A stretch of DNA of 64,000 nucleotides from Limimaricola sp. G21655-S1. GTDB taxonomy: Bacteria; Pseudomonadota; Alphaproteobacteria; Rhodobacterales; Rhodobacteraceae. The position numbers and the translations under genes are program-made. The notes beneath the pieces are model-generated. The model saw only the letters and a program-made list of their open reading frames with translations, did not search any database and was not told where the DNA came from. Below are positions 1 through 64,000 of the stretch, piece by piece (the first letter of the stretch is position 1; the number at the start of each line of letters is the position of its first letter). The stretch lies in assembly GCF_027213785.1 (NCBI RefSeq), contig NZ_JAPWGO010000009.1, positions 62,001 to 126,000 on the forward strand, in the 5' to 3' direction.

Positions 1-304
1 CGCGCAGGGCGGTGCGCACGATCTCGGCCTTCCACGACGCCACGAAGCCATCCGAAGCATGCTGCATCGCGCAGCCGCCGCAGGATCTGAAATGCCGACA
101 GGGCGGCGCGACGCGCTCGGGCGAGGGGGTCACGATCTTCGGGCCATCGGCGGCCAGCGTCACCACCTCGCCGGGCAGCACGCGCGGCACCAGCGTGCCA
201 TCCGCAGCCCGTCCCATGCCATGATGCGTCACCGCCTCGATCGTCACCTCCCCCCGGGGCGCGGGATCGGGCTGCGGGGTCTTCGGCGGCAGGGTCTCGG
301 TCAT
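1..304 (-). CDS. 23S rRNA (uracil) methyltransferase, RlmD/RumA type, N-terminal part only
   Basis: The first 101 residues of a minus-strand gene are visible and its 3' end lies beyond the left edge. The start is ATG at 304. An N-terminal TRAM-like segment (GEVTIEAVTHHGMGRAADGT) is followed by the cysteine cluster CRHFRSCGGC, which in the RumA/RlmD family ligates a 4Fe-4S cluster. The SAM-binding and catalytic domains are outside the window, so the exact target uracil cannot be decided. It starts 12 bp downstream of the ABC exporter gene and is probably co-transcribed with it. Confidence 0.8.
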   Translation of the reverse strand, partial: MTETLPPKTPQPDPAPRGEVTIEAVTHHGMGRAADGTLVPRVLPGEVVTLAADGPKIVTPSPERVAPPCRHFRSCGGCAMQHASDGFVASWKAEIVRTALR

Positions 305-315
305 GGCGTCCTCTT

Positions 316-2144
<1,829 letters not shown>

Positions 2145-2148
<4 letters not shown>

Positions 2149-4010
2149 TCGGCGGCCTCCGTGGATGGCTTGTCGTCGGCGTCCATGCCGAGGAAGCCAC
2201 CCGACTGGCGCTTCCAGAACCGGGCATAGATGCCCCCCTGCGCCAACAGCTCCTCATGGGTGCCGTCCTCGGCGATCCGGCCCTCCTCCATCACCAGAAC
2301 CCGGTCCATCCGGGCGATGGTCGAGAGCCGGTGCGCGATCGCGATCACGGTCTTGCCCTCCATCATCCGGTAGAGCGTCTCCTGGATCGCCGCCTCGACC
2401 TCGGAATCAAGCGCCGAGGTCGCCTCGTCCAGAACGAGGATCGGCGCGTCCTTGAGGATCACCCGCGCCAGCGCGATGCGTTGCCGTTGACCGCCCGAAA
2501 GCTTGACGCCGCGCTCGCCGACCTGCGCGTCGTAGCCCTGCCGTCCCTCGCCATCGACGAGATCGAGGATGAAGTCATGCGCCTCGGCCCGACGCGCGGC
2601 GGCGATCATCTCGGCCTCGGTCGCGTCGGGGCGGCCATAGAGGATGTTCTCGCGCACGCTCCGGTGCAGCAGCGCGCTGTCCTGCTGCACCATGCCGATG
2701 GCGGAGCGCAGGCTGTCCTGCGTCACCCGGGTGATGTCCTGCCCGTCGATCTCGATCCGGCCCGCCTCGGGGTCGTAGAAACGCAAGAGCAGCTTCACCA
2801 GCGTCGACTTGCCGGCGCCGGAGGCACCGACCAGCCCGATCTTCTGTCCCGCCGGGATGGTGAGATCCAGGGGCCCCACCCCGCCCGCGTCGCGGCCGTA
2901 GCGGTGGTTCAGACTCTTGAGCGCGATGTCGCCGCGGCTGATGCTCAGCTGCCCGGCGCGATCGTCGTCGGTCAGCGTGATCGGCTGGGCGATGGTGCGC
3001 ATGCCCTCGGCGATGACACCGAGATTCTGGAAGAAGTTGGTCACCGCCCACATGATCCAGCCGGTCATCGCGTTGAGCCGCAGGCACAGCGCCGTGGCGG
3101 CGGCGACCACGCCGACGCTGGCCGCGCCGGAGATCCACAGATAGAGCCCCCAGCCGACCACGCCGACGATCAGCAAGCCGTTCAGCACCGACAGCGCCAC
3201 GTCCATGATCGTGAACAGCCGCATCTCGCGCTGGAAGGTGGCGCGGGCCTGCTCGATCACCGATTTCGCGCCGTCCAGCTCGCGGTCGTGATGCGCGAAC
3301 ATCTTGACCGAATGGATGTTGGTATAGGTGTCGACGACGCGGCCCGTCACGGCGCTGCGCGCGTTGGACGAGGCCTCCGAGGCCGGTCCGATCCGCTTCA
3401 CGGTCCAGCGCATCAGCGCGGCATAAAGTCCGAACCAGACCACCAGCGGCAGCAGCAGCATCGGGTCCGCCTCGCCCAGAAGCACGGCGGCGCCGACGAT
3501 ATAGGCGAGCGCGAAGGTGATCGCGTCGAAGATCTGGAACACCACCTCGCCGGCGGCAGGCGGCGTCTGCATGATCCGGTTGGCGATGCGGCCCGCGAAA
3601 TCGTTCTCGAACCAGCCCACCGACTGGCGCAGCACGTGGCGATGCGCCCGCCAGCGCACGGTGGTGCCGAAATTGGGCAGGATCGCGTTGTTGAGAAGCA
3701 GCACATGCGCCGCCTGGAAGGCCGGGCGCAGGATCAGGATGAACCCGGCCACCAGCAGCAGCTCGACCCCGTGCCGCGCCAGTACCGTCTCGGGCGTGGC
3801 CCGGCCCAGGAGGTCCACGAGGCGGCCCATATAGGCGATCAGCCAGATCTCGACCACGGCCACCACCACCGACAGCAGGCCGGTGACCCAGAACACTCGG
3901 GCGAAGGGCCGCGCGTACTCCTTCAGGAAGGGCCAGAGCCGCGATGGCGGACGGTCGGTCTGCTCGTATTCCCCGTAGGGGTCCACGAGGTTTTCGAAGA
4001 AGCGGAACAT
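2145..4010 (-). CDS. ABC exporter half-transporter (paralogue of the downstream gene)
   Basis: 621-residue permease-ATPase fusion closely related to the next gene. It has several hydrophobic helices up to about residue 320, then Walker A GASGAGKST, LSGGQRQRIA, Walker B ILVLDEATSALD and the H-loop AHRLSTIARM. The motifs PETVLARHG and ENDFAGRIANRIMQ are in the membrane half. It is the first gene of the pair, with an 81-bp gap to the cca-like gene upstream. The two proteins share the ending QSGGFLG, which suggests a tandem duplication. It is likely an inner-membrane efflux or lipid-export subunit of unknown substrate. Confidence 0.9.
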
Positions 4011-4031
4011 GGGATGTCTCGAATACGTGTC

Positions 4032-4049
4032 ACCGGCATATAAGCCGGT
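4032..4049 (-). other. Small hairpin in the leader of the ABC exporter operon
   Basis: The sequence ACCGGC-ATATAA-GCCGGT can fold into a 6-bp stem with a 6-base loop about 22 bp before the first ABC exporter start codon. Its role is unknown. It could be part of the cca transcript end or a leader structure. Confidence 0.3.
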
Positions 4050-4072
4050 TCGCCTCGAAGGAAAACGTGCAT

Positions 4073-4088
4073 GCGCGGCGGGCCGCGC
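4073..4088 (-). terminator. GC-rich hairpin directly after the CCA enzyme gene
   Basis: The inverted repeat GCGCGGC-(2)-GCCGCGC begins 4 bp after the stop codon of the minus-strand cca-like gene. On that strand it is followed by ATGCACGTTTTCC, which holds only a short T run. It is possibly an inefficient intrinsic terminator or an mRNA 3'-end stabiliser. Confidence 0.35.
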
Positions 4089-4091
4089 AAC

Positions 4092-5249
4092 TCAGGGAAG
4101 AAGTTCGTTCCGCCCCAGCGCGAAACCCGACGCGATCCATCGCGCCTCGATCTCGCGCAGCTTCTCGCCCAGCGCCGGGCCGTCGAAATCGGGCATCAGG
4201 TCGGCCGCCTTCACCGGCAGCGCCGCTCGCGCCCCGGCCTCGGCGGTTTCCCGTGAAACAGCCTCGATCTCGCGCCCCGACAGCGCCGCGTTGAGCGCCA
4301 GAACGTCGAGCGCGGCGCGCGCGCCGAGCCGGTAGCCCAGCTCGCCGGGGCCCCAGCCCGCCTCCTGTGCCTCGCGCAGCCGTTGCAGCGCGCCCGCCTG
4401 CGCCCGGCTGAGCCGCAGCCGCTCGGCCACCTCCTCGCCGCCCACCAGCGCCAGCCGCCGGATCGGGTCGGGGGCCAGCCTCGCCTCCTCCTCGACATGC
4501 ACCAGCACCGCGAGCGGGTCCGAGGCGCCGCCGGGCAGCACCCGCATCAACACGCCCGAGATCGCCATGGAGGCGACGGCGGGGGCCGGGTCCGGCGCCG
4601 CCATCAGCTTGAGCATTTCGGCACCGACGCGCTCGCGCGACAGCCCGCCGATCCCCTCGGCCAGCTCGGCGCAGGCGGCGAGCCCGTCGGCGTCGATGCC
4701 GCCATGCGTGTCGCCATACCAGGCGTGGAAGCGAAAGAAGCGCAGGATCCTCAGGTAATCCTCGCGGATCCGGTCATGCGCGTCGCCGATGAAGCGCAGC
4801 CGCCGCGCCGCGAGATCGGCAAGCCCGCTGCCGAGCGGGTCCGCGACCGTGCCCCGCGCATCGGCATAGAGCGCGTTCATCGTGAAATCGCGCCGCGCCG
4901 CGTCCTCGGCGATATCCTCCGAATAGGCGACCGTGGCGCGGCGGCCGTCGGTCTCCACGTCGCGGCGGAAGGTCGTGACCTCGATCGGCGTGCCCTGCGC
5001 CACGACGGTGATCGTGCCGTGATCGATGCCGGTGGGCACCGGCTTCAGCCCGGCGGCGCGGGCCAGATCGACCACCCGCTCGGGGCGGGCATCGGTGGTC
5101 AGGTCGAGATCCGAGACCGGCTGCCCCAACAGGGCGTTGCGCACGCAGCCGCCGACGAACCAGGCCTGGTGGCCCGCGGCCTCCAGCATGCCGGTCACGG
5201 CGCGCGCGGGCGCGGCCTCCAGCCACTCCGCCTCGATCCGCTCGCTCAT
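4092..5249 (-). CDS. CCA tRNA nucleotidyltransferase / poly(A) polymerase family
   Basis: 385 residues. The class II nucleotidyltransferase signature is at the N-terminus: FVGGCVRNALLG (31-42), followed by DLDL (47-50), whose two aspartates bind the catalytic metals. Next comes the ERxA-type region with RRDFTMNALY and the DPLGSGLADL segment, typical of bacterial CCA-adding enzymes. The protein adds or repairs the 3'-CCA of tRNA, although the one tRNA in this window already encodes CCA. The start was placed at MSERIEAEW because its ATG overlaps the stop of the Nudix gene (ATGA). An upstream in-frame extension lacks family similarity. Confidence 0.88.
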   Translation of the reverse strand: MSERIEAEWLEAAPARAVTGMLEAAGHQAWFVGGCVRNALLGQPVSDLDLTTDARPERVVDLARAAGLKPVPTGIDHGTITVVAQGTPIEVTTFRRDVETDGRRATVAYSEDIAEDAARRDFTMNALYADARGTVADPLGSGLADLAARRLRFIGDAHDRIREDYLRILRFFRFHAWYGDTHGGIDADGLAACAELAEGIGGLSRERVGAEMLKLMAAPDPAPAVASMAISGVLMRVLPGGASDPLAVLVHVEEEARLAPDPIRRLALVGGEEVAERLRLSRAQAGALQRLREAQEAGWGPGELGYRLGARAALDVLALNAALSGREIEAVSRETAEAGARAALPVKAADLMPDFDGPALGEKLREIEARWIASGFALGRNELLP

Positions 5250-5854
5250 CGGTTCATCCTCTCCGCCAGGCTGCGCAGCATCCGCGCGGTGGCGCCCCAG
5301 ATGTAATACGGGCCCCACGGCACCACATAGTAGTGCCGCCGCCGCCCCTGCCAACGCCGCCCCTCGATCCGGAACCGCGCCGGGTCGGTGACATGCGACA
5401 AGGGCACCGAGAACACCTCGGCCACCTCGCCCGCCTCGGGCACCGCCTCGAACCGGCCGCGCAGCAGCCCGATCACCGGCGTCACCGAGAACCCCGTCAC
5501 CGTTTCATGCGGCGGCAACGTGCCCAGCACCTCGACCCGGCCCGGCGCCAGGCCGATCTCTTCCTGCGCCTCGCGCAGCGCCGCGCCGACGGGGCCGTCA
5601 TCGACCGGCTCGACCTTGCCGCCCGGAAAGGCGATCTGGCCCGGGTGATGGCGCAGCCGCGCCGAGCGCTTGGTCAGGATCAGCCGCGCCTCGGCACCGT
5701 CGAGATGCACCGCCGCCAGCACACCGGCCTGCCGCAGGCTGCGCCCCTCGGGCACCGGCAGCCGCGGATCGATGTCGTAATCGGACGAGGCATCGCCCGG
5801 CCGCTCCAGCGCCCGGGCGAGCCGCGCCTCTATCGGGACCTCAGCCGCGGCCAC
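5246..5854 (-). CDS. CoA pyrophosphatase-like Nudix hydrolase
   Basis: 202 residues. The motif LTKRSARLRHHPGQIAFPGG (60-79) is the CoA-pyrophosphatase (NudL/UPF0035) signature. It runs into the Nudix box GGKVEPVDDGPVGAALREAQEEIGL (78-102), with the REAQEE glutamates that bind metal. Enzymes of this group split CoA or oxidised CoA to phosphopantetheine and adenosine 3',5'-bisphosphate. A GTG start overlaps the end of the Hsp33 gene by 14 bp, and the stop overlaps the CCA enzyme start, so hslO-nudL-cca form a tight operon. Confidence 0.85.
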   Translation of the reverse strand: MAAAEVPIEARLARALERPGDASSDYDIDPRLPVPEGRSLRQAGVLAAVHLDGAEARLILTKRSARLRHHPGQIAFPGGKVEPVDDGPVGAALREAQEEIGLAPGRVEVLGTLPPHETVTGFSVTPVIGLLRGRFEAVPEAGEVAEVFSVPLSHVTDPARFRIEGRRWQGRRRHYYVVPWGPYYIWGATARMLRSLAERMNR

Positions 5855-6875
5855 CGGCGGCCTTGTTCTGGCCTTCGGCGGCGTCGGGCCCCTCGGTCGC
5901 CTCGAAGCCGAGCGTCTGGGGCGCGAATTCGTAATGCGCGCCGCAGAACTGGCAGTCGGCGGTGACGATGCCCGCCTCGGTGGTCATGTGGGCGATATCC
6001 TTGGCCGAGTAGATCGACAGGCTCTGGCGCACCTTTTCCTCGGAGCAGGTGCAGCCGAACTGCACCGGCTGCGCCTCGAAGACCCGCGGACCTTCCTCGT
6101 GGAACAGCCGGATCAGCAGGTCCGTCGGAGTCACGCTCGGCCCGATCAGTTCGAGCTGGTCCACCGTGTCGAGCAGCAGGTTGGCGCGGTTCCAGTTCTC
6201 GCCCTCGTCCTCGTCGAGGATGTCGGCGGCCTCGAGAAGCCCCTCCTCGCCCGAGCCGCCCTCGGCGGTTGCGGCGAAGGGCGAGGCCTTGGGCATCTTC
6301 TGCAGCATCACGCCGCCGGCGCGCCAGCTTTCGTCCCGGCCCGGTTCGGTGGATTTGCCGAAGGTGAGCGAGAACCGCGTCGGCAGCTGCTCGGACTGCG
6401 CGAAATAGGTCTCGGCGCAGGCGGCCAGCGACTCGCCGGTGATCGGCGTGATGCCCTGGTAGGGCGCCATGCCCTGCCCCTGGTCGATCAGGATCGCGAA
6501 GTAACCCTTGCCGATCAGCGAATAGGGATCGGCACCCTCCTCGAGGCGGCTCTCGTCGAAGCTGGCCCAGGCGCGGATCCGGGCCGGGGCACCCTCTTCG
6601 GTCGGGGCGTAGTAATCGGTGGCGATCAGCCGGGCCGGGCCGTCGCCGCGCACCTGGAGCGACAGCTTCCAGCGCAGCTTCACGGTCTGGCCGATCAGCG
6701 CGGTGAGCAGCGTCATCTCGGCCACCAGCGCCTCGATCTGGGCGGGGTAGTCATGCTGCTCCAGCACCCGGTCGAGCACGCCGTCGAGACGCGCGACCCG
6801 GCCCCGGATGTCGGACTGGTCGAGCTGGAAGGGCAGGACGGTGTCGTCCCAGGCAATGCGGGCGCCGAGGCTCAT
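5841..6875 (-). CDS. hslO: Hsp33 redox-regulated chaperone
   Basis: 344 residues. The C-terminal zinc/redox switch is complete: CTC at about 275-277 and CQFC at about 308-311. In Hsp33 these four cysteines bind zinc when reduced and form disulfides on oxidation, which activates holdase activity in the cytoplasm. The N-terminus WDDTVLPFQLD is typical of the family. I chose the ATG at 6875 (MSLGARIAW) because AAGGAA lies just upstream. An ATG 30 bp further upstream has no ribosome-binding site. It heads the operon with the Nudix hydrolase and the CCA enzyme. Confidence 0.93.
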   Translation of the reverse strand: MSLGARIAWDDTVLPFQLDQSDIRGRVARLDGVLDRVLEQHDYPAQIEALVAEMTLLTALIGQTVKLRWKLSLQVRGDGPARLIATDYYAPTEEGAPARIRAWASFDESRLEEGADPYSLIGKGYFAILIDQGQGMAPYQGITPITGESLAACAETYFAQSEQLPTRFSLTFGKSTEPGRDESWRAGGVMLQKMPKASPFAATAEGGSGEEGLLEAADILDEDEGENWNRANLLLDTVDQLELIGPSVTPTDLLIRLFHEEGPRVFEAQPVQFGCTCSEEKVRQSLSIYSAKDIAHMTTEAGIVTADCQFCGAHYEFAPQTLGFEATEGPDAAEGQNKAAGGRG

Positions 6876-6945
6876 GGGGTTTCCTTGCGTGTCGGGGATG
6901 GGCATACCGCGACCATATAGGAAGCTTGTCGGGAGACAAAAAGGG

Positions 6946-7413
6946 ATGATCCGGCGCTATGGCGAACAGGTGCGGCGCGGCCAGCGATACCGGCTGCGCA
7001 CCGGGGTCTACGCGATCCTCGAACAGGGCGGCGCCCTGCTGCTGACCTGCAAGGAGGACGACCCCACCGATATCCAGCTGCCCGGCGGAGGTGTCGATGC
7101 GGGCGAAAGCACCTTGCAGGCGCTGCACCGCGAGGTATTCGAGGAGACCGGCTGGCGCATCGCCGCGCCGCGCCGCCTCGGCGCGTTCCGGCGCTTCGTC
7201 TTCATGCCCGATTACGACATGTGGGGCGAGAAGCTGTGTCACATCTACGCCGCCCGCCCGGTCCGGCCGCACGGCCCGCCCTCCGAGCCCGGCCACCGCG
7301 CGCTGTGGATGCCGATCGCCGATGCGGCACCGCGCCTCGGCAATGCCGGCGACCGCGCCTTCGCGCGGGCCTTCGCCGAGGCGGGCCGCGCCCGTGGCCG
7401 CGCCGCTGCCTGA
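6946..7413 (+). CDS. Nudix hydrolase
   Basis: 155 residues with a Nudix box at about 47-70 (LPGGGVDAGES then REVFEETGW). The box includes the metal-binding EExxE-like glutamates. The domain begins after a short N-terminus and spans most of the protein. Substrate cannot be predicted; NUDT-like phosphohydrolases act on nucleoside diphosphates linked to another group. The ATG at 6946 is preceded by GGGAGAC. It is divergent from hslO with a 70-bp gap. Confidence 0.85.
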   Translation: MIRRYGEQVRRGQRYRLRTGVYAILEQGGALLLTCKEDDPTDIQLPGGGVDAGESTLQALHREVFEETGWRIAAPRRLGAFRRFVFMPDYDMWGEKLCHIYAARPVRPHGPPSEPGHRALWMPIADAAPRLGNAGDRAFARAFAEAGRARGRAAA

Positions 7414-7476
7414 GCTTGCCCCAAGGGCCGAAAGCCTTTAACGCACGCCCCTGAACGTCCCTTAGGAGAATTGCCC

Positions 7477-8703
7477 ATGGCCGCCCAGCCCGCCCCGAAG
7501 AAGGTCGTCCTCGCCTATTCCGGCGGTCTCGACACCTCGATCATCCTGAAATGGCTGCAGACCGAATATGGCTGCGAGGTGGTGACCTTCACCGCCGATC
7601 TCGGCCAGGGCGAGGAGCTGGAGCCGGCGCGCAAGAAGGCCGAGATGATGGGCGCGACCTCGATCCATATCGAGGACCTGCGCGAAGAGTTCGTGCGCGA
7701 CTTCGTCTTCCCGATGTTCCGCGCCAACGCGCTCTACGAGGGGCTCTACCTGCTCGGCACCTCGATCGCCCGGCCGCTGATCTCCAAGCGCCTCGTCGAG
7801 ATCGCCGAGGCCGAGGGCGCCGACGCCGTGGCCCATGGCGCCACCGGCAAGGGCAACGACCAGGTCCGCTTCGAGCTCGCGGCCTACGCGCTCAACCCCG
7901 AGATCAAGGTGATCGCGCCGTGGCGCGAATGGGACCTGACCTCGCGCACCCGGCTGATCGAGTTCGCCGAACAGCACCAGATCCCGATCGCCAAGGACAA
8001 GCGCGGCGAGGCGCCCTTCTCGGTCGACGCCAACCTGCTGCACACCTCCTCCGAGGGAAAGGTGCTGGAAAACCCGGCCGACGAGGCGCCGGACTACGTC
8101 TACCAGCGCACCGTGAACCCCGAGGATGCCCCGAACGAGCCCGAGATCGTCGAGATCGGCTTCGAGAAGGGCGACGCGGTCTCGATCAATGGCGAGGCGA
8201 TGAGCCCCGCGACGATCCTCACCAGGCTCAACGAGCTGGGCGGCAAGCACGGCGTGGGCCGGCTCGACCTCGTCGAGAACCGCTTCGTCGGGATGAAGTC
8301 GCGCGGCATCTACGAGACGCCCGGCGGCACGATCCTGCTCGAGGCGCATCGCGGCATCGAGCAGATCACGCTGGATTCCGGCGCCGGTCACCTCAAGGAT
8401 TCGATCATGCCGCGCTATGCCGAGCTGATCTACAACGGCTTCTGGTTCAGCCCCGAGCGCGAGATGCTGCAGGCGCTGATCGACAAGAGCCAGGAGCACG
8501 TCACCGGCACCGTCCGGCTGAAGCTCTACAAGGGCTCGGCGCGCACCATCGCCCGCTGGTCCGATCACAGCCTCTATTCCGAGGCGCATGTGACCTTCGA
8601 GGAAGATGCCGGCGCCTATGATCAGGTCGACGCCAAGGGCTTCATCCAGCTCAACGCGCTGCGGCTGAAGCTGCTTGCCGCCCGGAATCGCCGGGTGAAG
8701 TGA
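7477..8703 (+). CDS. argG: Argininosuccinate synthase
   Basis: 408 residues. It catalyses ATP-dependent condensation of citrulline and aspartate, the penultimate step of arginine synthesis. The N-terminal PP-loop is AYSGGLDTS and the family block [14 protein letters not shown] is conserved in the form [14 protein letters not shown]. Length matches the family (about 400). The start is ATG at 7477, 6 bp after the ribosome-binding site TAGGAGAA. An in-frame TTG 6 bp upstream is less likely. It appears to be a single-gene unit, followed by a GC-rich inverted repeat. Confidence 0.97.
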
Positions 8704-8704
8704 C

Positions 8705-8744
8705 CTGTCGGCGCCGGGCCCTCGGGCGCGGCGCCGGTCGACAG
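8705..8744 (+). terminator. Imperfect GC-rich inverted repeat after argG
   Basis: Immediately after the argG stop, TGTCGGCGCC can pair with GGCGCCGGTCGACA across a G/C-rich loop, with a bulge. There is no T tract, so intrinsic termination would be weak. A Rho-assisted 3' end is possible. Confidence 0.35.
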
Positions 8745-8864
8745 GGCGGGATTTGCGTATTTGAGGAACAAAGTAGCCAAGGGTCACGCCCGGATCACGC
8801 AGCATTGTCTTGCGGCATCGGCAGCCTGCGACAGCATGGAGGACGACCGGACAGGGAGTTTGCC

Positions 8865-9506
8865 ATGCTACGCCACAGGATTTCGTGCCTTGCCGCCACC
8901 TTGGCCCTCATCGCGCCGATGGCGCAGGCGCAGGCTCCCGAGACCATCACCGTCGCGGGCGGCTGCTTCTGGTGCGTCGAGGCCGATTTCGAGAAGGTCG
9001 ATGGCGTGATCGAGGCGGTGTCGGGCTTTGCGGGCGGCGACACCGCGAACCCGACCTATGAGCAGGTGACCAGCGGCGGCACCGGCCATTACGAGGTGGT
9101 CGAGATCACCTACGACCCCTCGAAGGTGCAGGCCCGGCAGCTCTACGACCTGTTCTTCCGCTCGATCGACCCGACCGATGCGGGCGGTCAGTTCTGCGAC
9201 CGAGGCCCATCCTACCGCACCGCGATCTTCGCGGATGCGGGAGATCGGGCCGCCGCCGAGGCCGCCAAGCGGGCGGCCGAGCAGGCGCTGGGCCGCGAGA
9301 TCGTCACGCCGATCCTCGGCGACGCGCCATTCTATCCCGCCGGCAGCTATCATCAGGACTACTACAAATCCTCCGAGCGGCTTGCCGTTTCCTCGGTCGG
9401 GCTCTTCGTGCCGAAATCCGAGGCCTACAAGCGCTACCGCGAGGGCTGCGGACGGGATTTCCGGGTGCGCGAGTTGTGGGGCGCGGATGCGCCTTTCGTG
9501 AACTAA
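8865..9506 (+). CDS. msrA: Exported peptide-methionine (S)-S-oxide reductase MsrA
   Basis: 213 residues. The catalytic GCFWC is at 33-37, followed by the family blocks VSGFAGG and YHQDYY. It reduces methionine-S-sulfoxide in proteins. The first 22-24 residues (MLRHRISCLAATLALIAPMAQAQA) form a signal peptide with an AQA-type cleavage site, so the mature enzyme should act in the periplasm. The ATG at 8865 follows AGGGAG. An in-frame extension reaching back to the argG stop has no family match. The gene is alone, convergent with the HD-domain gene. Confidence 0.92.
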   Translation: MLRHRISCLAATLALIAPMAQAQAPETITVAGGCFWCVEADFEKVDGVIEAVSGFAGGDTANPTYEQVTSGGTGHYEVVEITYDPSKVQARQLYDLFFRSIDPTDAGGQFCDRGPSYRTAIFADAGDRAAAEAAKRAAEQALGREIVTPILGDAPFYPAGSYHQDYYKSSERLAVSSVGLFVPKSEAYKRYREGCGRDFRVRELWGADAPFVN

Positions 9507-9511
9507 AGACC

Positions 9512-10111
9512 CTAGATCAGCGCGATCAGGTCCTCGTGGCGGGCCACGAAGCCCTCGCGCGTCTCGCGCGGGGGTCTGAGCCGGATCTCGAAGCGCGCGG
9601 CGAGGTCGCGGTCGAGCCTGCCGAACAGGCGGTCGGCCTCGCGCTCCGAGAAGCCAGCGATCCGCGTGGCTTCGAGCCAAGCGGAAATCTTGTCGGCCCG
9701 CTTGATCCGTTTCTTGAGCTCGGCGGGCAGCACCGCCGGCAGGCCGAAGCGCAGGTGGATCGCCGCCGTCAGCCGCGCGTCGAGCGCCCCGTAGCCCGGC
9801 CCCACCGCCGCCTTCACCGGCGAGATCATGTCGCCGATCACGTATTCGGGCGCGTCGTGCAGGAGCGCCGCCAGCCTGTCGCGCGGGCCCGCCGCCGGGT
9901 AGCAATGCGCGAAGATCTCCTCGACCAGCAGCGAATGCTCGGCCACCGAATAGGCGAAATCGCCACGGGTCTGGCCGTTCCACCGCGCCACGAAGGCGAG
10001 CCCATGGGCGATGTCGGAAATCTCGATATCCATCGGAGTCGGGTCGAGCAGGTCGAGCCTGCGCCCCGACAGCATCCGCTGCCAGGCCCGGGGCGCACGG
10101 CCACGGCTCAC
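9512..10111 (-). CDS. HD-domain phosphohydrolase, YfbR-like
   Basis: 199 residues. The HD metal-binding set is visible: H59 in AEHSLL, H85-D86 in LLHDAPEY, and a later aspartate. This spacing and length fit the 5'-deoxynucleotidase YfbR group, which removes phosphate from deoxynucleoside monophosphates. The biochemical role here is inferred. The GTG start at 10111 overlaps the stop of the glycosyltransferase gene by 4 bp (GTGA), making it the last gene of a three-gene minus-strand operon. Confidence 0.8.
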   Translation of the reverse strand: MSRGRAPRAWQRMLSGRRLDLLDPTPMDIEISDIAHGLAFVARWNGQTRGDFAYSVAEHSLLVEEIFAHCYPAAGPRDRLAALLHDAPEYVIGDMISPVKAAVGPGYGALDARLTAAIHLRFGLPAVLPAELKKRIKRADKISAWLEATRIAGFSEREADRLFGRLDRDLAARFEIRLRPPRETREGFVARHEDLIALI

Positions 10112-11148
10112 GCCACCTCCGCCGCGTCGATCAGCGCCTGCATCGCCGCCTGCCCCGAGGCGCCGATCGCGAGGTGCCGCGCCTTGTGGCGCATCACCGC
10201 GACATGCGCGCGGCGGTGTAGCGCATCGAGCGGTCGCAGTCGGAACACCGGGTTGGCCTCGAACCATGCGGCGCTGCCGCGCCGGGCCTCGGGGGTGAAA
10301 TCGGGTGACCATTGCGACAGCGCCGCGAACCAATCGGGGTTCACCTCGCCCACCAGCGGCTCGTCTGCCAGCATCCACGGCTTGGCGCGCCCGGTGAAAT
10401 GCAGGATATGCGGGTCGAACCGCTCAAGCAGGTCCGGGTGATGCCAATCCTCGTGATGCCAGTTCCACAACGGGCTCAGCGGCACGATCTCGTCCGCGAA
10501 GACCGCGTTGAGCGCGCCCTGATCGCCAAGCCGGTGCCGCTCCAGCAGGTCGTGATGCGTCTCGACATAGCCAAACAGGCGCTCGGCCACGCGCGCCTTC
10601 AGATGCGCCTCGATGTCGATCATCTGCACGCCCGACTGCCAATAGGCGCCGTTCGTCCCGGCAAAGGCACCGAGCACCCGCTCCGCGCGCGGGCTGACCG
10701 GGTGCGGGCGCTCCAGCAGGTCGGGCCGGTAGATGAAGGAGGCGACGGCAGCCAGCGGCACGCCGCGCGGCCGCCGCTCGAACAGGCCCTGCAGGCCGGG
10801 CCGCCGCATCCAGGTATCGGTGTCCATGTAGAACAGCGCGCCATACTCGTCGCGCAGGATCTCCGGCAGCAGGTGCCGGAAGAAGGTGCCGACGGTGATC
10901 CGCGGATTGCCATGCCTGAACGGCGGGATCGCCGAGACGTCGATCCGCCGGAACCGGATCGGCCCCCGCCGCGCCACCTCGGGCACCGGGGTCAGATCCG
11001 GCGTGGCGATCACGATGTCGAAGCGACGCTCCGGCTCGGCATGGTGGATGCCCATGGCGGCGGCATAGGCATAGGCGAGATGACCCGCGTCGCAGGCGAA
11101 GATCGCGGCGTCGGGATGCTGGGCGGGGCGGGTGGCCGCATCGCTCAT
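10108..11148 (-). CDS. Glycosyltransferase, GT8-like (first paralogue)
   Basis: 346 residues. Features of GT-A fold retaining glycosyltransferases of family 8 are visible: N-terminal nucleotide-binding strand AAIFACDAGHLAYAYA, the metal-binding DTD at 109-111 in YMDTDTW, GDQGALNAVF, and HFTGRAKPW near the C-terminus. Such enzymes transfer hexoses to lipopolysaccharide or other glycans at the cytoplasmic face of the membrane. Start and stop overlap its neighbours by 4 bp. The acceptor is unknown. Confidence 0.8.
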   Translation of the reverse strand: MSDAATRPAQHPDAAIFACDAGHLAYAYAAAMGIHHAEPERRFDIVIATPDLTPVPEVARRGPIRFRRIDVSAIPPFRHGNPRITVGTFFRHLLPEILRDEYGALFYMDTDTWMRRPGLQGLFERRPRGVPLAAVASFIYRPDLLERPHPVSPRAERVLGAFAGTNGAYWQSGVQMIDIEAHLKARVAERLFGYVETHHDLLERHRLGDQGALNAVFADEIVPLSPLWNWHHEDWHHPDLLERFDPHILHFTGRAKPWMLADEPLVGEVNPDWFAALSQWSPDFTPEARRGSAAWFEANPVFRLRPLDALHRRAHVAVMRHKARHLAIGASGQAAMQALIDAAEVA

Positions 11149-12107
11149 GCGCGCACCGTCAGATCGTCGGGAAACCGCGCGAGATAGCGCGCCATCGCCG
11201 GCGCCGCGACCAGATGCTTGAGCAGGTGCTTGCGCATCAGCCGCGCGTCATGGGCGGGTCCGGGTCCCACCGGGACAGGGGGCCGGTCGGGCCAGTGCCG
11301 CGCCAGAAAGGCGCCCATCTCGCGGGCGAAGCGGGGCGGCAGCTCGCCCTCGGCATCCTTCCACGGCTTTCGCTTGCCGATGAAATGCACCACATGCGCG
11401 GTCTGCATCGCTTCGAAGAAGCGCGACGCCCAGGTGTATTGCCAGTTCCATGCGGGCGAGAGCTCGGCCCAGTCGCCCTGCAGCACCGCGTTGTAGAGAT
11501 TCTGGTCGTGCCGGATCATCCGCCCTGCCTCGGCCCGGCCCAGCGCCACGCAGCGCGCCAGCAGATCGGCCTCCAGATAGCGCGGCACGTCCATCAGGAG
11601 CACGCCCGCGTTGAAATAGCGTGCCACCGGCAGGCCCAGCACCCGGAACTGCGCCGGCCGCCGGCTCGGCGTGCGCCATTGGGTGTTGTCGCGGACCGCG
11701 CCCAGCGGGCGGCCGCCCAGATCCACCGAGAGCAACGCCGAGAAATCGCCGCCCTGCACGTGGATGTCGCTGTCGAGATAGAGGATGCGCTCGTAATCCG
11801 CGCCGAGCGCCTGTGGCAGCGCGAGGCGGAGATAGACATCCGGGCTGCGGCCGGGATCGAGCCGGAGCCCCTCGAACATGTCACCCACATCGACTTGGCA
11901 AAGCCGGATGTCGAGATGCGCGAGGCTGGCCGGGATATCGACCGGCGAGACGCCGGTGCACAGGCAGATGTCGAAATCGCGTTCGGGATGCAGCGCGGCG
12001 ATGCGCGAGATCGCGAAGAGCGCATAGGGCAGATAGCCCTCGTCGCAGGCGAACACCACCGCGCGGCGGTGCCGCGCCGGCCGGTCGCTCGTGCAGGTCA
12101 TTCCCAT
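11145..12107 (-). CDS. Glycosyltransferase, GT8-like (second paralogue)
   Basis: 320 residues. It carries the same GT8 hallmarks as the following gene: [18 protein letters not shown] at the N-terminus, DSD at 112-114 in [19 protein letters not shown], and HFIGKRKPW. It is first in the operon GT8-GT8-HD. It may start at the second methionine (MTCTSD). A lipopolysaccharide, capsule or exopolysaccharide role is likely but not provable here, because no other surface-polysaccharide genes are nearby. Confidence 0.82.
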
Positions 12108-12243
12108 CGGCGCTCTCCCGGTACTGGCCGGTGATGCGCTAGCACGACGCGCCGACCCGCTTCAACGCCGCCGCGATTGCCAAGCCGCCGAGGGGGATGC
12201 TACGTCAAGCGAGGGACACGTCCCCTGCGCGAGGAGGCCCCGC

Positions 12244-13635
12244 ATGGATCGCGATCACATCGTCAAGGACATCTCGCTGGCCGATTGGGGCCGCAAGGAG
12301 ATCGAGATCGCGGAAACCGAGATGCCGGGGCTGATGGCGCTGCGCGCGGAATATGGCGACAGCCGGCCGCTGCAAGGCGCGCGCATCGCCGGATCGCTGC
12401 ACATGACGATCCAGACCGCCGTGCTGATCGAGACCCTGATCGCGCTGGGCGCCGAGGTACGATGGGCCTCGTGCAATATCTTCTCGACACAGGACCACGC
12501 CGCCGCCGCCATCGCCCGAGCCGGCACGCCGGTCTTCGCGGTGAAGGGCGAGAGCCTCGCCGAGTACTGGGCCTATACCGACCGGATCTTCCAGTTCGAC
12601 GAGGGCGCGAACCTGATCCTCGACGATGGCGGCGACGCCACGATGTACATCCTCACGGGGGCGCGGGTCGAGGCGGGCGAGACCGGGCTGATCGAGGTGC
12701 CGACCTCCGAGGAGGAAACCGCGCTGTTCGACCAGATCCGCAAACGGCTCGACCAGAGTCCCGGCTGGTTCACCCGGCAGCGCGACGCGCTGCGCGGCGT
12801 CTCCGAGGAGACCACGACCGGCGTGCACAGGCTCTACGAGCTGCACCGCGAGGGGCGGCTGCCCTTCCCGGCGATCAACGTGAACGACAGCGTCACCAAG
12901 TCGAAATTCGACAACCGCTATGGCTGCCGCGAGAGCCTCGTTGACGGCATCCGCCGCGCCACCGACACGATGATGGCCGGCAAGGTCGCGGTGGTCTGCG
13001 GCTATGGCGATGTCGGCAAGGGCTCGGCCGCGAGCCTGCGCGGCGCCGGGGCGCGGGTGAAGGTCACCGAGGCCGACCCGATCTGCGCGCTGCAGGCGGC
13101 GATGGATGGCTACGAGGTGGTGCTGCTCGAGGACGAGGTGGCGACGGCCGACATCTTCGTCACCGCTACCGGCAACCGCGACGTGATCCGCATCGAGCAC
13201 ATGCGCGAGATGAAGGATATGGCGATCCTCGGCAATATCGGCCATTTCGACAACGAGATTCAGGTCGCCGCGCTGCGCAACCACAAATGGACCCGGATCA
13301 AGGATCAGGTCGACATGGTCGAGATGCCCTCGGGCAACCGGATCATCCTGCTCTCCGAAGGGCGGCTCCTCAATCTCGGCAACGCCACCGGCCACCCCTC
13401 CTTCGTGATGTCGGCCAGCTTCACCAACCAGGTGCTGGCGCAGATCGAGCTCTGGACCAGGGGACAGGAGTATCGGCCCGGCGTCTTCGTGCTGCCCAAG
13501 GCGCTCGACGAGAAGGTGGCGCGGCTGCATCTGGCACGGGTCGGCGCGAAGCTGACGGAGCTCAGGCGCGAGCAGGCCGACTATATCGGCGTGCCGGTCG
13601 AGGGCCCGTTCAAGCCCGAGCATTACCGCTACTAG
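12244..13635 (+). CDS. ahcY: Adenosylhomocysteinase (S-adenosyl-L-homocysteine hydrolase)
   Basis: 463 residues. It splits S-adenosylhomocysteine to adenosine and homocysteine, relieving product inhibition of methyltransferases in the cytoplasm. Family blocks are intact: [17 protein letters not shown] at the start, [14 protein letters not shown] (here [11 protein letters not shown]), [16 protein letters not shown]-binding [10 protein letters not shown], and the C-terminal FKPEHYRY. The ATG at 12244 follows AGGAGG by 6 bp. The gene ends 3 bp before the convergent membrane-protein gene. Confidence 0.97.
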
Positions 13636-13638
13636 CGA

Positions 13639-14376
13639 TCAGGCGAGGATCAGCAGCGCCGCGTAGAGCCCGGCCCCCAGCGCGAAGGCCCAGAGACGGC
13701 TCTCGCGCTCCTCCGGCAGCTCCTCCTTGATGACGTTGAGCACCACCGAACCGGCCAAGAAACCGAACGCCCCGGCGATCCAGCCCTGCGGAATCTCGTA
13801 GCCGAGGCTCGCCGCGAAACCGAGCAGCACCGCCGCCGCCAGCAACCAGCGCCCCTCGCGCAGGTATCTCGGGCCGTGATGAGCATAGAGCGCCCGGTCG
13901 TTGACGACGAAATGCAGCCCCAGCGCCAAGGCATAGAGCAGCATGCCGCCCAGTCCTTCCTCGCGCAGCTGCTCTTCGAGCAGGTAGCCCACGAGGAAGT
14001 TGTAGATCGCGAAGCCCGCCAGATGCAGCCAGAACGCCCCGGCCGCGGATTCCGTCGCGCGGCGGTGCCCGGCATGGCGCTGCGCCATGCGCTCCAGCGC
14101 GTAGAACACCACGAGGCCGCTCAGCGCCAGGAGGTAGATCCAGACCTCGAGCGCGCCCTCCTCGGTTTCGCCCTCGCCGGCAAGTTCACCGAACTCGGCC
14201 AATTCGGGCAGGAGATGCACGAAGACATAGGCGACCGAGACGCCCCCCGCGGTTGAGAGCCAGACGCTGCGCGGCGTGCGGTCGAGAAAGACCAGCCGGG
14301 GGCTCAGCAGATGCACCGAGGCGAAGATCAACGCCACGAGGGCGGCGCCGATCTGGTTGCCGATCGCGATCTCCAT
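13639..14376 (-). CDS. Conserved membrane protein, ZIP-like
   Basis: 245 residues with about seven hydrophobic helices. It contains the histidine-bearing segments VHLLPELAEF and LGLHFVVNDRALYAHHGPRY, the first recalling the HxxPE motif of ZIP metal transporters. No full ZIP signature could be traced, so a divalent metal transporter is a possibility, not a firm call. It is convergent with ahcY and is followed upstream by a 239-bp gap. Confidence 0.6.
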   Translation of the reverse strand: MEIAIGNQIGAALVALIFASVHLLSPRLVFLDRTPRSVWLSTAGGVSVAYVFVHLLPELAEFGELAGEGETEEGALEVWIYLLALSGLVVFYALERMAQRHAGHRRATESAAGAFWLHLAGFAIYNFLVGYLLEEQLREEGLGGMLLYALALGLHFVVNDRALYAHHGPRYLREGRWLLAAAVLLGFAASLGYEIPQGWIAGAFGFLAGSVVLNVIKEELPEERESRLWAFALGAGLYAALLILA

Positions 14377-14528
14377 GGCGGGCCTCCTGCGTCGTATCCC
14401 CTTCCCAAACGGCAGGATATCCGGGCAGTTCCCGACAAGACGCGGGGCATTCGAACCGACTTCGCGACATCGAAACGTTGCGTCGAATCCCGCTCCGGCC
14501 TAAGCAGGTAACGTCGGCCAGGACGGCC

Positions 14529-14600
14529 AGACCCCAGTTTTCGCAGATCCGCCGGGTGGGAGTCCGCGGGTGAGAACGGGGGTGCTGGCGACCCCGCCGC
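14529..14600. other. Imperfect inverted repeat in the 14.4-14.6 kb gap
   Basis: The 239-bp gap between two membrane-protein genes contains ACCCCAGTTTTCGC and, about 30 bp later, GGTGAGAACGGGGGT. These can pair imperfectly. It may be a transcript end or a degenerate repeat. Nothing else is visible in the gap. Confidence 0.3.
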
Positions 14601-14615
14601 CCCCCGTATGCCGCC

Positions 14616-15011
14616 TCAGAACAGCCCGAGCACCAGCCCCATCACCGCGCAGCCCAGCGCGGCATAGCCGCCATCGATCCCCGCTAGGAACCATGGCCGG
14701 TTCGAGTAACCGATGTTGAGCGTGATCCAGGGCGCGATGAACAGCGCCCCGACCGCCAGCCCGCCGAAAAAGCCGCCGATCGGAGTCGCGATCCCCGCCA
14801 GCCCGAAGCCGTAGCGCATCGTGGCCGCGATGATCAGCATCGCGATGAAGGAGACGAGATAGGGCACCGGCGAGCCGCTGTTGGCCGGCTTGCCGTCGGC
14901 GCCCACCGGGACCCCGGAGGCCGCCATCCACGGCTTGGCCAGCGCCATGTACCACACCGCGCCCAGCGCGAAGGAGGCCAGCGCCGCCAGCAGGATCGAG
15001 AGTATCGCCAT
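14616..15011 (-). CDS. DUF1761-like small membrane protein
   Basis: 131 residues with four predicted hydrophobic helices. The N-terminal ALGAVWYMALAKPWMAASG and the later NIGYSNRPWFLAGIDGGYAA resemble DUF1761 membrane proteins, whose function is unknown. The start is ATG at 15011, preceded on the minus strand by a GGAGGGACC-like ribosome-binding site. It is alone between the ZIP-like and EVE genes. Confidence 0.7.
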   Translation of the reverse strand: MAILSILLAALASFALGAVWYMALAKPWMAASGVPVGADGKPANSGSPVPYLVSFIAMLIIAATMRYGFGLAGIATPIGGFFGGLAVGALFIAPWITLNIGYSNRPWFLAGIDGGYAALGCAVMGLVLGLF

Positions 15012-15062
15012 ACGAGGTCCCTCCGGGTTTTGTCCCAGAGTGCCGCGTTTGCCGGCCGGGCG

Positions 15063-15488
15063 CTATGCCTCGGCCAGAGATCCCGCGAGTTCGTGGATCA
15101 CGCGCCACTCATCCTCGGTCACCGGCTGCACCGAGAGGCGCGAATTGTTCACCAGCACCATCTGCGCCAGCCGCGGCTCGGCCTTGATCTCGTCGAGGCT
15201 CACCGCCCGGCTCAGCTTGTAGAGCGCGCGGATGTCGACGCATTCCCAGCGCGGATCCTCGGTCGAGCTGTCGGGATGGATCGTGGCGCAGACTTCGACC
15301 ACGCCCACCGCCTCCTTGCCGATGTTCGAATGGTAGAAGAAGCCGCGGTCGCCGATCTTCATCTCGCGCATGAAGTTGCGGGCCTGGTAGTTGCGGATCC
15401 CATCCCACTCCTCGCCGGCCTCGCCCTTGGCGACCTGCTGGTCCCAGCTCCAGACGTTCGGCTCGGATTTGAACAGCCAGTAGCGCAT
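15063..15488 (-). CDS. EVE domain protein
   Basis: 141 residues making up a single EVE domain: YWLFKSEPNVWSWDQ at the start, WDGIRNYQARNFMREM, and FYHSN. EVE domains have a PUA-like fold and bind modified nucleic-acid bases. The bacterial single-domain form has no settled function. The start codon overlaps the stop of the YciI-like gene by one base, and it lies at the end of the gpsA-yciI-EVE operon. Confidence 0.88.
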   Translation of the reverse strand: MRYWLFKSEPNVWSWDQQVAKGEAGEEWDGIRNYQARNFMREMKIGDRGFFYHSNIGKEAVGVVEVCATIHPDSSTEDPRWECVDIRALYKLSRAVSLDEIKAEPRLAQMVLVNNSRLSVQPVTEDEWRVIHELAGSLAEA

Positions 15489-15760
15489 CAGCCGATCACC
15501 TTCTTCCAGGCGCGGATCTCGACGCTCTCGAACAGCCCGGCCCGGGCATAGGGGTCGTTCTCGGCCCAGTCCTGCGCCGCCTGCAGATCCGCGACGTCGA
15601 GGACCACCAGCGATCCGTCCATCTCGCCATTCACGTCGAGGAACGGCCCGGCCATGGTCACCACGCCGGTGGCCTCGATATACTCCAGATGCGCCTCGCG
15701 GGTGTCGCGGCGGATCTGTAGCGCGCCCGGCTTGTCGCGGGTGATCAGGGCAAAGCTCAT
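15488..15760 (-). CDS. YciI-like protein
   Basis: 90 residues. It carries the ferredoxin-like YciI pattern: [19 protein letters not shown], the HLEYIE segment, and the family ending with [17 protein letters not shown]. YciI domains may act as small enzymes or accessory folds; no catalysis can be assigned. The pairing with gpsA and EVE is typical of Rhodobacterales. The ATG overlaps the end of gpsA by 4 bp. Confidence 0.85.
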
Positions 15761-16725
15761 TCTCGTTCCTCCTTGAGGGGTCTGTTGATCAGCGCGTCGA
15801 GCGCCTGCAGCGGGGTCAGCTCGCCCGCGACCATGCGCGCGGTCACGGCCGAGATCGGCATGTCGAGTCCGCGCGCCTTCGCCAGACCGGTGACGGCGCG
15901 CGCGGTCGCGGCACCCTCGACCGTGGTGGCGGCGTCGAAGCTTTCGCCCCGGCCCAGCGCGAGGCCGTAGCGGTAGTTGCGCGACAAATCCGACGAGCAG
16001 GTCAGCACCAGATCACCGAAGCCCGACAGGCCCATCAACGTCTCGGGCCGCGCGCCGAGACTGGCGGCGAGGCGCTGCATCTCGGCAAAGCCGCGGGTCA
16101 TCAGCGCGGCGCGGGCGCTGTCGCCCAGACCTGCACCGATGCAGGCGCCGCAGGCGATGGCGACGACGTTCTTGAGCGCGCCGCCCAGCTCGGCGCCGGT
16201 GACGTCCGCCGTGCGGTAGAGCCTGAGGCTGGGCGTCGAGAGCGCGTGCTGCAGCGCCGCGCCGCAGGGCGCGTCGGCGCAGGCCAGCGTCAGCGCGGTG
16301 GGCAGGCCGCGCGCGATGTCGGCCGCAAAGCTCGGCCCGGTCAGAAGCGCCGGCGTGGCCGATGGCACCGCCTCGGCGATGATCGCGGTCTGACCGGTCA
16401 GGCTGTGCAGATCGATGCCCTTGGCGCAGGCCACGAGCACCTTGCCCGCGAGCGCCTCGGCATGGGCGGCGACGAAGCCGCGCGTCGCCTGCGCCGGCAG
16501 CGCGAGAAGGATCGTGTCGCAGGCGAACAGCGCCGAGAGGTCGGAGACCGGCGCGACGCCCTCGGGCAGCGTCACCTCCGGCAGCCGCGCCACCCGCCGC
16601 GCCGCGCGCATCGTCTCGACGGCCGCCGCGTCGCGGGCCCAGAGCGTCACCTCGCGCCCCGCCTGCGCCAGCGTCACCGCCAGCGCCGCGCCGAAGGCCC
16701 CCGCCCCCGCGATCCCGATCCTCAT
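15757..16725 (-). CDS. gpsA: Glycerol-3-phosphate dehydrogenase [NAD(P)+]
   Basis: 322 residues. The Rossmann motif [10 protein letters not shown] lies at 6-15. Other family blocks are [23 protein letters not shown] and the catalytic lysine region [12 protein letters not shown]. It makes sn-glycerol-3-phosphate from DHAP for phospholipid synthesis. It sits 10 bp downstream of tsaD on the same strand, so tsaD-gpsA-yciI-EVE probably form one transcript. Confidence 0.95.
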
Positions 16726-16735
16726 GCCGTGCTCC

Positions 16736-17827
16736 TCACGCCTTGGCCCCCTTGCGGCCCGAGCCGATCATCGGCGCCGCCCGCGCGTCGAGCGGCCAGC
16801 GCGGCCGCGCCGCAAGCCCGAGCCCGTCGGCCTCGCCCGCCGCGAGCCGACCCAGCCCCGCGAAGGCGATCATCGCCGCGTTGTCGGTGCACAGCGCCAG
16901 CGGCGGCGCCGAGAACGCCACGCCGCGCTCGGCACAGAGCTCCTGCAGCGCCGCGCGGATCGGGCCGTTCGCGGCGACGCCCCCCGCCACGGCAAAGGCC
17001 GGGCGCGCCGGCGCCAGCTCGAGATAGAGGTCCAGCGCCCGGCGGGTCTTTTCGCGCAGGATCTCGACCACCGCCGCCTGAAAGCCCGCGGCGAGATCGG
17101 CGCGGGCGGCGCGGGTCAACCCGCCGGCCGCCGCCATCTCGGCGTCGCGGGCCCGCAGCAGCGCGGTCTTGAGGCCCGAGAACGACATGTCGCAGCCGGG
17201 CCGGTCGAAGAGCGGACGCGGCAACGCGATCCGGGCCGGATCGCCCGCCCGTGCCTCGGCCTCGACCGCCGGGCCGCCGGGCTGCGGCAGGCCCAGAAGC
17301 CGCGCGGTCTTGTCGAAGGCCTCGCCCGGCGCGTCGTCGATCGTGCCGCCAAGCCGGCGGAACGCGTCATCGCCCTCGACCACGAGGAACTGGCAATGCC
17401 CGCCCGAGACCAGCAGCATCAGGTAGGGAAATGCGAGCCCGTCGGTAAGCCGCGGTGTCAGCGCGTGGCCCGCGAGATGGTTGACGCCGATCAGCGGCAG
17501 GCCGGTGGCGGCCGAGAGCCCCTTGGCGAGCATCACGCCCGACAGCACCCCGCCGATCAGCCCCGGCCCGGCGGTCACGGCAATGCCGTCGAGATCGGCG
17601 ATGCCGATGCCGGCCTGCTCCAGCGCCGCCTCGACGCAGTGATCGAGCACCTCGGCATGGGCGCGCGCCGCGATCTCGGGCACGACGCCACCGAACGCGG
17701 CATGCAACTCGGCCTGGCCGCGCACCACCGAGGAGAGCACCCGCGCCGCGCCGTCCTCGCGTCGCACCACCGCCGCCGCGCTGTCGTCGCAGCTCGATTC
17801 GATGCCGAGGATGGTGAGTCTGGCCAT
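16736..17827 (-). CDS. tsaD: tRNA N6-adenosine threonylcarbamoyltransferase TsaD
   Basis: 363 residues. Starts [20 protein letters not shown], with the metal-binding histidines in the block [13 protein letters not shown] and NHLAGHAL, and the ASKHA fold segment [13 protein letters not shown]. It transfers the threonylcarbamoyl group to A37 of ANN-decoding tRNAs, together with TsaB, TsaC and TsaE. TsaE is encoded at 28.3 kb in this window. The ATG at 17827 gives the usual length; a longer in-frame upstream extension is spurious. Divergent from hemD with 76 bp between starts. Confidence 0.96.
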
Positions 17828-17903
17828 GTCCGCTCCGCTTGCGCCCGCGCCCCGTGCAGCTACCATCCCCGCCTGCCTCGAACAATGCCGCGAAGGGGAG
17901 AGG

Positions 17904-18644
17904 ATGTCCGCGATGCCAGAGCCGACCCTGCTGCTGACGCGGCCCGAACCGGCGGCGCAGCGCTTTCTGGCGGAGCTGGAGATCCGGGCCGGGCGGCACC
18001 TTCGGGCGGTGATCGCGCCGCTGATGCGGATCGACGAGATGACGCCGCCGCGTCCGGCCCGCAGCCCCGCCGCGCTGATCCTGACCTCCGAGCGCGGCGC
18101 ATGGGGCGCGGCCCGCATGGGCTATGCCCGCCTGCCCGCATGGTGCGTCGGGCCGCGCACCGCCCAGGCGGCGCGGCTGGCGGGTCTCGACCCGCGCCCG
18201 GGCGGCGGCTCCGCCGAGACGCTGCTCGCCGCGATCCTGGAGGCACCGGATGAGGGGCCGCTTCTGCATCTGCGCGGCGACCACCAGCGCGGCGATCTCG
18301 CGGACCGGCTGCGCGCGGCCGGGCGCGGCTGCGACGAGGCGGTGGTCTATGCCCAGACCGCGCGTCCCCTATCCGAGGCGGGGCGGGACCTGCTGTCGGG
18401 CCGCGCCCCGGTCGTCGCCCCGGTGTTTTCGCCGCGCAGCGCCGCGCTGCTCGCCGCCTGCGCGCCCATCGCCGCGCCGCTGGCGCTGGTGGCGATCAGC
18501 GCCGCCGCAGCAAGACCGCTATCGAAGCTCGGCCCGCCGGTCACGCTGGCGGCGCGCCCCGATGCGGATGCGATGATCGACGCAACCCTTGCGGCCTATG
18601 CGACGTTCGGTTGCAGGGACCCGATGCGGGGCGGCGGCGCTTGA
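17904..18644 (+). CDS. hemD: Uroporphyrinogen-III synthase
   Basis: 246 residues. The weakly conserved HemD pattern is present: [13 protein letters not shown] at the start, a central [19 protein letters not shown], and VVYAQTAR near the middle. It cyclises hydroxymethylbilane to uroporphyrinogen III, the branch point to haem, sirohaem and cobalamin. The ATG at 17904 follows AAGGGGAGAGG. Its position before the mitofilin-like gene and hemY supports the call, as this trio is conserved in alphaproteobacteria. Confidence 0.85.
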
Positions 18645-18730
18645 GGCGCCGCACGGGGCGGGCTAGGGTCTGCAAATGCTGCGGCGGCACGGATAAATCC
18701 GACGCGATCGGGGACGGAAGGGACAGGGTT

Positions 18731-20215
18731 TTGGCACGAAAGACGACAGGCACACCCGGCAGGCCCGCCGGTGCGAAGACAGGCGCGGCACCGCGATCCG
18801 GCGAGACCGACCGCGAGAAAAGCGCCGCCACGCCCGGCGAAGCCACCTCCGCCACGCCCGCGACTACGCCCGGCTCCAGCACCGCGCAGGGCGGCGCGAC
18901 GCCCCCCAGGACCACGTCCGCCCCCGAGACCGACAAGAACTCGACGCCCGTCAAGGAGGGCGCCACGCCCAGCGCGCCGCGCCCGGCCAGCGCGGCGGTG
19001 GATCTGGGCACCACCTCGCGCCCGGCAGCTCCCACCGCCGGGGCGATGCCCGCCGTGACGCGCAGCCCGCGCGCGGCCGAGGCCGACAAGCCCACCGAAG
19101 GGACCACTGAAACGGCCGCAACGGGCGCCGAAAAGGCCTCGAAGACCGGCGATCCCGCCAGCGTCCGGACCTCGGACGCGCGCGACCCCGCCGCCGCGAC
19201 GCCTGCGACGCCGCAGACCCCTGCTCCGCCGAGCCGTGCCTCGGGCTTCGGGGCCGGTCTGCTCGGCGGCCTGATCGCCGCGGCGCTGGGCCTCGGCGCG
19301 GGCTGGATCTGGCTCAACAACAGCCAGCGCGGCGAGGAATTCGAGGCGCGGTTCGCGACGATCGAGGGCGAGATTGCACCTCTTGCCGACGGGCTCGATG
19401 GCCTGCGCGCCCAAAGCGAGACCGGGCTGTCCGAGCTAGGCACCCGTCTCGACGGCGTCGAGACCGGCCTGACCGAGATGAACACCCGGATTGAGACCCT
19501 CGAAACCCGCCTCACCGAAGCCGAGGCCAGCGCCGGCCCCGACGGCACTCTGGCGCGGGAGGCGGTGGCCCGCTGGCAGGCCGAGGTCGATGCGCTGCGC
19601 GCCGATCTCGAGGCGCAGGCGCAGGAGATCGCGGGGATGGCCGAACAGGCCGCCCAGCAGGTCGCCACCGCCGGTCGCACTGCCGAACAGATCGAGGCCG
19701 AGGCCGCCGCCGTCGCCGCCCGCGCCCGGGCCCGCGCCACACTGGCCGAGATCGAGGCCGCGCTGGAAACCGGCGAGCCCTACCCGGCGCTGCTCGAGGA
19801 ATTGCAGGCCACCTCGCCCACCGAAATCCCGCAGGGGCTCGTCGCCCCCGCGGCCGAGGGCGTGGCGAGCCGCTCCGAGCTGATCGAGGCCTTTCCCGAA
19901 CCGGCCCGCGCCGCCCTGGCCCGGGCCCGCCGCGAGGGGCTGTCCGGCGAGGAGGGCGGCCGAGTCGCCGGTTTCTTCCGCGACACGCTGCAGCTGCGAT
20001 CCACCGCGCCGGTCGAGGGCGAGACCACCGACGCCGTGCTGTCGCGGGCCGAAGCGGCGCTGCGCGACGGTCGCCTGCAGGAGGCGCTCGACGAGATCGC
20101 GGCGCTGCCCGAACCGGTCCGCGAGGCGCTGTCCGACTGGATCGTCCCGGCCCGCACCCGTGCCGAGGCGCTCGCCGCCGCCGACACCCTGTCGCAATCC
20201 CTGACCGAGAATTGA
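18731..20215 (+). CDS. Mitofilin-like membrane protein
   Basis: About 494 residues. The N-terminal 170 or so are an Ala/Thr/Pro/Lys-rich disordered stretch. One membrane helix follows (GFGAGLLGGLIAAALGLGAG), then a long coiled coil with repeated ExLETRL-type heptads, and a C-terminal helical domain. This layout matches alphaproteobacterial mitofilin/Mic60-like proteins, which shape inner-membrane folds in the periplasm. A TTG start at 18731 after GGAAGGGACAGGG is my choice; no ATG or GTG fits. Followed by hemY after 10 bp. Confidence 0.78.
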   Translation: MARKTTGTPGRPAGAKTGAAPRSGETDREKSAATPGEATSATPATTPGSSTAQGGATPPRTTSAPETDKNSTPVKEGATPSAPRPASAAVDLGTTSRPAAPTAGAMPAVTRSPRAAEADKPTEGTTETAATGAEKASKTGDPASVRTSDARDPAAATPATPQTPAPPSRASGFGAGLLGGLIAAALGLGAGWIWLNNSQRGEEFEARFATIEGEIAPLADGLDGLRAQSETGLSELGTRLDGVETGLTEMNTRIETLETRLTEAEASAGPDGTLAREAVARWQAEVDALRADLEAQAQEIAGMAEQAAQQVATAGRTAEQIEAEAAAVAARARARATLAEIEAALETGEPYPALLEELQATSPTEIPQGLVAPAAEGVASRSELIEAFPEPARAALARARREGLSGEEGGRVAGFFRDTLQLRSTAPVEGETTDAVLSRAEAALRDGRLQEALDEIAALPEPVREALSDWIVPARTRAEALAAADTLSQSLTEN

Positions 20216-20225
20216 GGCGCCGCAC

Positions 20226-21815
20226 ATGCTCCTGTCCCTGATCAAGATCCTGGCCTTCGTCGCCGCCGTGGCAGGCCTCACCTGGGGCGCCGCGCGGCTC
20301 ACCGACGTGACCGGCGGGGCCGAGATCGCCATGGCCGGCTACGAGGTCACGCTCGGGCCGCTGCAGCTGGTGCTGGCGATCGCATTGCTGGCGCTTCTCG
20401 GCTGGCTGCTGTTCAAGGCGCTGGGCCTGCTCCTGGCCCTGCTGCACTTCATCAATGGCGACGACACCGCGGTCAGCCGCTGGTTCTCGCGCTCGCGCGA
20501 GCGCAAGGGCTACAAGGCGCTGGGCGACGGCCTCGTCGCGCTGGCCGCGGGCGAGGGCGAGGCGGCGATGGCCAAGGGCCGCAAGGCCGAGCGCTACCTG
20601 CGCCGCCCCGAGATCACCTCGATCCTGGTGGCCCAGGGCGCCGAGCTGGTGGGCGACCGCAAGACCGCCGAGGGCGCTTATCGCGATCTGGTGAAGATCG
20701 ACCGCACCCGCTTTGTCGGGGTGCGCGGGCTGATGCGGCAGCGCCTCGCCGAGGGTGACACCGACACCGCGATGAAGCTCGCCCAGAAGGCGTTCGAGCT
20801 GAAGCCGCGCCATGTCGAGACGCAGGACACGCTGCTCCGGCTGCAGGCCGAGGCGCATGACTGGTCCGGTGCCCGTGCCACGCTGGAGGCCAAGCGCCGC
20901 TCCGGCGCGCTGCCGCGCAACGTGGTCCGGCGCCGCGACGCGGTGCTGGCGCTGTCCGAGGCGCGCGACGTGATCGACGACACCGCCAGCATCGAGATGC
21001 GCGAGAAGGCGATCGAGGCGAACCGGCTGTCGCCGGACCTGATTCCCGCCGCCGTGCTCGCCGCGCGCAGCTACCTCGCCGTCGGCAACACCCGCTACGC
21101 CACCCGGGTGATCCGCAAGGCCTGGGAGGCGGAGCCGCATCCCGATCTCGCGCAGGTCTTTGCCGAGATCGCCCCCGAGGAGGATGCGCAGGCCCGGCTC
21201 AAGCGCTTCTCGGTGCTGCTCAAGGCGCGGCCCGACCACCCCGAAACCCGGATGCTCGAGGCCGAGCTGATGATCGCGGCCGAGCAGTTCAACGAGGCGC
21301 GGCGCGCGCTCGGCGATCTGGTCGAGACCGACCCCACCGCCCGCGTGCTGACGCTGATGGCGGCGATCGAGCGCGGCCGCGGCGCCGACGACGCGGTGGT
21401 GCGCGGCTGGCTGACCCGGGCGCTGACCGCGCCGCGCGGCCCGCAATGGGTCTGCGAGAACTGTCACAACGTGCACCAGCACTGGGAACCGGTCTGCTCG
21501 AACTGTCATGCCTTCGACACGCTGGGCTGGACCCGCCCGGCCGACAGCGGCACGACGCTGCCGCGCGGCACCGAAATGCTGCCGCTGATCGTCGGCGGCG
21601 GTGTCGGCCGCGCCGAACCGCCCGTTCCCGCAGTAGCCGAGGTGCGCGAGGCCGGAGCGACCGCCTCCCCCCTGCCCGCCCGCGACGCCGCCGCCTCCAC
21701 GCCGCGCACGAACGGCGACGGCGAGATGGACGAGGCGGAGATCGTGGTGCCGCACGGCGACAAGACCGCTGCCCGGTCCGAGGCAGCGGAGGCCGTGACC
21801 GAAGGGCGAAAATAG
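20226..21815 (+). CDS. hemY: HemY-like TPR membrane protein with a zinc-ribbon tail
   Basis: 529 residues. Two N-terminal membrane helices (about 5-25 and 48-76) match the HemY_N domain, followed by TPR-like helical repeats to about residue 400. At about 408-430 there is a CxxC...CxxC zinc ribbon (CENCHNVHQHWEPVCSNC), then a low-complexity tail. HemY of this type is associated with haem biosynthesis; it is not the protoporphyrinogen oxidase sometimes given the same name. It is last in the hemD-mitofilin-hemY cluster. Confidence 0.88.
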   Translation: MLLSLIKILAFVAAVAGLTWGAARLTDVTGGAEIAMAGYEVTLGPLQLVLAIALLALLGWLLFKALGLLLALLHFINGDDTAVSRWFSRSRERKGYKALGDGLVALAAGEGEAAMAKGRKAERYLRRPEITSILVAQGAELVGDRKTAEGAYRDLVKIDRTRFVGVRGLMRQRLAEGDTDTAMKLAQKAFELKPRHVETQDTLLRLQAEAHDWSGARATLEAKRRSGALPRNVVRRRDAVLALSEARDVIDDTASIEMREKAIEANRLSPDLIPAAVLAARSYLAVGNTRYATRVIRKAWEAEPHPDLAQVFAEIAPEEDAQARLKRFSVLLKARPDHPETRMLEAELMIAAEQFNEARRALGDLVETDPTARVLTLMAAIERGRGADDAVVRGWLTRALTAPRGPQWVCENCHNVHQHWEPVCSNCHAFDTLGWTRPADSGTTLPRGTEMLPLIVGGGVGRAEPPVPAVAEVREAGATASPLPARDAAASTPRTNGDGEMDEAEIVVPHGDKTAARSEAAEAVTEGRK

Positions 21816-21857
21816 CCCTTTTCCCCCCGCCGCCCGGGTGCTAAGAGGCGCCCGGGC

Positions 21858-21933
21858 GCCGCTGTAGCTCAGCTGGTAGAGCACGTCATTCGTAATGATG
21901 GGGTCGGGGGTTCGAGTCCCTTCAGCGGCACCA
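21858..21933 (+). tRNA. tRNA-Thr (anticodon CGT)
   Basis: Full cloverleaf. Acceptor GCCGCTG pairs with CAGCGGC, the D-arm is GCTCAGCTGGTAGAGC, and the anticodon stem-loop CGTCA-TTCGTAA-TGATG gives anticodon CGT, reading ACG. The T-arm is GGGGGTTCGAGTCCC. The discriminator A and CCA are encoded (21930-21933). Its 3' end is a likely integration site, since an integrase remnant follows 74 bp later. Confidence 0.97.
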
Positions 21934-22361
21934 CCCAAATCTCCAAAGCATTGTTTCGCCTCGGCTTTCGATCGGATCAAGCCAAGGCGTAGTACATGCC
22001 GGAGTACATTTCTGCCCCCACTGCTTCCTCAAGGATGGCATCTTCTACTTCCAGCGTCGGGTGCCGACCGAGCTGAGATGCCATTACACGTCATCGAGGA
22101 TCTTATAGTTGCTTCGGGCAAGGTCGGCGCGGGTGGCGGCTGCGTGGGGCGTACGTGCGGTGCAGGACGTGAATGTCAGTCTCACGATAGACGAAGCGGA
22201 TTCCACCTTCCACCCGAGACAGATCGGCGGCTGCGGCCCCACCATTCCTTGGTAAATATTTTACCGTTTGGACAAAGTCTTTGAAATGCCTGTTTCGTTG
22301 GCAAGTTGCGCCTTTATTGAGCAGCAGAGGTTTCGAGCAAGTCAAAGAGGAGGATATCCGA
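21934..22361. other. 428-bp gene-free region behind tRNA-Thr, accessory DNA
   Basis: Apart from the integrase fragment, no convincing gene is present. Base composition drops sharply: the 60 bases from 22261 are about 42% GC by eye, against about 70% in neighbouring genes. This supports foreign origin. An overlapping minus-strand open frame (22103-22540) has no recognisable features and crosses the next gene's start, so I do not call it. Confidence 0.5.
22007..22108 (+). pseudogene. Tyrosine integrase remnant (N-terminal fragment)
   Basis: A 33-codon open fragment encodes CPHCFLKDGIFYFQRRVP followed by TELRCHYTSSRI, then stops at TAG. The block GIFYFQRRVPxxLxxHY is the N-terminal arm-binding segment common to Rhodobacterales phage and island integrases. 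No catalytic domain follows, so the gene is broken. Its position 74 bp behind tRNA-Thr, in the same direction, fits a former island integrated into that tRNA. Confidence 0.6.
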
Positions 22362-23492
22362 ATGACGATCTCCACCATTGGCCAGCAGCTCGACCCGCTC
22401 TGGCAAGCCGCGCAGAATGCCGCATCCACTACCACTGCTTCGACTGACCCATCGCCTTCTGGCGGCACACAAACTTCCCCCGCGATCATCATGGATATTT
22501 CCGGAGATGCTAGCGGTGACTCTGCCAGTACGACGACCATGACGAGGGCGGAGCGAGACGCAGCGAAGGCTGCCCTGAAGGTCCAAGAAGAAGCGGCAGA
22601 GGCTCAGGCAAAGGCCGAAGAGGAAGCACTCGAAGCGGCAGCGAAAGCCGCCAAGGAGGCTGCGGAGGCCGCTGAAGACATTGCAAAGGCCGAGGCCAAA
22701 GCCGCTGAGGAAGCAGCGGAGGCGCAGGCAAAGGCCGAGGAAGAGGCACTTGAAGCAGCCGAAAAGGCAGCCAAGGAAGCCGCTGAGGAGGCAGAAGATC
22801 TGGCCAAGGCTCAGGCCAAGGCTGAGGAAGAGGCACTTGAAGCAGCCGAAAAGGCAGCCAAGGAAGCCGCTGAGGAGGCAGAAGATCTGGCCAAGGCTCA
22901 GGCCAAGGCTGAGGAAGAGGCACTTGAAGCAGCCGAAAAGGCAGCCAAGGAAGCCGCTGAGGAGGCAGAAGATCTGGCCAAGGCTCAGGCCAAGGCCGAC
23001 GAGGAAGCTGCCGAGGCTGCTGCAAAGGCGGCAAAGGACGCCTCCAGGAGTGGAGGTGATCCAGTTGCCGGGCCTGCTGGCGCAACTGCCGCGCAAGGAC
23101 CGGATGGCGCCAAAGAGAATGGCTTCATTGACGAAACCGGGGCTGTCGCCAGTCGCGCCTCCGAAAACTCCAGAGCCTTTGAGCGTGCTGGCCCGAAGGA
23201 GAAGGGCTGGAACAAGGTTGATGACTCCTTGACCGCGACTGTTCGTCCCGAGGAAGTCCAAGAGGCCGAAGAAGATGTGGACATCGCCGCATCGCGTGAA
23301 GCTGCCAAGCGGGTGCAAGCCAGGATGATGCAGGAGTCCGTTATCTCCCTGATCAGCAGTACCGATAAAGTGGGCATCACGCTCAAGCCTATCGAGAACG
23401 TCTCGACAGAACGAGCTGGCGGCTCCTACGCAGCGGCCACGCCAAAGCCGGACGCAGTAGAGGCCAGGCAACGCGTGTCAGTGGCAGCTTGA
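22362..23492 (+). CDS. Ala/Glu/Lys-rich coiled-coil repeat protein, unknown function
   Basis: 376 residues, not recognised. The N-terminal 70 residues are Thr/Ser/Ala-rich with DPLWQAAQ and SPAIIMDISGDASG, and have no signal peptide. Residues about 75-230 are a continuous charged helix rich in AEEEALEAAEKAAKEA. The core consists of three 29-residue units, nearly identical at DNA level. The C-terminal 130 residues are non-repetitive, with RVQARMMQESVISLISS. The ribosome-binding site AGAGGAGGA sits 7 bp before the ATG, so it is probably expressed. The composition recalls TolA-type linkers, but no TolA domain was found. Confidence 0.7.
   Translation: MTISTIGQQLDPLWQAAQNAASTTTASTDPSPSGGTQTSPAIIMDISGDASGDSASTTTMTRAERDAAKAALKVQEEAAEAQAKAEEEALEAAAKAAKEAAEAAEDIAKAEAKAAEEAAEAQAKAEEEALEAAEKAAKEAAEEAEDLAKAQAKAEEEALEAAEKAAKEAAEEAEDLAKAQAKAEEEALEAAEKAAKEAAEEAEDLAKAQAKADEEAAEAAAKAAKDASRSGGDPVAGPAGATAAQGPDGAKENGFIDETGAVASRASENSRAFERAGPKEKGWNKVDDSLTATVRPEEVQEAEEDVDIAASREAAKRVQARMMQESVISLISSTDKVGITLKPIENVSTERAGGSYAAATPKPDAVEARQRVSVAA
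22743..22998 (+). repeat. Three tandem 87-bp direct repeats
   Basis: Units begin at 22743, 22830 and 22917, each starting GAGGCACTTGAAGCAGCC. The copies appear identical base for base except for the last few bases of the third unit. The period is 29 codons, so copy-number change keeps the frame. A more diverged half-unit lies upstream near 22617. Identity at synonymous positions points to recent duplication. Confidence 0.9.
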
Positions 23493-23501
23493 CGTGGAAA
23501 G

Positions 23502-23526
23502 GGCCGGGAAACACATCGTCCCGGCC
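23502..23526 (+). terminator. Hairpin after the repeat-protein gene
   Basis: GGCCGGGA and TCCCGGCC form an 8-bp stem with a 9-base loop, 10 bp after the stop codon. It is followed by TACCTCTCC rather than a T run. It is a plausible transcript end. Confidence 0.45.
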
Positions 23527-23872
23527 TACCTCTCCGCATCGCCCTCATAGTTCTGAGAAGCCTGAGATCGCGCACGGATCACCCGGGCGTCGATCCGAAC
23601 GACCGTGCATCGACGGATGCTGAGGAGTGGGTCACGGCTACGGGGAAGGTCCTCCCGTTGAACTCGGCGCCCGAGGGAGCGAGCCGAGATCCCACATCCG
23701 CGCCGTGACCCTTGCAAGCGACCAAGCAGCACTCATCAACCCACGAAACGAGGGTACCACCCCTGCCGTTCCTGATCTAAAGTAAACGTCCGGATGCATC
23801 CGGTCTGTACGGGTTCCGACAAAGCCGGGAGCCGCCTCTCCAGACTTGTGCCGCGTGCATCCCGGGCAGGCG
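23527..23872. other. Decayed 350-bp region without a gene
   Basis: No open frame here has recognisable motifs, and short frames on both strands end quickly. The only structure seen is a small perfect palindrome, CCGGATGCATCCGG, near 23791-23804. No second copy of the tRNA-Thr 3' end was found, so the right border of the presumed island is undefined. Confidence 0.4.
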
Positions 23873-24424
23873 TCAGCGGGGGCTGCGCTTGGCCAGGATC
23901 CGCTGAAGGGTGCGGCGATGCATGCCCAGACGCCGCGCCGTCTCGCTGACATTGCGATCGCACAGCTCGTAGACCCGCTGGATGTGCTCCCAGCGCACCC
24001 GGTCGGCGCTCATCGGGTTCTCGGGCGGCGGCGGCAACGCGTCGTCGCGCGCCAGAAGCGCGTTGGTCACCTCGGTCGCATCGGCGGGCTTGGACAGGTA
24101 GTCGGTCGCGCCGATCTTCACCGCCGCCACCGCCGTGGCGATGGCGCCATAGCCGGTCAGCACCACGATCCGCGCCTCCGGGCGGCTTTCGCGCAGCACC
24201 TCGACCACGTCGAGCCCGTTGCCGTCCTCGAGCCGCAGATCGACCACCGCATAGGCCGGCGGGGTCTGCGTGGCGATGCGCCGCCCCTCCTCGACCGTGC
24301 CGGCGAGCGTCACCGTGAAGCCGCGCTTTTCCATCGCCTTGCCGAGACGTTTCAGAAAGGCCTCGTCGTCATCGACCAGCAGCAGGCTCGGGTCCGGGCC
24401 GAGATCGATCGCCTCTGCGTTCAT
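23873..24424 (-). CDS. regA: Redox response regulator RegA/PrrA/ActR
   Basis: 183 residues. The receiver domain carries DDDEAFLKRL near the N-terminus, the phosphoryl-accepting aspartate in VVDLRLEDG, and the TGYG and LSKPAD blocks. The C-terminal helix-turn-helix SETARRLGMHRRTLQRILAK is nearly invariant in RegA/PrrA/ActR. It is the DNA-binding partner of RegB and controls photosynthesis, respiration, CO2 and N2 fixation genes in relatives. A 52-bp gap separates it from senC on the same strand; regB is divergent. Confidence 0.97.
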   Translation of the reverse strand: MNAEAIDLGPDPSLLLVDDDEAFLKRLGKAMEKRGFTVTLAGTVEEGRRIATQTPPAYAVVDLRLEDGNGLDVVEVLRESRPEARIVVLTGYGAIATAVAAVKIGATDYLSKPADATEVTNALLARDDALPPPPENPMSADRVRWEHIQRVYELCDRNVSETARRLGMHRRTLQRILAKRSPR

Positions 24425-24476
24425 GTCCGGGTCTCCTCTTGGACGTTCGGGGAAGCTAGCTTCGGCCCCTGCCGGG

Positions 24477-25103
24477 TCAATCCACCGCCTCGACGAGGCA
24501 GGCGGTGCGGCGCGCCACCTCCTCGGGGCCGTCGTCGCGCTTGAAGAACTCCACCGTGCCCGCCTCCGGCAGCACCAGATAGGTCATCGTCTGGTGGTTC
24601 ATCAGGTAATAGTCGGGATCGTCGTCGGCGCGGGCGTAATAGGTCGAATAGGCCTTGGCCGCGGCGGCGATCTGCTCCTCGCTGCCCGACAGCCCGACCA
24701 TCTCGGGATGCATGTTGGCGGCGTAGTCGCCCATCACCTCCGGCGTGTCGCGCGCGGGATCGACGGTGATGAAGACCGGCTGCGCCTCGATGCCGTGATC
24801 CTCGGCGAGGATGTCGACGGCGGCGGCGTTGCGGGCATTGTCGATCGGGCAGACGTCCGGGCAGGAGGTATAGCCGAAATAGACGAGGCTCGGCTCGGTG
24901 ATGACATCGGCGTCCGTGACCTCGCGCCCGGCGCCGTCGAGCAGGGTGAACGGCCCGCCGAGCCGGTCGAAGCCGCCCGCGACATTGCCGGTGCGGCAGG
25001 CGGCGAGCCGGTCCGAGGGCGCGAGGATCGTGGTGGCGACCAGCGCGCCGCCGACGATGGTGGCGACGATGCCTGCGGCGGCGAGGGCGATGGGGCGCTG
25101 CAT
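24477..25103 (-). CDS. senC: SCO1/SenC/PrrC copper chaperone-like protein
   Basis: 208 residues. A single N-terminal membrane anchor (about residues 5-27) is followed by a thioredoxin-fold SCO domain with the copper-binding CPDVC motif and a downstream histidine in NHQTMTYL. SenC/PrrC assists CuA assembly of cytochrome oxidase and, in photosynthetic relatives, affects RegB signalling. The start MQRPIALAAAG has AGGAG upstream. Located between regA and divergent regB, as in Rhodobacter. Confidence 0.94.
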   Translation of the reverse strand: MQRPIALAAAGIVATIVGGALVATTILAPSDRLAACRTGNVAGGFDRLGGPFTLLDGAGREVTDADVITEPSLVYFGYTSCPDVCPIDNARNAAAVDILAEDHGIEAQPVFITVDPARDTPEVMGDYAANMHPEMVGLSGSEEQIAAAAKAYSTYYARADDDPDYYLMNHQTMTYLVLPEAGTVEFFKRDDGPEEVARRTACLVEAVD

Positions 25104-25194
25104 GCGAACTCCTGTGGGGCGGGCCGCCGCATTGATGGCGGCGCGGGGGCTGCCTATCAATGGTCCTCATTGACGCACAAGCCGGAGCCGCGCC

Positions 25195-26568
25195 TTGCCC
25201 CTTCACGATTCAGAGTTGGCGATGCTGCGCGATTTCGGCCGCCGCAACCGGGTCCGGGTCAGGACCCAGATCCTGCTGCGCTGGATCGCGCTGGCCGGGC
25301 AGACCGGCGCGGCGCTGGTCGCGGCGCTGGTCTACGGCCTCGTGTTTCCCACCGGGCTGGTGGCGATCACCATCGGCGTCGCCGGCATCGCCAACCTGCT
25401 CGCGGCCTTCCTGCTGCCTTCGGCGCGGCGTCTGAGCGAGGGTGAATCCACCGCGATGCTGGTCTTCGACATCGTCCAGCTCTCGGTGCTGCTGTGGCTC
25501 ACCGGCGGCATCTCCAACCCCTTCGCGCTCCTGATGCTGGCCCCGGTCACCATCTCGGCCACGATGCTGCGACTGCCCGGCGTGCTGCTGGTGGGCGGGC
25601 TGGCGCTGGTGTCGGTGACGGTGCTCTGGCTATGGAGCATGCCGATCCTGTCGCCGCAGATGACGCCGCTTTCGCCGCCCGAGCTGCTGCGCTTCGGCTT
25701 CTGGCTGGCGCTGGCGATCGGCATCACCTTCATCGGGCTCTACGTGCGGCGGGTGACGCTCGAGCGGCAGGCGATGGGCGACGCGCTGGCCGCGACGCAG
25801 CTGGCCTTGGCGCGCGAACAGAAGCTGACCGATCTGGGCGGCGTCGTCGCGGCGGCCGCGCATGAGCTGGGCACGCCGCTGGCCACCATCACCCTGACCG
25901 CCTCCGAACTGGCCGACGATCTCTCGGACAGCCCCGAACTGGCCGAGGACGCGGCGCTGATCCGGGCCCAGGCGATCCGCTGTCGCGACATCCTGCGTTC
26001 CATGGGGCGGGCCGGCAAGGAGGACACGCATCTGCGGCAGGCACCGCTCGAAGCGGTGGTGCGCGAGGCCGCCGAGCCGCATCTGGCGCGCGGTCGCGAG
26101 GTGGTCTTCGCGGTCGGGGCCGAGCCCGGCGCCGAGGAGGATATCGAGTTCCAGCCGGTGATCCACCGCCGGCCCGAGATCGTGCACGGGTTGCGCAACC
26201 TGATCCAGAACGCCGTCGATTTCTCGGCCGGCCGGGTCGAGATCGACCTCGCCTGGACCGCCGACAGCGTCATGGTGACGATCGAGGATGACGGCCCCGG
26301 CTTTCCGCCAGGGCTGATCGAGCGGATCGGAGACCCGTTCATGCGATCGCGCCGCAGGCCCGGCTACGAGGGGATGGGGCTGGGGCTGTTCATCGCCAAG
26401 ACGCTGCTGGAGCGGTCCGGCGCGCGGCTCAGCTTCGCCAATGGCGGCGACCGGCTGCGGGCCAGCGGCGTTGCGGCGGGCGGTGCCATCGTCATGGTGG
26501 CCTGGCCGCGCGCCGCGCTGGAGGCGCAGCCCGGCGCGAACGAGCCCAATCCGCATTTTCTTCCCTGA
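25195..26568 (+). CDS. regB: Redox sensor histidine kinase RegB/PrrB/ActS
   Basis: 457 residues. It has about six membrane helices up to residue 183, with the quinone-binding block GGISNPF at 104-110 between helices. The H-box AAHELGTPLATI contains phosphorylated H223. The redox-active cysteine expected for RegB is present at 263 (IRCRDILRSMGRAG). N, G1 and G2 ATP-binding boxes follow. A TTG start at 25195 gives the N-terminal length seen in relatives; ATG at 25222 is the alternative. Divergent from senC with a 91-bp shared control region. Confidence 0.95.
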   Translation: MPLHDSELAMLRDFGRRNRVRVRTQILLRWIALAGQTGAALVAALVYGLVFPTGLVAITIGVAGIANLLAAFLLPSARRLSEGESTAMLVFDIVQLSVLLWLTGGISNPFALLMLAPVTISATMLRLPGVLLVGGLALVSVTVLWLWSMPILSPQMTPLSPPELLRFGFWLALAIGITFIGLYVRRVTLERQAMGDALAATQLALAREQKLTDLGGVVAAAAHELGTPLATITLTASELADDLSDSPELAEDAALIRAQAIRCRDILRSMGRAGKEDTHLRQAPLEAVVREAAEPHLARGREVVFAVGAEPGAEEDIEFQPVIHRRPEIVHGLRNLIQNAVDFSAGRVEIDLAWTADSVMVTIEDDGPGFPPGLIERIGDPFMRSRRRPGYEGMGLGLFIAKTLLERSGARLSFANGGDRLRASGVAAGGAIVMVAWPRAALEAQPGANEPNPHFLP

Positions 26569-26602
26569 ACGTTACGTCGCCAATCAAGGACGCCACGTCG
26601 CG

Positions 26603-26620
26603 AACGGCGCGGGCGCCGTT
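26603..26620 (+). terminator. Perfect inverted repeat after regB
   Basis: AACGGCGCGGGCGCCGTT is an uninterrupted inverted repeat 35 bp behind the regB stop. It has no following T tract (AAGGTTAAC). It may mark the regB transcript end and lies directly next to the CtrA box. Confidence 0.4.
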
Positions 26621-26624
26621 AAGG

Positions 26625-26639
26625 TTAACACCCGGTTAA
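26625..26639 (+). promoter_or_regulatory. CtrA box upstream of the divL-like gene
   Basis: TTAACACCCGGTTAA matches the full CtrA consensus TTAA-N7-TTAA, and another TTAA lies just before it (26619-26622). It sits about 47-61 bp before the start of a DivL-like gene. DivL acts in the CtrA phosphorelay in Caulobacter and Rhodobacter, so feedback control is plausible. I found no other perfect TTAA-N7-TTAA in the gaps I read. Confidence 0.6.
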
Positions 26640-26685
26640 GGGTTGGTTTTCACTCTGGGTCGACACTCCTTGAGGTTGCGTGTCC

Positions 26686-28290
26686 ATGCCCTTGCCACCC
26701 TTGCTCTCGTTCCTGCTCGTCATCTGCGTCTCGACCCTGTCGGCGACGATGATCGTGGTCCTGCTCGGGCGAATGACGGCCCGGACCAAGGCCGCGCCCC
26801 CTCCCGCCCCTCGGAGCGTGTTCCTGTTCGACGGCGATTGCCTGATCGATGCCAGCGCCCCGGCGCGGCGCCTGCTCGACCGGCTCGACGGGGTCGGCAC
26901 CGAACGCGACCTGCTCACCGGGCTTCTGGAACCCCGCTTTCCGGGCCTCGGCGCGCGGCTGCGAAACCTGGAGGGCGACGGCCACAGCCGGCTCGAGGCG
27001 CGCGGCGGCATCGGCCGGATCGAGATCGAGCATTGGGACGGGCTGCTGCGGCTGACCCTGTGCCCCGACGGGACCTCAGACCTGACCCGCGAGGCGGTCG
27101 ACGCGATCGCCTTCGCGGCGCTTCAGGACGAGCTGGAGACCCTGCGCTGCATCGGCGAGGACGCGCCGCAGCTGATCTGGAAGCTCGACCCCGAGGGACG
27201 ACTGAGCTGGGCCAACCGCGCCTATATGCAGCTTGCCGAGGCGCGGCGGCAGGCGCATGACCCGCCCTGCCCGGCCGGGGATGTCGACTGGATGCCGGGC
27301 GAGCTGTTCGAGGCGCCGGGCTTCGAGCCCGCCGGACCCGACCGCGAGCGTTGCCGCACCAGCCTGTCGCTCGGGGAGACTCGCCGCAGCTGGTTCGAGA
27401 TCACCCGCATCAGGCGCGGCGCGGAACACGTGCATTTCGCGCTCGACGTGACCGAGGTCGTCGAGGCCGAGCAGGCCCGACGCAAATTCGTGCAGACCCT
27501 GACCAAGACCTTCGCGCAGCTCGCCATCGGCCTCGCCATTTTCGACCGCGACCGCAAGCTGGTGATGTTCAACCCCGCCTTCCACGACCTGACCGGCCTG
27601 CCGATCGCCTTCCTGAGCTCGCGCCCGCAGGTGCAATGCGTGCTCGACCGCCTGCGGGACCGCAACATGCTCCCCGAGCCCAAGGACTACACCAGCTGGC
27701 GCGAACAGGTCGCCGCGCTCGAGGCGCAGGCGGCGCGCGGCACCTATTGCGAGACGTGGTCGCTGCCGGGCGGCCAGACCTACCGGGTCACCGGGCGGCC
27801 GCATCCCGACGGCGCGGTGGCCTTCCTGTTCGAGAATATCAGCGCCGAGATCTCCCTGACCCGGCATTTCCGGGCCGGGCTCGATACCGCGCGGGCGGTG
27901 CTCGACACGCTGCCCGAGGCGATCGCGGTGTTCTCGGCCGGCGGCACGCGGCTGCTGCATAACGGGGGCTACGCGGCGCTGTGGGACCTGCCCGAGGGCG
28001 GTCTCGCCGAGATCGGGCTGACCGAGGAGATCGCCCGCTGGCAGGCGCTGGTCGCGCCCTCTCCGGTGCTGGGCGAGCTGCGCGATTTCGCCACCGCCTT
28101 CGGCGAGCGCGCCGAATGGTGCGACCGGCTTAGGCTCAATGACGGGCGCGGCCTGGGCTGCCGCTTCACGCCACTGCCCGGCGGCGCGACGCTGGCGAGC
28201 TTCTGGCCCGAGGCGCCCGAGGCGCCCTGCATCGCCGCCCGGGCCAATGGCGGCGCGGAGTCCGCGCTGGTCCGCGCACGCGGCGGCTGA
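26686..28290 (+). CDS. divL: DivL-like PAS-domain protein lacking a kinase domain
   Basis: About 534 residues. One N-terminal membrane helix (about 3-25) is followed by a variable region and at least two clear PAS-type domains: about 270-375 (AQLAIGLAIFDRDRKLVMFNPAF, EPKDYTSWREQ) and about 390-470 (LDTLPEAIAVFSAGG). No histidine-phosphotransfer or ATP-binding domain follows. The sequence and its place directly before tsaE match DivL, which lacks the ATPase part in Rhodobacter capsulatus and modulates CckA/CtrA. A GTG 6 bp upstream is an alternative start. Confidence 0.75.
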   Translation: MPLPPLLSFLLVICVSTLSATMIVVLLGRMTARTKAAPPPAPRSVFLFDGDCLIDASAPARRLLDRLDGVGTERDLLTGLLEPRFPGLGARLRNLEGDGHSRLEARGGIGRIEIEHWDGLLRLTLCPDGTSDLTREAVDAIAFAALQDELETLRCIGEDAPQLIWKLDPEGRLSWANRAYMQLAEARRQAHDPPCPAGDVDWMPGELFEAPGFEPAGPDRERCRTSLSLGETRRSWFEITRIRRGAEHVHFALDVTEVVEAEQARRKFVQTLTKTFAQLAIGLAIFDRDRKLVMFNPAFHDLTGLPIAFLSSRPQVQCVLDRLRDRNMLPEPKDYTSWREQVAALEAQAARGTYCETWSLPGGQTYRVTGRPHPDGAVAFLFENISAEISLTRHFRAGLDTARAVLDTLPEAIAVFSAGGTRLLHNGGYAALWDLPEGGLAEIGLTEEIARWQALVAPSPVLGELRDFATAFGERAEWCDRLRLNDGRGLGCRFTPLPGGATLASFWPEAPEAPCIAARANGGAESALVRARGG

Positions 28291-28337
28291 GCGGCGTTTC
28301 GGCTTGCAGCACACGGCCCAGCGCCTAGGTTGCGGCC

Positions 28338-28805
28338 ATGACCCTGTTGGCCGGACCGATCCCCCTTTCCGACGAATCGCACAGCCTCGCGCTGGCCCGT
28401 CGGCTCGCGCCGCATCTGCGCGCGGGCGACACGCTGCTGCTCTCGGGTCAGATCGGCGCGGGCAAGAGCTTTTTCGCCCGCGCGCTGATCCGCGCCCGCA
28501 TCGGCAATCCCGACGAGGAGGTGCCCTCGCCCACCTTCACGCTGGTGCAGAGCTACGAGGCGCCCGGCGGCGAGATCTGGCATTGCGATCTCTATCGGCT
28601 CTCCGACCCGTTCGAGCTGGTCGAGCTGGGGCTCGAAGAGGCGATGGGCCGCGCGATCTGCCTGATCGAATGGCCCGACCGGATGGGCGAGATGGCCCCA
28701 TCCGAGGCGCTGTCGCTTGACTTCGAGGCGCGCGCCGACGGTCATCGGCTGAGCATTCGCGGTCCCGAGAGCTGGCGCGCGCGGCTGGAGCCGGTCCTTG
28801 GCTGA
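28338..28805 (+). CDS. tsaE: tRNA threonylcarbamoyladenosine biosynthesis ATPase TsaE
   Basis: 155 residues. Walker A GQIGAGKS lies at 37-44, then PSPTFTLVQSYE and the HCDLYRL block, ending with the LIEWPDRMG motif. All are diagnostic for TsaE (YjeE). It powers turnover of the TsaBD complex during t6A37 synthesis. It overlaps the following kinase gene by 8 bp. Confidence 0.95.
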   Translation: MTLLAGPIPLSDESHSLALARRLAPHLRAGDTLLLSGQIGAGKSFFARALIRARIGNPDEEVPSPTFTLVQSYEAPGGEIWHCDLYRLSDPFELVELGLEEAMGRAICLIEWPDRMGEMAPSEALSLDFEARADGHRLSIRGPESWRARLEPVLG

Positions 28806-29757
28806 AATCGACGCCTTCCTCGCCCGTCATGGCCTTGGCGGCCATGCCCGTACCCCGCTTGCGGGCGACGCCTCGTCGCGGCGCTACGAGCGGCTGCAGG
28901 ACCCTATGGGCGAGAGCCTGATCCTGATGATCTGCCCAGCCGACACGCTGCCCGCGCTCGATGCCTTCCTCGCCATCGCGCGGCACCTGACGGGCCTCGG
29001 CCTCTGCGCACCGCGCATCCACGCGCTCGACCGCGCGGCGGGGCTCGCGGTGCTCGAGGATCTCGGTCCGACCCAGGTGGCGCAGTGGGCCGAGGCGCAT
29101 CCCGACGACACGGCCCCCTACGAAACCGCGATCGACGTGCTGGCACGGCTGCAATCGGCGCCGCCGCCCGAGGGGCTCGCGGCGCTGACGCCCGGGATCG
29201 GGGCCGAGATGATCGCGCCCTTGGGCGAATGGTACGCGCCCGGGCTCGACCTCGCGCCGCTGCGCGCGACGCTGCAAGGCGCGCTGGAGCGGCACGCGCC
29301 GACGGCTTCGGTGCTGGCTCTCAGGGACTACCACGCCGAGAACCTGATCTGGCGCCCCGAACGTCACGGCACCGACCGGATCGGCCTGCTCGATTTTCAG
29401 GACGCGCTGCTGGCGCCGCTCGAATACGATCTGGTGTCGTTGCTGCGCGACGCGCGGCGCGACGTCTCGGACCGGCTCCGTGCCGCGATGATTGCCCGGT
29501 TCGCCGAGGCCACCGGCCGCGCGCCGGAGGCGGTCGAGGCCGCCTGCGCCGTGCTCGGACTGCAGCGCAACCTGCGCATCCTCGGCATCTTTGCCCGCCT
29601 CGCCAAGCGCGACGGCAAGACCCGCTACCTCGCGCTGATGCCCCGCGTCTGGGGCCAGATCCGCGCCGATCTCGCGCATCCGGCGCTGGCCGAGCTTCGG
29701 CCCCACGCCGCCGCCATTCCCGCCCCCCAGCATGCTCCCGAGGAGACCGCTTCATGA
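28798..29757 (+). CDS. amgK: Aminoglycoside-phosphotransferase-fold sugar kinase, AmgK-like
   Basis: 319 residues. Kinase motifs of the APH/choline-kinase fold are seen: GDASSRRYERL near the N-terminus, the catalytic LRDYHAENLIW (Brenner loop) and metal-binding LLDFQDALLAP. Together with the next gene it matches the AmgK/MurU pair, which phosphorylates MurNAc and GlcNAc and then makes the UDP sugar in peptidoglycan recycling. A TTG start overlaps tsaE. Function is inferred from motif and neighbourhood. Confidence 0.8.
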   Translation: MAEIDAFLARHGLGGHARTPLAGDASSRRYERLQDPMGESLILMICPADTLPALDAFLAIARHLTGLGLCAPRIHALDRAAGLAVLEDLGPTQVAQWAEAHPDDTAPYETAIDVLARLQSAPPPEGLAALTPGIGAEMIAPLGEWYAPGLDLAPLRATLQGALERHAPTASVLALRDYHAENLIWRPERHGTDRIGLLDFQDALLAPLEYDLVSLLRDARRDVSDRLRAAMIARFAEATGRAPEAVEAACAVLGLQRNLRILGIFARLAKRDGKTRYLALMPRVWGQIRADLAHPALAELRPHAAAIPAPQHAPEETAS

Positions 29758-30455
29758 CGACCCAAGGGACGCCCAGCGCCATCATGATCTTCGCCGCCGG
29801 GCTCGGCCGCCGCATGGGGCCGCTCACGGCCCACCGGCCCAAGCCGATGGTCGAGGTCGGGGGGCGACCGCTGATCGACCACGCGCTCGATCTGACCGCG
29901 CCGCTGATGCCGCTCAGGCGCGTCGTCAACCTGCATCACCGGGGCGAGGTGCTGCGCGAGCATCTTCAGGGCCGCGACGTGATCCTGTCGGACGAGACCG
30001 ACAAGCTGCTGGAAACCGGGGGCGGCCTGAGAAAGGCGCGGCCGCTGCTCGGGCCGGGGCCGGTCTACACGCTCAATTCCGACGCGATCTGGTCCGGGCC
30101 GAACCCGCTCACTGCGCTGCGGCGCGCATGGGACCCGTCGCGCATGGAGGCGCTCTTGCTGCTGCTCCCGCGCGAGAACGCGCTGGGCCATACCGGGCAG
30201 GGCGATTTCCTCGTCGATGCCGAGGGGCGGCTGTCGCGCGGGCCGGGCCATGTCTATTCGGGCGCGCAGATCATCGTGCCGGACGGGCTCGACGCGATAC
30301 CCGAAGACGCCTTTTCGCTGAACCTTCTGTGGAACGAGATCGCGGCGCGGGGCAGGCTCTTCGGCGTGGTGCATGACGGGCACTGGTGCGATGTCGGCCG
30401 CCCCGACTGCATCCCCCTGGCCGAAGAGATGCTGCAAGGTACACATGCCGTCTGA
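29754..30455 (+). CDS. murU: Sugar-1-phosphate nucleotidyltransferase, MurU-like
   Basis: 233 residues. The nucleotide-binding AAGLGRRMGPLT (14-25) and RPKPMVEVGGRPL are typical of sugar nucleotidyltransferases. LETGGGLRKA and NSDAIW complete the active site. As partner of the AmgK-like kinase it probably makes UDP-MurNAc from MurNAc-1-phosphate, bypassing MurA and MurB. The ATG overlaps the stop of amgK by 4 bp, and the end overlaps addB by 11 bp. Confidence 0.82.
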   Translation: MTTQGTPSAIMIFAAGLGRRMGPLTAHRPKPMVEVGGRPLIDHALDLTAPLMPLRRVVNLHHRGEVLREHLQGRDVILSDETDKLLETGGGLRKARPLLGPGPVYTLNSDAIWSGPNPLTALRRAWDPSRMEALLLLLPRENALGHTGQGDFLVDAEGRLSRGPGHVYSGAQIIVPDGLDAIPEDAFSLNLLWNEIAARGRLFGVVHDGHWCDVGRPDCIPLAEEMLQGTHAV

Positions 30456-33414
30456 GAGCTTTCGCGACGCCGGGCCTTTCTCGGATACCGGCCCCGCCCA
30501 TCTCTACGCCTTGCCCTGCGGCGTCGATTTCGCCGAAGGCCTCGTCGCGGGTCTGCGCGCGCGCTTCGGCGACAAGGGCCCCGAGGCGATGGCCCGGGTC
30601 ACGGTTTACCTCAACACCAACCGGATGCGCCGCCGGGTGCGCGACATCTTCGATCAGGGCCCGGCGACGCTGCTGCCGCGGCTGCGGCTGATCACCGATC
30701 TGGCACTCGACCCGCTGGGGCCGGAGCTGCCGTTGCCGGTCAACGGGCTGCGCCGCAGGCTGGAGCTGACCCAGCTCGTGTCGCGGCTGATCGAGGCGCA
30801 GCCCGATCTGGCGCCCCGCGCCGCGCTCTACGACCTCTCCGACAGCCTCGCCGGGCTGATGGACGAGATGCAGGGCGAGGGGGTGTCGCCCGACGACATC
30901 GCCGGTCTCGACGTGACCGACCTGTCGGGCCACTGGGCCCGCTCGCTGCAATTCCTCAACATCGTCAACGTCTGGTTCGGCCCGGACGCCGCCCCGGACC
31001 GCGAGGCGCGCCAGCGCATGGTGGTGGAGCGGCTGGTCGAGAGATGGGCCGAGGCGCCCCCCACCGACCCGGTGATCGTCGCGGGCTCCACCGGATCGCG
31101 CGGCGCGACGGCGCTGCTTTTGCAGGCGGTGGCGCGGCAGGCGCAGGGCGCGGTGGTGCTGCCCGGTGTCGACATGGATCAGCCGCAGGAGGTCTGGGAG
31201 CGGCTCGACGAGGCGCTGGCCGCCGAGGACCACCCGCAGTTCCGGTTTCGCCGGATCCTGCGGATGCTCGAGATGGAGGCCGGGGATCTGCGGCTCTGGC
31301 ACGACACGCCCGCCCCCTCGCCCGAACGCAACCGGCTGGTGTCGCTGTCGCTGCGTCCCGCCCCGGTCACCGACCAGTGGCGCGACGAGGGGCCGGACTT
31401 GGGCGATCTCGGCCCCGCCACCGAGGGGCTGACTTTGCTCGAAGCGCCCTCGCCCCGGATGGAGGCCGAGACCATCGCGCTGCGGATGCGCGCCGCCGTG
31501 GACGAGGGCAAGACCGTGGCGCTGGTCACCCCCGACCGGATGCTGACGCGGCAGGTCTCGGCGGCGCTCGACCGCTGGGATCTCGTGGCGGATGACAGCG
31601 CCGGCGTGCCGTTGCCGCTGACCCCGCCGGGGCGGTTCCTGCGGCTGGTGTCCGAGATCATGGGCGAGCGGCCCGGCCCCTCGGCGATCCTGTCGCTGCT
31701 CAAGCACCCGCTATGCCATTCGGGGCAGGATCGCGGCCCGCACCTCCTGCGCACCCGCGAGCTGGAGCTGGCGCTGCGCCGCGAGGGCGCGGCCTATCCC
31801 GAGGCCGCCCTGCTCAGGCGCTGGGCCGAGAAGACCGGCGAACATGACACCGGTCGCATGGGCTGGGCCGACTGGCTCTGCGAGGCGCTGGGCCTCGTGC
31901 CCGAGGCGGGCGACCGGCCGCTCGGCACGCATCTCGATTGCCACCTGAAGCTGGCCGAATGCCTCGCCTCCGGCCCCGGTGCCGAGGGCAGTGGCGGGCT
32001 CTGGGACGAGGCGGCGGGACGCGCCGCGCGGCAGGCCTGTGAGGGGCTCGCCGAACACGCCGAGGCGGCGGGCGAAATGGGCACGCGCGATTACCGCTCG
32101 CTGTTTCTAGGCGTGCTGCGCCGGGTCGAGGTGCGCAACCCCGATATCGGCCACCCGCAGGTGCTGATCCGCGGCACGCTGGAGGCGCGGGTGCAGGGCG
32201 CCGATCTCACCATCCTCGCCTCGATGAACGAGGGCTCGTGGCCCGAGGCGCCGCCCGCCGATCCGTGGCTCAATCGCAAGATGCGCGCGCAGGCCGGGCT
32301 GCTGCTGCCCGAGCGGCGGATCGGCCTCTCGGCGCATGACTACCAGCAGGCGGTGGCGGTGCGCGAGGTCTGGATCACCCGCTCGACCCGTTCATCGGAT
32401 GCCGAGACCGTGCCCTCGCGCTGGATCAACCGGCTGACCAACCTGCTCGAAGGCCTGCCCGACCAGGGCGGCCGCGCGGCGCTGGCCGGGATGCGGGCGC
32501 GCGGCGCCGACTGGCTCGCCCGGGCCACGGCGCTCTCGGTGCCCGAGGCCCGGGTGCCGCCCGCGCCGCGCCCGTCGCCGCGCCCGCCGGTGGCGGCGCG
32601 GCCCGACCGGCTTTCGGTCACGACGATCCGCACCCTGATCCGCGATCCCTACACGATCTATGCCCGCCACGTGCTGCGGCTGCGCGCGCTCGACCCGCTG
32701 ACGCCCAGCGCCGACGCGGCGCTGCGCGGCACGGTGCTGCACAAGGTGTTCGAGACCTTCCTGCGGGACGGCATCGCCCCCACCGACCCGGGCGCCAAGG
32801 CGCGGCTGATGGCGGTGACCGAGCAGGTGCTCGAGGCCGAGTGCCCGTGGCCCACCGTGCGCCGGCTCTGGATCGCCCGGATCGCCCGGATCGCGGACTG
32901 GTTCCTGCACAGCGAGGCCAAGCGGCAGGCGCTGGCCACGCCAAGTCATTTCGAAATCGACGGTTCGTCTGACATGGAGGATCTGGGCTTCACCCTGACC
33001 GCGCAGGCCGACCGGATCGACATCGGCGAGGACGGGCTCAGGATCTATGACTACAAGACCGGGGCGCCGCCCAGCGTGCCGCAGCAGAAGATCTTCGAAA
33101 AGCAGCTGCTTCTGGAAGCGGCGATGGCCGAGCGCGGCGGCTTCAAGAACGTGGAGGCGGGCCGCGTCGCGGGGGCGGCCTATATCGGCCTCGCCGGACG
33201 AGGCACCACCGTCGACGCGCCGCTCGACGAGATCCCGCCGGACCTCGTCTGGTCGCAGCTGCGCGATCTGATCGCGCGCTGGCAGGATCCCGGACGCGGC
33301 TATTCGGCCCGCATGGCGATGATGAGCGACAAGGACCGCAGCGATTACGACCACCTGTCGCGCTTCGGCGAGTGGGACTTTTCCGAAACGGCCCGAGGGG
33401 AGGATGTCGGATGA
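30445..33414 (+). CDS. addB: Double-strand-break repair protein AddB
   Basis: 989 residues, alphaproteobacterial AddB. The inactive-helicase-like N-terminal part starts VYALP-like (LYALPCGVDFAEGLVAGL). The C-terminal PD-(D/E)XK nuclease includes DPYTIYARHVLRL, GTVLHKVFETFL and the catalytic block LRIYDYKTG. With AddA it forms the helicase-nuclease that resects double-strand breaks for RecA loading at Chi-like sites. The start overlaps murU, and the end shares ATGA with addA. Confidence 0.94.
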   Translation: MPSESFRDAGPFSDTGPAHLYALPCGVDFAEGLVAGLRARFGDKGPEAMARVTVYLNTNRMRRRVRDIFDQGPATLLPRLRLITDLALDPLGPELPLPVNGLRRRLELTQLVSRLIEAQPDLAPRAALYDLSDSLAGLMDEMQGEGVSPDDIAGLDVTDLSGHWARSLQFLNIVNVWFGPDAAPDREARQRMVVERLVERWAEAPPTDPVIVAGSTGSRGATALLLQAVARQAQGAVVLPGVDMDQPQEVWERLDEALAAEDHPQFRFRRILRMLEMEAGDLRLWHDTPAPSPERNRLVSLSLRPAPVTDQWRDEGPDLGDLGPATEGLTLLEAPSPRMEAETIALRMRAAVDEGKTVALVTPDRMLTRQVSAALDRWDLVADDSAGVPLPLTPPGRFLRLVSEIMGERPGPSAILSLLKHPLCHSGQDRGPHLLRTRELELALRREGAAYPEAALLRRWAEKTGEHDTGRMGWADWLCEALGLVPEAGDRPLGTHLDCHLKLAECLASGPGAEGSGGLWDEAAGRAARQACEGLAEHAEAAGEMGTRDYRSLFLGVLRRVEVRNPDIGHPQVLIRGTLEARVQGADLTILASMNEGSWPEAPPADPWLNRKMRAQAGLLLPERRIGLSAHDYQQAVAVREVWITRSTRSSDAETVPSRWINRLTNLLEGLPDQGGRAALAGMRARGADWLARATALSVPEARVPPAPRPSPRPPVAARPDRLSVTTIRTLIRDPYTIYARHVLRLRALDPLTPSADAALRGTVLHKVFETFLRDGIAPTDPGAKARLMAVTEQVLEAECPWPTVRRLWIARIARIADWFLHSEAKRQALATPSHFEIDGSSDMEDLGFTLTAQADRIDIGEDGLRIYDYKTGAPPSVPQQKIFEKQLLLEAAMAERGGFKNVEAGRVAGAAYIGLAGRGTTVDAPLDEIPPDLVWSQLRDLIARWQDPGRGYSARMAMMSDKDRSDYDHLSRFGEWDFSETARGEDVG

Positions 33415-36400
33415 TCCGCGACGACGCGACCGAGCGGCAGGTCCGCGCCGCCGATCCGGCCAATTCGACATGGCTCTCGGCCAATGCCGGTTCGGGCAAG
33501 ACCCGCGTGCTCACCGACCGGGTGGCGCGGCTGCTTCTGGATGGCACCGACCCGCAGAACATCCTGTGCCTGACCTACACCAAGGCCGCCGCCTCCGAGA
33601 TGCAGAACCGCCTGTTCAGGCGCCTGGGCGAATGGGCGATGATGGAGGACACCGCGCTGAGAGACGCGCTGGAGCGGCTCGGCACGCCGCAGGCGATCTC
33701 GCTGCGCTCGGCCCGCACGCTGTTCGCCCGCGCGATCGAGACGCCCGGGGGCTTGCGCATCCAGACGATCCACTCCTTCTGCGCGGGGCTGCTGCGTCGG
33801 TTTCCGCTCGAAGCCGGGGTGAGCCCGCAATTCACCGAGATGGAGGACCGCACCGCGCAGCTTCTGCGCGCCGAGGTGGTCGACGCCATGGCCTCCGGGC
33901 CCGAACGGGCGCTCGTGGACGCGCTGGCGCTGCAGGCGCCCGAGGGCGATTTCGACGCGCTCCTGTCGGAGATCACGGCGCGGCGCGAGACCTTCCTCGA
34001 CGCCCCGGACGAGGCGGCCCTGGCGCGGTATTTCGACGTCCCCGCCGGGCTGACGCTCGAGCGGTTCTACGATGTCTGCCTGGAGCCGGATGATTTCGAG
34101 CTGCTGGGCGCGCTCAGGCTGTTGCTGCGCAAGGGCACGGTGACCGATCAGAAGGCCGCCGACAGGCTCGACGCCGTCGATCTGAAGGCCGCACCCGGCC
34201 CGGCGCTGCTCGACCTGCTGGAGAGCCTGTTCCTGTTCGGTGCCAAGGCCGCCGCCCCCTTCGGCGCCAAGATCGGCAAGTTCCCCACCAAGAAGCTGCG
34301 CGAGAGCGATCCGGCGCTGATCGAGCAACTCGACGATCTGATGGCCCGGACCGAAGAGGGCCGCACCACCCGCCTGGCGCTGATGGCGTTGGAAAAGACC
34401 CGCCATCTCGACGCCTTCGCCCGCGCCTTCGTGCCCGCCTACGAGCGGCGCAAGCTCTTGCGCGGCATGCTCGATTTCGACGATCTGATCGGCAAGGCGC
34501 GCAAGCTTCTGACCGACCCGGCGGTGGCGCAATGGGTGCTGTTCCGGCTTGATGGCGGCATCGACCACATCCTCGTGGACGAGGCGCAGGACACCAGCCC
34601 GGCGCAATGGGCGGTGATCGAGCGGCTGGCGCAGGAATTCGCCGCCGGAGAGGGCGCGCAACCCGACCGCAACCGCACGATCTTCGTCGTCGGCGACAAG
34701 AAGCAGTCGATCTATTCCTTCCAGGGGGCCGATCCCGAGGGCTTCGACCGGATGCAGCAGCATTTCGCGGAGCGGCTCGAGGCGGCGGGGGCGGGTCTGA
34801 ACCGGCTCGATCTGGAGCACAGCTTCCGCTCCTCCGAGGCGGTGCTGCGGGCGGTGGACGCGACCTTCGTGGGCCCGCATCGCGAGGGGCTCGGCGTCGA
34901 GGTGCCGCACCGGGCGTTCAAATCCGCGATGCCGGGCCGCGTGGATCTGTGGCCCACGGTCGAAAAGCCCGAGACCGAGGCCGAGGAGGCCGACTGGACC
35001 GACCCGGTGGACCGACCCGGCGAGACCGCCCCCTCGGTCGAGCTGGCCCGGCGCATCGCCGAGGAGATCGTCCGCATGAAGGCCGAGGAAACGATCCCGG
35101 TCGAGCGCGGGCATTCCGGCGTCTATGATCGCCGCCCCGTCAGCGAGGGCGACGTGCTGATCCTTGTGCAGCGGCGCTCGGCGCTGTTCTCCGAGATCAT
35201 CCGCGCCTGCAAGGCGGCCGGGCTCAACGTCGCCGGGGCCGACCGGCTGCGGATCGGCGGCGAGCTGGCGGTCAAGGACATCGCGGCGGTGCTGCGCTTT
35301 CTGGCGCTGCCCGAGGACGACCTGTCGCTCGCCTGCGCGCTGCGCTCGCCGCTGCTGGGCTGGAGCGAGAACGACCTCTACCGCCTCGCGCAGGGCCGTC
35401 CCGGCCATCTCTGGCCGCAGCTGCGCGACCGGCGCGAGGCGTTTCCCGAAACCATGGCCGTGCTCGACGACATGCGGCGTCAGTCCGACTACCTGCGCCC
35501 CTACGACCTGATCAACCGGCTGCTTCTGCGGCATGACGGCCGGCGCAAGCTTCTGGCCCGGCTCGGGCCCGAGGCCGAGGACGGGATCGACGCGCTGCTC
35601 AGCCAGGCGCTGTCCTACGAGCAGTCCGAGGTGCCGGGGCTCACCGGCTTCCTCGAATGGCTCGAGACCGACGATCTGGAGATCAAGCGGCAGGCGGAAT
35701 CCGCGGGCGACCGGCTCAGGGTGATGTCGGTGCATGGCGCCAAGGGTCTCGAGGCGCCGATCGTGATCCTCCCCGATACCGCCAAGCGCGACGTGCGGCT
35801 GCGCGACCGGCTCTATGACGCGGGCGGAGCGCAGCTCTGGGCCGGCGCGGCGGCCGAGATGCCGCCGCCGATGCAGGAATTGCGCGAGGGGCTGATCGAC
35901 GCGCAGGAGCGCGAGCGGAGGCGGCTTCTCTACGTGGCGATGACCCGGGCCGAGAGCTGGCTCATCCTCTGCGCCGCCGGCGATACCGGCGAGGCGGGCC
36001 AGAGCTGGCACGCCACGGTGGCCGAGGGTCTCGATCGGCTCGGCGCCGATGCCGCGCCGATGCCGGGCGGCGAAGGGCGGCGCTTTGCGCATCTCGACTG
36101 GGCCTGCGGCGAGCTGCTGCCGCCCCGCGCAGCCGCGACCGCCCTGCCCCCGCCCCCGGTCTATCCTGCCGTCACCATGCCCGAGGAGGCCACGCCGATC
36201 CTCAGCCCGTCGGATCTGGGCGGCGCCAAGGTGCTGCCGGGCGACAGCGACCCCGACGAAGGCGAGGTCGCAAGGGCGCGCGGCACGCTGATGCACCTCC
36301 TGCTCGAACACATGCCTGCCCTGCCCGAAACCAGCCGGGAAGCCCAGGGGCGCCGCCTGCTCGACAATGCCGAGGAGGCGGCCGAGGCCGGCGAGACCGA

Positions 36401-36782
36401 GAGCCTGCTCGCCAATGCGCTGGCGCTGGTCTCGGCCCCGGGGCTGGAGCCGGTCTTTTCCCCCGGCACGCTGGCCGAGGTCGCGATTACCGCCGATCTG
36501 CCGCAGCTGGGCGGGCGGCGGCTGCACGGCGCGATCGACCGGCTGCTGATCGAGGAGGACCGGGTGCTCGCCATCGATTTCAAGTCCAATCGCGTCGCGC
36601 CGAAAGGGCCCGAGGACACGCCGGAGGGCATCCTGCGGCAGATGGGCGCCTATGCGGCGATGCTGTCGCGGCTCTGGCCCGACCGGCGGGTCGAGACGGC
36701 GATCCTGTGGACCGCGACGGCGCGGCTGATGCCCCTGCCCCATGACCTCGTCATGGCGGCCTTGCGCCGGGCCGCCCATTGA
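33411..36782 (+). CDS. addA: Double-strand-break repair helicase AddA
   Basis: 1123 residues. UvrD-type helicase motifs are in order: Walker A SANAGSGKTR (about 23-32), LTYTKAAASEM, IHSFCAGLLRRFPLEAG, DEAQDTSPAQW, GDKKQSIYSFQGA, VMSVHGAKGLEAPIV and LYVAMTRAE. A C-terminal nuclease follows, with GTLMHLLLEH and AIDFKSNR. It pairs with AddB for double-strand-break processing. ATG at 33411 overlaps the addB stop. trxA follows after 57 bp. Confidence 0.96.
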   Translation: MIRDDATERQVRAADPANSTWLSANAGSGKTRVLTDRVARLLLDGTDPQNILCLTYTKAAASEMQNRLFRRLGEWAMMEDTALRDALERLGTPQAISLRSARTLFARAIETPGGLRIQTIHSFCAGLLRRFPLEAGVSPQFTEMEDRTAQLLRAEVVDAMASGPERALVDALALQAPEGDFDALLSEITARRETFLDAPDEAALARYFDVPAGLTLERFYDVCLEPDDFELLGALRLLLRKGTVTDQKAADRLDAVDLKAAPGPALLDLLESLFLFGAKAAAPFGAKIGKFPTKKLRESDPALIEQLDDLMARTEEGRTTRLALMALEKTRHLDAFARAFVPAYERRKLLRGMLDFDDLIGKARKLLTDPAVAQWVLFRLDGGIDHILVDEAQDTSPAQWAVIERLAQEFAAGEGAQPDRNRTIFVVGDKKQSIYSFQGADPEGFDRMQQHFAERLEAAGAGLNRLDLEHSFRSSEAVLRAVDATFVGPHREGLGVEVPHRAFKSAMPGRVDLWPTVEKPETEAEEADWTDPVDRPGETAPSVELARRIAEEIVRMKAEETIPVERGHSGVYDRRPVSEGDVLILVQRRSALFSEIIRACKAAGLNVAGADRLRIGGELAVKDIAAVLRFLALPEDDLSLACALRSPLLGWSENDLYRLAQGRPGHLWPQLRDRREAFPETMAVLDDMRRQSDYLRPYDLINRLLLRHDGRRKLLARLGPEAEDGIDALLSQALSYEQSEVPGLTGFLEWLETDDLEIKRQAESAGDRLRVMSVHGAKGLEAPIVILPDTAKRDVRLRDRLYDAGGAQLWAGAAAEMPPPMQELREGLIDAQERERRRLLYVAMTRAESWLILCAAGDTGEAGQSWHATVAEGLDRLGADAAPMPGGEGRRFAHLDWACGELLPPRAAATALPPPPVYPAVTMPEEATPILSPSDLGGAKVLPGDSDPDEGEVARARGTLMHLLLEHMPALPETSREAQGRRLLDNAEEAAEAGETESLLANALALVSAPGLEPVFSPGTLAEVAITADLPQLGGRRLHGAIDRLLIEEDRVLAIDFKSNRVAPKGPEDTPEGILRQMGAYAAMLSRLWPDRRVETAILWTATARLMPLPHDLVMAALRRAAH

Positions 36783-36839
36783 CGCGCCGAACGCGCGTCC
36801 TTACGTCTCTCACCCAAACCGAGACCCAAGGAGAGCCCG

Positions 36840-37160
36840 ATGGCCACCGTTGCAGTCAATGACGCGAATTTCGACGCCGAAGTGCGCCAGTCCGATGTCC
36901 CCGTCGTGGTGGATTTTTGGGCCGAGTGGTGCGGCCCCTGCAAGACGATCGGCCCGGCCCTCGAAGAGCTGTCGGACGAGTACCAGGGCCGCGTGAAGAT
37001 CGTGAAGGTCAACGTGGACGAGAACCCGAACTCCCCGGCGCAGCTCGGCGTGCGCGGCATCCCGGCGCTGTTCCTGTTCAAGGATGGCGAGATCGTCTCG
37101 AACCGCGCCGGCGCCGCCCCCAAGGCCGCGCTGAAGGGCTGGATCGACGAGTCGATCTGA
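36840..37160 (+). CDS. trxA: Thioredoxin
   Basis: 106 residues with the redox-active CGPC at 31-34 in AEWCGPCK, cis-proline in [13 protein letters not shown], and no signal peptide. It is the general cytoplasmic disulfide reductase. The start has AAGGAGAGCCCG upstream. It is followed by the clearest intrinsic terminator in the window. Confidence 0.98.
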
Positions 37161-37181
37161 TCCTCCCTTCACTGGACGACC

Positions 37182-37205
37182 AAAGGCGCCTTCGGGCGCC
37201 TTTTT
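37182..37205 (+). terminator. Intrinsic terminator after trxA
   Basis: AAAGGCGCC-TTCG-GGCGCCTTT forms a 9-bp stem closed by a stable TTCG tetraloop, followed by TT and C. The hairpin is 21 bp after the trxA stop. It separates trxA from the hslVU unit. Confidence 0.9.
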
Positions 37206-37225
37206 CGTCTCTGATCCGGGGCAAA

Positions 37226-37254
37226 CTTGCCCTTCCGGCCCCCGGCCCCCATAT
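37226..37254 (+). promoter_or_regulatory. Putative heat-shock (RpoH) promoter for hslVU
   Basis: CTTGCCC (37226-37232), a 14-bp spacer, and CCCCATAT (37247-37254) resemble the sigma-32 consensus CTTGAAA-N13/14-CCCCATNT. It lies 87 bp before the hslV start and directly behind the trxA terminator. hslVU is a classical heat-shock operon. Assignment is by pattern only. Confidence 0.5.
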
Positions 37255-37340
37255 CGGCCCGAACGGTGGCGGGCCTTTCCCTTCATCTTTCGACAAATAC
37301 GCATGGCGCGCGGTTCGTCCCGCGCCCGACTGGAGGCATG

Positions 37341-37895
37341 ATGAGCGACGACTTCCCCGGCTGGCATGGCACAACCATCATCGGCGTGCGCAAGGGTGGC
37401 AAGGTGGTGATCGCGGGCGACGGCCAGGTGAGCCTCGGCCAGACCGTGATCAAGGGCACCGCGCGCAAGGTGCGCCGCCTCGCCCCCGGCGGCTACGAGG
37501 TCATCGCCGGCTTCGCCGGGTCGACGGCCGATGCCTTCACCCTGCTGGAGCGGCTGGAGAAGAAGCTCGAGGCGACGCCGGGCCAGTTGGCGCGAGCCTC
37601 GGTCGAGCTTGCCAAGGACTGGCGCACCGACAAGTACCTGCAGAAGCTCGAGGCGATGCTGATCGTTTCGGACGGCAAGGACCTGCTGGTGATCACCGGC
37701 GCTGGCGACGTGCTCGAACCCGAACACGACGTCACCGCGATCGGCTCGGGCGGCAACTACGCGCTGGCCGCTGGCCGGGCGATGATGGAGACCGATCTCG
37801 ACGCCGAGGAGGTGGCGCGGCGCGCCATGGCGATCGCCGCCGACATCTGTGTCTACACAAATGGCAAGCTCACCGTTGAAACGTTGAGCGCGTAA
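37341..37895 (+). CDS. hslV: ATP-dependent protease subunit HslV (ClpQ)
   Basis: 184 residues. The catalytic N-terminal threonine block [25 protein letters not shown] is present, along with [10 protein letters not shown] and [14 protein letters not shown]. HslV forms the two-ring proteolytic core that is activated by HslU in the cytoplasm. Two consecutive ATG codons (37338, 37341) follow TGGAGG; the second gives better spacing. A longer upstream frame is spurious. Confidence 0.97.
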
Positions 37896-37937
37896 ATTTC
37901 TTCGAAGAAATTTAACAAGATCCTTCGAAGGATCTTG
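37894..37937 (+). repeat. Two adjacent perfect palindromes between hslV and hslU
   Basis: 37894-37913 is the 20-bp perfect palindrome AAATTTCTTCGAAGAAATTT, overlapping the end of the hslV stop codon. 37916-37937 is a 22-bp perfect palindrome whose central 20 bases are AAGATCCTTCGAAGGATCTT. Both share the core CTTCGAAG. As RNA they would form two hairpins with tiny loops between the cistrons, ending 24 bp before the hslU start. Confidence 0.93.
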
Positions 37938-37961
37938 GCCCCTCATCCGACGAGGAATCCC

Positions 37962-39260
37962 ATGACCGACCTGACCCCCCGCGAGATCGTCTCCGAGCTC
38001 GACCGCTTCATCATCGGCCAAAAGGAGGCCAAGCGCGCCGTGGCCGTGGCGCTGCGCTCGCGCTGGCGGCGCAAGCAGCTCTCATCGGATCTGCGCGACG
38101 AGGTGTACCCGAAGAACATCCTGATGATCGGCCCCACCGGCGTCGGCAAGACCGAGATCTCGCGCCGCCTCGCCAAGCTCGCGCATGCGCCGTTCCTGAA
38201 GGTCGAGGCGACGAAGTTCACCGAGGTGGGCTATGTCGGCCGCGACGTAGAACAGATCATCCGCGATCTCGTGGAGGCCGCGATCTTCCAGACCCGCGAG
38301 CAGATGCGCGAGGACGTGAAATCCAAGGCGCATGAGGCCGCCGAGAACCGTGTGATCACGGCGATCGCCGGCACCGATGCCCGCGACCAGACCCGCGAGA
38401 TGTTCCGCCGCAAGCTGAAGAACGGCGAACTCGACACCACGATGATCGAGATCGAGGTGACCGACAGCTCGAACCCGATGCAGGGCTTCGACGTTCCCGG
38501 TCAGCCTGGCGGCATGATGAATCTCGGCGATCTCTTCGGCAAGGCGATGGGCGGCCGCAAGGTGAAGAAGCGCGTCACCGTGGCCGAGAGCTACGAGCTG
38601 CTGATCGCCGACGAGGCCGACAAGCTTCTGGACGACGAGACGGTGACCAAGGCCGCGGTCGAGAATGTCGAGCAGAACGGCATCGTGTTCCTCGACGAGA
38701 TCGACAAGGTCTGCGCCAAGGCCGATGCTCGGGGCGCCGATGTCAGCCGCGAGGGCGTGCAGCGCGACCTTCTGCCGCTGATCGAGGGTACCACGGTTTC
38801 GACCAAGCACGGCCCGATCCGCACCGACCATATCCTGTTCATCGCCTCTGGCGCGTTCCACGTGGCCAAGCCCTCGGATCTGCTGCCCGAGCTTCAGGGC
38901 CGTCTGCCGATCCGGGTCGAACTGCGCGCGCTGACCGAAGAGGATTTCGTGCGCATCCTGACCGAAACCGACAACGCGCTGACCCGGCAATACGCGGCGC
39001 TGATGGGCACCGAGGAGGTGACGGTCGAGTTCACCGAAGGTGGCATCGCGGCGCTGGCGCGGATCGCGGCCGAGGTGAACCGCTCGGTCGAGAATATCGG
39101 CGCGCGCAGGCTTTATACCGTGCTGGAGCGGGTGTTCGAGGAGTTGAGCTTCACCGCGCCCGACCGGACCGGCGAGACGATCAAGGTCGACGAGGATTTC
39201 GTCGAGGCGCATCTGGGCGAGCTGTCGCGTTCGACCGACCTGTCGCGCTACGTGCTCTAG
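37962..39260 (+). CDS. hslU: ATP-dependent protease ATPase subunit HslU (ClpY)
   Basis: 432 residues. Starts [20 protein letters not shown]. Walker A GPTGVGKT (57-64), Walker [11 protein letters not shown], and the C-terminal DLSRYVL ending that docks into HslV are intact. The I domain lies between. HslU unfolds substrates for HslV. The ATG at 37962 follows GAGGA. The stop codon TAG overlaps the stop of the convergent phosphoesterase gene within a shared CTAG. Confidence 0.98.
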
Positions 39261-40045
39261 ACCTCGCGCCATACCCCTTTTCCCTTGGCGAAGCGGGCGG
39301 TCTGGATGATCTCGAAGCGGGGCCGGTCCTCGGCCCCGTAACGTTCGACCTTGATGCGGTCGGGCTCGATATGGAGCAGGTTGAAATTGTTGGTCTCCTC
39401 GCGCAGCCGCGAGGAGAGCCCGGTTCCGGCCTGCACCAGAAGCACGCCCGGTGCCGCGGTGAGAGGTGCCACCGCGGCGTTGTGCAGATGCCCCGAGAGC
39501 ACCACGTCGGCGCCGCAGCGCCCGAGGCAGGCCACGGCGGCACGGGCGCCGCGCATCAGCCGCTTTTCGGTGCCCGGATCGTGTTCGAGCGGGTGATGCA
39601 TCATCGCCAGATGCGTGCGCCCGTCCGGCGCGCCCGCGAAGGCGTCGCAGACACGGCGGATCGTGCGCTGGCTGATCTTGCCCGATTGCCAAGCGAAGCG
39701 GTTCACCGTGTTGACGCCGATCAGCGCCACCTCCTCGTCGATGTATTCGGGCTCCAACTCTTCGCAGATCAGGCTGCGATAGCGGTGGAACGGCTTCACG
39801 AAGCGCAGCCACGGGTTGTCGATCGGCGTGTCGTGATTGCCCGGCACGGTATAGACCGGCATTTCCAGCCGCGAGATGAAGTCGGCGGCCTGGGCGAACT
39901 GGCTTTCGCGGGCGCGCTGGGTCAGGTCGCCCGAAAAGGCCACCATGTCGGGACCGAGCCGGTTGATCGTCTCGATCAGCGGCTCGAGGAGATCCTCGCG
40001 GGTGCGGCCGAAATGCAGGTCCGAGATGTGCAGCACCCGCCTCAT
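39257..40045 (-). CDS. Metallophosphoesterase (calcineurin-like)
   Basis: 262 residues. The metal-binding motifs are in order: DLHFG (D and H), FSGDLTQ, PGNHDTP and the later SGHLHN. The N-terminus [14 protein letters not shown] is standard for class III nucleotidase/phosphodiesterase-like enzymes. Substrate unknown. It is linked to the upstream lipid kinase gene by a 4-bp overlap, so a shared lipid or signalling role is possible. Confidence 0.85.
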
Positions 40046-40980
40046 GCCGCCGCCTCGCCGGCGGTGTCGGGCACGATGATCCGAAAGGCATTGCGGACCA
40101 TCTCGAATTCGAGCGGACCGTCCATTGCGAATTTCTCGCCGTCGCAGGCGACGAGCTGACGACGGCGCTTCACGTGAATCACCAGTCGGTCGGCACAGAT
40201 CAGTTCGAAATCCTCGCCCAGCCGCATCTGCTTGACCGCCAGCCGCACCGCATCCGACAAGAGGCCCATCCGGCCTTCGTCCGGCGCCACGAAGACCGCG
40301 AAGCCGCCCCGGCGGATGCAGTCCGCGCCCTGCAGCCCGAAATGCTCAAGCTGGAACGCCGAGCGTGCGGCGAAGACCAGCGGCGTGCGAAACCGGCGGC
40401 GCTGCCCCTCGACCTCGATCTCGACCTTGAGCGGCCGGGTAAAGCGCCAGAAGGTCTTGAGCACAGACCAATGCGCCGCGATGCGCCTGCGGCCCCAGCG
40501 GCGATAGACCGTCTCGCGCTCCTTGAGGATCGCGGGATAGACCCCGATGCTGGCATTGTTCAGGAACAGCCGCCCGTTGACCGCGCCGAGATCGATGCTG
40601 CGGCTGTGCCCGGCAGCGATGACCTTCGCCGCGCCCTCGGGGTCCTCGGGGATGCCGTAGCCACGCGCGAAGAAGTTGAAGGTGCCCAAGGGGAGCACGC
40701 CCAGCGCGCAATCCGAGCCGTTGAGCGCGGAGGCCACCGCCATGATCGTGCCGTCGCCGCCCGCCGCCACCACCGTGCCATAGCCGTCGCGCACCGCGGC
40801 CCGGGCGGTTTCGGCGATGTCGCGCCCTTTGACGTGACACAGCTCGGCCTCCGGGCCCAGCACCTTCATCGCGCGGTCGATGGCCTCGGCCTCGCGGCTG
40901 TTGCGGCCGGAATGATCGTTACAGATCACACGGATGCCGGCCCGGTCCGGGGCGGGTCGGGCAGCGATCGGGTCGGACAT
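40042..40980 (-). CDS. Diacylglycerol kinase family protein
   Basis: 312 residues. The DAGK catalytic block VVAAGGDGTIMAVASAL, followed by LGVLPLGTFNFFARG, is typical of the DgkB/YegS lipid kinase fold. It begins with a nucleotide-binding ICNDHSGRN. It probably phosphorylates a lipid such as diacylglycerol. It forms a two-gene minus-strand operon with the phosphoesterase. Confidence 0.82.
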   Translation of the reverse strand: MSDPIAARPAPDRAGIRVICNDHSGRNSREAEAIDRAMKVLGPEAELCHVKGRDIAETARAAVRDGYGTVVAAGGDGTIMAVASALNGSDCALGVLPLGTFNFFARGYGIPEDPEGAAKVIAAGHSRSIDLGAVNGRLFLNNASIGVYPAILKERETVYRRWGRRRIAAHWSVLKTFWRFTRPLKVEIEVEGQRRRFRTPLVFAARSAFQLEHFGLQGADCIRRGGFAVFVAPDEGRMGLLSDAVRLAVKQMRLGEDFELICADRLVIHVKRRRQLVACDGEKFAMDGPLEFEMVRNAFRIIVPDTAGEAAA

Positions 40981-41101
40981 GTCCGCGAGGCTCCTGAAAG
41001 GGTTCGGCGGATAAACGCTTGGAGTCGGGGAAGGTTTCGGGGCCTACCGACTTCCACCTCCGGACCAAGGCTGGCACCAAGGGCACGAAAGGCGGCATTC
41101 C

Positions 41102-42349
41102 ATGACCCTGATCCGTTTCCTGCGCGACAACGCGCCCTTTCTCGCGGCCGGTGCGCTGCTCAGCTTCGGCTCCTCCTTCGGGCAGACTTTCTTCATCTCG
41201 ATCTTCGCGGGCGAGATCCGCGCCGAGTTCGGTCTGAGCCACGGCGCATGGGGTGGGATCTACACGCTGGGCACCACGCTTTCGGCGCTGGTGATGATCT
41301 GGGCCGGCGGGCTGACCGACCGGTTCCGGGCGCGCCGTCTCGGCCCCGCCGCGATGACACTGCTGGCGCTGGGCTGCCTGTGCATGGCGGTGCTGCCGGG
41401 CAGTTGGGGCTGGGCGCTGGTACCGGTGATATTTCTGCTGCGCTTTGCCGGGCAGGGGATGCTGACGCATATCTCGGTCGTCGCCATGGCGCGCTGGTTC
41501 GCCGCCGGGCGCGGCAAGGCGCTGTCGATCGCCTCGATGGGCGTGGCGCTGGGGCAGGCGGTGCTGCCGGTGATCTTCGTGGCGGGGCTCGGCCTGATCG
41601 ACTGGCGCCTTCTCTGGGTCGCGGCGGCGGCGCTGTCGCTCATGGCGGTACCGCTGGCGCTGCGACTGCTGCGCCGCGAGCGGACCCCGCAGAGCATCGC
41701 GCAGGACAGCCAGAGCCTTGGCATGGAGGGCCGGCACTGGACCCGTCTTGGCACGGTGCGGCACTGGCTGTTCTGGATGCTGGTACCGGCGCTGATGGGG
41801 CCGCCCGCCTGGGGCACGGCGCTGTTCTTCCAGCAGGTGCACCTCGCCGAGGTGAAGCCCTGGAGCCTCGGGCAATGGGTGGCCCTGATGCCCGTCTTCA
41901 CCGGCATGACCATCGCGGGGACCTTCGCCGCGGGTGCGGCGCTGGACCGGCTCGGCACGGCGCGGCTGATGCCGTTCCTGATGCTGCCCTGGACCTTGGC
42001 CTTTCTGGTGCTGAGCCAGGCCGACGGGCTTGGTCTCGCGGCGCTGGGGCTCGCCATCGCGGGGTTCGGCGGCGGCGTGCAGGCGGTGCTGCCGGGCGCG
42101 TTCTGGGCCGAGTTCTACGGCACCCGCCATATCGGCGCGATCAAGTCGGCGGCGGCGGCCGTTATGGTGCTTGGCACCGCGATCGGGCCGGGGGTGAGCG
42201 GCGTGCTGATCGATCGCGGCATCGATTTTCCGGACCAGATGCTCGGCATCGCTGCCTATCTCGGGCTGGCGGGCCTGCTGCTCGCTATCGGCGTGCGGCG
42301 GGCGGCCCGGTTGTTGCCCATCTCGGAGCCGCTGGTACGCGCAGCCTAG
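41102..42349 (+). CDS. MFS transporter
   Basis: 415 residues with about 12 hydrophobic helices. A loop 2-3 signature reads GGLTDRFRARRLGPAAMTLLALG, close to the MFS GxLaDrxGrkR pattern. N-terminus TLIRFLRDNAPFLAAGALLSFGSSFGQTFF. Substrate unknown; a monocarboxylate or drug carrier is possible. Its stop overlaps the convergent Smr gene within a CTAG. 121 bp separate it from the divergent lipid kinase gene. Confidence 0.88.
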   Translation: MTLIRFLRDNAPFLAAGALLSFGSSFGQTFFISIFAGEIRAEFGLSHGAWGGIYTLGTTLSALVMIWAGGLTDRFRARRLGPAAMTLLALGCLCMAVLPGSWGWALVPVIFLLRFAGQGMLTHISVVAMARWFAAGRGKALSIASMGVALGQAVLPVIFVAGLGLIDWRLLWVAAAALSLMAVPLALRLLRRERTPQSIAQDSQSLGMEGRHWTRLGTVRHWLFWMLVPALMGPPAWGTALFFQQVHLAEVKPWSLGQWVALMPVFTGMTIAGTFAAGAALDRLGTARLMPFLMLPWTLAFLVLSQADGLGLAALGLAIAGFGGGVQAVLPGAFWAEFYGTRHIGAIKSAAAAVMVLGTAIGPGVSGVLIDRGIDFPDQMLGIAAYLGLAGLLLAIGVRRAARLLPISEPLVRAA

Positions 42350-42963
42350 CGGGCGCGGCGCAGATAGACGTAATAGGCCCCTTCGCCGCCATGGCGGATA
42401 TGGGCGGGCGTGATCTGCAACACCGCCTCGCGCAGCGGTGACAGGCCGAGCCATTGCGGCACCTGATGGCGCAACACCCCGTGCCGCACCGGCATCGGAG
42501 CCTCGTAATCGCGCGCGCGCCCCTTGCCGGTGATCACCAGCACCAGCCTACGACCCATCGCCTGGCTCGACAGGATGAAGGCCACCAGCTCGGGATGCGC
42601 CTCCGACAGCGTCATGCCGTGCAGGTCGAGCCGCGCCTCGGGCTTGAGCTTGCCCCGGGTCATCCGCCCATGCGCCTTTGCATCCATCGCCACGGGGGCG
42701 GCACGCAGCCGATCGCGCAGGCCGGGCAGCAAATCGTCGGGCCGCTTCGGATCGGCCTTCTGACCGACACGGAACCGGGGCAGGGGATCGAAACGCTCGG
42801 ACAAGGCGGGCTCCGGCGGGGCCGGTGCTTTCGGCGCGGATGAGGACGAAGTCTCGGCGCCGAGACTTGGCTTGCCGCGCTTGTGCATCGGCGCCGCCTG
42901 ACGCGCGACACTGTCCCACAACGCCCGTTCCTCGGGCGACAGATGCCTCGGTTTGCGCACCAT
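42346..42963 (-). CDS. Smr domain protein
   Basis: 205 residues. A disordered, Pro/Ser-rich N-terminal half precedes a C-terminal Smr domain with the LDLHGMTLSEAH block and the VITGKGRARD motif, followed by ending GAYYVYLRRAR. Smr domains are nucleases or nucleic-acid binders, as in the MutS2 tail. ATG at 42963 overlaps the mltA stop by one base, so mltA-smr is an operon. Confidence 0.88.
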   Translation of the reverse strand: MVRKPRHLSPEERALWDSVARQAAPMHKRGKPSLGAETSSSSAPKAPAPPEPALSERFDPLPRFRVGQKADPKRPDDLLPGLRDRLRAAPVAMDAKAHGRMTRGKLKPEARLDLHGMTLSEAHPELVAFILSSQAMGRRLVLVITGKGRARDYEAPMPVRHGVLRHQVPQWLGLSPLREAVLQITPAHIRHGGEGAYYVYLRRAR

Positions 42964-43994
42964 CAGGCCGGGTCGGCCAGCGTCTGCGGCAACATGTCCC
43001 AAGCGCGCTGGATCGGCAGCAGCACCACCATCCGGCCGGTATCGCGGGTCCGGCCCGCGCGCTTGCCCGCGAGCCGCCCGGTGCCGAAGAAGATGTCGGC
43101 GCGCTGGGCGCCCTTGATCGCCGATCCGGTGTCCTGCGCGATCATCAGCCGGCGAAACCGATCCTCGCCCTCGGTCTCGATCCAGACCGGCGCGCCGAGC
43201 GGCACGAAGGCCGGGTCCACCGCGATGCTGCGCAACGGCGTGATCGAGCGGTTCATCGCGCCAAGCGGGCCGCGCTCGGCCGGAACCTCGTTCACCTCGC
43301 GGAAGAACACGTAGGAGCGGTTGGTCCAGAGCAGTTCCTTGCCATCCACCGGGTTGCGCCGCACCCAGGACCGGATCACGTCGGCCGAGACCTGGTGCGG
43401 CTCGTAGACGCCGCGCGCCACCAGCTCCTGACCGATCGAGGAATAGGGCTGGCGGTTGGCGGCGCCATAACCCAGCCGGATCATCCGACCATTGGGCAGC
43501 CGCACCCGGCCCGACCCCTGGATCTGCAGGAAGAACAGGTCGACCGGGTCGACATAGGCGATCTCGAGGCCGCGGCCACGAAGCGCGCCGCCCTGATCGA
43601 TCTCCTGCCGCGTCAGCCAAGGCCCCTCCGAGGGCAGGTCGTCGGGAACGCGGTAGACCGGCGCGACATAGCGCCCGTCGGGCACCTCCGATCCGCGCAG
43701 CTCGGGTTCGTAATAGCCGGTGAACAGCGCCTCGCGCCCGTCCTCGATCTGCACCGGCAGGAAGAACAGCTCGAAAAAGCTCTTGGCGTCCTCGGTCTCG
43801 TGACCCAGCGCGCAGAGCGCCTGCCAGTCGCGGTCGCGCAGATCGCCGCAGGTTTCGAGAAAGGTATCGAGCGCGGCGCGGTGGTCGTCGGCGGCCCAGC
43901 CCCTGAGCTGGTCGAAGCCGAGAAGCTTCGGGCTGGCTGCCGCGCCGAGTGGCAGCCCCAGGGCCAGCGCCAGTGCCGCCGCGAGCCGGGTCAT
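42963..43994 (-). CDS. mltA: Membrane-bound lytic murein transglycosylase A
   Basis: 343 residues. An N-terminal signal sequence (LAAALALALGLPLGAAAS) lacks an obvious lipobox cysteine. The MltA catalytic blocks GYYEPELRGS, QIQGSGRVRLPNG, AYVDPVDLFFLQ and AQDTGSAIKGAQRADIFFG contain the active-site aspartate. It cleaves peptidoglycan in the periplasm to 1,6-anhydromuropeptides, which feed the AmgK/MurU recycling route encoded at 28.8 kb. It overlaps the Tim44-like gene by 4 bp. Confidence 0.94.
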   Translation of the reverse strand: MTRLAAALALALGLPLGAAASPKLLGFDQLRGWAADDHRAALDTFLETCGDLRDRDWQALCALGHETEDAKSFFELFFLPVQIEDGREALFTGYYEPELRGSEVPDGRYVAPVYRVPDDLPSEGPWLTRQEIDQGGALRGRGLEIAYVDPVDLFFLQIQGSGRVRLPNGRMIRLGYGAANRQPYSSIGQELVARGVYEPHQVSADVIRSWVRRNPVDGKELLWTNRSYVFFREVNEVPAERGPLGAMNRSITPLRSIAVDPAFVPLGAPVWIETEGEDRFRRLMIAQDTGSAIKGAQRADIFFGTGRLAGKRAGRTRDTGRMVVLLPIQRAWDMLPQTLADPA

Positions 43995-44650
43995 TCCCCG
44001 GTTGCCACCAGTTTCCAGTTGGGATCTTCGCTGCCCATGACGCGGCCGAAGGTCCAGACGTCGCGCTGGCGCTTGATCTCGGAGGTCGAGCCCTCGACGA
44101 TCTCGCCCGCGGCGTTGCGCACCACGTAGGTCAGCTCGCCGGTGAACCGCACGGCGATCTCGCCTTCGCGGCTGGCCGCGTCGAAGCTGGCCTCGCGCAC
44201 CGCGATCTCGCCAAGGCCCACGAAGGTCGCCTCGACCTTGAGCCCCTCGCGCTCGCGCGCGGCGATCACCTCGGCGAAGGCCTCGTAGACGTCATCCGAC
44301 AGGAACGGCCGCACGCTTTCGAGATCGCCGTTCTCGAACGCCATCAGGATCATCTCGTAGGCGCCGCGCGCGCCTTGCAGGAATTCGCTGAGATTGAAGT
44401 TCGGATCCGCCGCCTTCATCGCGTAGATCGCCTTGGCGGTGTCGCTGTTCTCGGGGACGTGATCGGTGATGTCACGATCCGGCCCGCCCTCGATCACCTC
44501 GAATTCGGGGCGGTTGCGGCGCTTCTCGGCCTGCGCCGGAAGGCTCGGCTTCTCGAAGCCCTCCCGCGTTCCCAGCACGCCGCGCAGCCGCAGGATCAGG
44601 AAGATCGCGATGCCTGCGAGCACCAGAAGCTGGATGATGGGAGAGTTCAT
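43991..44650 (-). CDS. Tim44-like membrane protein
   Basis: 219 residues. One N-terminal membrane helix (about 5-22) is followed by a charged linker and a Tim44-like domain (about 80-218) with FLQGARGAYEMILMAFENGD. Bacterial homologues (TimA) reside in the inner membrane of alphaproteobacteria. A link to protein translocation is inferred from mitochondrial Tim44. Close to secB (divergent), and followed by mltA and smr. Confidence 0.85.
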   Translation of the reverse strand: MNSPIIQLLVLAGIAIFLILRLRGVLGTREGFEKPSLPAQAEKRRNRPEFEVIEGGPDRDITDHVPENSDTAKAIYAMKAADPNFNLSEFLQGARGAYEMILMAFENGDLESVRPFLSDDVYEAFAEVIAAREREGLKVEATFVGLGEIAVREASFDAASREGEIAVRFTGELTYVVRNAAGEIVEGSTSEIKRQRDVWTFGRVMGSEDPNWKLVATGE

Positions 44651-44791
44651 TCGGAGCCTCTTGTCAGCACGGACCTCGTACCGGGTCCATGTCGCACCTA
44701 TGTAAGCCACGCAACCGTTCAAGTCCACCGACCCACCGGCGCGGATTGCCTTTGGGTACGGGGATGACAACACAGTTTCGGGAGACCGCCC

Positions 44792-45289
44792 ATGTGGCTC
44801 TTCATCGCCTTCCTCGCCGTGCCGTTGATCGAGATCGGCCTGTTCATCCAAGTCGGCGGGCTGATCGGCTTGTGGCCGACGCTGCTGATCGTGGTGCTGA
44901 CCGCGATCGCCGGTACCGCGCTGGTGCGCGGGCAGGGCATGCAGGCGATCGCGCGGCTGAAACGCTCGATGAACGAGTTCTCCGACCCCTCGCGGCCGCT
45001 GGCGGACGGGGCGATGATCCTGTTCGCGGGCGCGCTCTTGCTGACGCCGGGCTTCTTCACCGATGCCTGCGGCTTCGCGCTGCTGGTGCCGGCGGTACGC
45101 AGCCGGGTGTTCAAGCTGCTGAAGGACAAGGTGAAGGTGGCGAGCTTCGAGATGGGCCAGCAATCGCCGCACCGGCCCTATGATCCGCGCGGGCCGCAGG
45201 CACCGCGCGACACCGTGATCGACGGCGAATTCCAGGAGCTGGGCGAGGGTCGCGCGCCGACCCATCCCTCGGGATGGACACGGCATTGA
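44792..45289 (+). CDS. fxsA: FxsA family membrane protein
   Basis: 165 residues. N-terminus FIAFLAVPLIEIGLFIQVGGLIG and the following TM segments are the FxsA signature; a third hydrophobic block is ALLLTPGFFTDACGFAL. E. coli FxsA is an inner-membrane protein linked to phage T7 exclusion; its basic role is unknown. It heads the plus-strand pair fxsA-secB, 55 bp apart. Confidence 0.9.
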   Translation: MWLFIAFLAVPLIEIGLFIQVGGLIGLWPTLLIVVLTAIAGTALVRGQGMQAIARLKRSMNEFSDPSRPLADGAMILFAGALLLTPGFFTDACGFALLVPAVRSRVFKLLKDKVKVASFEMGQQSPHRPYDPRGPQAPRDTVIDGEFQELGEGRAPTHPSGWTRH

Positions 45290-45344
45290 GGGGCGCCCCG
45301 GCGGCTGCTAGACAAAGGGCCAACAGTTACCGGAGGACCCAGTC

Positions 45345-45890
45345 ATGACCGATACACCCGACGCTCCCGCCACCCCCGAGACCGAGGGGCAGGCGCCCCA
45401 GCAGCCCAAGGTGACGCAGCGCGTCGTGGCGCAGTACATCCGTGACATGTCCTTCGAGAACGCGCTGGCGCAGAAGGGCCTGACCGGCGACCTGCAGCCC
45501 GAGGTCTCGGTGCAGGTCAATCTCGACGCCCGCAAGCGCGGCGCCGAAGGCCAGTACGAGGTGATCACCAAGCTCAACATCACCTCGAAGGCCAAGGAAT
45601 CCGGCGAGCCGCTGTTCCTGTTCGAGATCGAGTATGCCGGCGTGTTCCAGATCTCCGGCGTGCCGGACGAGCAGCTGCACCCCTATCTGCTGATCGAGTG
45701 CCCGCGCATCACCTTCCCCTATCTGCGCCGGATCGTCTCGGACGTGACCCGCGACGGCGGCTTCCCGCCGCTGAACCTCGAGCAGATCGACTTCCTGCAG
45801 CTCTACCGCAACGAGCTTCAGCGCCGCGCCCAGGCGCAGCAGGCCCAGAAGGCCTCCGAGGCCGAGCCGGGTCCGTCCGGCACCGCCTGA
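45345..45890 (+). CDS. secB: Protein-export chaperone SecB
   Basis: 181 residues. SecB blocks are clear: VVAQYIRDMSFENALAQK, LNITSKAKESGEPLFLFEIEYAGVF, ECPRITFPYLRRIVSDVTRDGGFPPLNLEQIDF. It holds preproteins unfolded for SecA in the cytoplasm. Convergent with dnaQ, stops 3 bp apart. Confidence 0.96.
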   Translation: MTDTPDAPATPETEGQAPQQPKVTQRVVAQYIRDMSFENALAQKGLTGDLQPEVSVQVNLDARKRGAEGQYEVITKLNITSKAKESGEPLFLFEIEYAGVFQISGVPDEQLHPYLLIECPRITFPYLRRIVSDVTRDGGFPPLNLEQIDFLQLYRNELQRRAQAQQAQKASEAEPGPSGTA

Positions 45891-45893
45891 GGC

Positions 45894-46580
45894 CTAGCCG
45901 AACCTCTTCCAAAGCGCGTCGTCGCCCAGCTTGCCGACGAACTCGGCATGGGCGGCGGCCTCTTCCTCCGTCAGCCGCGCCGGCAACGGCACGGGACGGG
46001 GGCGCGGCCGCCAGTCGGCCTCGGCCTCGCCGGAACGGCCTTGCGCCACGTTCAGCGCGAAATCGGGCTGCCGTCCGCCGATCAGCTCCAGATAGACCTC
46101 GGCGAGAATCTCGCTGTCGAGAAGCGCGCCGTGCAGCGTGCGCGACGAATTGTCGATGCCGAAGCGGCGGCACAGCGCGTCGAGCGAGGCGGGCGAGCCG
46201 GGGAACCGCTTGCGCGCGATGGCCAGCGTGTCGAGCGCGCGATCCATCGGGATCTTCGGCATCTTCACCCATGACAGCTCGGCATTGAGGAATTTCATGT
46301 CGAAGGCGGCGTTGTGGATCACCAGCCGCGCATCGCCGATGAAATCGACGAAATCCTGCGCGATGGCGGCGAAGACCGGCTTGTCGCGCAGAAACTCGTC
46401 GCCCAGCCCGTGCACCTCGAAGGCGCCCTGCGGCATCGAGCGTTCGGGATTGATGTATTGGTGGTAGGTGCGGCCCGTGGGCATGTGGTTGAGCAGTTCG
46501 ACCGCGCCGATCTCGACGATGCGATCACCCTCGGCGGGCTCGAAACCGGTGGTTTCCGTGTCGAGAACGATCTCACGCAT
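45894..46580 (-). CDS. dnaQ: DNA polymerase III epsilon subunit (proofreading exonuclease)
   Basis: 228 residues. The DEDDh exonuclease residues are visible: D-T-E in [29 protein letters not shown] and [17 protein letters not shown]. It edits mispaired 3' ends during replication. It overlaps coaE by 8 bp and is the last gene of the maf-aroE-coaE-dnaQ unit that leads away from the origin. Confidence 0.95.
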
Positions 46581-47166
46581 CGCGCATCTGCCTCCTGATC
46601 CGGGCGATCACCTCGCGCACGCCCTGCCGGGCGGCCTCGAGGCTCCTTGTCTCGATCAGGTAATCGGCCTTGGCGCGTTTCTCAACATCCGGCATCTGCC
46701 GCGCGAGGATCGCCTCGAACTGTGGCCGCGTCATGCCGGGCCGGGCGAGAACGCGCGCGGCCTGGGTTTCGGCCGGGGCGCTGACCACCACCACCGCGTC
46801 CATCTCGGCCGCGCCGCCGGTCTCGTAGAGGAGCGGCACGTCGAGCACGACGATATCGGCCGATTGCGCGGCGACGAACGCCTCGCGGTCGGCCTGCACC
46901 AGCGGGTGGACGATCGCCTCGATGCGGGGCAGGGTCTCGGGATCGGCGGCGATGATCTCCTTGAGCGCGGGGCGCGAGACCGCGCCATCGATCACCGCTG
47001 CGGGAAAGGCCGCCCCGATGGGCGCCACCGCCGCGCCGCCGCGACGATAGAGCCGGTGCACCGCCGCATCCGCATCCCAGACCGGCAGGCCCTCATCGGC
47101 GAACATCCGTGCCGTGGTGGATTTGCCCATGCCGATCGAGCCGGTGAGGCCGAGCCGAAAGCTCAT
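46573..47166 (-). CDS. coaE: Dephospho-CoA kinase
   Basis: 197 residues. P-loop [13 protein letters not shown] at the N-terminus, then [11 protein letters not shown] and [13 protein letters not shown]. It phosphorylates dephospho-CoA at the 3' hydroxyl, the last step of CoA synthesis. The ATG at 47166 overlaps the aroE stop by 4 bp; an upstream frame extension is spurious. Confidence 0.95.
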
Positions 47167-47993
47167 GCCAGCACCGCCGCCCGCGTCGCCTCCGTCACCT
47201 GCGGCGTCGCGCCGAACCAACGCTCGAAGCCCGGCACCGCCTGGTGCAGCAGCATGCCCAGACCATCGACGGTGCGGCAGCCACGGGCCCGCGCCGCGAG
47301 AAGCATCGGCGTGTCGAGCGGCGTGTAGACCAGATCGGTCACCAACGCCGAGCCGGGCAGGGCGGAGAGGTCCAGATCGAAGGGATCGGCGCCCTCCATG
47401 CCCAGCGAGGTCGTGTTCACCACGGTCGCCGCGCCGTCGAGCGCGGATGCCGCCTCGGCCCAGTCGATCACGCGAATCCTCGGGCCGAAGGCCTCGGCCA
47501 GAGCCTCGGCCCGGGCCCGGGTCCGGTTCGCGAGCCGGATCTCGGGCACGTTCGCTTCGATCAGCGCGTCCAGGACCGCCCGCGCCGCGCCGCCCGCACC
47601 GAGCACCACCGCCGGTCCCTCGGCAGACCGCCAGTCCGGCGCGCCCTGACGCAGGTTCTCGACGAAGCCGTAGCCGTCGGTGTTGTCGGCATGGATGCCG
47701 TCTTCGCGAAAGCTCAGCGTGTTGGCCGCGCCGATCCGCGCCGCGCGGGCACTGACATGATCGGCCACCTGCAGCGCCGCATGCTTGTGCGGCAAGGTCA
47801 CGTTGGTACCGCGAAACCCCATGCGGGGCAGGGTGCGCACGACCTGCTCGAAATCCTCCGGTTCGACGTGCATGGGCACGTAATGCCCGGCCATGCCGAG
47901 ATCCGCGAGCCAGTGCGCGAAGAGCCGCGGCGAGCGGGAATGGGCGATCGGGGCGCCGATGACGCCGGCCAGCGGAATGCGATGCGCGCTCAT
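47163..47993 (-). CDS. aroE: Shikimate dehydrogenase
   Basis: 276 residues. Substrate motif [13 protein letters not shown], catalytic lysine in [14 protein letters not shown]-binding [11 protein letters not shown], and NTTSLGMEG are all intact. It reduces 3-dehydroshikimate in aromatic amino-acid synthesis. ATG at 47993 overlaps the maf stop by 4 bp. Confidence 0.96.
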
Positions 47994-48589
47994 CGTTGCA
48001 GATCTCCCCTCAGCACCAGCCAGTTGATCAGCTCGACCAGCGGCAGGCCGAGCACGGTGAAATAATCGCCCATCACCCGCACGAAAAGGCGCACGCCCTC
48101 TTCCTCGAGCTTGTAGCCGCCCACCGAGTGGCGGATCGATTCCCAGTTGCGGTCGACGTAATCGCGCAGATACGTCTCGGAGCATTTCGCCATGTCGAGC
48201 CGAACCACGCCGACATGGCGCCATATCGGCTCACCGTCGCGGCAGACCACCGCCGCCGAAAGCAGCTGGTGGGTCCGGCCCGAAAGCCGGGTGAGCTGGT
48301 CGAGCGCCTCTTCGGGGCTTTCGGGCTTGGAATAGATCTCGCCACCGAGCGCCAGTACCTGATCGCAGCCCAGAACCAGCGCGCCGGGATTGCGGTTCGA
48401 GACCTTCAGCGCCTTCATCTCCGCCAGCTTGTCGGCCAGATCGCGCGGCGGCGCGCCTTCGACCAGCAACGCGGCCTTCAGCGCCGCCTCGTCGATGCGC
48501 GGCTTCTCGATATCGAACGGGATCGCGGCCCCTTTGAGGAGGCTGGCGCGGATCTCGGATCCGGAGGCGAGGATGAGGGTCTGGGTCAT
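47990..48589 (-). CDS. maf: Maf-like nucleotide pyrophosphatase
   Basis: 199 residues. [13 protein letters not shown] at the N-terminus and [19 protein letters not shown] are Maf signatures. Maf proteins hydrolyse non-canonical nucleoside triphosphates. It is the first gene on the left replichore, starting right at the border of the putative oriC. Confidence 0.94.
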
Positions 48590-48591
48590 GG

Positions 48592-48609
48592 CAGCCTGTG
48601 GACGACTCT
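48592..48609 (+). repeat. 18-bp direct repeat, left copy at oriC border
   Basis: CAGCCTGTGGACGACTCT. An exact second copy is at 48883-48900. It includes the DnaA-box-like reverse half TGTGGACGA and a GACTC site. It begins 3 bp outside the maf start codon. Confidence 0.9.
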
Positions 48610-48712
48610 AGGGAGGAATCGGGATCGAATCATGAGCACGACTCGGTGGAAGGTTGTGACCCCTCCCGCGACTCGGGACAAGCGGGGTGAGTCGTCTCCG
48701 CGACTCAGCGAC

Positions 48713-48721
48713 TTATCCACG
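48713..48721 (+). promoter_or_regulatory. DnaA box TTATCCACG
   Basis: Differs from the E. coli consensus TTATCCACA only at the last base. The same variant recurs at 48924-48932, 49035-49043 (minus) and 49488-49496, which makes it the likely local consensus. Confidence 0.75.
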
Positions 48722-48807
48722 GGGGAAGAGCATAAGCCCGGCATTGGGGATCGTTGTGGGCAAATGGTGGAGTCAAGATCGCGACTCGGGCGCTGTATAT
48801 GGCAAGC

Positions 48808-48840
48808 TGAAAATTTAAATCATTTATCTTCAGTATTTTA
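48808..48840. other. AT-rich block, candidate DNA-unwinding element
   Basis: A 33-bp stretch with runs such as AAAATTTAAATCATTTATC and AGTATTTTA contains very few G or C bases, in a chromosome near 70% GC. It sits between the two DnaA boxes and right of most GANTC sites, as expected for the melting region of an origin. Confidence 0.7.
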
Positions 48841-48882
48841 GCCGATGTATCCGAGTCGTTCCGATGGCCTCGACTGCAGGCC

Positions 48883-48900
48883 CAGCCTGTGGACGACTCT
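48883..48900 (+). repeat. 18-bp direct repeat, right copy in oriC
   Basis: Exact match of the copy at 48592-48609, 291 bp away in the same direction. The GANTC cluster lies between and within the two copies. Confidence 0.9.
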
Positions 48901-48923
48901 GAGGATATGCCGTCAACGACCGC

Positions 48924-48932
48924 TTATCCACG
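48924..48932 (+). promoter_or_regulatory. DnaA box TTATCCACG
   Basis: Second perfect copy of the local DnaA-box variant, right of the AT-rich block. Confidence 0.75.
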
Positions 48933-49006
48933 GCCCTACTACCCTCTTCATCTTTTCTTTTATCCTTATTCATTTGAGAAGGAGCCGGTCTGAGAAAGGG
49001 ACCGAG

Positions 49007-49456
49007 ATGACCGACTTCGCCGCCTACGCCTATCCGTGGATAAAGACGGGACACATCCTGTCCTTCGTGGCGTGGATGGCGGGCATGTTCTACCTGCCCC
49101 GGCTCTTCGTGTACCACGCGGAGCGGGCAGAGAGCGGCTCGCAGCTCGACGAGACCTTCCAGATCATGGAGACGAAGCTCCTGAAGCTGATCATGGGGCC
49201 GGCGATGATCTCGACCTGGCTCTTCGGGCTGCTGCTGATCTCCTTCGGCGTCGTTGACTGGTCCGAGCCCTGGCCCTGGATCAAGGCGGCCGCGGTGCTG
49301 GCGATGACCGGGATGCATGGCTGGCTGTCGAAGCGGCGCAAGGAGTTCGCCGCGGGCACCAACAGCCGCAGCGGCAGGCAATACCGCATCGCCAACGAGG
49401 TGCCGACGCTGCTCTTGCTGGTGATCGTGGTGGCGGTGGTGGTGCGCCCGTTCTGA
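49007..49456 (+). CDS. hemJ: Protoporphyrinogen IX oxidase HemJ
   Basis: 149 residues, four membrane helices. The HemJ pattern is clear: [32 protein letters not shown], and the later [11 protein letters not shown]. Conserved histidine in TGHI and the tyrosine/arginine pair are present. It oxidises protoporphyrinogen in the inner membrane. Start ATG 49007 follows AAAGGGACCGAG. A DnaA box (reverse) lies inside its early codons, and another sits behind it. Confidence 0.92.
49035..49043 (-). promoter_or_regulatory. DnaA box TTATCCACG (reverse) inside hemJ
   Basis: CGTGGATAA on the plus strand within codons 10-13 of hemJ, the reverse complement of the local DnaA box. It may extend the origin into the gene. 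Confidence 0.6.
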
Positions 49457-49487
49457 GGCATCCCGCTGCGCGGCGTTGACGTGCGAC

Positions 49488-49496
49488 TTATCCACG
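49488..49496 (+). promoter_or_regulatory. DnaA box TTATCCACG between hemJ and rho
   Basis: Fourth identical box, 32 bp behind hemJ and about 95 bp ahead of rho. It could be an outlying origin box or make rho responsive to DnaA. Confidence 0.6.
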
Positions 49497-49589
49497 CCTA
49501 AGACTGCTCCCGCTTGCCCGTCCGGGCAAAGCGATTCCATTTTCACGACCGACAAGAGCGGCCCGCGGGCTGCCACAGGACCGTTTCCC

Positions 49590-50864
49590 ATGTCCCAGGA
49601 CCGCCTGAACCTCGCCGATCTCAAGGCGCAGAGCCCGAAGGATCTTCTCTCGCTGGCCGAAGAACTGGAGATCGAGAACGCCTCGACCATGCGCAAGGGC
49701 GACATGATGTTCGCCATCCTCAAGGAGCGCGCCGAGGAGGACTGGGTCATCGGCGGCGACGGCGTGCTCGAGGTGCTGCAGGACGGCTTCGGCTTCCTGC
49801 GCAGTCCCGAGGCCAACTATCTGCCGGGTCCCGACGACATCTACGTCTCGCCCGACATGATCCGCCAGTTCTCCCTGCGCACCGGCGACACGGTCGAGGG
49901 CGTGATTCAGGAGCCGAACGAGAACGAGCGTTACTTCGCTCTGGTCAGCGTCGAGAAGATCAACTTCGAGGATCCCGACCGCGCCCGCCACAAGGTGGCC
50001 TTCGACAACCTCACGCCGCTCTATCCCGATGAGCGGCTGAAGATGGAAGTCGAGGAAGAGGCCGCGACCAAGGATCGCTCGGCCCGGATCATCGATCTGG
50101 TGGCGCCGATCGGCAAGGGCCAGCGTTCGCTCATCGTGGCGCCGCCGCGCACCGGCAAGACGGTGCTCCTGCAGAACATCGCCCACTCGATCGAGAAGAA
50201 CCATCCCGAGTGCTATCTCATCGTACTGCTGATCGACGAGCGGCCCGAGGAGGTCACCGACATGCAGCGCTCGGTCAAGGGCGAGGTCGTCTCCTCGACC
50301 TTCGACGAGCCCGCGACACGGCACGTGGCCGTGTCCGAGATGGTGATCGAGAAGGCCAAGCGTCTCGTCGAGCACAAGCGCGACGTGGTCATCCTGCTGG
50401 ATTCGATCACCCGTCTCGGCCGCGCCTTCAACACCACGGTTCCGTCATCGGGCAAGGTGCTGACCGGCGGTGTCGACGCCAACGCGCTGCAGCGGCCCAA
50501 GCGGTTCTTCGGCGCGGCGCGCAACATCGAGGAGGGCGGCTCGCTCACCATCATCGCGACCGCGCTCATCGACACCGGCAGCCGTATGGACGAGGTGATC
50601 TTCGAGGAGTTCAAGGGCACCGGCAACTCCGAGATCGTGCTCGACCGCAAGGTGGCGGACAAGCGCGTCTTCCCGGCGATGGACATTCTCAAATCCGGCA
50701 CCCGCAAGGAGGATCTTCTGGTCGAGAAGGTCGATCTTCAGAAGACCTATGTGCTGCGCCGCATCCTGAACCCGATGGGAACCACCGACGCGATCGAGTT
50801 CCTGATCTCGAAGCTGAAGCAGACCAAGACCAACTCGGACTTCTTCGACTCCATGAACACCTGA
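49590..50864 (+). CDS. rho: Transcription termination factor Rho
   Basis: 424 residues. The N-terminal helical domain is followed by the RNA-binding cold-shock fold ([24 protein letters not shown]-like, about 58-120), Walker A APPRTGKT (184-191), Walker [17 protein letters not shown], and the Q-loop. It is a hexameric RNA helicase that ends transcripts. ATG at 49590 follows AGGA; a longer upstream frame has no similarity. First of rho-mnmE-mnmG-rsmG-parA-parB. Confidence 0.98.
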
Positions 50865-50888
50865 CGCGGTACGCGCGAGGACTTCTCC

Positions 50889-52172
50889 ATGGACACGATC
50901 TATGCCTTGGCCACGGCGCGCGGGCGCGCCGGGGTCGCCGTCGTTCGCATCTCCGGCCCTTCGGCGCGGCGCGCGGCCGAACGGATGGCGGGTGCGCTGC
51001 CCGAGCATGGGCGCGGTCTGAGAACGCTGCGAGACGGGGACGGGGACGCGCTCGACGAGGCGCTGGTGCTGACCTTTGCCGAGGGGCGCAGCTTCACCGG
51101 GGCCGAGGTGGTCGAACTGCACCTTCATGGCAGCCGCGCGGTGATCAACGCCGTTCTGGCGCGCCTGTCCGAAATGCCGGGGTTACGCTTGGCGGAAGCC
51201 GGAGAGTTCACACGGCAGGCACTCGAGAATGGGCGTCTCGACCTGTCGCAGGTCGAAGGCCTGGCCGATCTCATCGACGCGGAGACCGAGGCGCAGCGGC
51301 GGCAGGCGATGCGCAGCATGGCCGGCGGTCTCGGCGCGAAGGCTGACCTGTGGAAGCGGGATCTGCTCCGCGCGATGGCGCTTCTCGAGGCGGTGATCGA
51401 TTTCGCGGAGGAGGATGTGCCTGTCGATGTCACGCCCGAGGTGATCGGGTTGCTCGATCGCTGCGAGACGGCGATGCGCCGGGAGATGGAGGGCGTCGGG
51501 GCCGCCGAACGAATTCGCGAGGGATTCGAGGTGGCGATCATCGGGGCGCCCAACATGGGAAAGTCTACGCTTCTCAATTACTTGGCCGGTCGTGACGCGG
51601 CGATCATCTCGGATGTGCCGGGAACCACGCGCGACGTGATCGAGGTCCGGATGGAACTCCGTGGTTTGCCGGTCACGCTGCTCGATACGGCCGGGTTGCG
51701 CGATTCCGACGATGAGGTCGAAGCCATCGGGATCGCGCGGGCGCGAAGCCGCGCCGCGAGCGCCGATCTGCGGCTGCATCTCGTGGCACCGGAAGTTTAT
51801 GAGGACGGCATTTCCGGTCCGGACGACATCGTTCGGATCGGACGCGCGGATCTGCAAGCGGATCCGCGGCCGGGGATTTCCGGCAAGACCGGCACCGGTG
51901 TTGCCGAGCTGCTGGATGAAATCGCCAGCCGTCTCTCGGAAAGGACACTCGGCGCCGGGGTCGCGATCCGGGAACGGCATCGCCTGGCTCTGCGTGATGG
52001 CATCGGACACATCAACCGTTGCCGAGATATCCTGCCGGAAGGAAGCATGAGCCTCGACTTGGCGGCGGAAGAACTCCGGCTTGCCGTCAGGGCGCTTGAC
52101 AGCCTCGTCGGTCGGGTCGATGTGGAGGATATCCTCGGGGAGATCTTCTCCAGCTTCTGTATCGGGAAATAG
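50889..52172 (+). CDS. mnmE: tRNA uridine-5-carboxymethylaminomethyl modification GTPase MnmE
   Basis: 427 residues. N-terminal TrmE domain begins [23 protein letters not shown]. The G domain has GAPNMGKST, the [10 protein letters not shown] switch and a shortened NKxD region. The C-terminal CIGK carries the catalytic cysteine. With MnmG it modifies wobble U34 of several tRNAs. It sits 24 bp downstream of rho, and 12 bp before mnmG. Confidence 0.96.
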
Positions 52173-52176
52173 GAGT

Positions 52177-52192
52177 TGTTTCACGTGAAACA
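52177..52192. promoter_or_regulatory. parS site 1 across the mnmG start codon
   Basis: TGTTTCACGTGAAACA is identical to the canonical ParB-binding parS. The GTG start codon of mnmG (52185-52187) lies in its right half, and the ribosome-binding site AGGAG (52171-52175) ends just before it. 3.3 kb from oriC. Confidence 0.95.
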
Positions 52193-54041
52193 GAAATCCT
52201 ACGACATCGTGGTGGTCGGTGGCGGTCATGCCGGCGTCGAAGCTGCAGCTACCGCAAGCCGTATGGGCGCGAAGACGGCGCTAGTGACGATGAAGATTGC
52301 GACGATCGGCGCGATGTCCTGCAATCCCGCGATTGGCGGCTTGGGCAAGGGGCATCTCGTCCGAGAAGTCGATGCTCTCGATGGCCTGATGGGGCGAGTG
52401 GCGGATGCGTCGGGCATCCAGTTCCGCCTTTTGAACCGACGCAAGGGCCCCGCCGTCCAAGGCCCGCGGCTTCAGGCGGATCGCGACATCTATCGCAGCC
52501 GCATGCAGGCGGAGTTGAACGCGATCGAAAACCTAGATCTCGTCGAAGGCGAGGTCTACGATCTGGTCGAGCGCGGCGGTCGGATCTGCGGCGTCGACCT
52601 GGCTGATGGAACGCGGCTGGATGCTCGGAGCGTCATTCTGACTACCGGAACCTTCCTGCGCGGCGTTCTGCATTTCGGCGCGGAAACGCGGCCGGGCGGT
52701 CGGGTAGGGGATGAACCCTCGACCCGTCTCGCGGAGCGTATCGACGGTTTCGGATTGCAAATGGGCCGGCTCAAGACCGGCACGCCGGCGCGCTTGGACG
52801 GAAAGACGATCGATTGGGCGCGCCTGGAAATGCAGCCGGGCGACGATGATCCGGTGATGCTGTCGTTCCTGAACAAGCGTCCCGAAGCGCGTCAGATTTC
52901 CTGTGGTATCACCCATACCAATCCCGAAGCTCACGACGTGATCCGCGCGAACCTCTCGAAGTCGGCAATGCATAGCGGCAATATCAGCGGCACCGGCCCG
53001 CGCTATTGTCCTTCGATCGAAGACAAGGTCGTTCGCTTTGCCGAGAAGGAGAGCCACCAGGTTTTCCTCGAACCCGAGGGGCTGAACACCGACACGGTCT
53101 ATCCGAATGGCATTTCCACCTCGCTGCCCATTGACGTGCAGGAGACCTTCATCCGCGCGATGGTGGGGCTGGAAAACGTCCGTATCGAACAGCCCGGCTA
53201 CGCCATCGAGTATGATTACATCGATCCCCGAGCGCTCACGCGCGGGCTGGAGCTGAAGGACGTCCCGGGGCTGTATCTTGCGGGGCAGATCAATGGCACG
53301 ACCGGCTACGAGGAGGCGGCCGCCCAAGGCTGCGCCGCTGGCCTCGCAGCGGCGTCCGAGGCGTTGGATCGTACGCCTCCGGAGTTCAGCCGGACATCCA
53401 GCTATATTGGCGTAATGATCGACGACCTCGTCACGCGGGGCGTGACCGAGCCCTATCGCATGTTCACCTCGCGGGCGGAGTTCCGGCTGTCTCTTCGCGC
53501 GGACAACGCAGATCAGCGGATGACACCCATGGGGCACGCTGCCGGGTGCGTGGGTGAGGTGCGCTGGGAACGGTTCTCGGCCAAGATGGACCGTCTCGAA
53601 ACCGGGCGTTTGAAACTTGCGAAGCTGAGTTTCGCGCCGCGGGATCTTGCCGCACAAGGTGCAAATCTCAACCCGGATCGTCCGAGAAAGGACGGTATCG
53701 AGGCCCTGAGCATCGCCGATGTCGGCTTCGAAATGCTGCGTGCCATCGAGCCTGAACTCGCCGAAATCGACACTGATACCGCGGTTCAACTGAAGAACGA
53801 TGCGATCTATAGCGCCTACGCACAGAGGCAGGATCGCGATGCCGACTCGATCCGGCGCGACGAAGCACGCCGTCTTCCTTCGGATCTCGATTACGCCAGC
53901 TTGCCCGGTCTCTCGAACGAGTTGCGGCAGAAACTCGAGGCGGCGCGCCCCCGGTCGGTAGGCGAGGCTGGAAAGATCGAGGGCATGACCGCGGCCGGTA
54001 TGCTTCTGCTTATCAACGCCAGCCGTCGGACGGCCGCATGA
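52185..54041 (+). CDS. mnmG: tRNA uridine-5-carboxymethylaminomethyl modification enzyme MnmG
   Basis: 618 residues. FAD-binding [20 protein letters not shown] near the N-terminus, [22 protein letters not shown], and [11 protein letters not shown] are family blocks. It is the partner of MnmE in U34 modification. The GTG at 52185, 9 bp after AGGAG, is my choice. A TTG at 52176 gives no spacer. The start overlaps a parS palindrome. Third-position GC is lower than in most neighbours. Overlaps rsmG by 4 bp. Confidence 0.96.
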
Positions 54042-54658
54042 CCGCTGACAGCGTTTTTTACGACTTGGGTGTTTCACGTGAAACACGAGAACGTTTGATC
54101 GCTTACGCCGCACTCGTCCGCAAATGGTCCCCGGCGATCAATCTCGTTTCAAAATCCGACTTGGAACAGCTCGAAACCCGGCACATCGCCGATTCCCTGC
54201 AACTCGCTGAGTTCCTTCCTAACGCGCCTGGAACTTGGGCGGATCTCGGATCAGGGGGCGGATTTCCTGGGATCGTGGTCGCCATTTTGGCTGCCGAGCA
54301 GGAAAATGGTCTCGACTTGCATCTGGTCGAAAGCGACCAACGGAAAGCGGCATTTCTACGGACCGCTGGACGGGAGCTAGATCTCTCCCTGACCGTCCAC
54401 TGCACGCGGGTCGAGCAGCTCGCTTCCTTGGGGGCGGCAACAATCAGCGCGCGTGCCTTGGCGCCGCTGACGGATCTACTGACCTATGCGCACCGGCACC
54501 TTGCGCCGGGCGGGCGATGCGTGTTCCTGAAGGGACAGACCTACGAAGCCGAGATTGACGAAGCACGTAGGACTTGGCAATTCGACGTCGATGCCCGACA
54601 GAGTGTTACCGACCCCGCAGCCCGTATCCTGCTCGTGAGCAACCTGACCCATGCCTGA
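54038..54658 (+). CDS. rsmG: 16S rRNA (guanine527-N7) methyltransferase RsmG
   Basis: 206 residues. The SAM-binding motif [15 protein letters not shown] and [13 protein letters not shown] are clear; [12 protein letters not shown] is the family block. It methylates G527 in 16S rRNA. A perfect parS lies inside its first 16 codons, read as Gly-Val-Ser-Arg-Glu-Thr. GC is only about 52-62% in two 60-base lines. Overlaps parA by 8 bp. Confidence 0.95.
54070..54085. promoter_or_regulatory. parS site 2 inside rsmG
   Basis: Second perfect TGTTTCACGTGAAACA, extended by one base on each side to an 18-bp palindrome (54069-54086). It is 5.2 kb from oriC and 0.6 kb ahead of parA. Encoded within rsmG codons. 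Confidence 0.95.
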
Positions 54659-55433
54659 GACCTGTCGTATCATCGCCCTTGCCAACCAGAAGGGCGGGGT
54701 CGGGAAAACCACCACGGCAATCAACCTCGGCGCGGCTTTGGCCAAGGCCGGGCGGCGGGTCCTGCTGGTCGACATGGACCCGCAGGGCAACGCCTCCACA
54801 GGCCTCGGCCTTGCCGCCGGCGATCGTCGATCCACTACCTACGACCTGCTACTGGGACAGGATCCCGCGTCGGAGGGGATACATGGGACGCAGGTCTATG
54901 GGCTGGATATCATCCCGGCGACGACCGATCTGAGCTCCGCCGATGTCGAGCTGATGGCCTCGGGCGGCCGCAGTCGCATGCTGCAGCGCCGTTTGGCCGA
55001 GCTTATCGTCGACAGGGGCGACTACGACTACGTTCTGATCGATTGTCCTCCGGCGCTGAACCTTCTCACCATCAACGCGATGGTTGCCGCCGGCTCGATG
55101 ATCGTGCCCTTGCAGAGCGAGTTCTTCGCGCTCGAAGGCCTCTCGCAGCTTATGCTGACATTGCGCGAGGTGCGCAGCACCGCCAACGAAGCCCTGCGGA
55201 TCGAGGGCATCGTCCTGACGATGTATGATCGCCGCAACAATCTGTCCCAGCAAGTCGAGGCCGACGCGCGCGGCACCTTGGGCGATCTCGTGTTCAAGAC
55301 GGTGATCCCGCGCAATGTGCGGTTGAGCGAAGCGCCGTCCCATGCCATGCCGGTTCTCGATTACGATCCCGCCTGCGCGGGCACCAAGGCCTATCTGGAT
55401 CTGGCCGCAGAAGTCATTGAACGGGAGGGATGA
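54651..55433 (+). CDS. parA: Chromosome partitioning ATPase ParA
   Basis: 260 residues. Deviant Walker A NQKGGVGKTTT (12-22), then LLVDMDPQGNASTGLG and the DYVLIDCPPAL Walker B. It forms dynamic DNA-bound gradients that pull ParB-parS complexes apart. Overlaps rsmG by 8 bp and parB by up to 4 bp. Confidence 0.97.
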   Translation: MPETCRIIALANQKGGVGKTTTAINLGAALAKAGRRVLLVDMDPQGNASTGLGLAAGDRRSTTYDLLLGQDPASEGIHGTQVYGLDIIPATTDLSSADVELMASGGRSRMLQRRLAELIVDRGDYDYVLIDCPPALNLLTINAMVAAGSMIVPLQSEFFALEGLSQLMLTLREVRSTANEALRIEGIVLTMYDRRNNLSQQVEADARGTLGDLVFKTVIPRNVRLSEAPSHAMPVLDYDPACAGTKAYLDLAAEVIEREG

Positions 55434-55441
55434 GAGCGGAT

Positions 55442-56323
55442 ATGGCCGAAAAGCAGAAGACGCGCGGTCTCGGGCGGGGGCTTTCCGCCCTCATGGCCGA
55501 TGTAACCCAGGATCAGACCACCGCAGAACAGGCAAGGCGTCCCGACATGATGGTTCCGATCGAAAAGATCCGTCCCAATCCGGACCAGCCAAGGCGCCAT
55601 TTCGACGAAACGGCGCTCGAGGAACTCGCATCTTCGATCCGCGAAAAGGGTGTGATCCAGCCGCTGATCGTGCGCCGTGATCCCAATCGCGACGGCTATT
55701 TCGAAATCGTCGCCGGTGAACGCCGCTGGCGCGCCTCGCAGATCGCGAAACTGCACGAACTCCCGGTACTGATCCGCGAATACAGCGACACCGAGGTTCT
55801 CGAAGTCGCGATCATCGAGAACATCCAGCGCGCCGATCTCAATGCGATCGACGAAGCCGCCGGTTATCGGCAGCTGATGGACCGGTTCGGCCATACGCAA
55901 GAGCAACTGGCCAGCGCGCTCGGCAAGAGCCGGAGCCATATCGCGAACCTGATGCGCCTCCTGTCTCTTCCCGCGGATGTCCAGGAAATGCTGACGACCG
56001 GCCAGCTGACGGCTGGCCATGCGCGGACCTTGGTCGGCAACGAACATGCCTCCAGCCTCGCGCGCCAGATCCTGCTCAAGGGCATGTCGGTGCGCGACGC
56101 TGAATCGCTGGTCCGCAAACCCGGCAAGGCACCGACACCGAAGGCCGCACGCAAGCCGAGCAAGGATGCCGATACCCTTCAGATCGAGAGCGAGCTTTCC
56201 GCGACGCTGCAAATGCCAGTGAGCATCGATCACGATAGCCAAGGGGAGGGCGGCCGTATCTCGATGCGCTATCGCGATCTGGAGCAGTTGGACGACATCC
56301 TTCGAGTGCTCTCGGGGAACTGA
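55442..56323 (+). CDS. parB: Chromosome partitioning protein ParB
   Basis: 293 residues. The N-terminal RGLGRGLSALMADV is the ParA-interaction segment. The CTP-binding/clamp motif GERRWRASQIA and ENIQRADLNAIDEAAGY are present, followed by the helix-turn-helix LGKSRSHIANLMRLL. It loads at the two parS sites. ATG at 55430 is an alternative start and overlaps the parA stop, but leaves only 1 bp to the GGAGG. Confidence 0.96.
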   Translation: MAEKQKTRGLGRGLSALMADVTQDQTTAEQARRPDMMVPIEKIRPNPDQPRRHFDETALEELASSIREKGVIQPLIVRRDPNRDGYFEIVAGERRWRASQIAKLHELPVLIREYSDTEVLEVAIIENIQRADLNAIDEAAGYRQLMDRFGHTQEQLASALGKSRSHIANLMRLLSLPADVQEMLTTGQLTAGHARTLVGNEHASSLARQILLKGMSVRDAESLVRKPGKAPTPKAARKPSKDADTLQIESELSATLQMPVSIDHDSQGEGGRISMRYRDLEQLDDILRVLSGN

Positions 56324-56329
56324 GCGCTC

Positions 56330-57493
56330 CTAGGTCAGCAATTCCCGCAACACGCCGTTCAGGATCGGTCGGCCCGCCTCTGAGGCGACGAGCCGGTCCT
56401 GAACTCGGTTCAAGAGACCCAATTCCGCCAGCGCATCCACGCGCCGGTCGAAATCCTCGGCGAGGAGATCGATCTTCTCCGGAAGCTGCACACCCTCTGC
56501 CAACCGCAGCCCCATCATAAGGCGTTCTTCGACGCCTTCGGGGGACGAAAGCCGTACACGATCGATCTCGCCACCACGACCACTTTCCACCTGCGAAAGC
56601 CAGGCTCCGGGCGCTTTCGGCGCTTCGGTGGCATAACGGATGCCGTCGAATTCCAACCGGCCATGCGCGCCCGGACCGATGCCGATCCAGTCGCCCGAGC
56701 GCCAGTAGACGAGGTTGTGTCGGCTCTCCGCGCCGGGAACCGCGTGGTTCGATATCTCATAGGCCGGAAGGCCCGCTTCGGTGGTCAGCGCTTGGGTGAT
56801 CTCGTACATCTCCGCCGAACGATCTTCGTCCGGCAGACCGCGAAGCCCGCCCCGTGCCAGCCGGTCTCCAAAAGCCGTGCCTTCCTCGACCGTAAGCTGG
56901 TAAAGCGAAAGATGGTCGGCGCAGAGCTCCATGGCCCGCCGCAGTTCGCTTTCCCAAGCCTCGGGGCTTTGATCCTGCCGCGCATAGATCAGGTCAAAGC
57001 TGATCCGGTCGAAGGCATTGCGCGCGATGTCGAAGGCCCGAAGCCCCTCATCGACACTGTGCAGGCGTCCCAACCGCCGCAGATCCACGTCGTTCAGCGC
57101 CTGCATGCCCATCGAGACGCGGTTGACCCCGGCATGGCGGTATCCGGTGAACCGGTCCGCCTCGATAGAGGTCGGGTTGGCCTCCAGGGTCACTTCGAAA
57201 TCGTTGCGCAACCGCCAGTGACGCGAAATCCGGTCGAGGATCGCCCCGACGATGCGCGGTTCCATCAGGCTTGGCGTACCGCCACCGAAAAAGACCGAGC
57301 CGAGAATCCGGTCGCCGGTCTCCTCGGCCAAGCGGTCGAGTTCCGTAAGATAGGCCGCGGCCCATCGGTCCTGATCAATCCGCTGCGCGACATGGCTGTT
57401 GAAGTCGCAATAGGGGCATTTGGCTTGGCAGAAAGGCCAGTGCAGGTAGAGACCGAACCCGCCTCTCTGCCAATTTTCGACCCTATTCTCCAA
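56330..57493 (-). CDS. hemW: Haem chaperone HemW
   Basis: 387 residues. N-terminal GLYLHWPFCQAKCPYCDFNSH has the radical-SAM cysteines at 22, 26 and 29, plus the extra CDF typical of HemW rather than HemN. FGGGTPSLM is the next block. It is thought to deliver haem to respiratory enzymes. It overlaps the end of rdgB by 11 bp, and convergent parB stops 6 bp away. Confidence 0.93.
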   Translation of the reverse strand: MENRVENWQRGGFGLYLHWPFCQAKCPYCDFNSHVAQRIDQDRWAAAYLTELDRLAEETGDRILGSVFFGGGTPSLMEPRIVGAILDRISRHWRLRNDFEVTLEANPTSIEADRFTGYRHAGVNRVSMGMQALNDVDLRRLGRLHSVDEGLRAFDIARNAFDRISFDLIYARQDQSPEAWESELRRAMELCADHLSLYQLTVEEGTAFGDRLARGGLRGLPDEDRSAEMYEITQALTTEAGLPAYEISNHAVPGAESRHNLVYWRSGDWIGIGPGAHGRLEFDGIRYATEAPKAPGAWLSQVESGRGGEIDRVRLSSPEGVEERLMMGLRLAEGVQLPEKIDLLAEDFDRRVDALAELGLLNRVQDRLVASEAGRPILNGVLRELLT

Positions 57494-58091
57494 GACAGGC
57501 CCGCAATTTCTCGACGGCCTGGGCCCGGTGGCTCATGGCATTCTTGTCCGAGGCATCCATCTCTGCAAAGGTAATGTCATACCCGTCAGGCATGAATATC
57601 GGGTCGTAGCCATGGCCCCGCGCCCCGCGCATCGGCCAGACGACCTGCCCTTCGGCGAAGCCCTCGAAAACCTCTTCATGCCCGTCGGGCCAGCACAGCA
57701 CCAGCGTGCAGCAGAACCGGGCGCGATGCGGGGCAGGGCGCCCGCTCGCTTCCAACTCGCGATGAACCCGCTCCATGGCGATATCGAAATCGCGGCCATT
57801 CCCGGTCTCGGCCCAATCCGCGGTATGAACCCCGGGGCGACCATCGAGGTCGAAGACCTCAAGGCCGCTGTCATCGGCCAATGCCGGAATGCCCGTCGTG
57901 GCCACGGCGGCGCGGGCCTTGATCTTGGCATTGCCGACGAAACTGTGCTCGGTCTCTTCGGGTTCGGGCAGGCCGTGATCGGCATTGCCGGTCACGGTCA
58001 CCCCCAACGGCCCGAGCAGGGCGCGGAATTCCTCCAGCTTGCCGGCATTGTGTGTCGCCACGACCAGCGATTTCTCGGTGAAGCGCCGCAT
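57483..58091 (-). CDS. rdgB: XTP/dITP pyrophosphatase RdgB
   Basis: 202 residues. VVATHNAGKLEEF at the N-terminus, FVGNAKIKARAA, LADDSGLEVFDLDGRPGV, and GYDPIFMPDGYDITFAEM are all diagnostic. It removes deaminated purine triphosphates. ATG overlaps the rph stop by one base. Confidence 0.95.
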   Translation of the reverse strand: MRRFTEKSLVVATHNAGKLEEFRALLGPLGVTVTGNADHGLPEPEETEHSFVGNAKIKARAAVATTGIPALADDSGLEVFDLDGRPGVHTADWAETGNGRDFDIAMERVHRELEASGRPAPHRARFCCTLVLCWPDGHEEVFEGFAEGQVVWPMRGARGHGYDPIFMPDGYDITFAEMDASDKNAMSHRAQAVEKLRACLGE

Positions 58092-58798
58092 CAGGTGGTC
58101 GCCTGCAACTGCGCCCGGGCCAGCTCGGCGCAGCCCGCTTCGGCAAGATCCAGAAGCTGGGTCATCTGCTCGCGCGAAAAGGTCGAGCCCTCGGCCGACA
58201 TCTGCACCTCGATCAGCTTCGACCCGATCATGACGAAGTTGCCATCGACACCGGCCTCGCTGTCCTCGGGATAGTCGAGATCGAGGACCGGCTGCCCGGC
58301 ATAGAGCCCGCAGCTCACCGCCGAGACCGGATCGCCGAGTGGGTCGGACTTCACCAGCCCGGCGCTCATCAGCTTTTGCACCGCGAGCTTCATTGCGACC
58401 CAACCGCCGGTGATCGAAGCGCAGCGCGTGCCGCCATCGGCCTGGATAACGTCGCAATCGATGGTGATCTGCCGCTCGCCGAGCGCGTGGAAGTCGACCC
58501 CGGCGCGCAGGCTGCGGCCGATCAGACGCTGGATCTCCTGGGTGCGGCCCGACTGCTTGTCCTTGGCCTCACGTCGCATCCGGCTGTTCGTGGCACGCGG
58601 CAGCATGCCGTATTCGGCGGTGACCCAGCCCTGGCCGGAATTGCGCTTGAACGGCGGCACCCGCTCTTCGACCGTGGCGGTGCAGATCACCTGGGTATCC
58701 CCCATGCGGATCAGGCAGGAGCCTTCCGCATGGCGGTTGAAGCCCGTTTCGATCTCGACGGCGCGCAGCGCGTCGGGGGTCCGGCCGGAGGGGCGCAT
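58091..58798 (-). CDS. rph: Ribonuclease PH
   Basis: 235 residues. [12 protein letters not shown] start, then RNase PH blocks [26 protein letters not shown] and [19 protein letters not shown]. It trims 3' ends of tRNA precursors with phosphate. Operon rph-rdgB-hemW. Divergent from hrcA with a 136-bp gap. Confidence 0.97.
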
Positions 58799-58934
58799 GG
58801 TCTCATCCTTTCATATGTCGGGCTTGCGCATACGCCTTGCAGGCCACAAATCCAAGGCCGGCATGGGGCCGCATTGACCTCCTGCCGATGCCGCCCTTAA
58901 TGTGCCGTGCCCCCAGACAGGACCCAAACCCGCG

Positions 58935-59999
58935 ATGCCAGACAGATCGCCCCGAATCGAGGATATGAACGACCGCTCCCGCGAGGTGTTCCGCCGCGTG
59001 GTCGAGGGTTATCTCGAAACCGGCGCCCCGGTCGGATCGCGCACGCTGACCCGGCACATGTCGGAAAAGGTCTCGGCCGCCACCATTCGCAACACGATGC
59101 AGGATCTCGAACATCTGGGCCTGCTCGGCAGCCCGCATGTCAGCGCCGGGCGGATTCCCACACAGACGGGCCTGCGGATGTTCGTCGACGGGCTTCTCGA
59201 GGTTGGCGATCTCGATGGCGAGGACCGCCGCCGCATCGACCAGTCGATGCAGGAGGCCGATGGCGACGTGACCACGCTGCTCGACCGGGTCGGACACGCG
59301 CTGTCGGGGATCACCCATGGCGCATCGCTCGTGCTGACGCCCAAGCACGAGGCGCCGATCAAGCATGTCGAATTCGTTTCGCTTTCGCCGGATCGGGCGC
59401 TGGTGGTGCTGGTCTTCGCCGATGGCCATGTCGAGAACCGCATCTTCACCCCGCCGGCCGGTCAGACGCCTTCCTCGATGCGCGAGGCGGCGAATTTCCT
59501 CAACGCCATCGCCGGGGGTCACACGCTGCGCGAACTGGCTGGCGTGATCTCGCGCGAGATCGCGGCCCGGCGGCAGGAGATCGACCGGCTCGCCGCCGAT
59601 CTCGTCGAATCAGGCCTCGCAACATGGGTCAATCCGGGCGAGCAGGGCGAACGCCTGATCGTGAGGGGTCGCGGAAACCTGCTCGGCGGCCCGGGCGAGG
59701 AGGCGGATCTGGACCGGATCCGCTCGCTCTTCGACGATCTCGAACGCAAACGTGACATCGCGCAGTTCCTTGACCTTGCCGAAGAAGGTGACGGGGTGCG
59801 GATTTTCATCGGCTCCGAGAACAAGCTTTTCTCACTTTCGGGTTCCTCTCTGGTGGTTTCTCCTTATATGAACGCCGACCGTAAGATCATCGGCGCCGTG
59901 GGCGTCATCGGGCCGACCCGTCTCAATTACGGGCGGATCGTGCCCATCGTGGACTACACAGCACAGTTGGTCGGGCGCCTCGTCTCCGACCGCTCCTGA
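58935..59999 (+). CDS. hrcA: Heat-inducible transcription repressor HrcA
   Basis: 354 residues. N-terminal winged helix with REVFRRVVEGYLETGAPVGSRTL and VSAATIRNTMQDLEHLGLL; C-terminal IGAVGVIGPTRLNYGRIVPIVDYTA. It binds CIRCE operators ahead of groES or hrcA genes. No CIRCE was found just upstream here. ATG at 58935 was preferred; two GTG codons further up have no support. Followed by grpE after 15 bp. Confidence 0.95.
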   Translation: MPDRSPRIEDMNDRSREVFRRVVEGYLETGAPVGSRTLTRHMSEKVSAATIRNTMQDLEHLGLLGSPHVSAGRIPTQTGLRMFVDGLLEVGDLDGEDRRRIDQSMQEADGDVTTLLDRVGHALSGITHGASLVLTPKHEAPIKHVEFVSLSPDRALVVLVFADGHVENRIFTPPAGQTPSSMREAANFLNAIAGGHTLRELAGVISREIAARRQEIDRLAADLVESGLATWVNPGEQGERLIVRGRGNLLGGPGEEADLDRIRSLFDDLERKRDIAQFLDLAEEGDGVRIFIGSENKLFSLSGSSLVVSPYMNADRKIIGAVGVIGPTRLNYGRIVPIVDYTAQLVGRLVSDRS

Positions 60000-60014
60000 A
60001 GGGAAAGACGATAG

Positions 60015-60575
60015 ATGGCAGAGCAAGACGAACCGCGCAGCCTCGACGAGCTGGCCGCAGAGGTGGACGAGAACGGCGAGGTGAGCGCCGAGGCCGCCGA
60101 GGGCTCGGACGATCTCGAGATCCTCAAGCGCGAGCGCGACGAGATCCGCGACCGTTTCATCCGCGCGCTGGCCGATGCCGAGAACACCCGCAAGCGGGCG
60201 GAGCGCGATCGCCGCGAGGCCGAGAACTACGGCGGCTCCAAGCTCGCGCGCGACCTGCTGCCGGTGCATGACAACCTCTCACGCGCCCTCGACGCCATCG
60301 CCGAGGACCAGCGCGAGGCGCAAAAGGCGCTGATCGAGGGAATCGAGCTGACGATGCGCGAGCTGCTGAGCGTCTTCAAGAAGCACGGTATCCACCCGAT
60401 CGACCCGAAGGTGGGCGACAAGTTCGACCCGCAGATGCATCAGGCGATGTTCGAGGCGCCGGTGCCCGGCACCAAGGCGGGTGAGATCATCCAGGTCGCG
60501 GCACAGGGCTTCCTGCTGCATGACCGGCTGCTGCGCCCGGCGCAGGTCGGCGTGTCTTCCTTCAAGGAAAGCTGA
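60015..60575 (+). CDS. grpE: Nucleotide exchange factor GrpE
   Basis: 186 residues. Acidic N-terminus, then long coiled coil with RDRFIRALADAENTRKRAERDR and the C-terminal beta domain (GDKFDPQMHQAMFE, GFLLHDRLLRPAQVGVS). It promotes ADP release from DnaK. A good terminator follows. Confidence 0.97.
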   Translation: MAEQDEPRSLDELAAEVDENGEVSAEAAEGSDDLEILKRERDEIRDRFIRALADAENTRKRAERDRREAENYGGSKLARDLLPVHDNLSRALDAIAEDQREAQKALIEGIELTMRELLSVFKKHGIHPIDPKVGDKFDPQMHQAMFEAPVPGTKAGEIIQVAAQGFLLHDRLLRPAQVGVSSFKES

Positions 60576-60640
60576 AATTTCTTCGGAACTTGTCCCGTCG
60601 ACGCGGGTTGAGTGGGCAAGTTCGATTTGAAACGTGATCG

Positions 60641-60674
60641 AAGGCGTGGCCCATGGCCGCGCCTTTCTTTTTTC
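60641..60674 (+). terminator. Terminator after grpE
   Basis: AAGGCGTGGCC-CAT-GGCCGCGCCTT forms an 11-bp stem with one G-T pair, followed by TCTTTTTT. It lies 66 bp after grpE and touches the end of convergent mutS. Confidence 0.85.
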
Positions 60675-63324
60675 AGCGGTCCCGCGACGCGGGCAGCAGC
60701 CCGTGCAACTCGTAGACCAGTTCGAGCGCGGCGCGCGGCGTCAGCTCGTCGGGATGCAGTTCGCGCAGCCGCGCTTCCACCGCCGAGACCGTCGGCGCGG
60801 CGGGTTCCGGAGCGGCGCTCACGGCGGCAAAGAGCGGCAGATCGTCGATCAGCGCCTGCCGCCGTCCGCCGCCCTCGCGTTCGCCCTGCTCCAGCGCCTG
60901 CAGCACCACCCGCGCCCGATCGACCACCGCCGCCGGAAGCCCCGCGAGCCGCGCCACCTGCACGCCGTAGCTGCGATCGGCACTGCCGCGCCGCACCTCG
61001 TGCAGGAAGATCACCTCGCCCTGCCATTCGCGCACCGCGACGGTCGCGGTCGCCACGCCGTCGAGCTTGGCGGCAAGCTGGGTCATCTCGTGGTAATGGG
61101 TGGCGAAGATGCCGCGGCAGCGGTTCACGTCGTGCAGATGCTCCAGCACCGCCCAGGCGATCGAGAGCCCGTCATAGGTGGCGGTGCCGCGCCCGATCTC
61201 GTCGAGGATGACCAAGGCGCGGTCGTCCGCCTGGTTCAGGATCGCCGCCGTCTCGACCATCTCGACCATGAAGGTGGAGCGGCCGCGCGCCAGATCGTCC
61301 GAGGCGCCGACGCGGCTGAAAATCTGGCTGACCAAGCCGATATGCGCCGAGGCCGCGGGCACGTAGCTGCCGATTTGCGCCAGCACCGCGATCAACGCGT
61401 TCTGCCGCAGGAAGGTCGATTTGCCCGCCATGTTCGGCCCTGTCAGCAGCCAGAGCGGCGCATCGCCGAGATCGCAGTCATTGCCGACGAAGGTCTCACC
61501 AGCGCGGCGCAGCGCCTGCTCGACCACCGGGTGGCGACCGGATTCCACGTGAAACACACGGCTGTCATCGAGCTGCGGTCGGCACCAATCCGCGCCGCGC
61601 GCCAGATCGGCGAGACCGGCCGCGAGATCGATCTCGGACAGCGCCCGGGCCAGCTGCCCGAGCGGCGCGGCATGATCGAGAATGGCCGATTTCAGCCTGT
61701 CATAGACCCGTTTTTCAAGTTCGAGCGCGTGACCGCCCGCATTCAGGATACGGGTTTCGATCTCGTTCAACTCCACGGTCGTGAACCGCACCTGGTTCGC
61801 AGTGGTCTGGCGATGAATGAACCGCTCGGAAAGCGGCGGCGCCAGCATCTTCGCGGCATGGGTGGCGGTGGTCTCGATGAAATAGCCCAGCACGTTGTTG
61901 TGCTTGATCTTCAGGCTCTGAACACCGGTTTCGGCGGCATACTCGGCCTGCATCGCGGCAATCACACCGCGCCCCTCGTCGCGCAACCGCCGCGCCGCGT
62001 CGAGGTCGGCGTCATATCCGGCCGCGACGAAGCCGCCATCGCGCGCCAGAAGCGGCGGCTCGGCCACCAGCGCCCCGTCGAGCAGGGCATGCAGCGCCTC
62101 CTGTCCGCTCAGGCTGCGCATCGCCTCGGCCAGCGGCCCGGGCAGGTCGCGCCCCTCGGCCAAGGCGGCGATCCGGTCTGCGACGTCGAGCGTGGCGCGG
62201 ATCGCCGCCATGTCGCGCGGACCGCCCCGGTCGAGCGCGAGCCGCGACAGCGCCCGGTCGAGATCATGGGCACCGCGCAGCGCCTCGCGCAGATCGCCGC
62301 GCAGCCGGTCCTCCTCGACCAGATGCGCCACCGCCTGTTGCCGCGCCGTGATGGTGTCGAGATTGCAGGAGGGCGAGGCCACCCGCCGCTCCAGCAGCCG
62401 GGCACCGCCCGCCGTCACCGTGCGGTCGATCGCGTGCAGGAGAGAGCCTTCGCGTCCGCCCTGCATCGCGTGGGTCAGCTCCAGCGACCGGCGCGTCGCG
62501 GCATCGATCCGCATCGCCGACATCCGCGCCTCCTGATGCGGCGGGCGCAGCAGCGGCAGGTTCCCCTTCTGAGTCAGCTCCAGATATTCGACCAGCGCCG
62601 CCATCGCCGAGATCTCGGCACGCGAAAACGATCCGAAGGCATCGAGCGAGGCGACCTTCCAAAGGCCCGCCAGCCGCGCCGCGCCGCCGGCGCTGTCGAA
62701 CGCCCCCCGGTGCAGCGGCGTCACCGCCAGATCGAATCCCGAGGTGACCTCCGACAGGCTCTGTTCGAGGCTTTCGTCGACCAGAAGCTCGCGTGGGGTC
62801 AGCCGCGCCAGCTCCGGGCCCAGCGCCAGCCGGTCGCAGCCCAGCACCGAGATCGCGCCGGTCGAGATGTCGACCCAAGCCAGGGCGCAGTCGTCGCGCA
62901 GCTCCGAGAATGCGGCGAGGAAGTTGTGCCGCCGCGCGTCCAGAAGGCTCTCCTCGGTCAGCGTGCCGGGGGTGACGAGCCGCACCACGTCGCGCTTCAC
63001 CACCGATTTCGAGCCGCGCTTCTTTGCTTCGGCCGGGTCTTCGAGCTGCTCGGCGATGGCTACGCGAAACCCCTTGCGGATCAGCGTCAGCAAATAGCTC
63101 TCGGCGGCATGGACCGGGACGCCGCACATCGCGATGTCCTCGCCCATATGCTTGCCGCGCTTGGTCAGCGCGATGTCGAGCGCCTCGGCGGCGGCCACCG
63201 CGTCGTCGAAGAACATCTCGTAGAAATCGCCCATCCGGTAGAACAGCAGCGCGTCGGCATGCGCCGCCTTGATCTCCAGATACTGCGCCATCATCGGCGT
63301 CACGGTGCCGGCCTGCGTGTTCAT
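60673..63324 (-). CDS. mutS: DNA mismatch repair protein MutS
   Basis: 883 residues. Mismatch-binding DFYEMF motif at about 33-38 (Phe-x-Glu), the connector and lever regions, and ATPase motifs [30 protein letters not shown] and IFATHYHEM. It recognises mismatches in newly replicated DNA. ATG at 63324 gives the family N-terminus [11 protein letters not shown]; a far longer upstream frame is spurious. Confidence 0.97.
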
Positions 63325-63468
63325 GCGTCTCTCCCGGGGGTGCAGCGGCGCGACACTAGCTTTTGCGGCCGCCGCGCGAAACCCCGCAGCCGCGCTGACG
63401 CTAGGGCGTTGCGCCGCGCCGCAGCATCCCGCTATGCCTGTGCGTCCAAGGGACAGAAGGGACGAGCG

Positions 63469-64000
63469 ATGGCCAAACCCCGTTTCACGCGCGAGGACGC
63501 GCTGAACTTCCACGAGGCCCCGAGCCCCGGCAAGTGGGAGGTGACGGCGACCGTCCCGATGACCACCCAGCGCGATCTGAGCCTCGCCTACAGCCCCGGC
63601 GTGGCGATCCCCTGCGAGGTGATCGCCGAGCAGCCCGAGACCGCCTATGACTACACCAACAAGGGCAATCTCGTCGCGGTGATCTCGAACGGCACCGCCG
63701 TGCTCGGGCTTGGCAATCTCGGCGCCTTGGCATCGAAGCCGGTGATGGAGGGCAAGTCGGTGCTGTTCAAGCGCTTTGCCGACGTGAACTCGATCGACCT
63801 CGAACTCGACACCGAGGACCCGGACGCCTTCTGCAACGCGGTGCGTCTGATGGGCCCGTCCTTCGGTGGCATCAACCTCGAGGACATCAAGGCGCCCGAA
63901 TGCTTCATCATCGAGCAGCGCCTCAAGGAAGAGATGGACATCCCCGTCTTCCATGACGACCAGCACGGCACCGCGGTGATCTGTGCCGCCGGGCTGATCA
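63469..64000 (+). CDS. maeB: NADP-dependent malic enzyme, N-terminal part
   Basis: The first 177 residues are visible and the gene continues past the right edge. [33 protein letters not shown], and [16 protein letters not shown] are the malic enzyme substrate and metal-binding blocks. It converts malate to pyruvate. Alphaproteobacterial MaeB usually carries a C-terminal phosphotransacetylase-like domain, outside the window. ATG at 63469 follows AGAAGGGACGAG. Divergent from mutS. Confidence 0.93.

Follow-up and report, generated by a model that had tools for sequence, protein, structure and literature searches.

In Escherichia coli, oriC carries 11 GATC sites and a further GATC cluster lies at dnaA, both being sequestered by SeqA (PMC13337833, PMC5145175, PMC10073500); the cluster at dnaA is given as 6 sites in one account (PMC5145175) and as 8 in another (PMC10073500). 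Among the alphaproteobacteria, the Cori origin of Caulobacter crescentus is a DnaA origin with weak DnaA boxes (PMC4468827), in which several GANTC motifs, the sites methylated by CcrM, have been reported (PMC3973325). The ori2 origin of Agrobacterium, which belongs to the repABC type, depends on RepC, contains three GANTC motifs and over-initiates when CcrM is overexpressed, as described in PMC11514494, and repABC origins have been characterized elsewhere as GANTC-rich (PMC6090056). At low resolution (chromosomes divided into 100 bins), GANTC numbers rise towards the origin in four alphaproteobacterial orders, including the Rhodobacterales (PMC9836097). The role of origin methylation in once-per-cycle firing in alphaproteobacteria is unsettled: it is assumed in a model of the Caulobacter cell cycle (PMC2217572), it is argued against in PMC3973325, where initiation control is reported to be normal in delta-ccrM cells in minimal medium, and PMC11514494 describes effects at the RepC-dependent origin, with no significant effect of either CcrM depletion or overexpression at ori1. 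Both the Caulobacter mutant and ori1 count against such a role. No work describing an origin in Limimaricola, or a DnaA-dependent origin with a comparable GANTC array, was found among open-licence full texts. What stands out here is a conserved array of CcrM sites at an origin of that kind, the location of the origin itself being ordinary.

The stretch of DNA analyzed (the window; 64,000 nucleotides) corresponds to positions 62001-126000 of contig C584, in a Limimaricola assembly of 584 contigs and 4.23 Mb. A preliminary description of this window had placed a probable chromosomal origin (oriC) in the 417-bp gap at 48590..49006, citing divergent genes on either side, two DnaA boxes, an AT-rich block and nearby parS and parAB. 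The flanking genes are indeed divergent, with maf (47990..48589) on the minus strand and hemJ (49007..49456) on the plus strand, both identified by NCBIfam and Pfam models. From the gap, the gene order is hemJ, rho, mnmE, mnmG, rsmG, parA and parB, with maf on the other side. The rho gene (49590..50864, plus strand) and parB (55430..56323, plus strand) were assigned by profile matches, while the best matches of parA (54651..55433, plus strand) were partition or ParA-type ATPase models, below their cut-offs. Perfect 16-mer parS sites occur at 52177..52192, in the mnmE-mnmG gap, and at 54070..54085, inside rsmG, so that parABS lies within 8 kb of the maf-hemJ gap, in line with the nearby parS and parAB of the preliminary description.

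The dnaA gene, noted earlier as absent from the window, starts at C584:165995, approximately 55 kb downstream of the gap on the same contig. The choice of hemJ, rather than hemE, as the neighboring gene was also borne out: none of the five genomes checked had hemE at the maf-hemJ locus; it was on a different contig in the Limimaricola assembly itself and 0.58 and 0.66 Mb from the locus in two relatives whose chromosome is a single contig. In this respect, in its exact DnaA boxes and in having no full CtrA site (see below), the Limimaricola gap differs from Cori of C. crescentus. As a separate observation, 36 of 199 genomes of the family had no strong HemJ match (E 1e-30), some of them having only remote matches; the gene beside the origin in such genomes may have been replaced or may have diverged.

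The locus was compared within the genus in eight Limimaricola genomes (our own and seven others, one per species) and, beyond it, in the family. Among named relatives in the scan, in which very near records may be missing, L. cinnabarinus was the closest, with 91% identity in HemJ. The maf/gap/hemJ order was found in 76 of 80 related loci, with gaps mostly of 360-450 bp; of the remaining four, three were truncated by the end of a contig and one had maf elsewhere. An origin between maf and hemJ is in itself ordinary for Rhodobacteraceae, whose predicted origins (maf-hemJ-rho) resemble that of Limimaricola in gene order, in a gap of approximately 400 bp, in their DnaA boxes and in a pyrimidine module on the hemJ side.

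Four exact TTATCCAC octamers occur in the 64-kb window, all of them inside 783 bp at the gap. Two are situated in the gap itself, at 48713..48720 and 48924..48931 (both on the plus strand), in agreement with the two boxes reported earlier, and the second of these adjoins the pyrimidine tract. Another, at 49036..49043 (minus strand), lies within the first codons of hemJ, the coding start of which may be part of the origin. In all eight Limimaricola genomes these three octamers are exact and keep their position with respect to hemJ, and the fourth, in the hemJ-rho gap (49488..49495, plus strand), is exact in 6 of 8. In addition, two DnaA-box-like TCGTCCACA sequences, with two mismatches to TTATCCACA, were found on the minus strand at 48597..48605 and 48888..48896, where they overlap by 2 bp the GANTC sites at 48604 and 48895, respectively. 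Both are contained within a 23-nt direct repeat (91%) that flanks the GANTC array, and L. cinnabarinus (L034) carries the same class of weak box. When one mismatch was allowed, the whole window contained 11 boxes versus 12.1 expected by chance; the DnaA-box signal therefore resides in the clustering of exact sites. When the dinucleotides of the gap were shuffled 5000 times, two or more exact sites never arose. Across 73 related gaps (three of the 76, being longer than 700 bp, were dropped from the box, palindrome and GANTC counts), DnaA-box-like nonamers averaged 3.8 per gap, versus 0.27 in shuffles. The locus thus shows the intergenic clustering of DnaA boxes expected of an oriC.

The gap has a GC content of 54.4%, as compared with 68.5% over the whole window, and the 50-mer richest in AT anywhere in the 64 kb begins at 48791. 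To this extent the AT-rich block of the preliminary description, presumably 48801..48842, is real, but the block varies within the genus, and it was rejected as a conserved unwinding element since it is poorly conserved even among Limimaricola species. The likely unwinding element, as judged from sequence, is instead a module at 48924..48975 (plus strand), consisting of the second DnaA box, a GC-rich spacer, CTACTA and a pyrimidine tract, which places an AT/pyrimidine-rich region beside the terminal DnaA box, as in other oriC regions. The module was searched for as a DnaA-box core followed by a CTAC, CATC or CAAC element and a pyrimidine run. Of 135 unique gaps from outside Limimaricola, 86 had it on the hemJ side, versus a mean of 0.4 in shuffles; on the maf side, the same search yielded one (mirrored) or none (same strand). 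The arrangement resembles that presented for other bacteria in PMC5043019, where the unwinding region after a DnaA box contains a DnaA-trio.

The set of 135 gaps was assembled from the 73 related gaps above, from 60 fetched stretches, of which 3 were dropped for want of an adjacent maf, and from 22 non-genus loci, of which six were not used (four had no maf match and two had gaps of more than 1 kb). The 60 stretches came from genomes matched in the family HemJ search, the majority being top scorers for HemJ, and some of the 135 gaps belong to records labelled only Rhodobacterales, Alphaproteobacteria or Pseudomonadota. Removal of duplicates reduced the gaps from 145 to 135, and L034 was excluded, its coordinates being those of G006. 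Within the gap no RNA feature was detected, the single sub-threshold Rfam match lying outside it, and one terminator found in the region was set aside as being at chance level. The site of CtrA is TTAA-N7-TTAA; searched for as exact full sites, it was found in none of the eight Limimaricola gaps.

GC skew, which the preliminary description had named as one check that could overturn its proposal, was measured on samples rather than whole genomes, and the outcome was mixed. In G020, a family member whose chromosome is one 4.33-Mb contig, skew ranged from -0.081 to -0.006 over the eight 20-kb samples that precede hemJ and was +0.062 in the sample beginning 2.5 kb past the hemJ start; two later samples (up to 3.1 Mb) were slightly negative. 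In Limimaricola G003, the sampled cumulative skew was lowest at the sample containing the gap. The agreement was looser in our own contig, with its minimum at the right end of the window, approximately 15 kb from the gap, and in Limimaricola G007, with its minimum at 316 kb and the gap at 290 kb (26 kb apart). One relative counts against the origin: in G010, likewise a single contig, the sign changes between 370 and 550 kb with hemJ at -82 kb, a distance of 0.45-0.63 Mb, a mismatch that perhaps reflects rearrangement.

These displaced minima and the G010 profile are what would speak for replication beginning elsewhere, the gap being an intergenic region that simply happens to lie near parS. 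Such a reading is highly improbable, given the sign change at hemJ in G020, the minimum at the gap in G003, the excess over shuffles of both DnaA-like boxes and the hemJ-side module in related gaps, and the proximity of parABS. Synteny, DnaA boxes, parABS and, for the most part, GC skew agree, and the maf-hemJ gap is very probably where DnaA-dependent replication of the main Limimaricola chromosome begins. The gap provides the family with an anchored origin position.

Neither the hemJ-side module nor the GANTC array had been mentioned in the preliminary description; both were found on checking. The gap contains 11 GANTC sites, versus 0.39 predicted from the remainder of the window (Poisson 6e-13). 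Shuffling its dinucleotides left a mean of 3.1 such sites, and 1 shuffle in 5000 reached 11; the shuffle mean is already this high owing to an abundance of GA and TC steps in the gap, which derive in part from the sites themselves. Seven other palindromes of the same composition numbered 0-4 per Limimaricola gap. Nine of the 11 sites, at 48604..48608, 48616..48620, 48640..48644, 48689..48693, 48702..48706, 48770..48774, 48783..48787, 48853..48857 and 48895..48899, are conserved in 8 of 8 Limimaricola genomes, as opposed to 45 of the 287 other 5-mers of our own gap. The other two sites, at 48627..48631 and 48670..48674, are conserved in 7 of 8, the exception in both cases being G005, which has a site shifted by 1 bp from the former and one 4 bp away from the latter. 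These two G005 sites are among eight further GANTC positions, each of which is present in only one to three Limimaricola genomes, and in which C, G, A and T are all represented as the middle base.

The flanks of the sites are partly conserved, and six of our own 11 read CGACTC, which would be consistent with a protein-binding site that merely contains GANTC, its methylation being incidental. The extra sites nevertheless use all four middle bases in differing flanks, G005 carries other sites at offsets of 1 and 4 bp from its two missing ones, and the sites upstream of dnaA, described below, share GANTC in other sequence contexts than those of the gap. A bystander role of this kind is therefore quite unlikely, and the array is very probably under selection as GANTC itself.

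The eight Limimaricola gaps contain 11, 11, 11, 13, 13, 12, 12 and 14 GANTC sites, in which they differ from the other predicted origins of the family. The 135 other unique gaps have a median of 1; 120 of them contain only 0-3, 134 contain at most 7, and a single one reaches 11. From these counts, the oriC array is, in this sample, nearly genus-specific. The exception is L106 (MAG Co_bin.45), outside the genus and with a HemJ identity of 58%, the 11 sites of which are spaced unlike those of Limimaricola and thus probably represent a separate gain. The gap of Pseudoroseicyclus (G025, also L037) has 7 sites. An enrichment of GANTC across the family beyond that due to composition was considered and rejected: the mean over the 135 gaps is 1.62, versus 0.76-1.53 for the seven other palindromes, and any family-wide enrichment is therefore slight at most.

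A second GANTC cluster is located outside the window, upstream of dnaA (C584:165375-165625), next to a preceding gene that we take to be rpsT from the end of its reading frame. The densest 417-bp segments of our own contig (171.6 of 173.6 kb examined) contain 11 (the gap), 7, 4 and 4 sites, those of the G007 contig (280 of 543 kb) 11, 7, 4 and 4, and those of the G003 contig (360 of 532 kb) 12, 8, 6 and 5; in the parts examined of all three, the gap ranks first in GANTC density and the region upstream of dnaA second. The 800 bp preceding dnaA contain 7, 7, 8, 9, 9, 7, 9 and 8 sites in the eight Limimaricola genomes. Thirteen other members of the family have 1-8 in the same interval, eleven of them 3-5 and the highest, G009, 8 (the start of the dnaA match is partial in G011, and for G010 the upstream sequence is missing); in G021, 8 sites fall within 417 bp farther upstream. 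From these counts, the GANTC group at dnaA is a family trait that has been strengthened in Limimaricola. Seven more genomes, picked for their many origin sites, have 3-6 upstream of dnaA. The counts at the origin and upstream of dnaA, for which some dnaA starts are approximate, are 11 and 5 in L106, 7 and 5 in G025, 7 and 4 in G231, 6 and 3 in L104, 6 and 6 in L100, 5 and 3 in L062, and 5 and 3 in L080. A coupling of the two counts outside Limimaricola is thus unsupported, high numbers at the origin occurring without high numbers at dnaA.

The two clusters bear on the more conventional interpretation of the array, whereby the locus is an ordinary Rhodobacteraceae origin and the GANTC sites serve only the promoters of maf and hemJ, read by GcrA and CcrM, with no part in initiation. 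CcrM and GcrA do act on Caulobacter promoters (PMC8116508, PMC3973325), the gap is a divergent promoter region, and the Caulobacter work cited above describes initiation control as independent of CcrM (PMC3973325). Set against this, 11 sites over approximately 300 bp far exceed the average of 0.4-1.5 per promoter given for alphaproteobacteria in PMC2877005, the same gap contains 0-3 sites in most relatives, the other dense cluster sits at dnaA, and no sigma-70-type promoter, the only type scanned for, was found in the region. We regard a promoter-only function as unlikely, though it is a stronger contender than the bystander role considered above.

The machinery for GANTC methylation appears to be in place. 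The genome encodes CcrM, with N6_N4_Mtase and RAMA domains and CcrMI as the closest solved chain (E 4.9e-167). RAMA and GcrA family matches were obtained in 13 of 13 genomes searched, the GcrA model also matching one control outside the alphaproteobacteria, Sulfolobus. SeqA (PF03925) was found in none of 10 genomes searched, the E. coli control being positive.

Our preferred account of the locus is that of a DnaA-dependent origin with a conserved CcrM-site array, hemimethylation of which most likely lowers re-initiation; taken as a whole, we consider it somewhat better than evenly supported. DnaA would bind both exact boxes of the gap, as well as the flanking weak boxes and probably the ones within hemJ and ahead of rho, and the duplex would then be opened at the hemJ-side module (48924-48975). 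With 11 GANTC sites beside and overlapping the DnaA boxes, the origin would form a dense target for CcrM. In Caulobacter, CcrM acts only late in the cell cycle, and approximately 80% of cells consequently carry hemimethylated sites near the origin (PMC3973325). Were CcrM timed likewise in Limimaricola, the array would, once the origin had fired, remain hemimethylated up to a late stage of the cycle, and together with the cluster upstream of dnaA it would constitute a long-lasting post-initiation mark. Hemimethylation of both would most likely lower re-initiation, either through a direct change in DnaA binding or by way of a reader, for example GcrA; as SeqA was not found, the effect would have to depend on DnaA or on a different reader. 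We infer both methylation of the array in vivo and its effect on initiation, and the specific claim that the array limits initiation is put forward tentatively, with slightly less than even confidence.

The parallel with the E. coli Dam/SeqA system lies in the two clusters of adenine-methylation sites, in Limimaricola 11-14 at oriC and 7-9 in the 800 bp upstream of dnaA. The systems differ in that Limimaricola has GANTC and CcrM and no SeqA was found; the likeness is one of sites and genes. That Limimaricola evolved, separately from E. coli, a two-locus block to re-initiation at oriC and dnaA, composed of CcrM sites and a reader of hemimethylated GANTC, is a speculative and rather improbable extension. 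Agrobacterium ori2 likewise has GANTC in an alphaproteobacterial origin, and differs in its dependence on RepC and its three motifs, as opposed to the DnaA boxes and eleven GANTC sites of the Limimaricola gap. Given the unsettled role of origin methylation in alphaproteobacteria, 11-14 conserved CcrM sites together with the dnaA cluster offer a favorable natural test system, for which relatives with 0-3 sites can serve as controls.

Elsewhere in the window, the segment at 22001-24000 stood out by its composition, with a GC content of 0.61 and an AT skew of 0.21, versus a GC content of 0.70-0.72 in the neighboring 2-kb steps, and is possibly a foreign or otherwise unusual segment.
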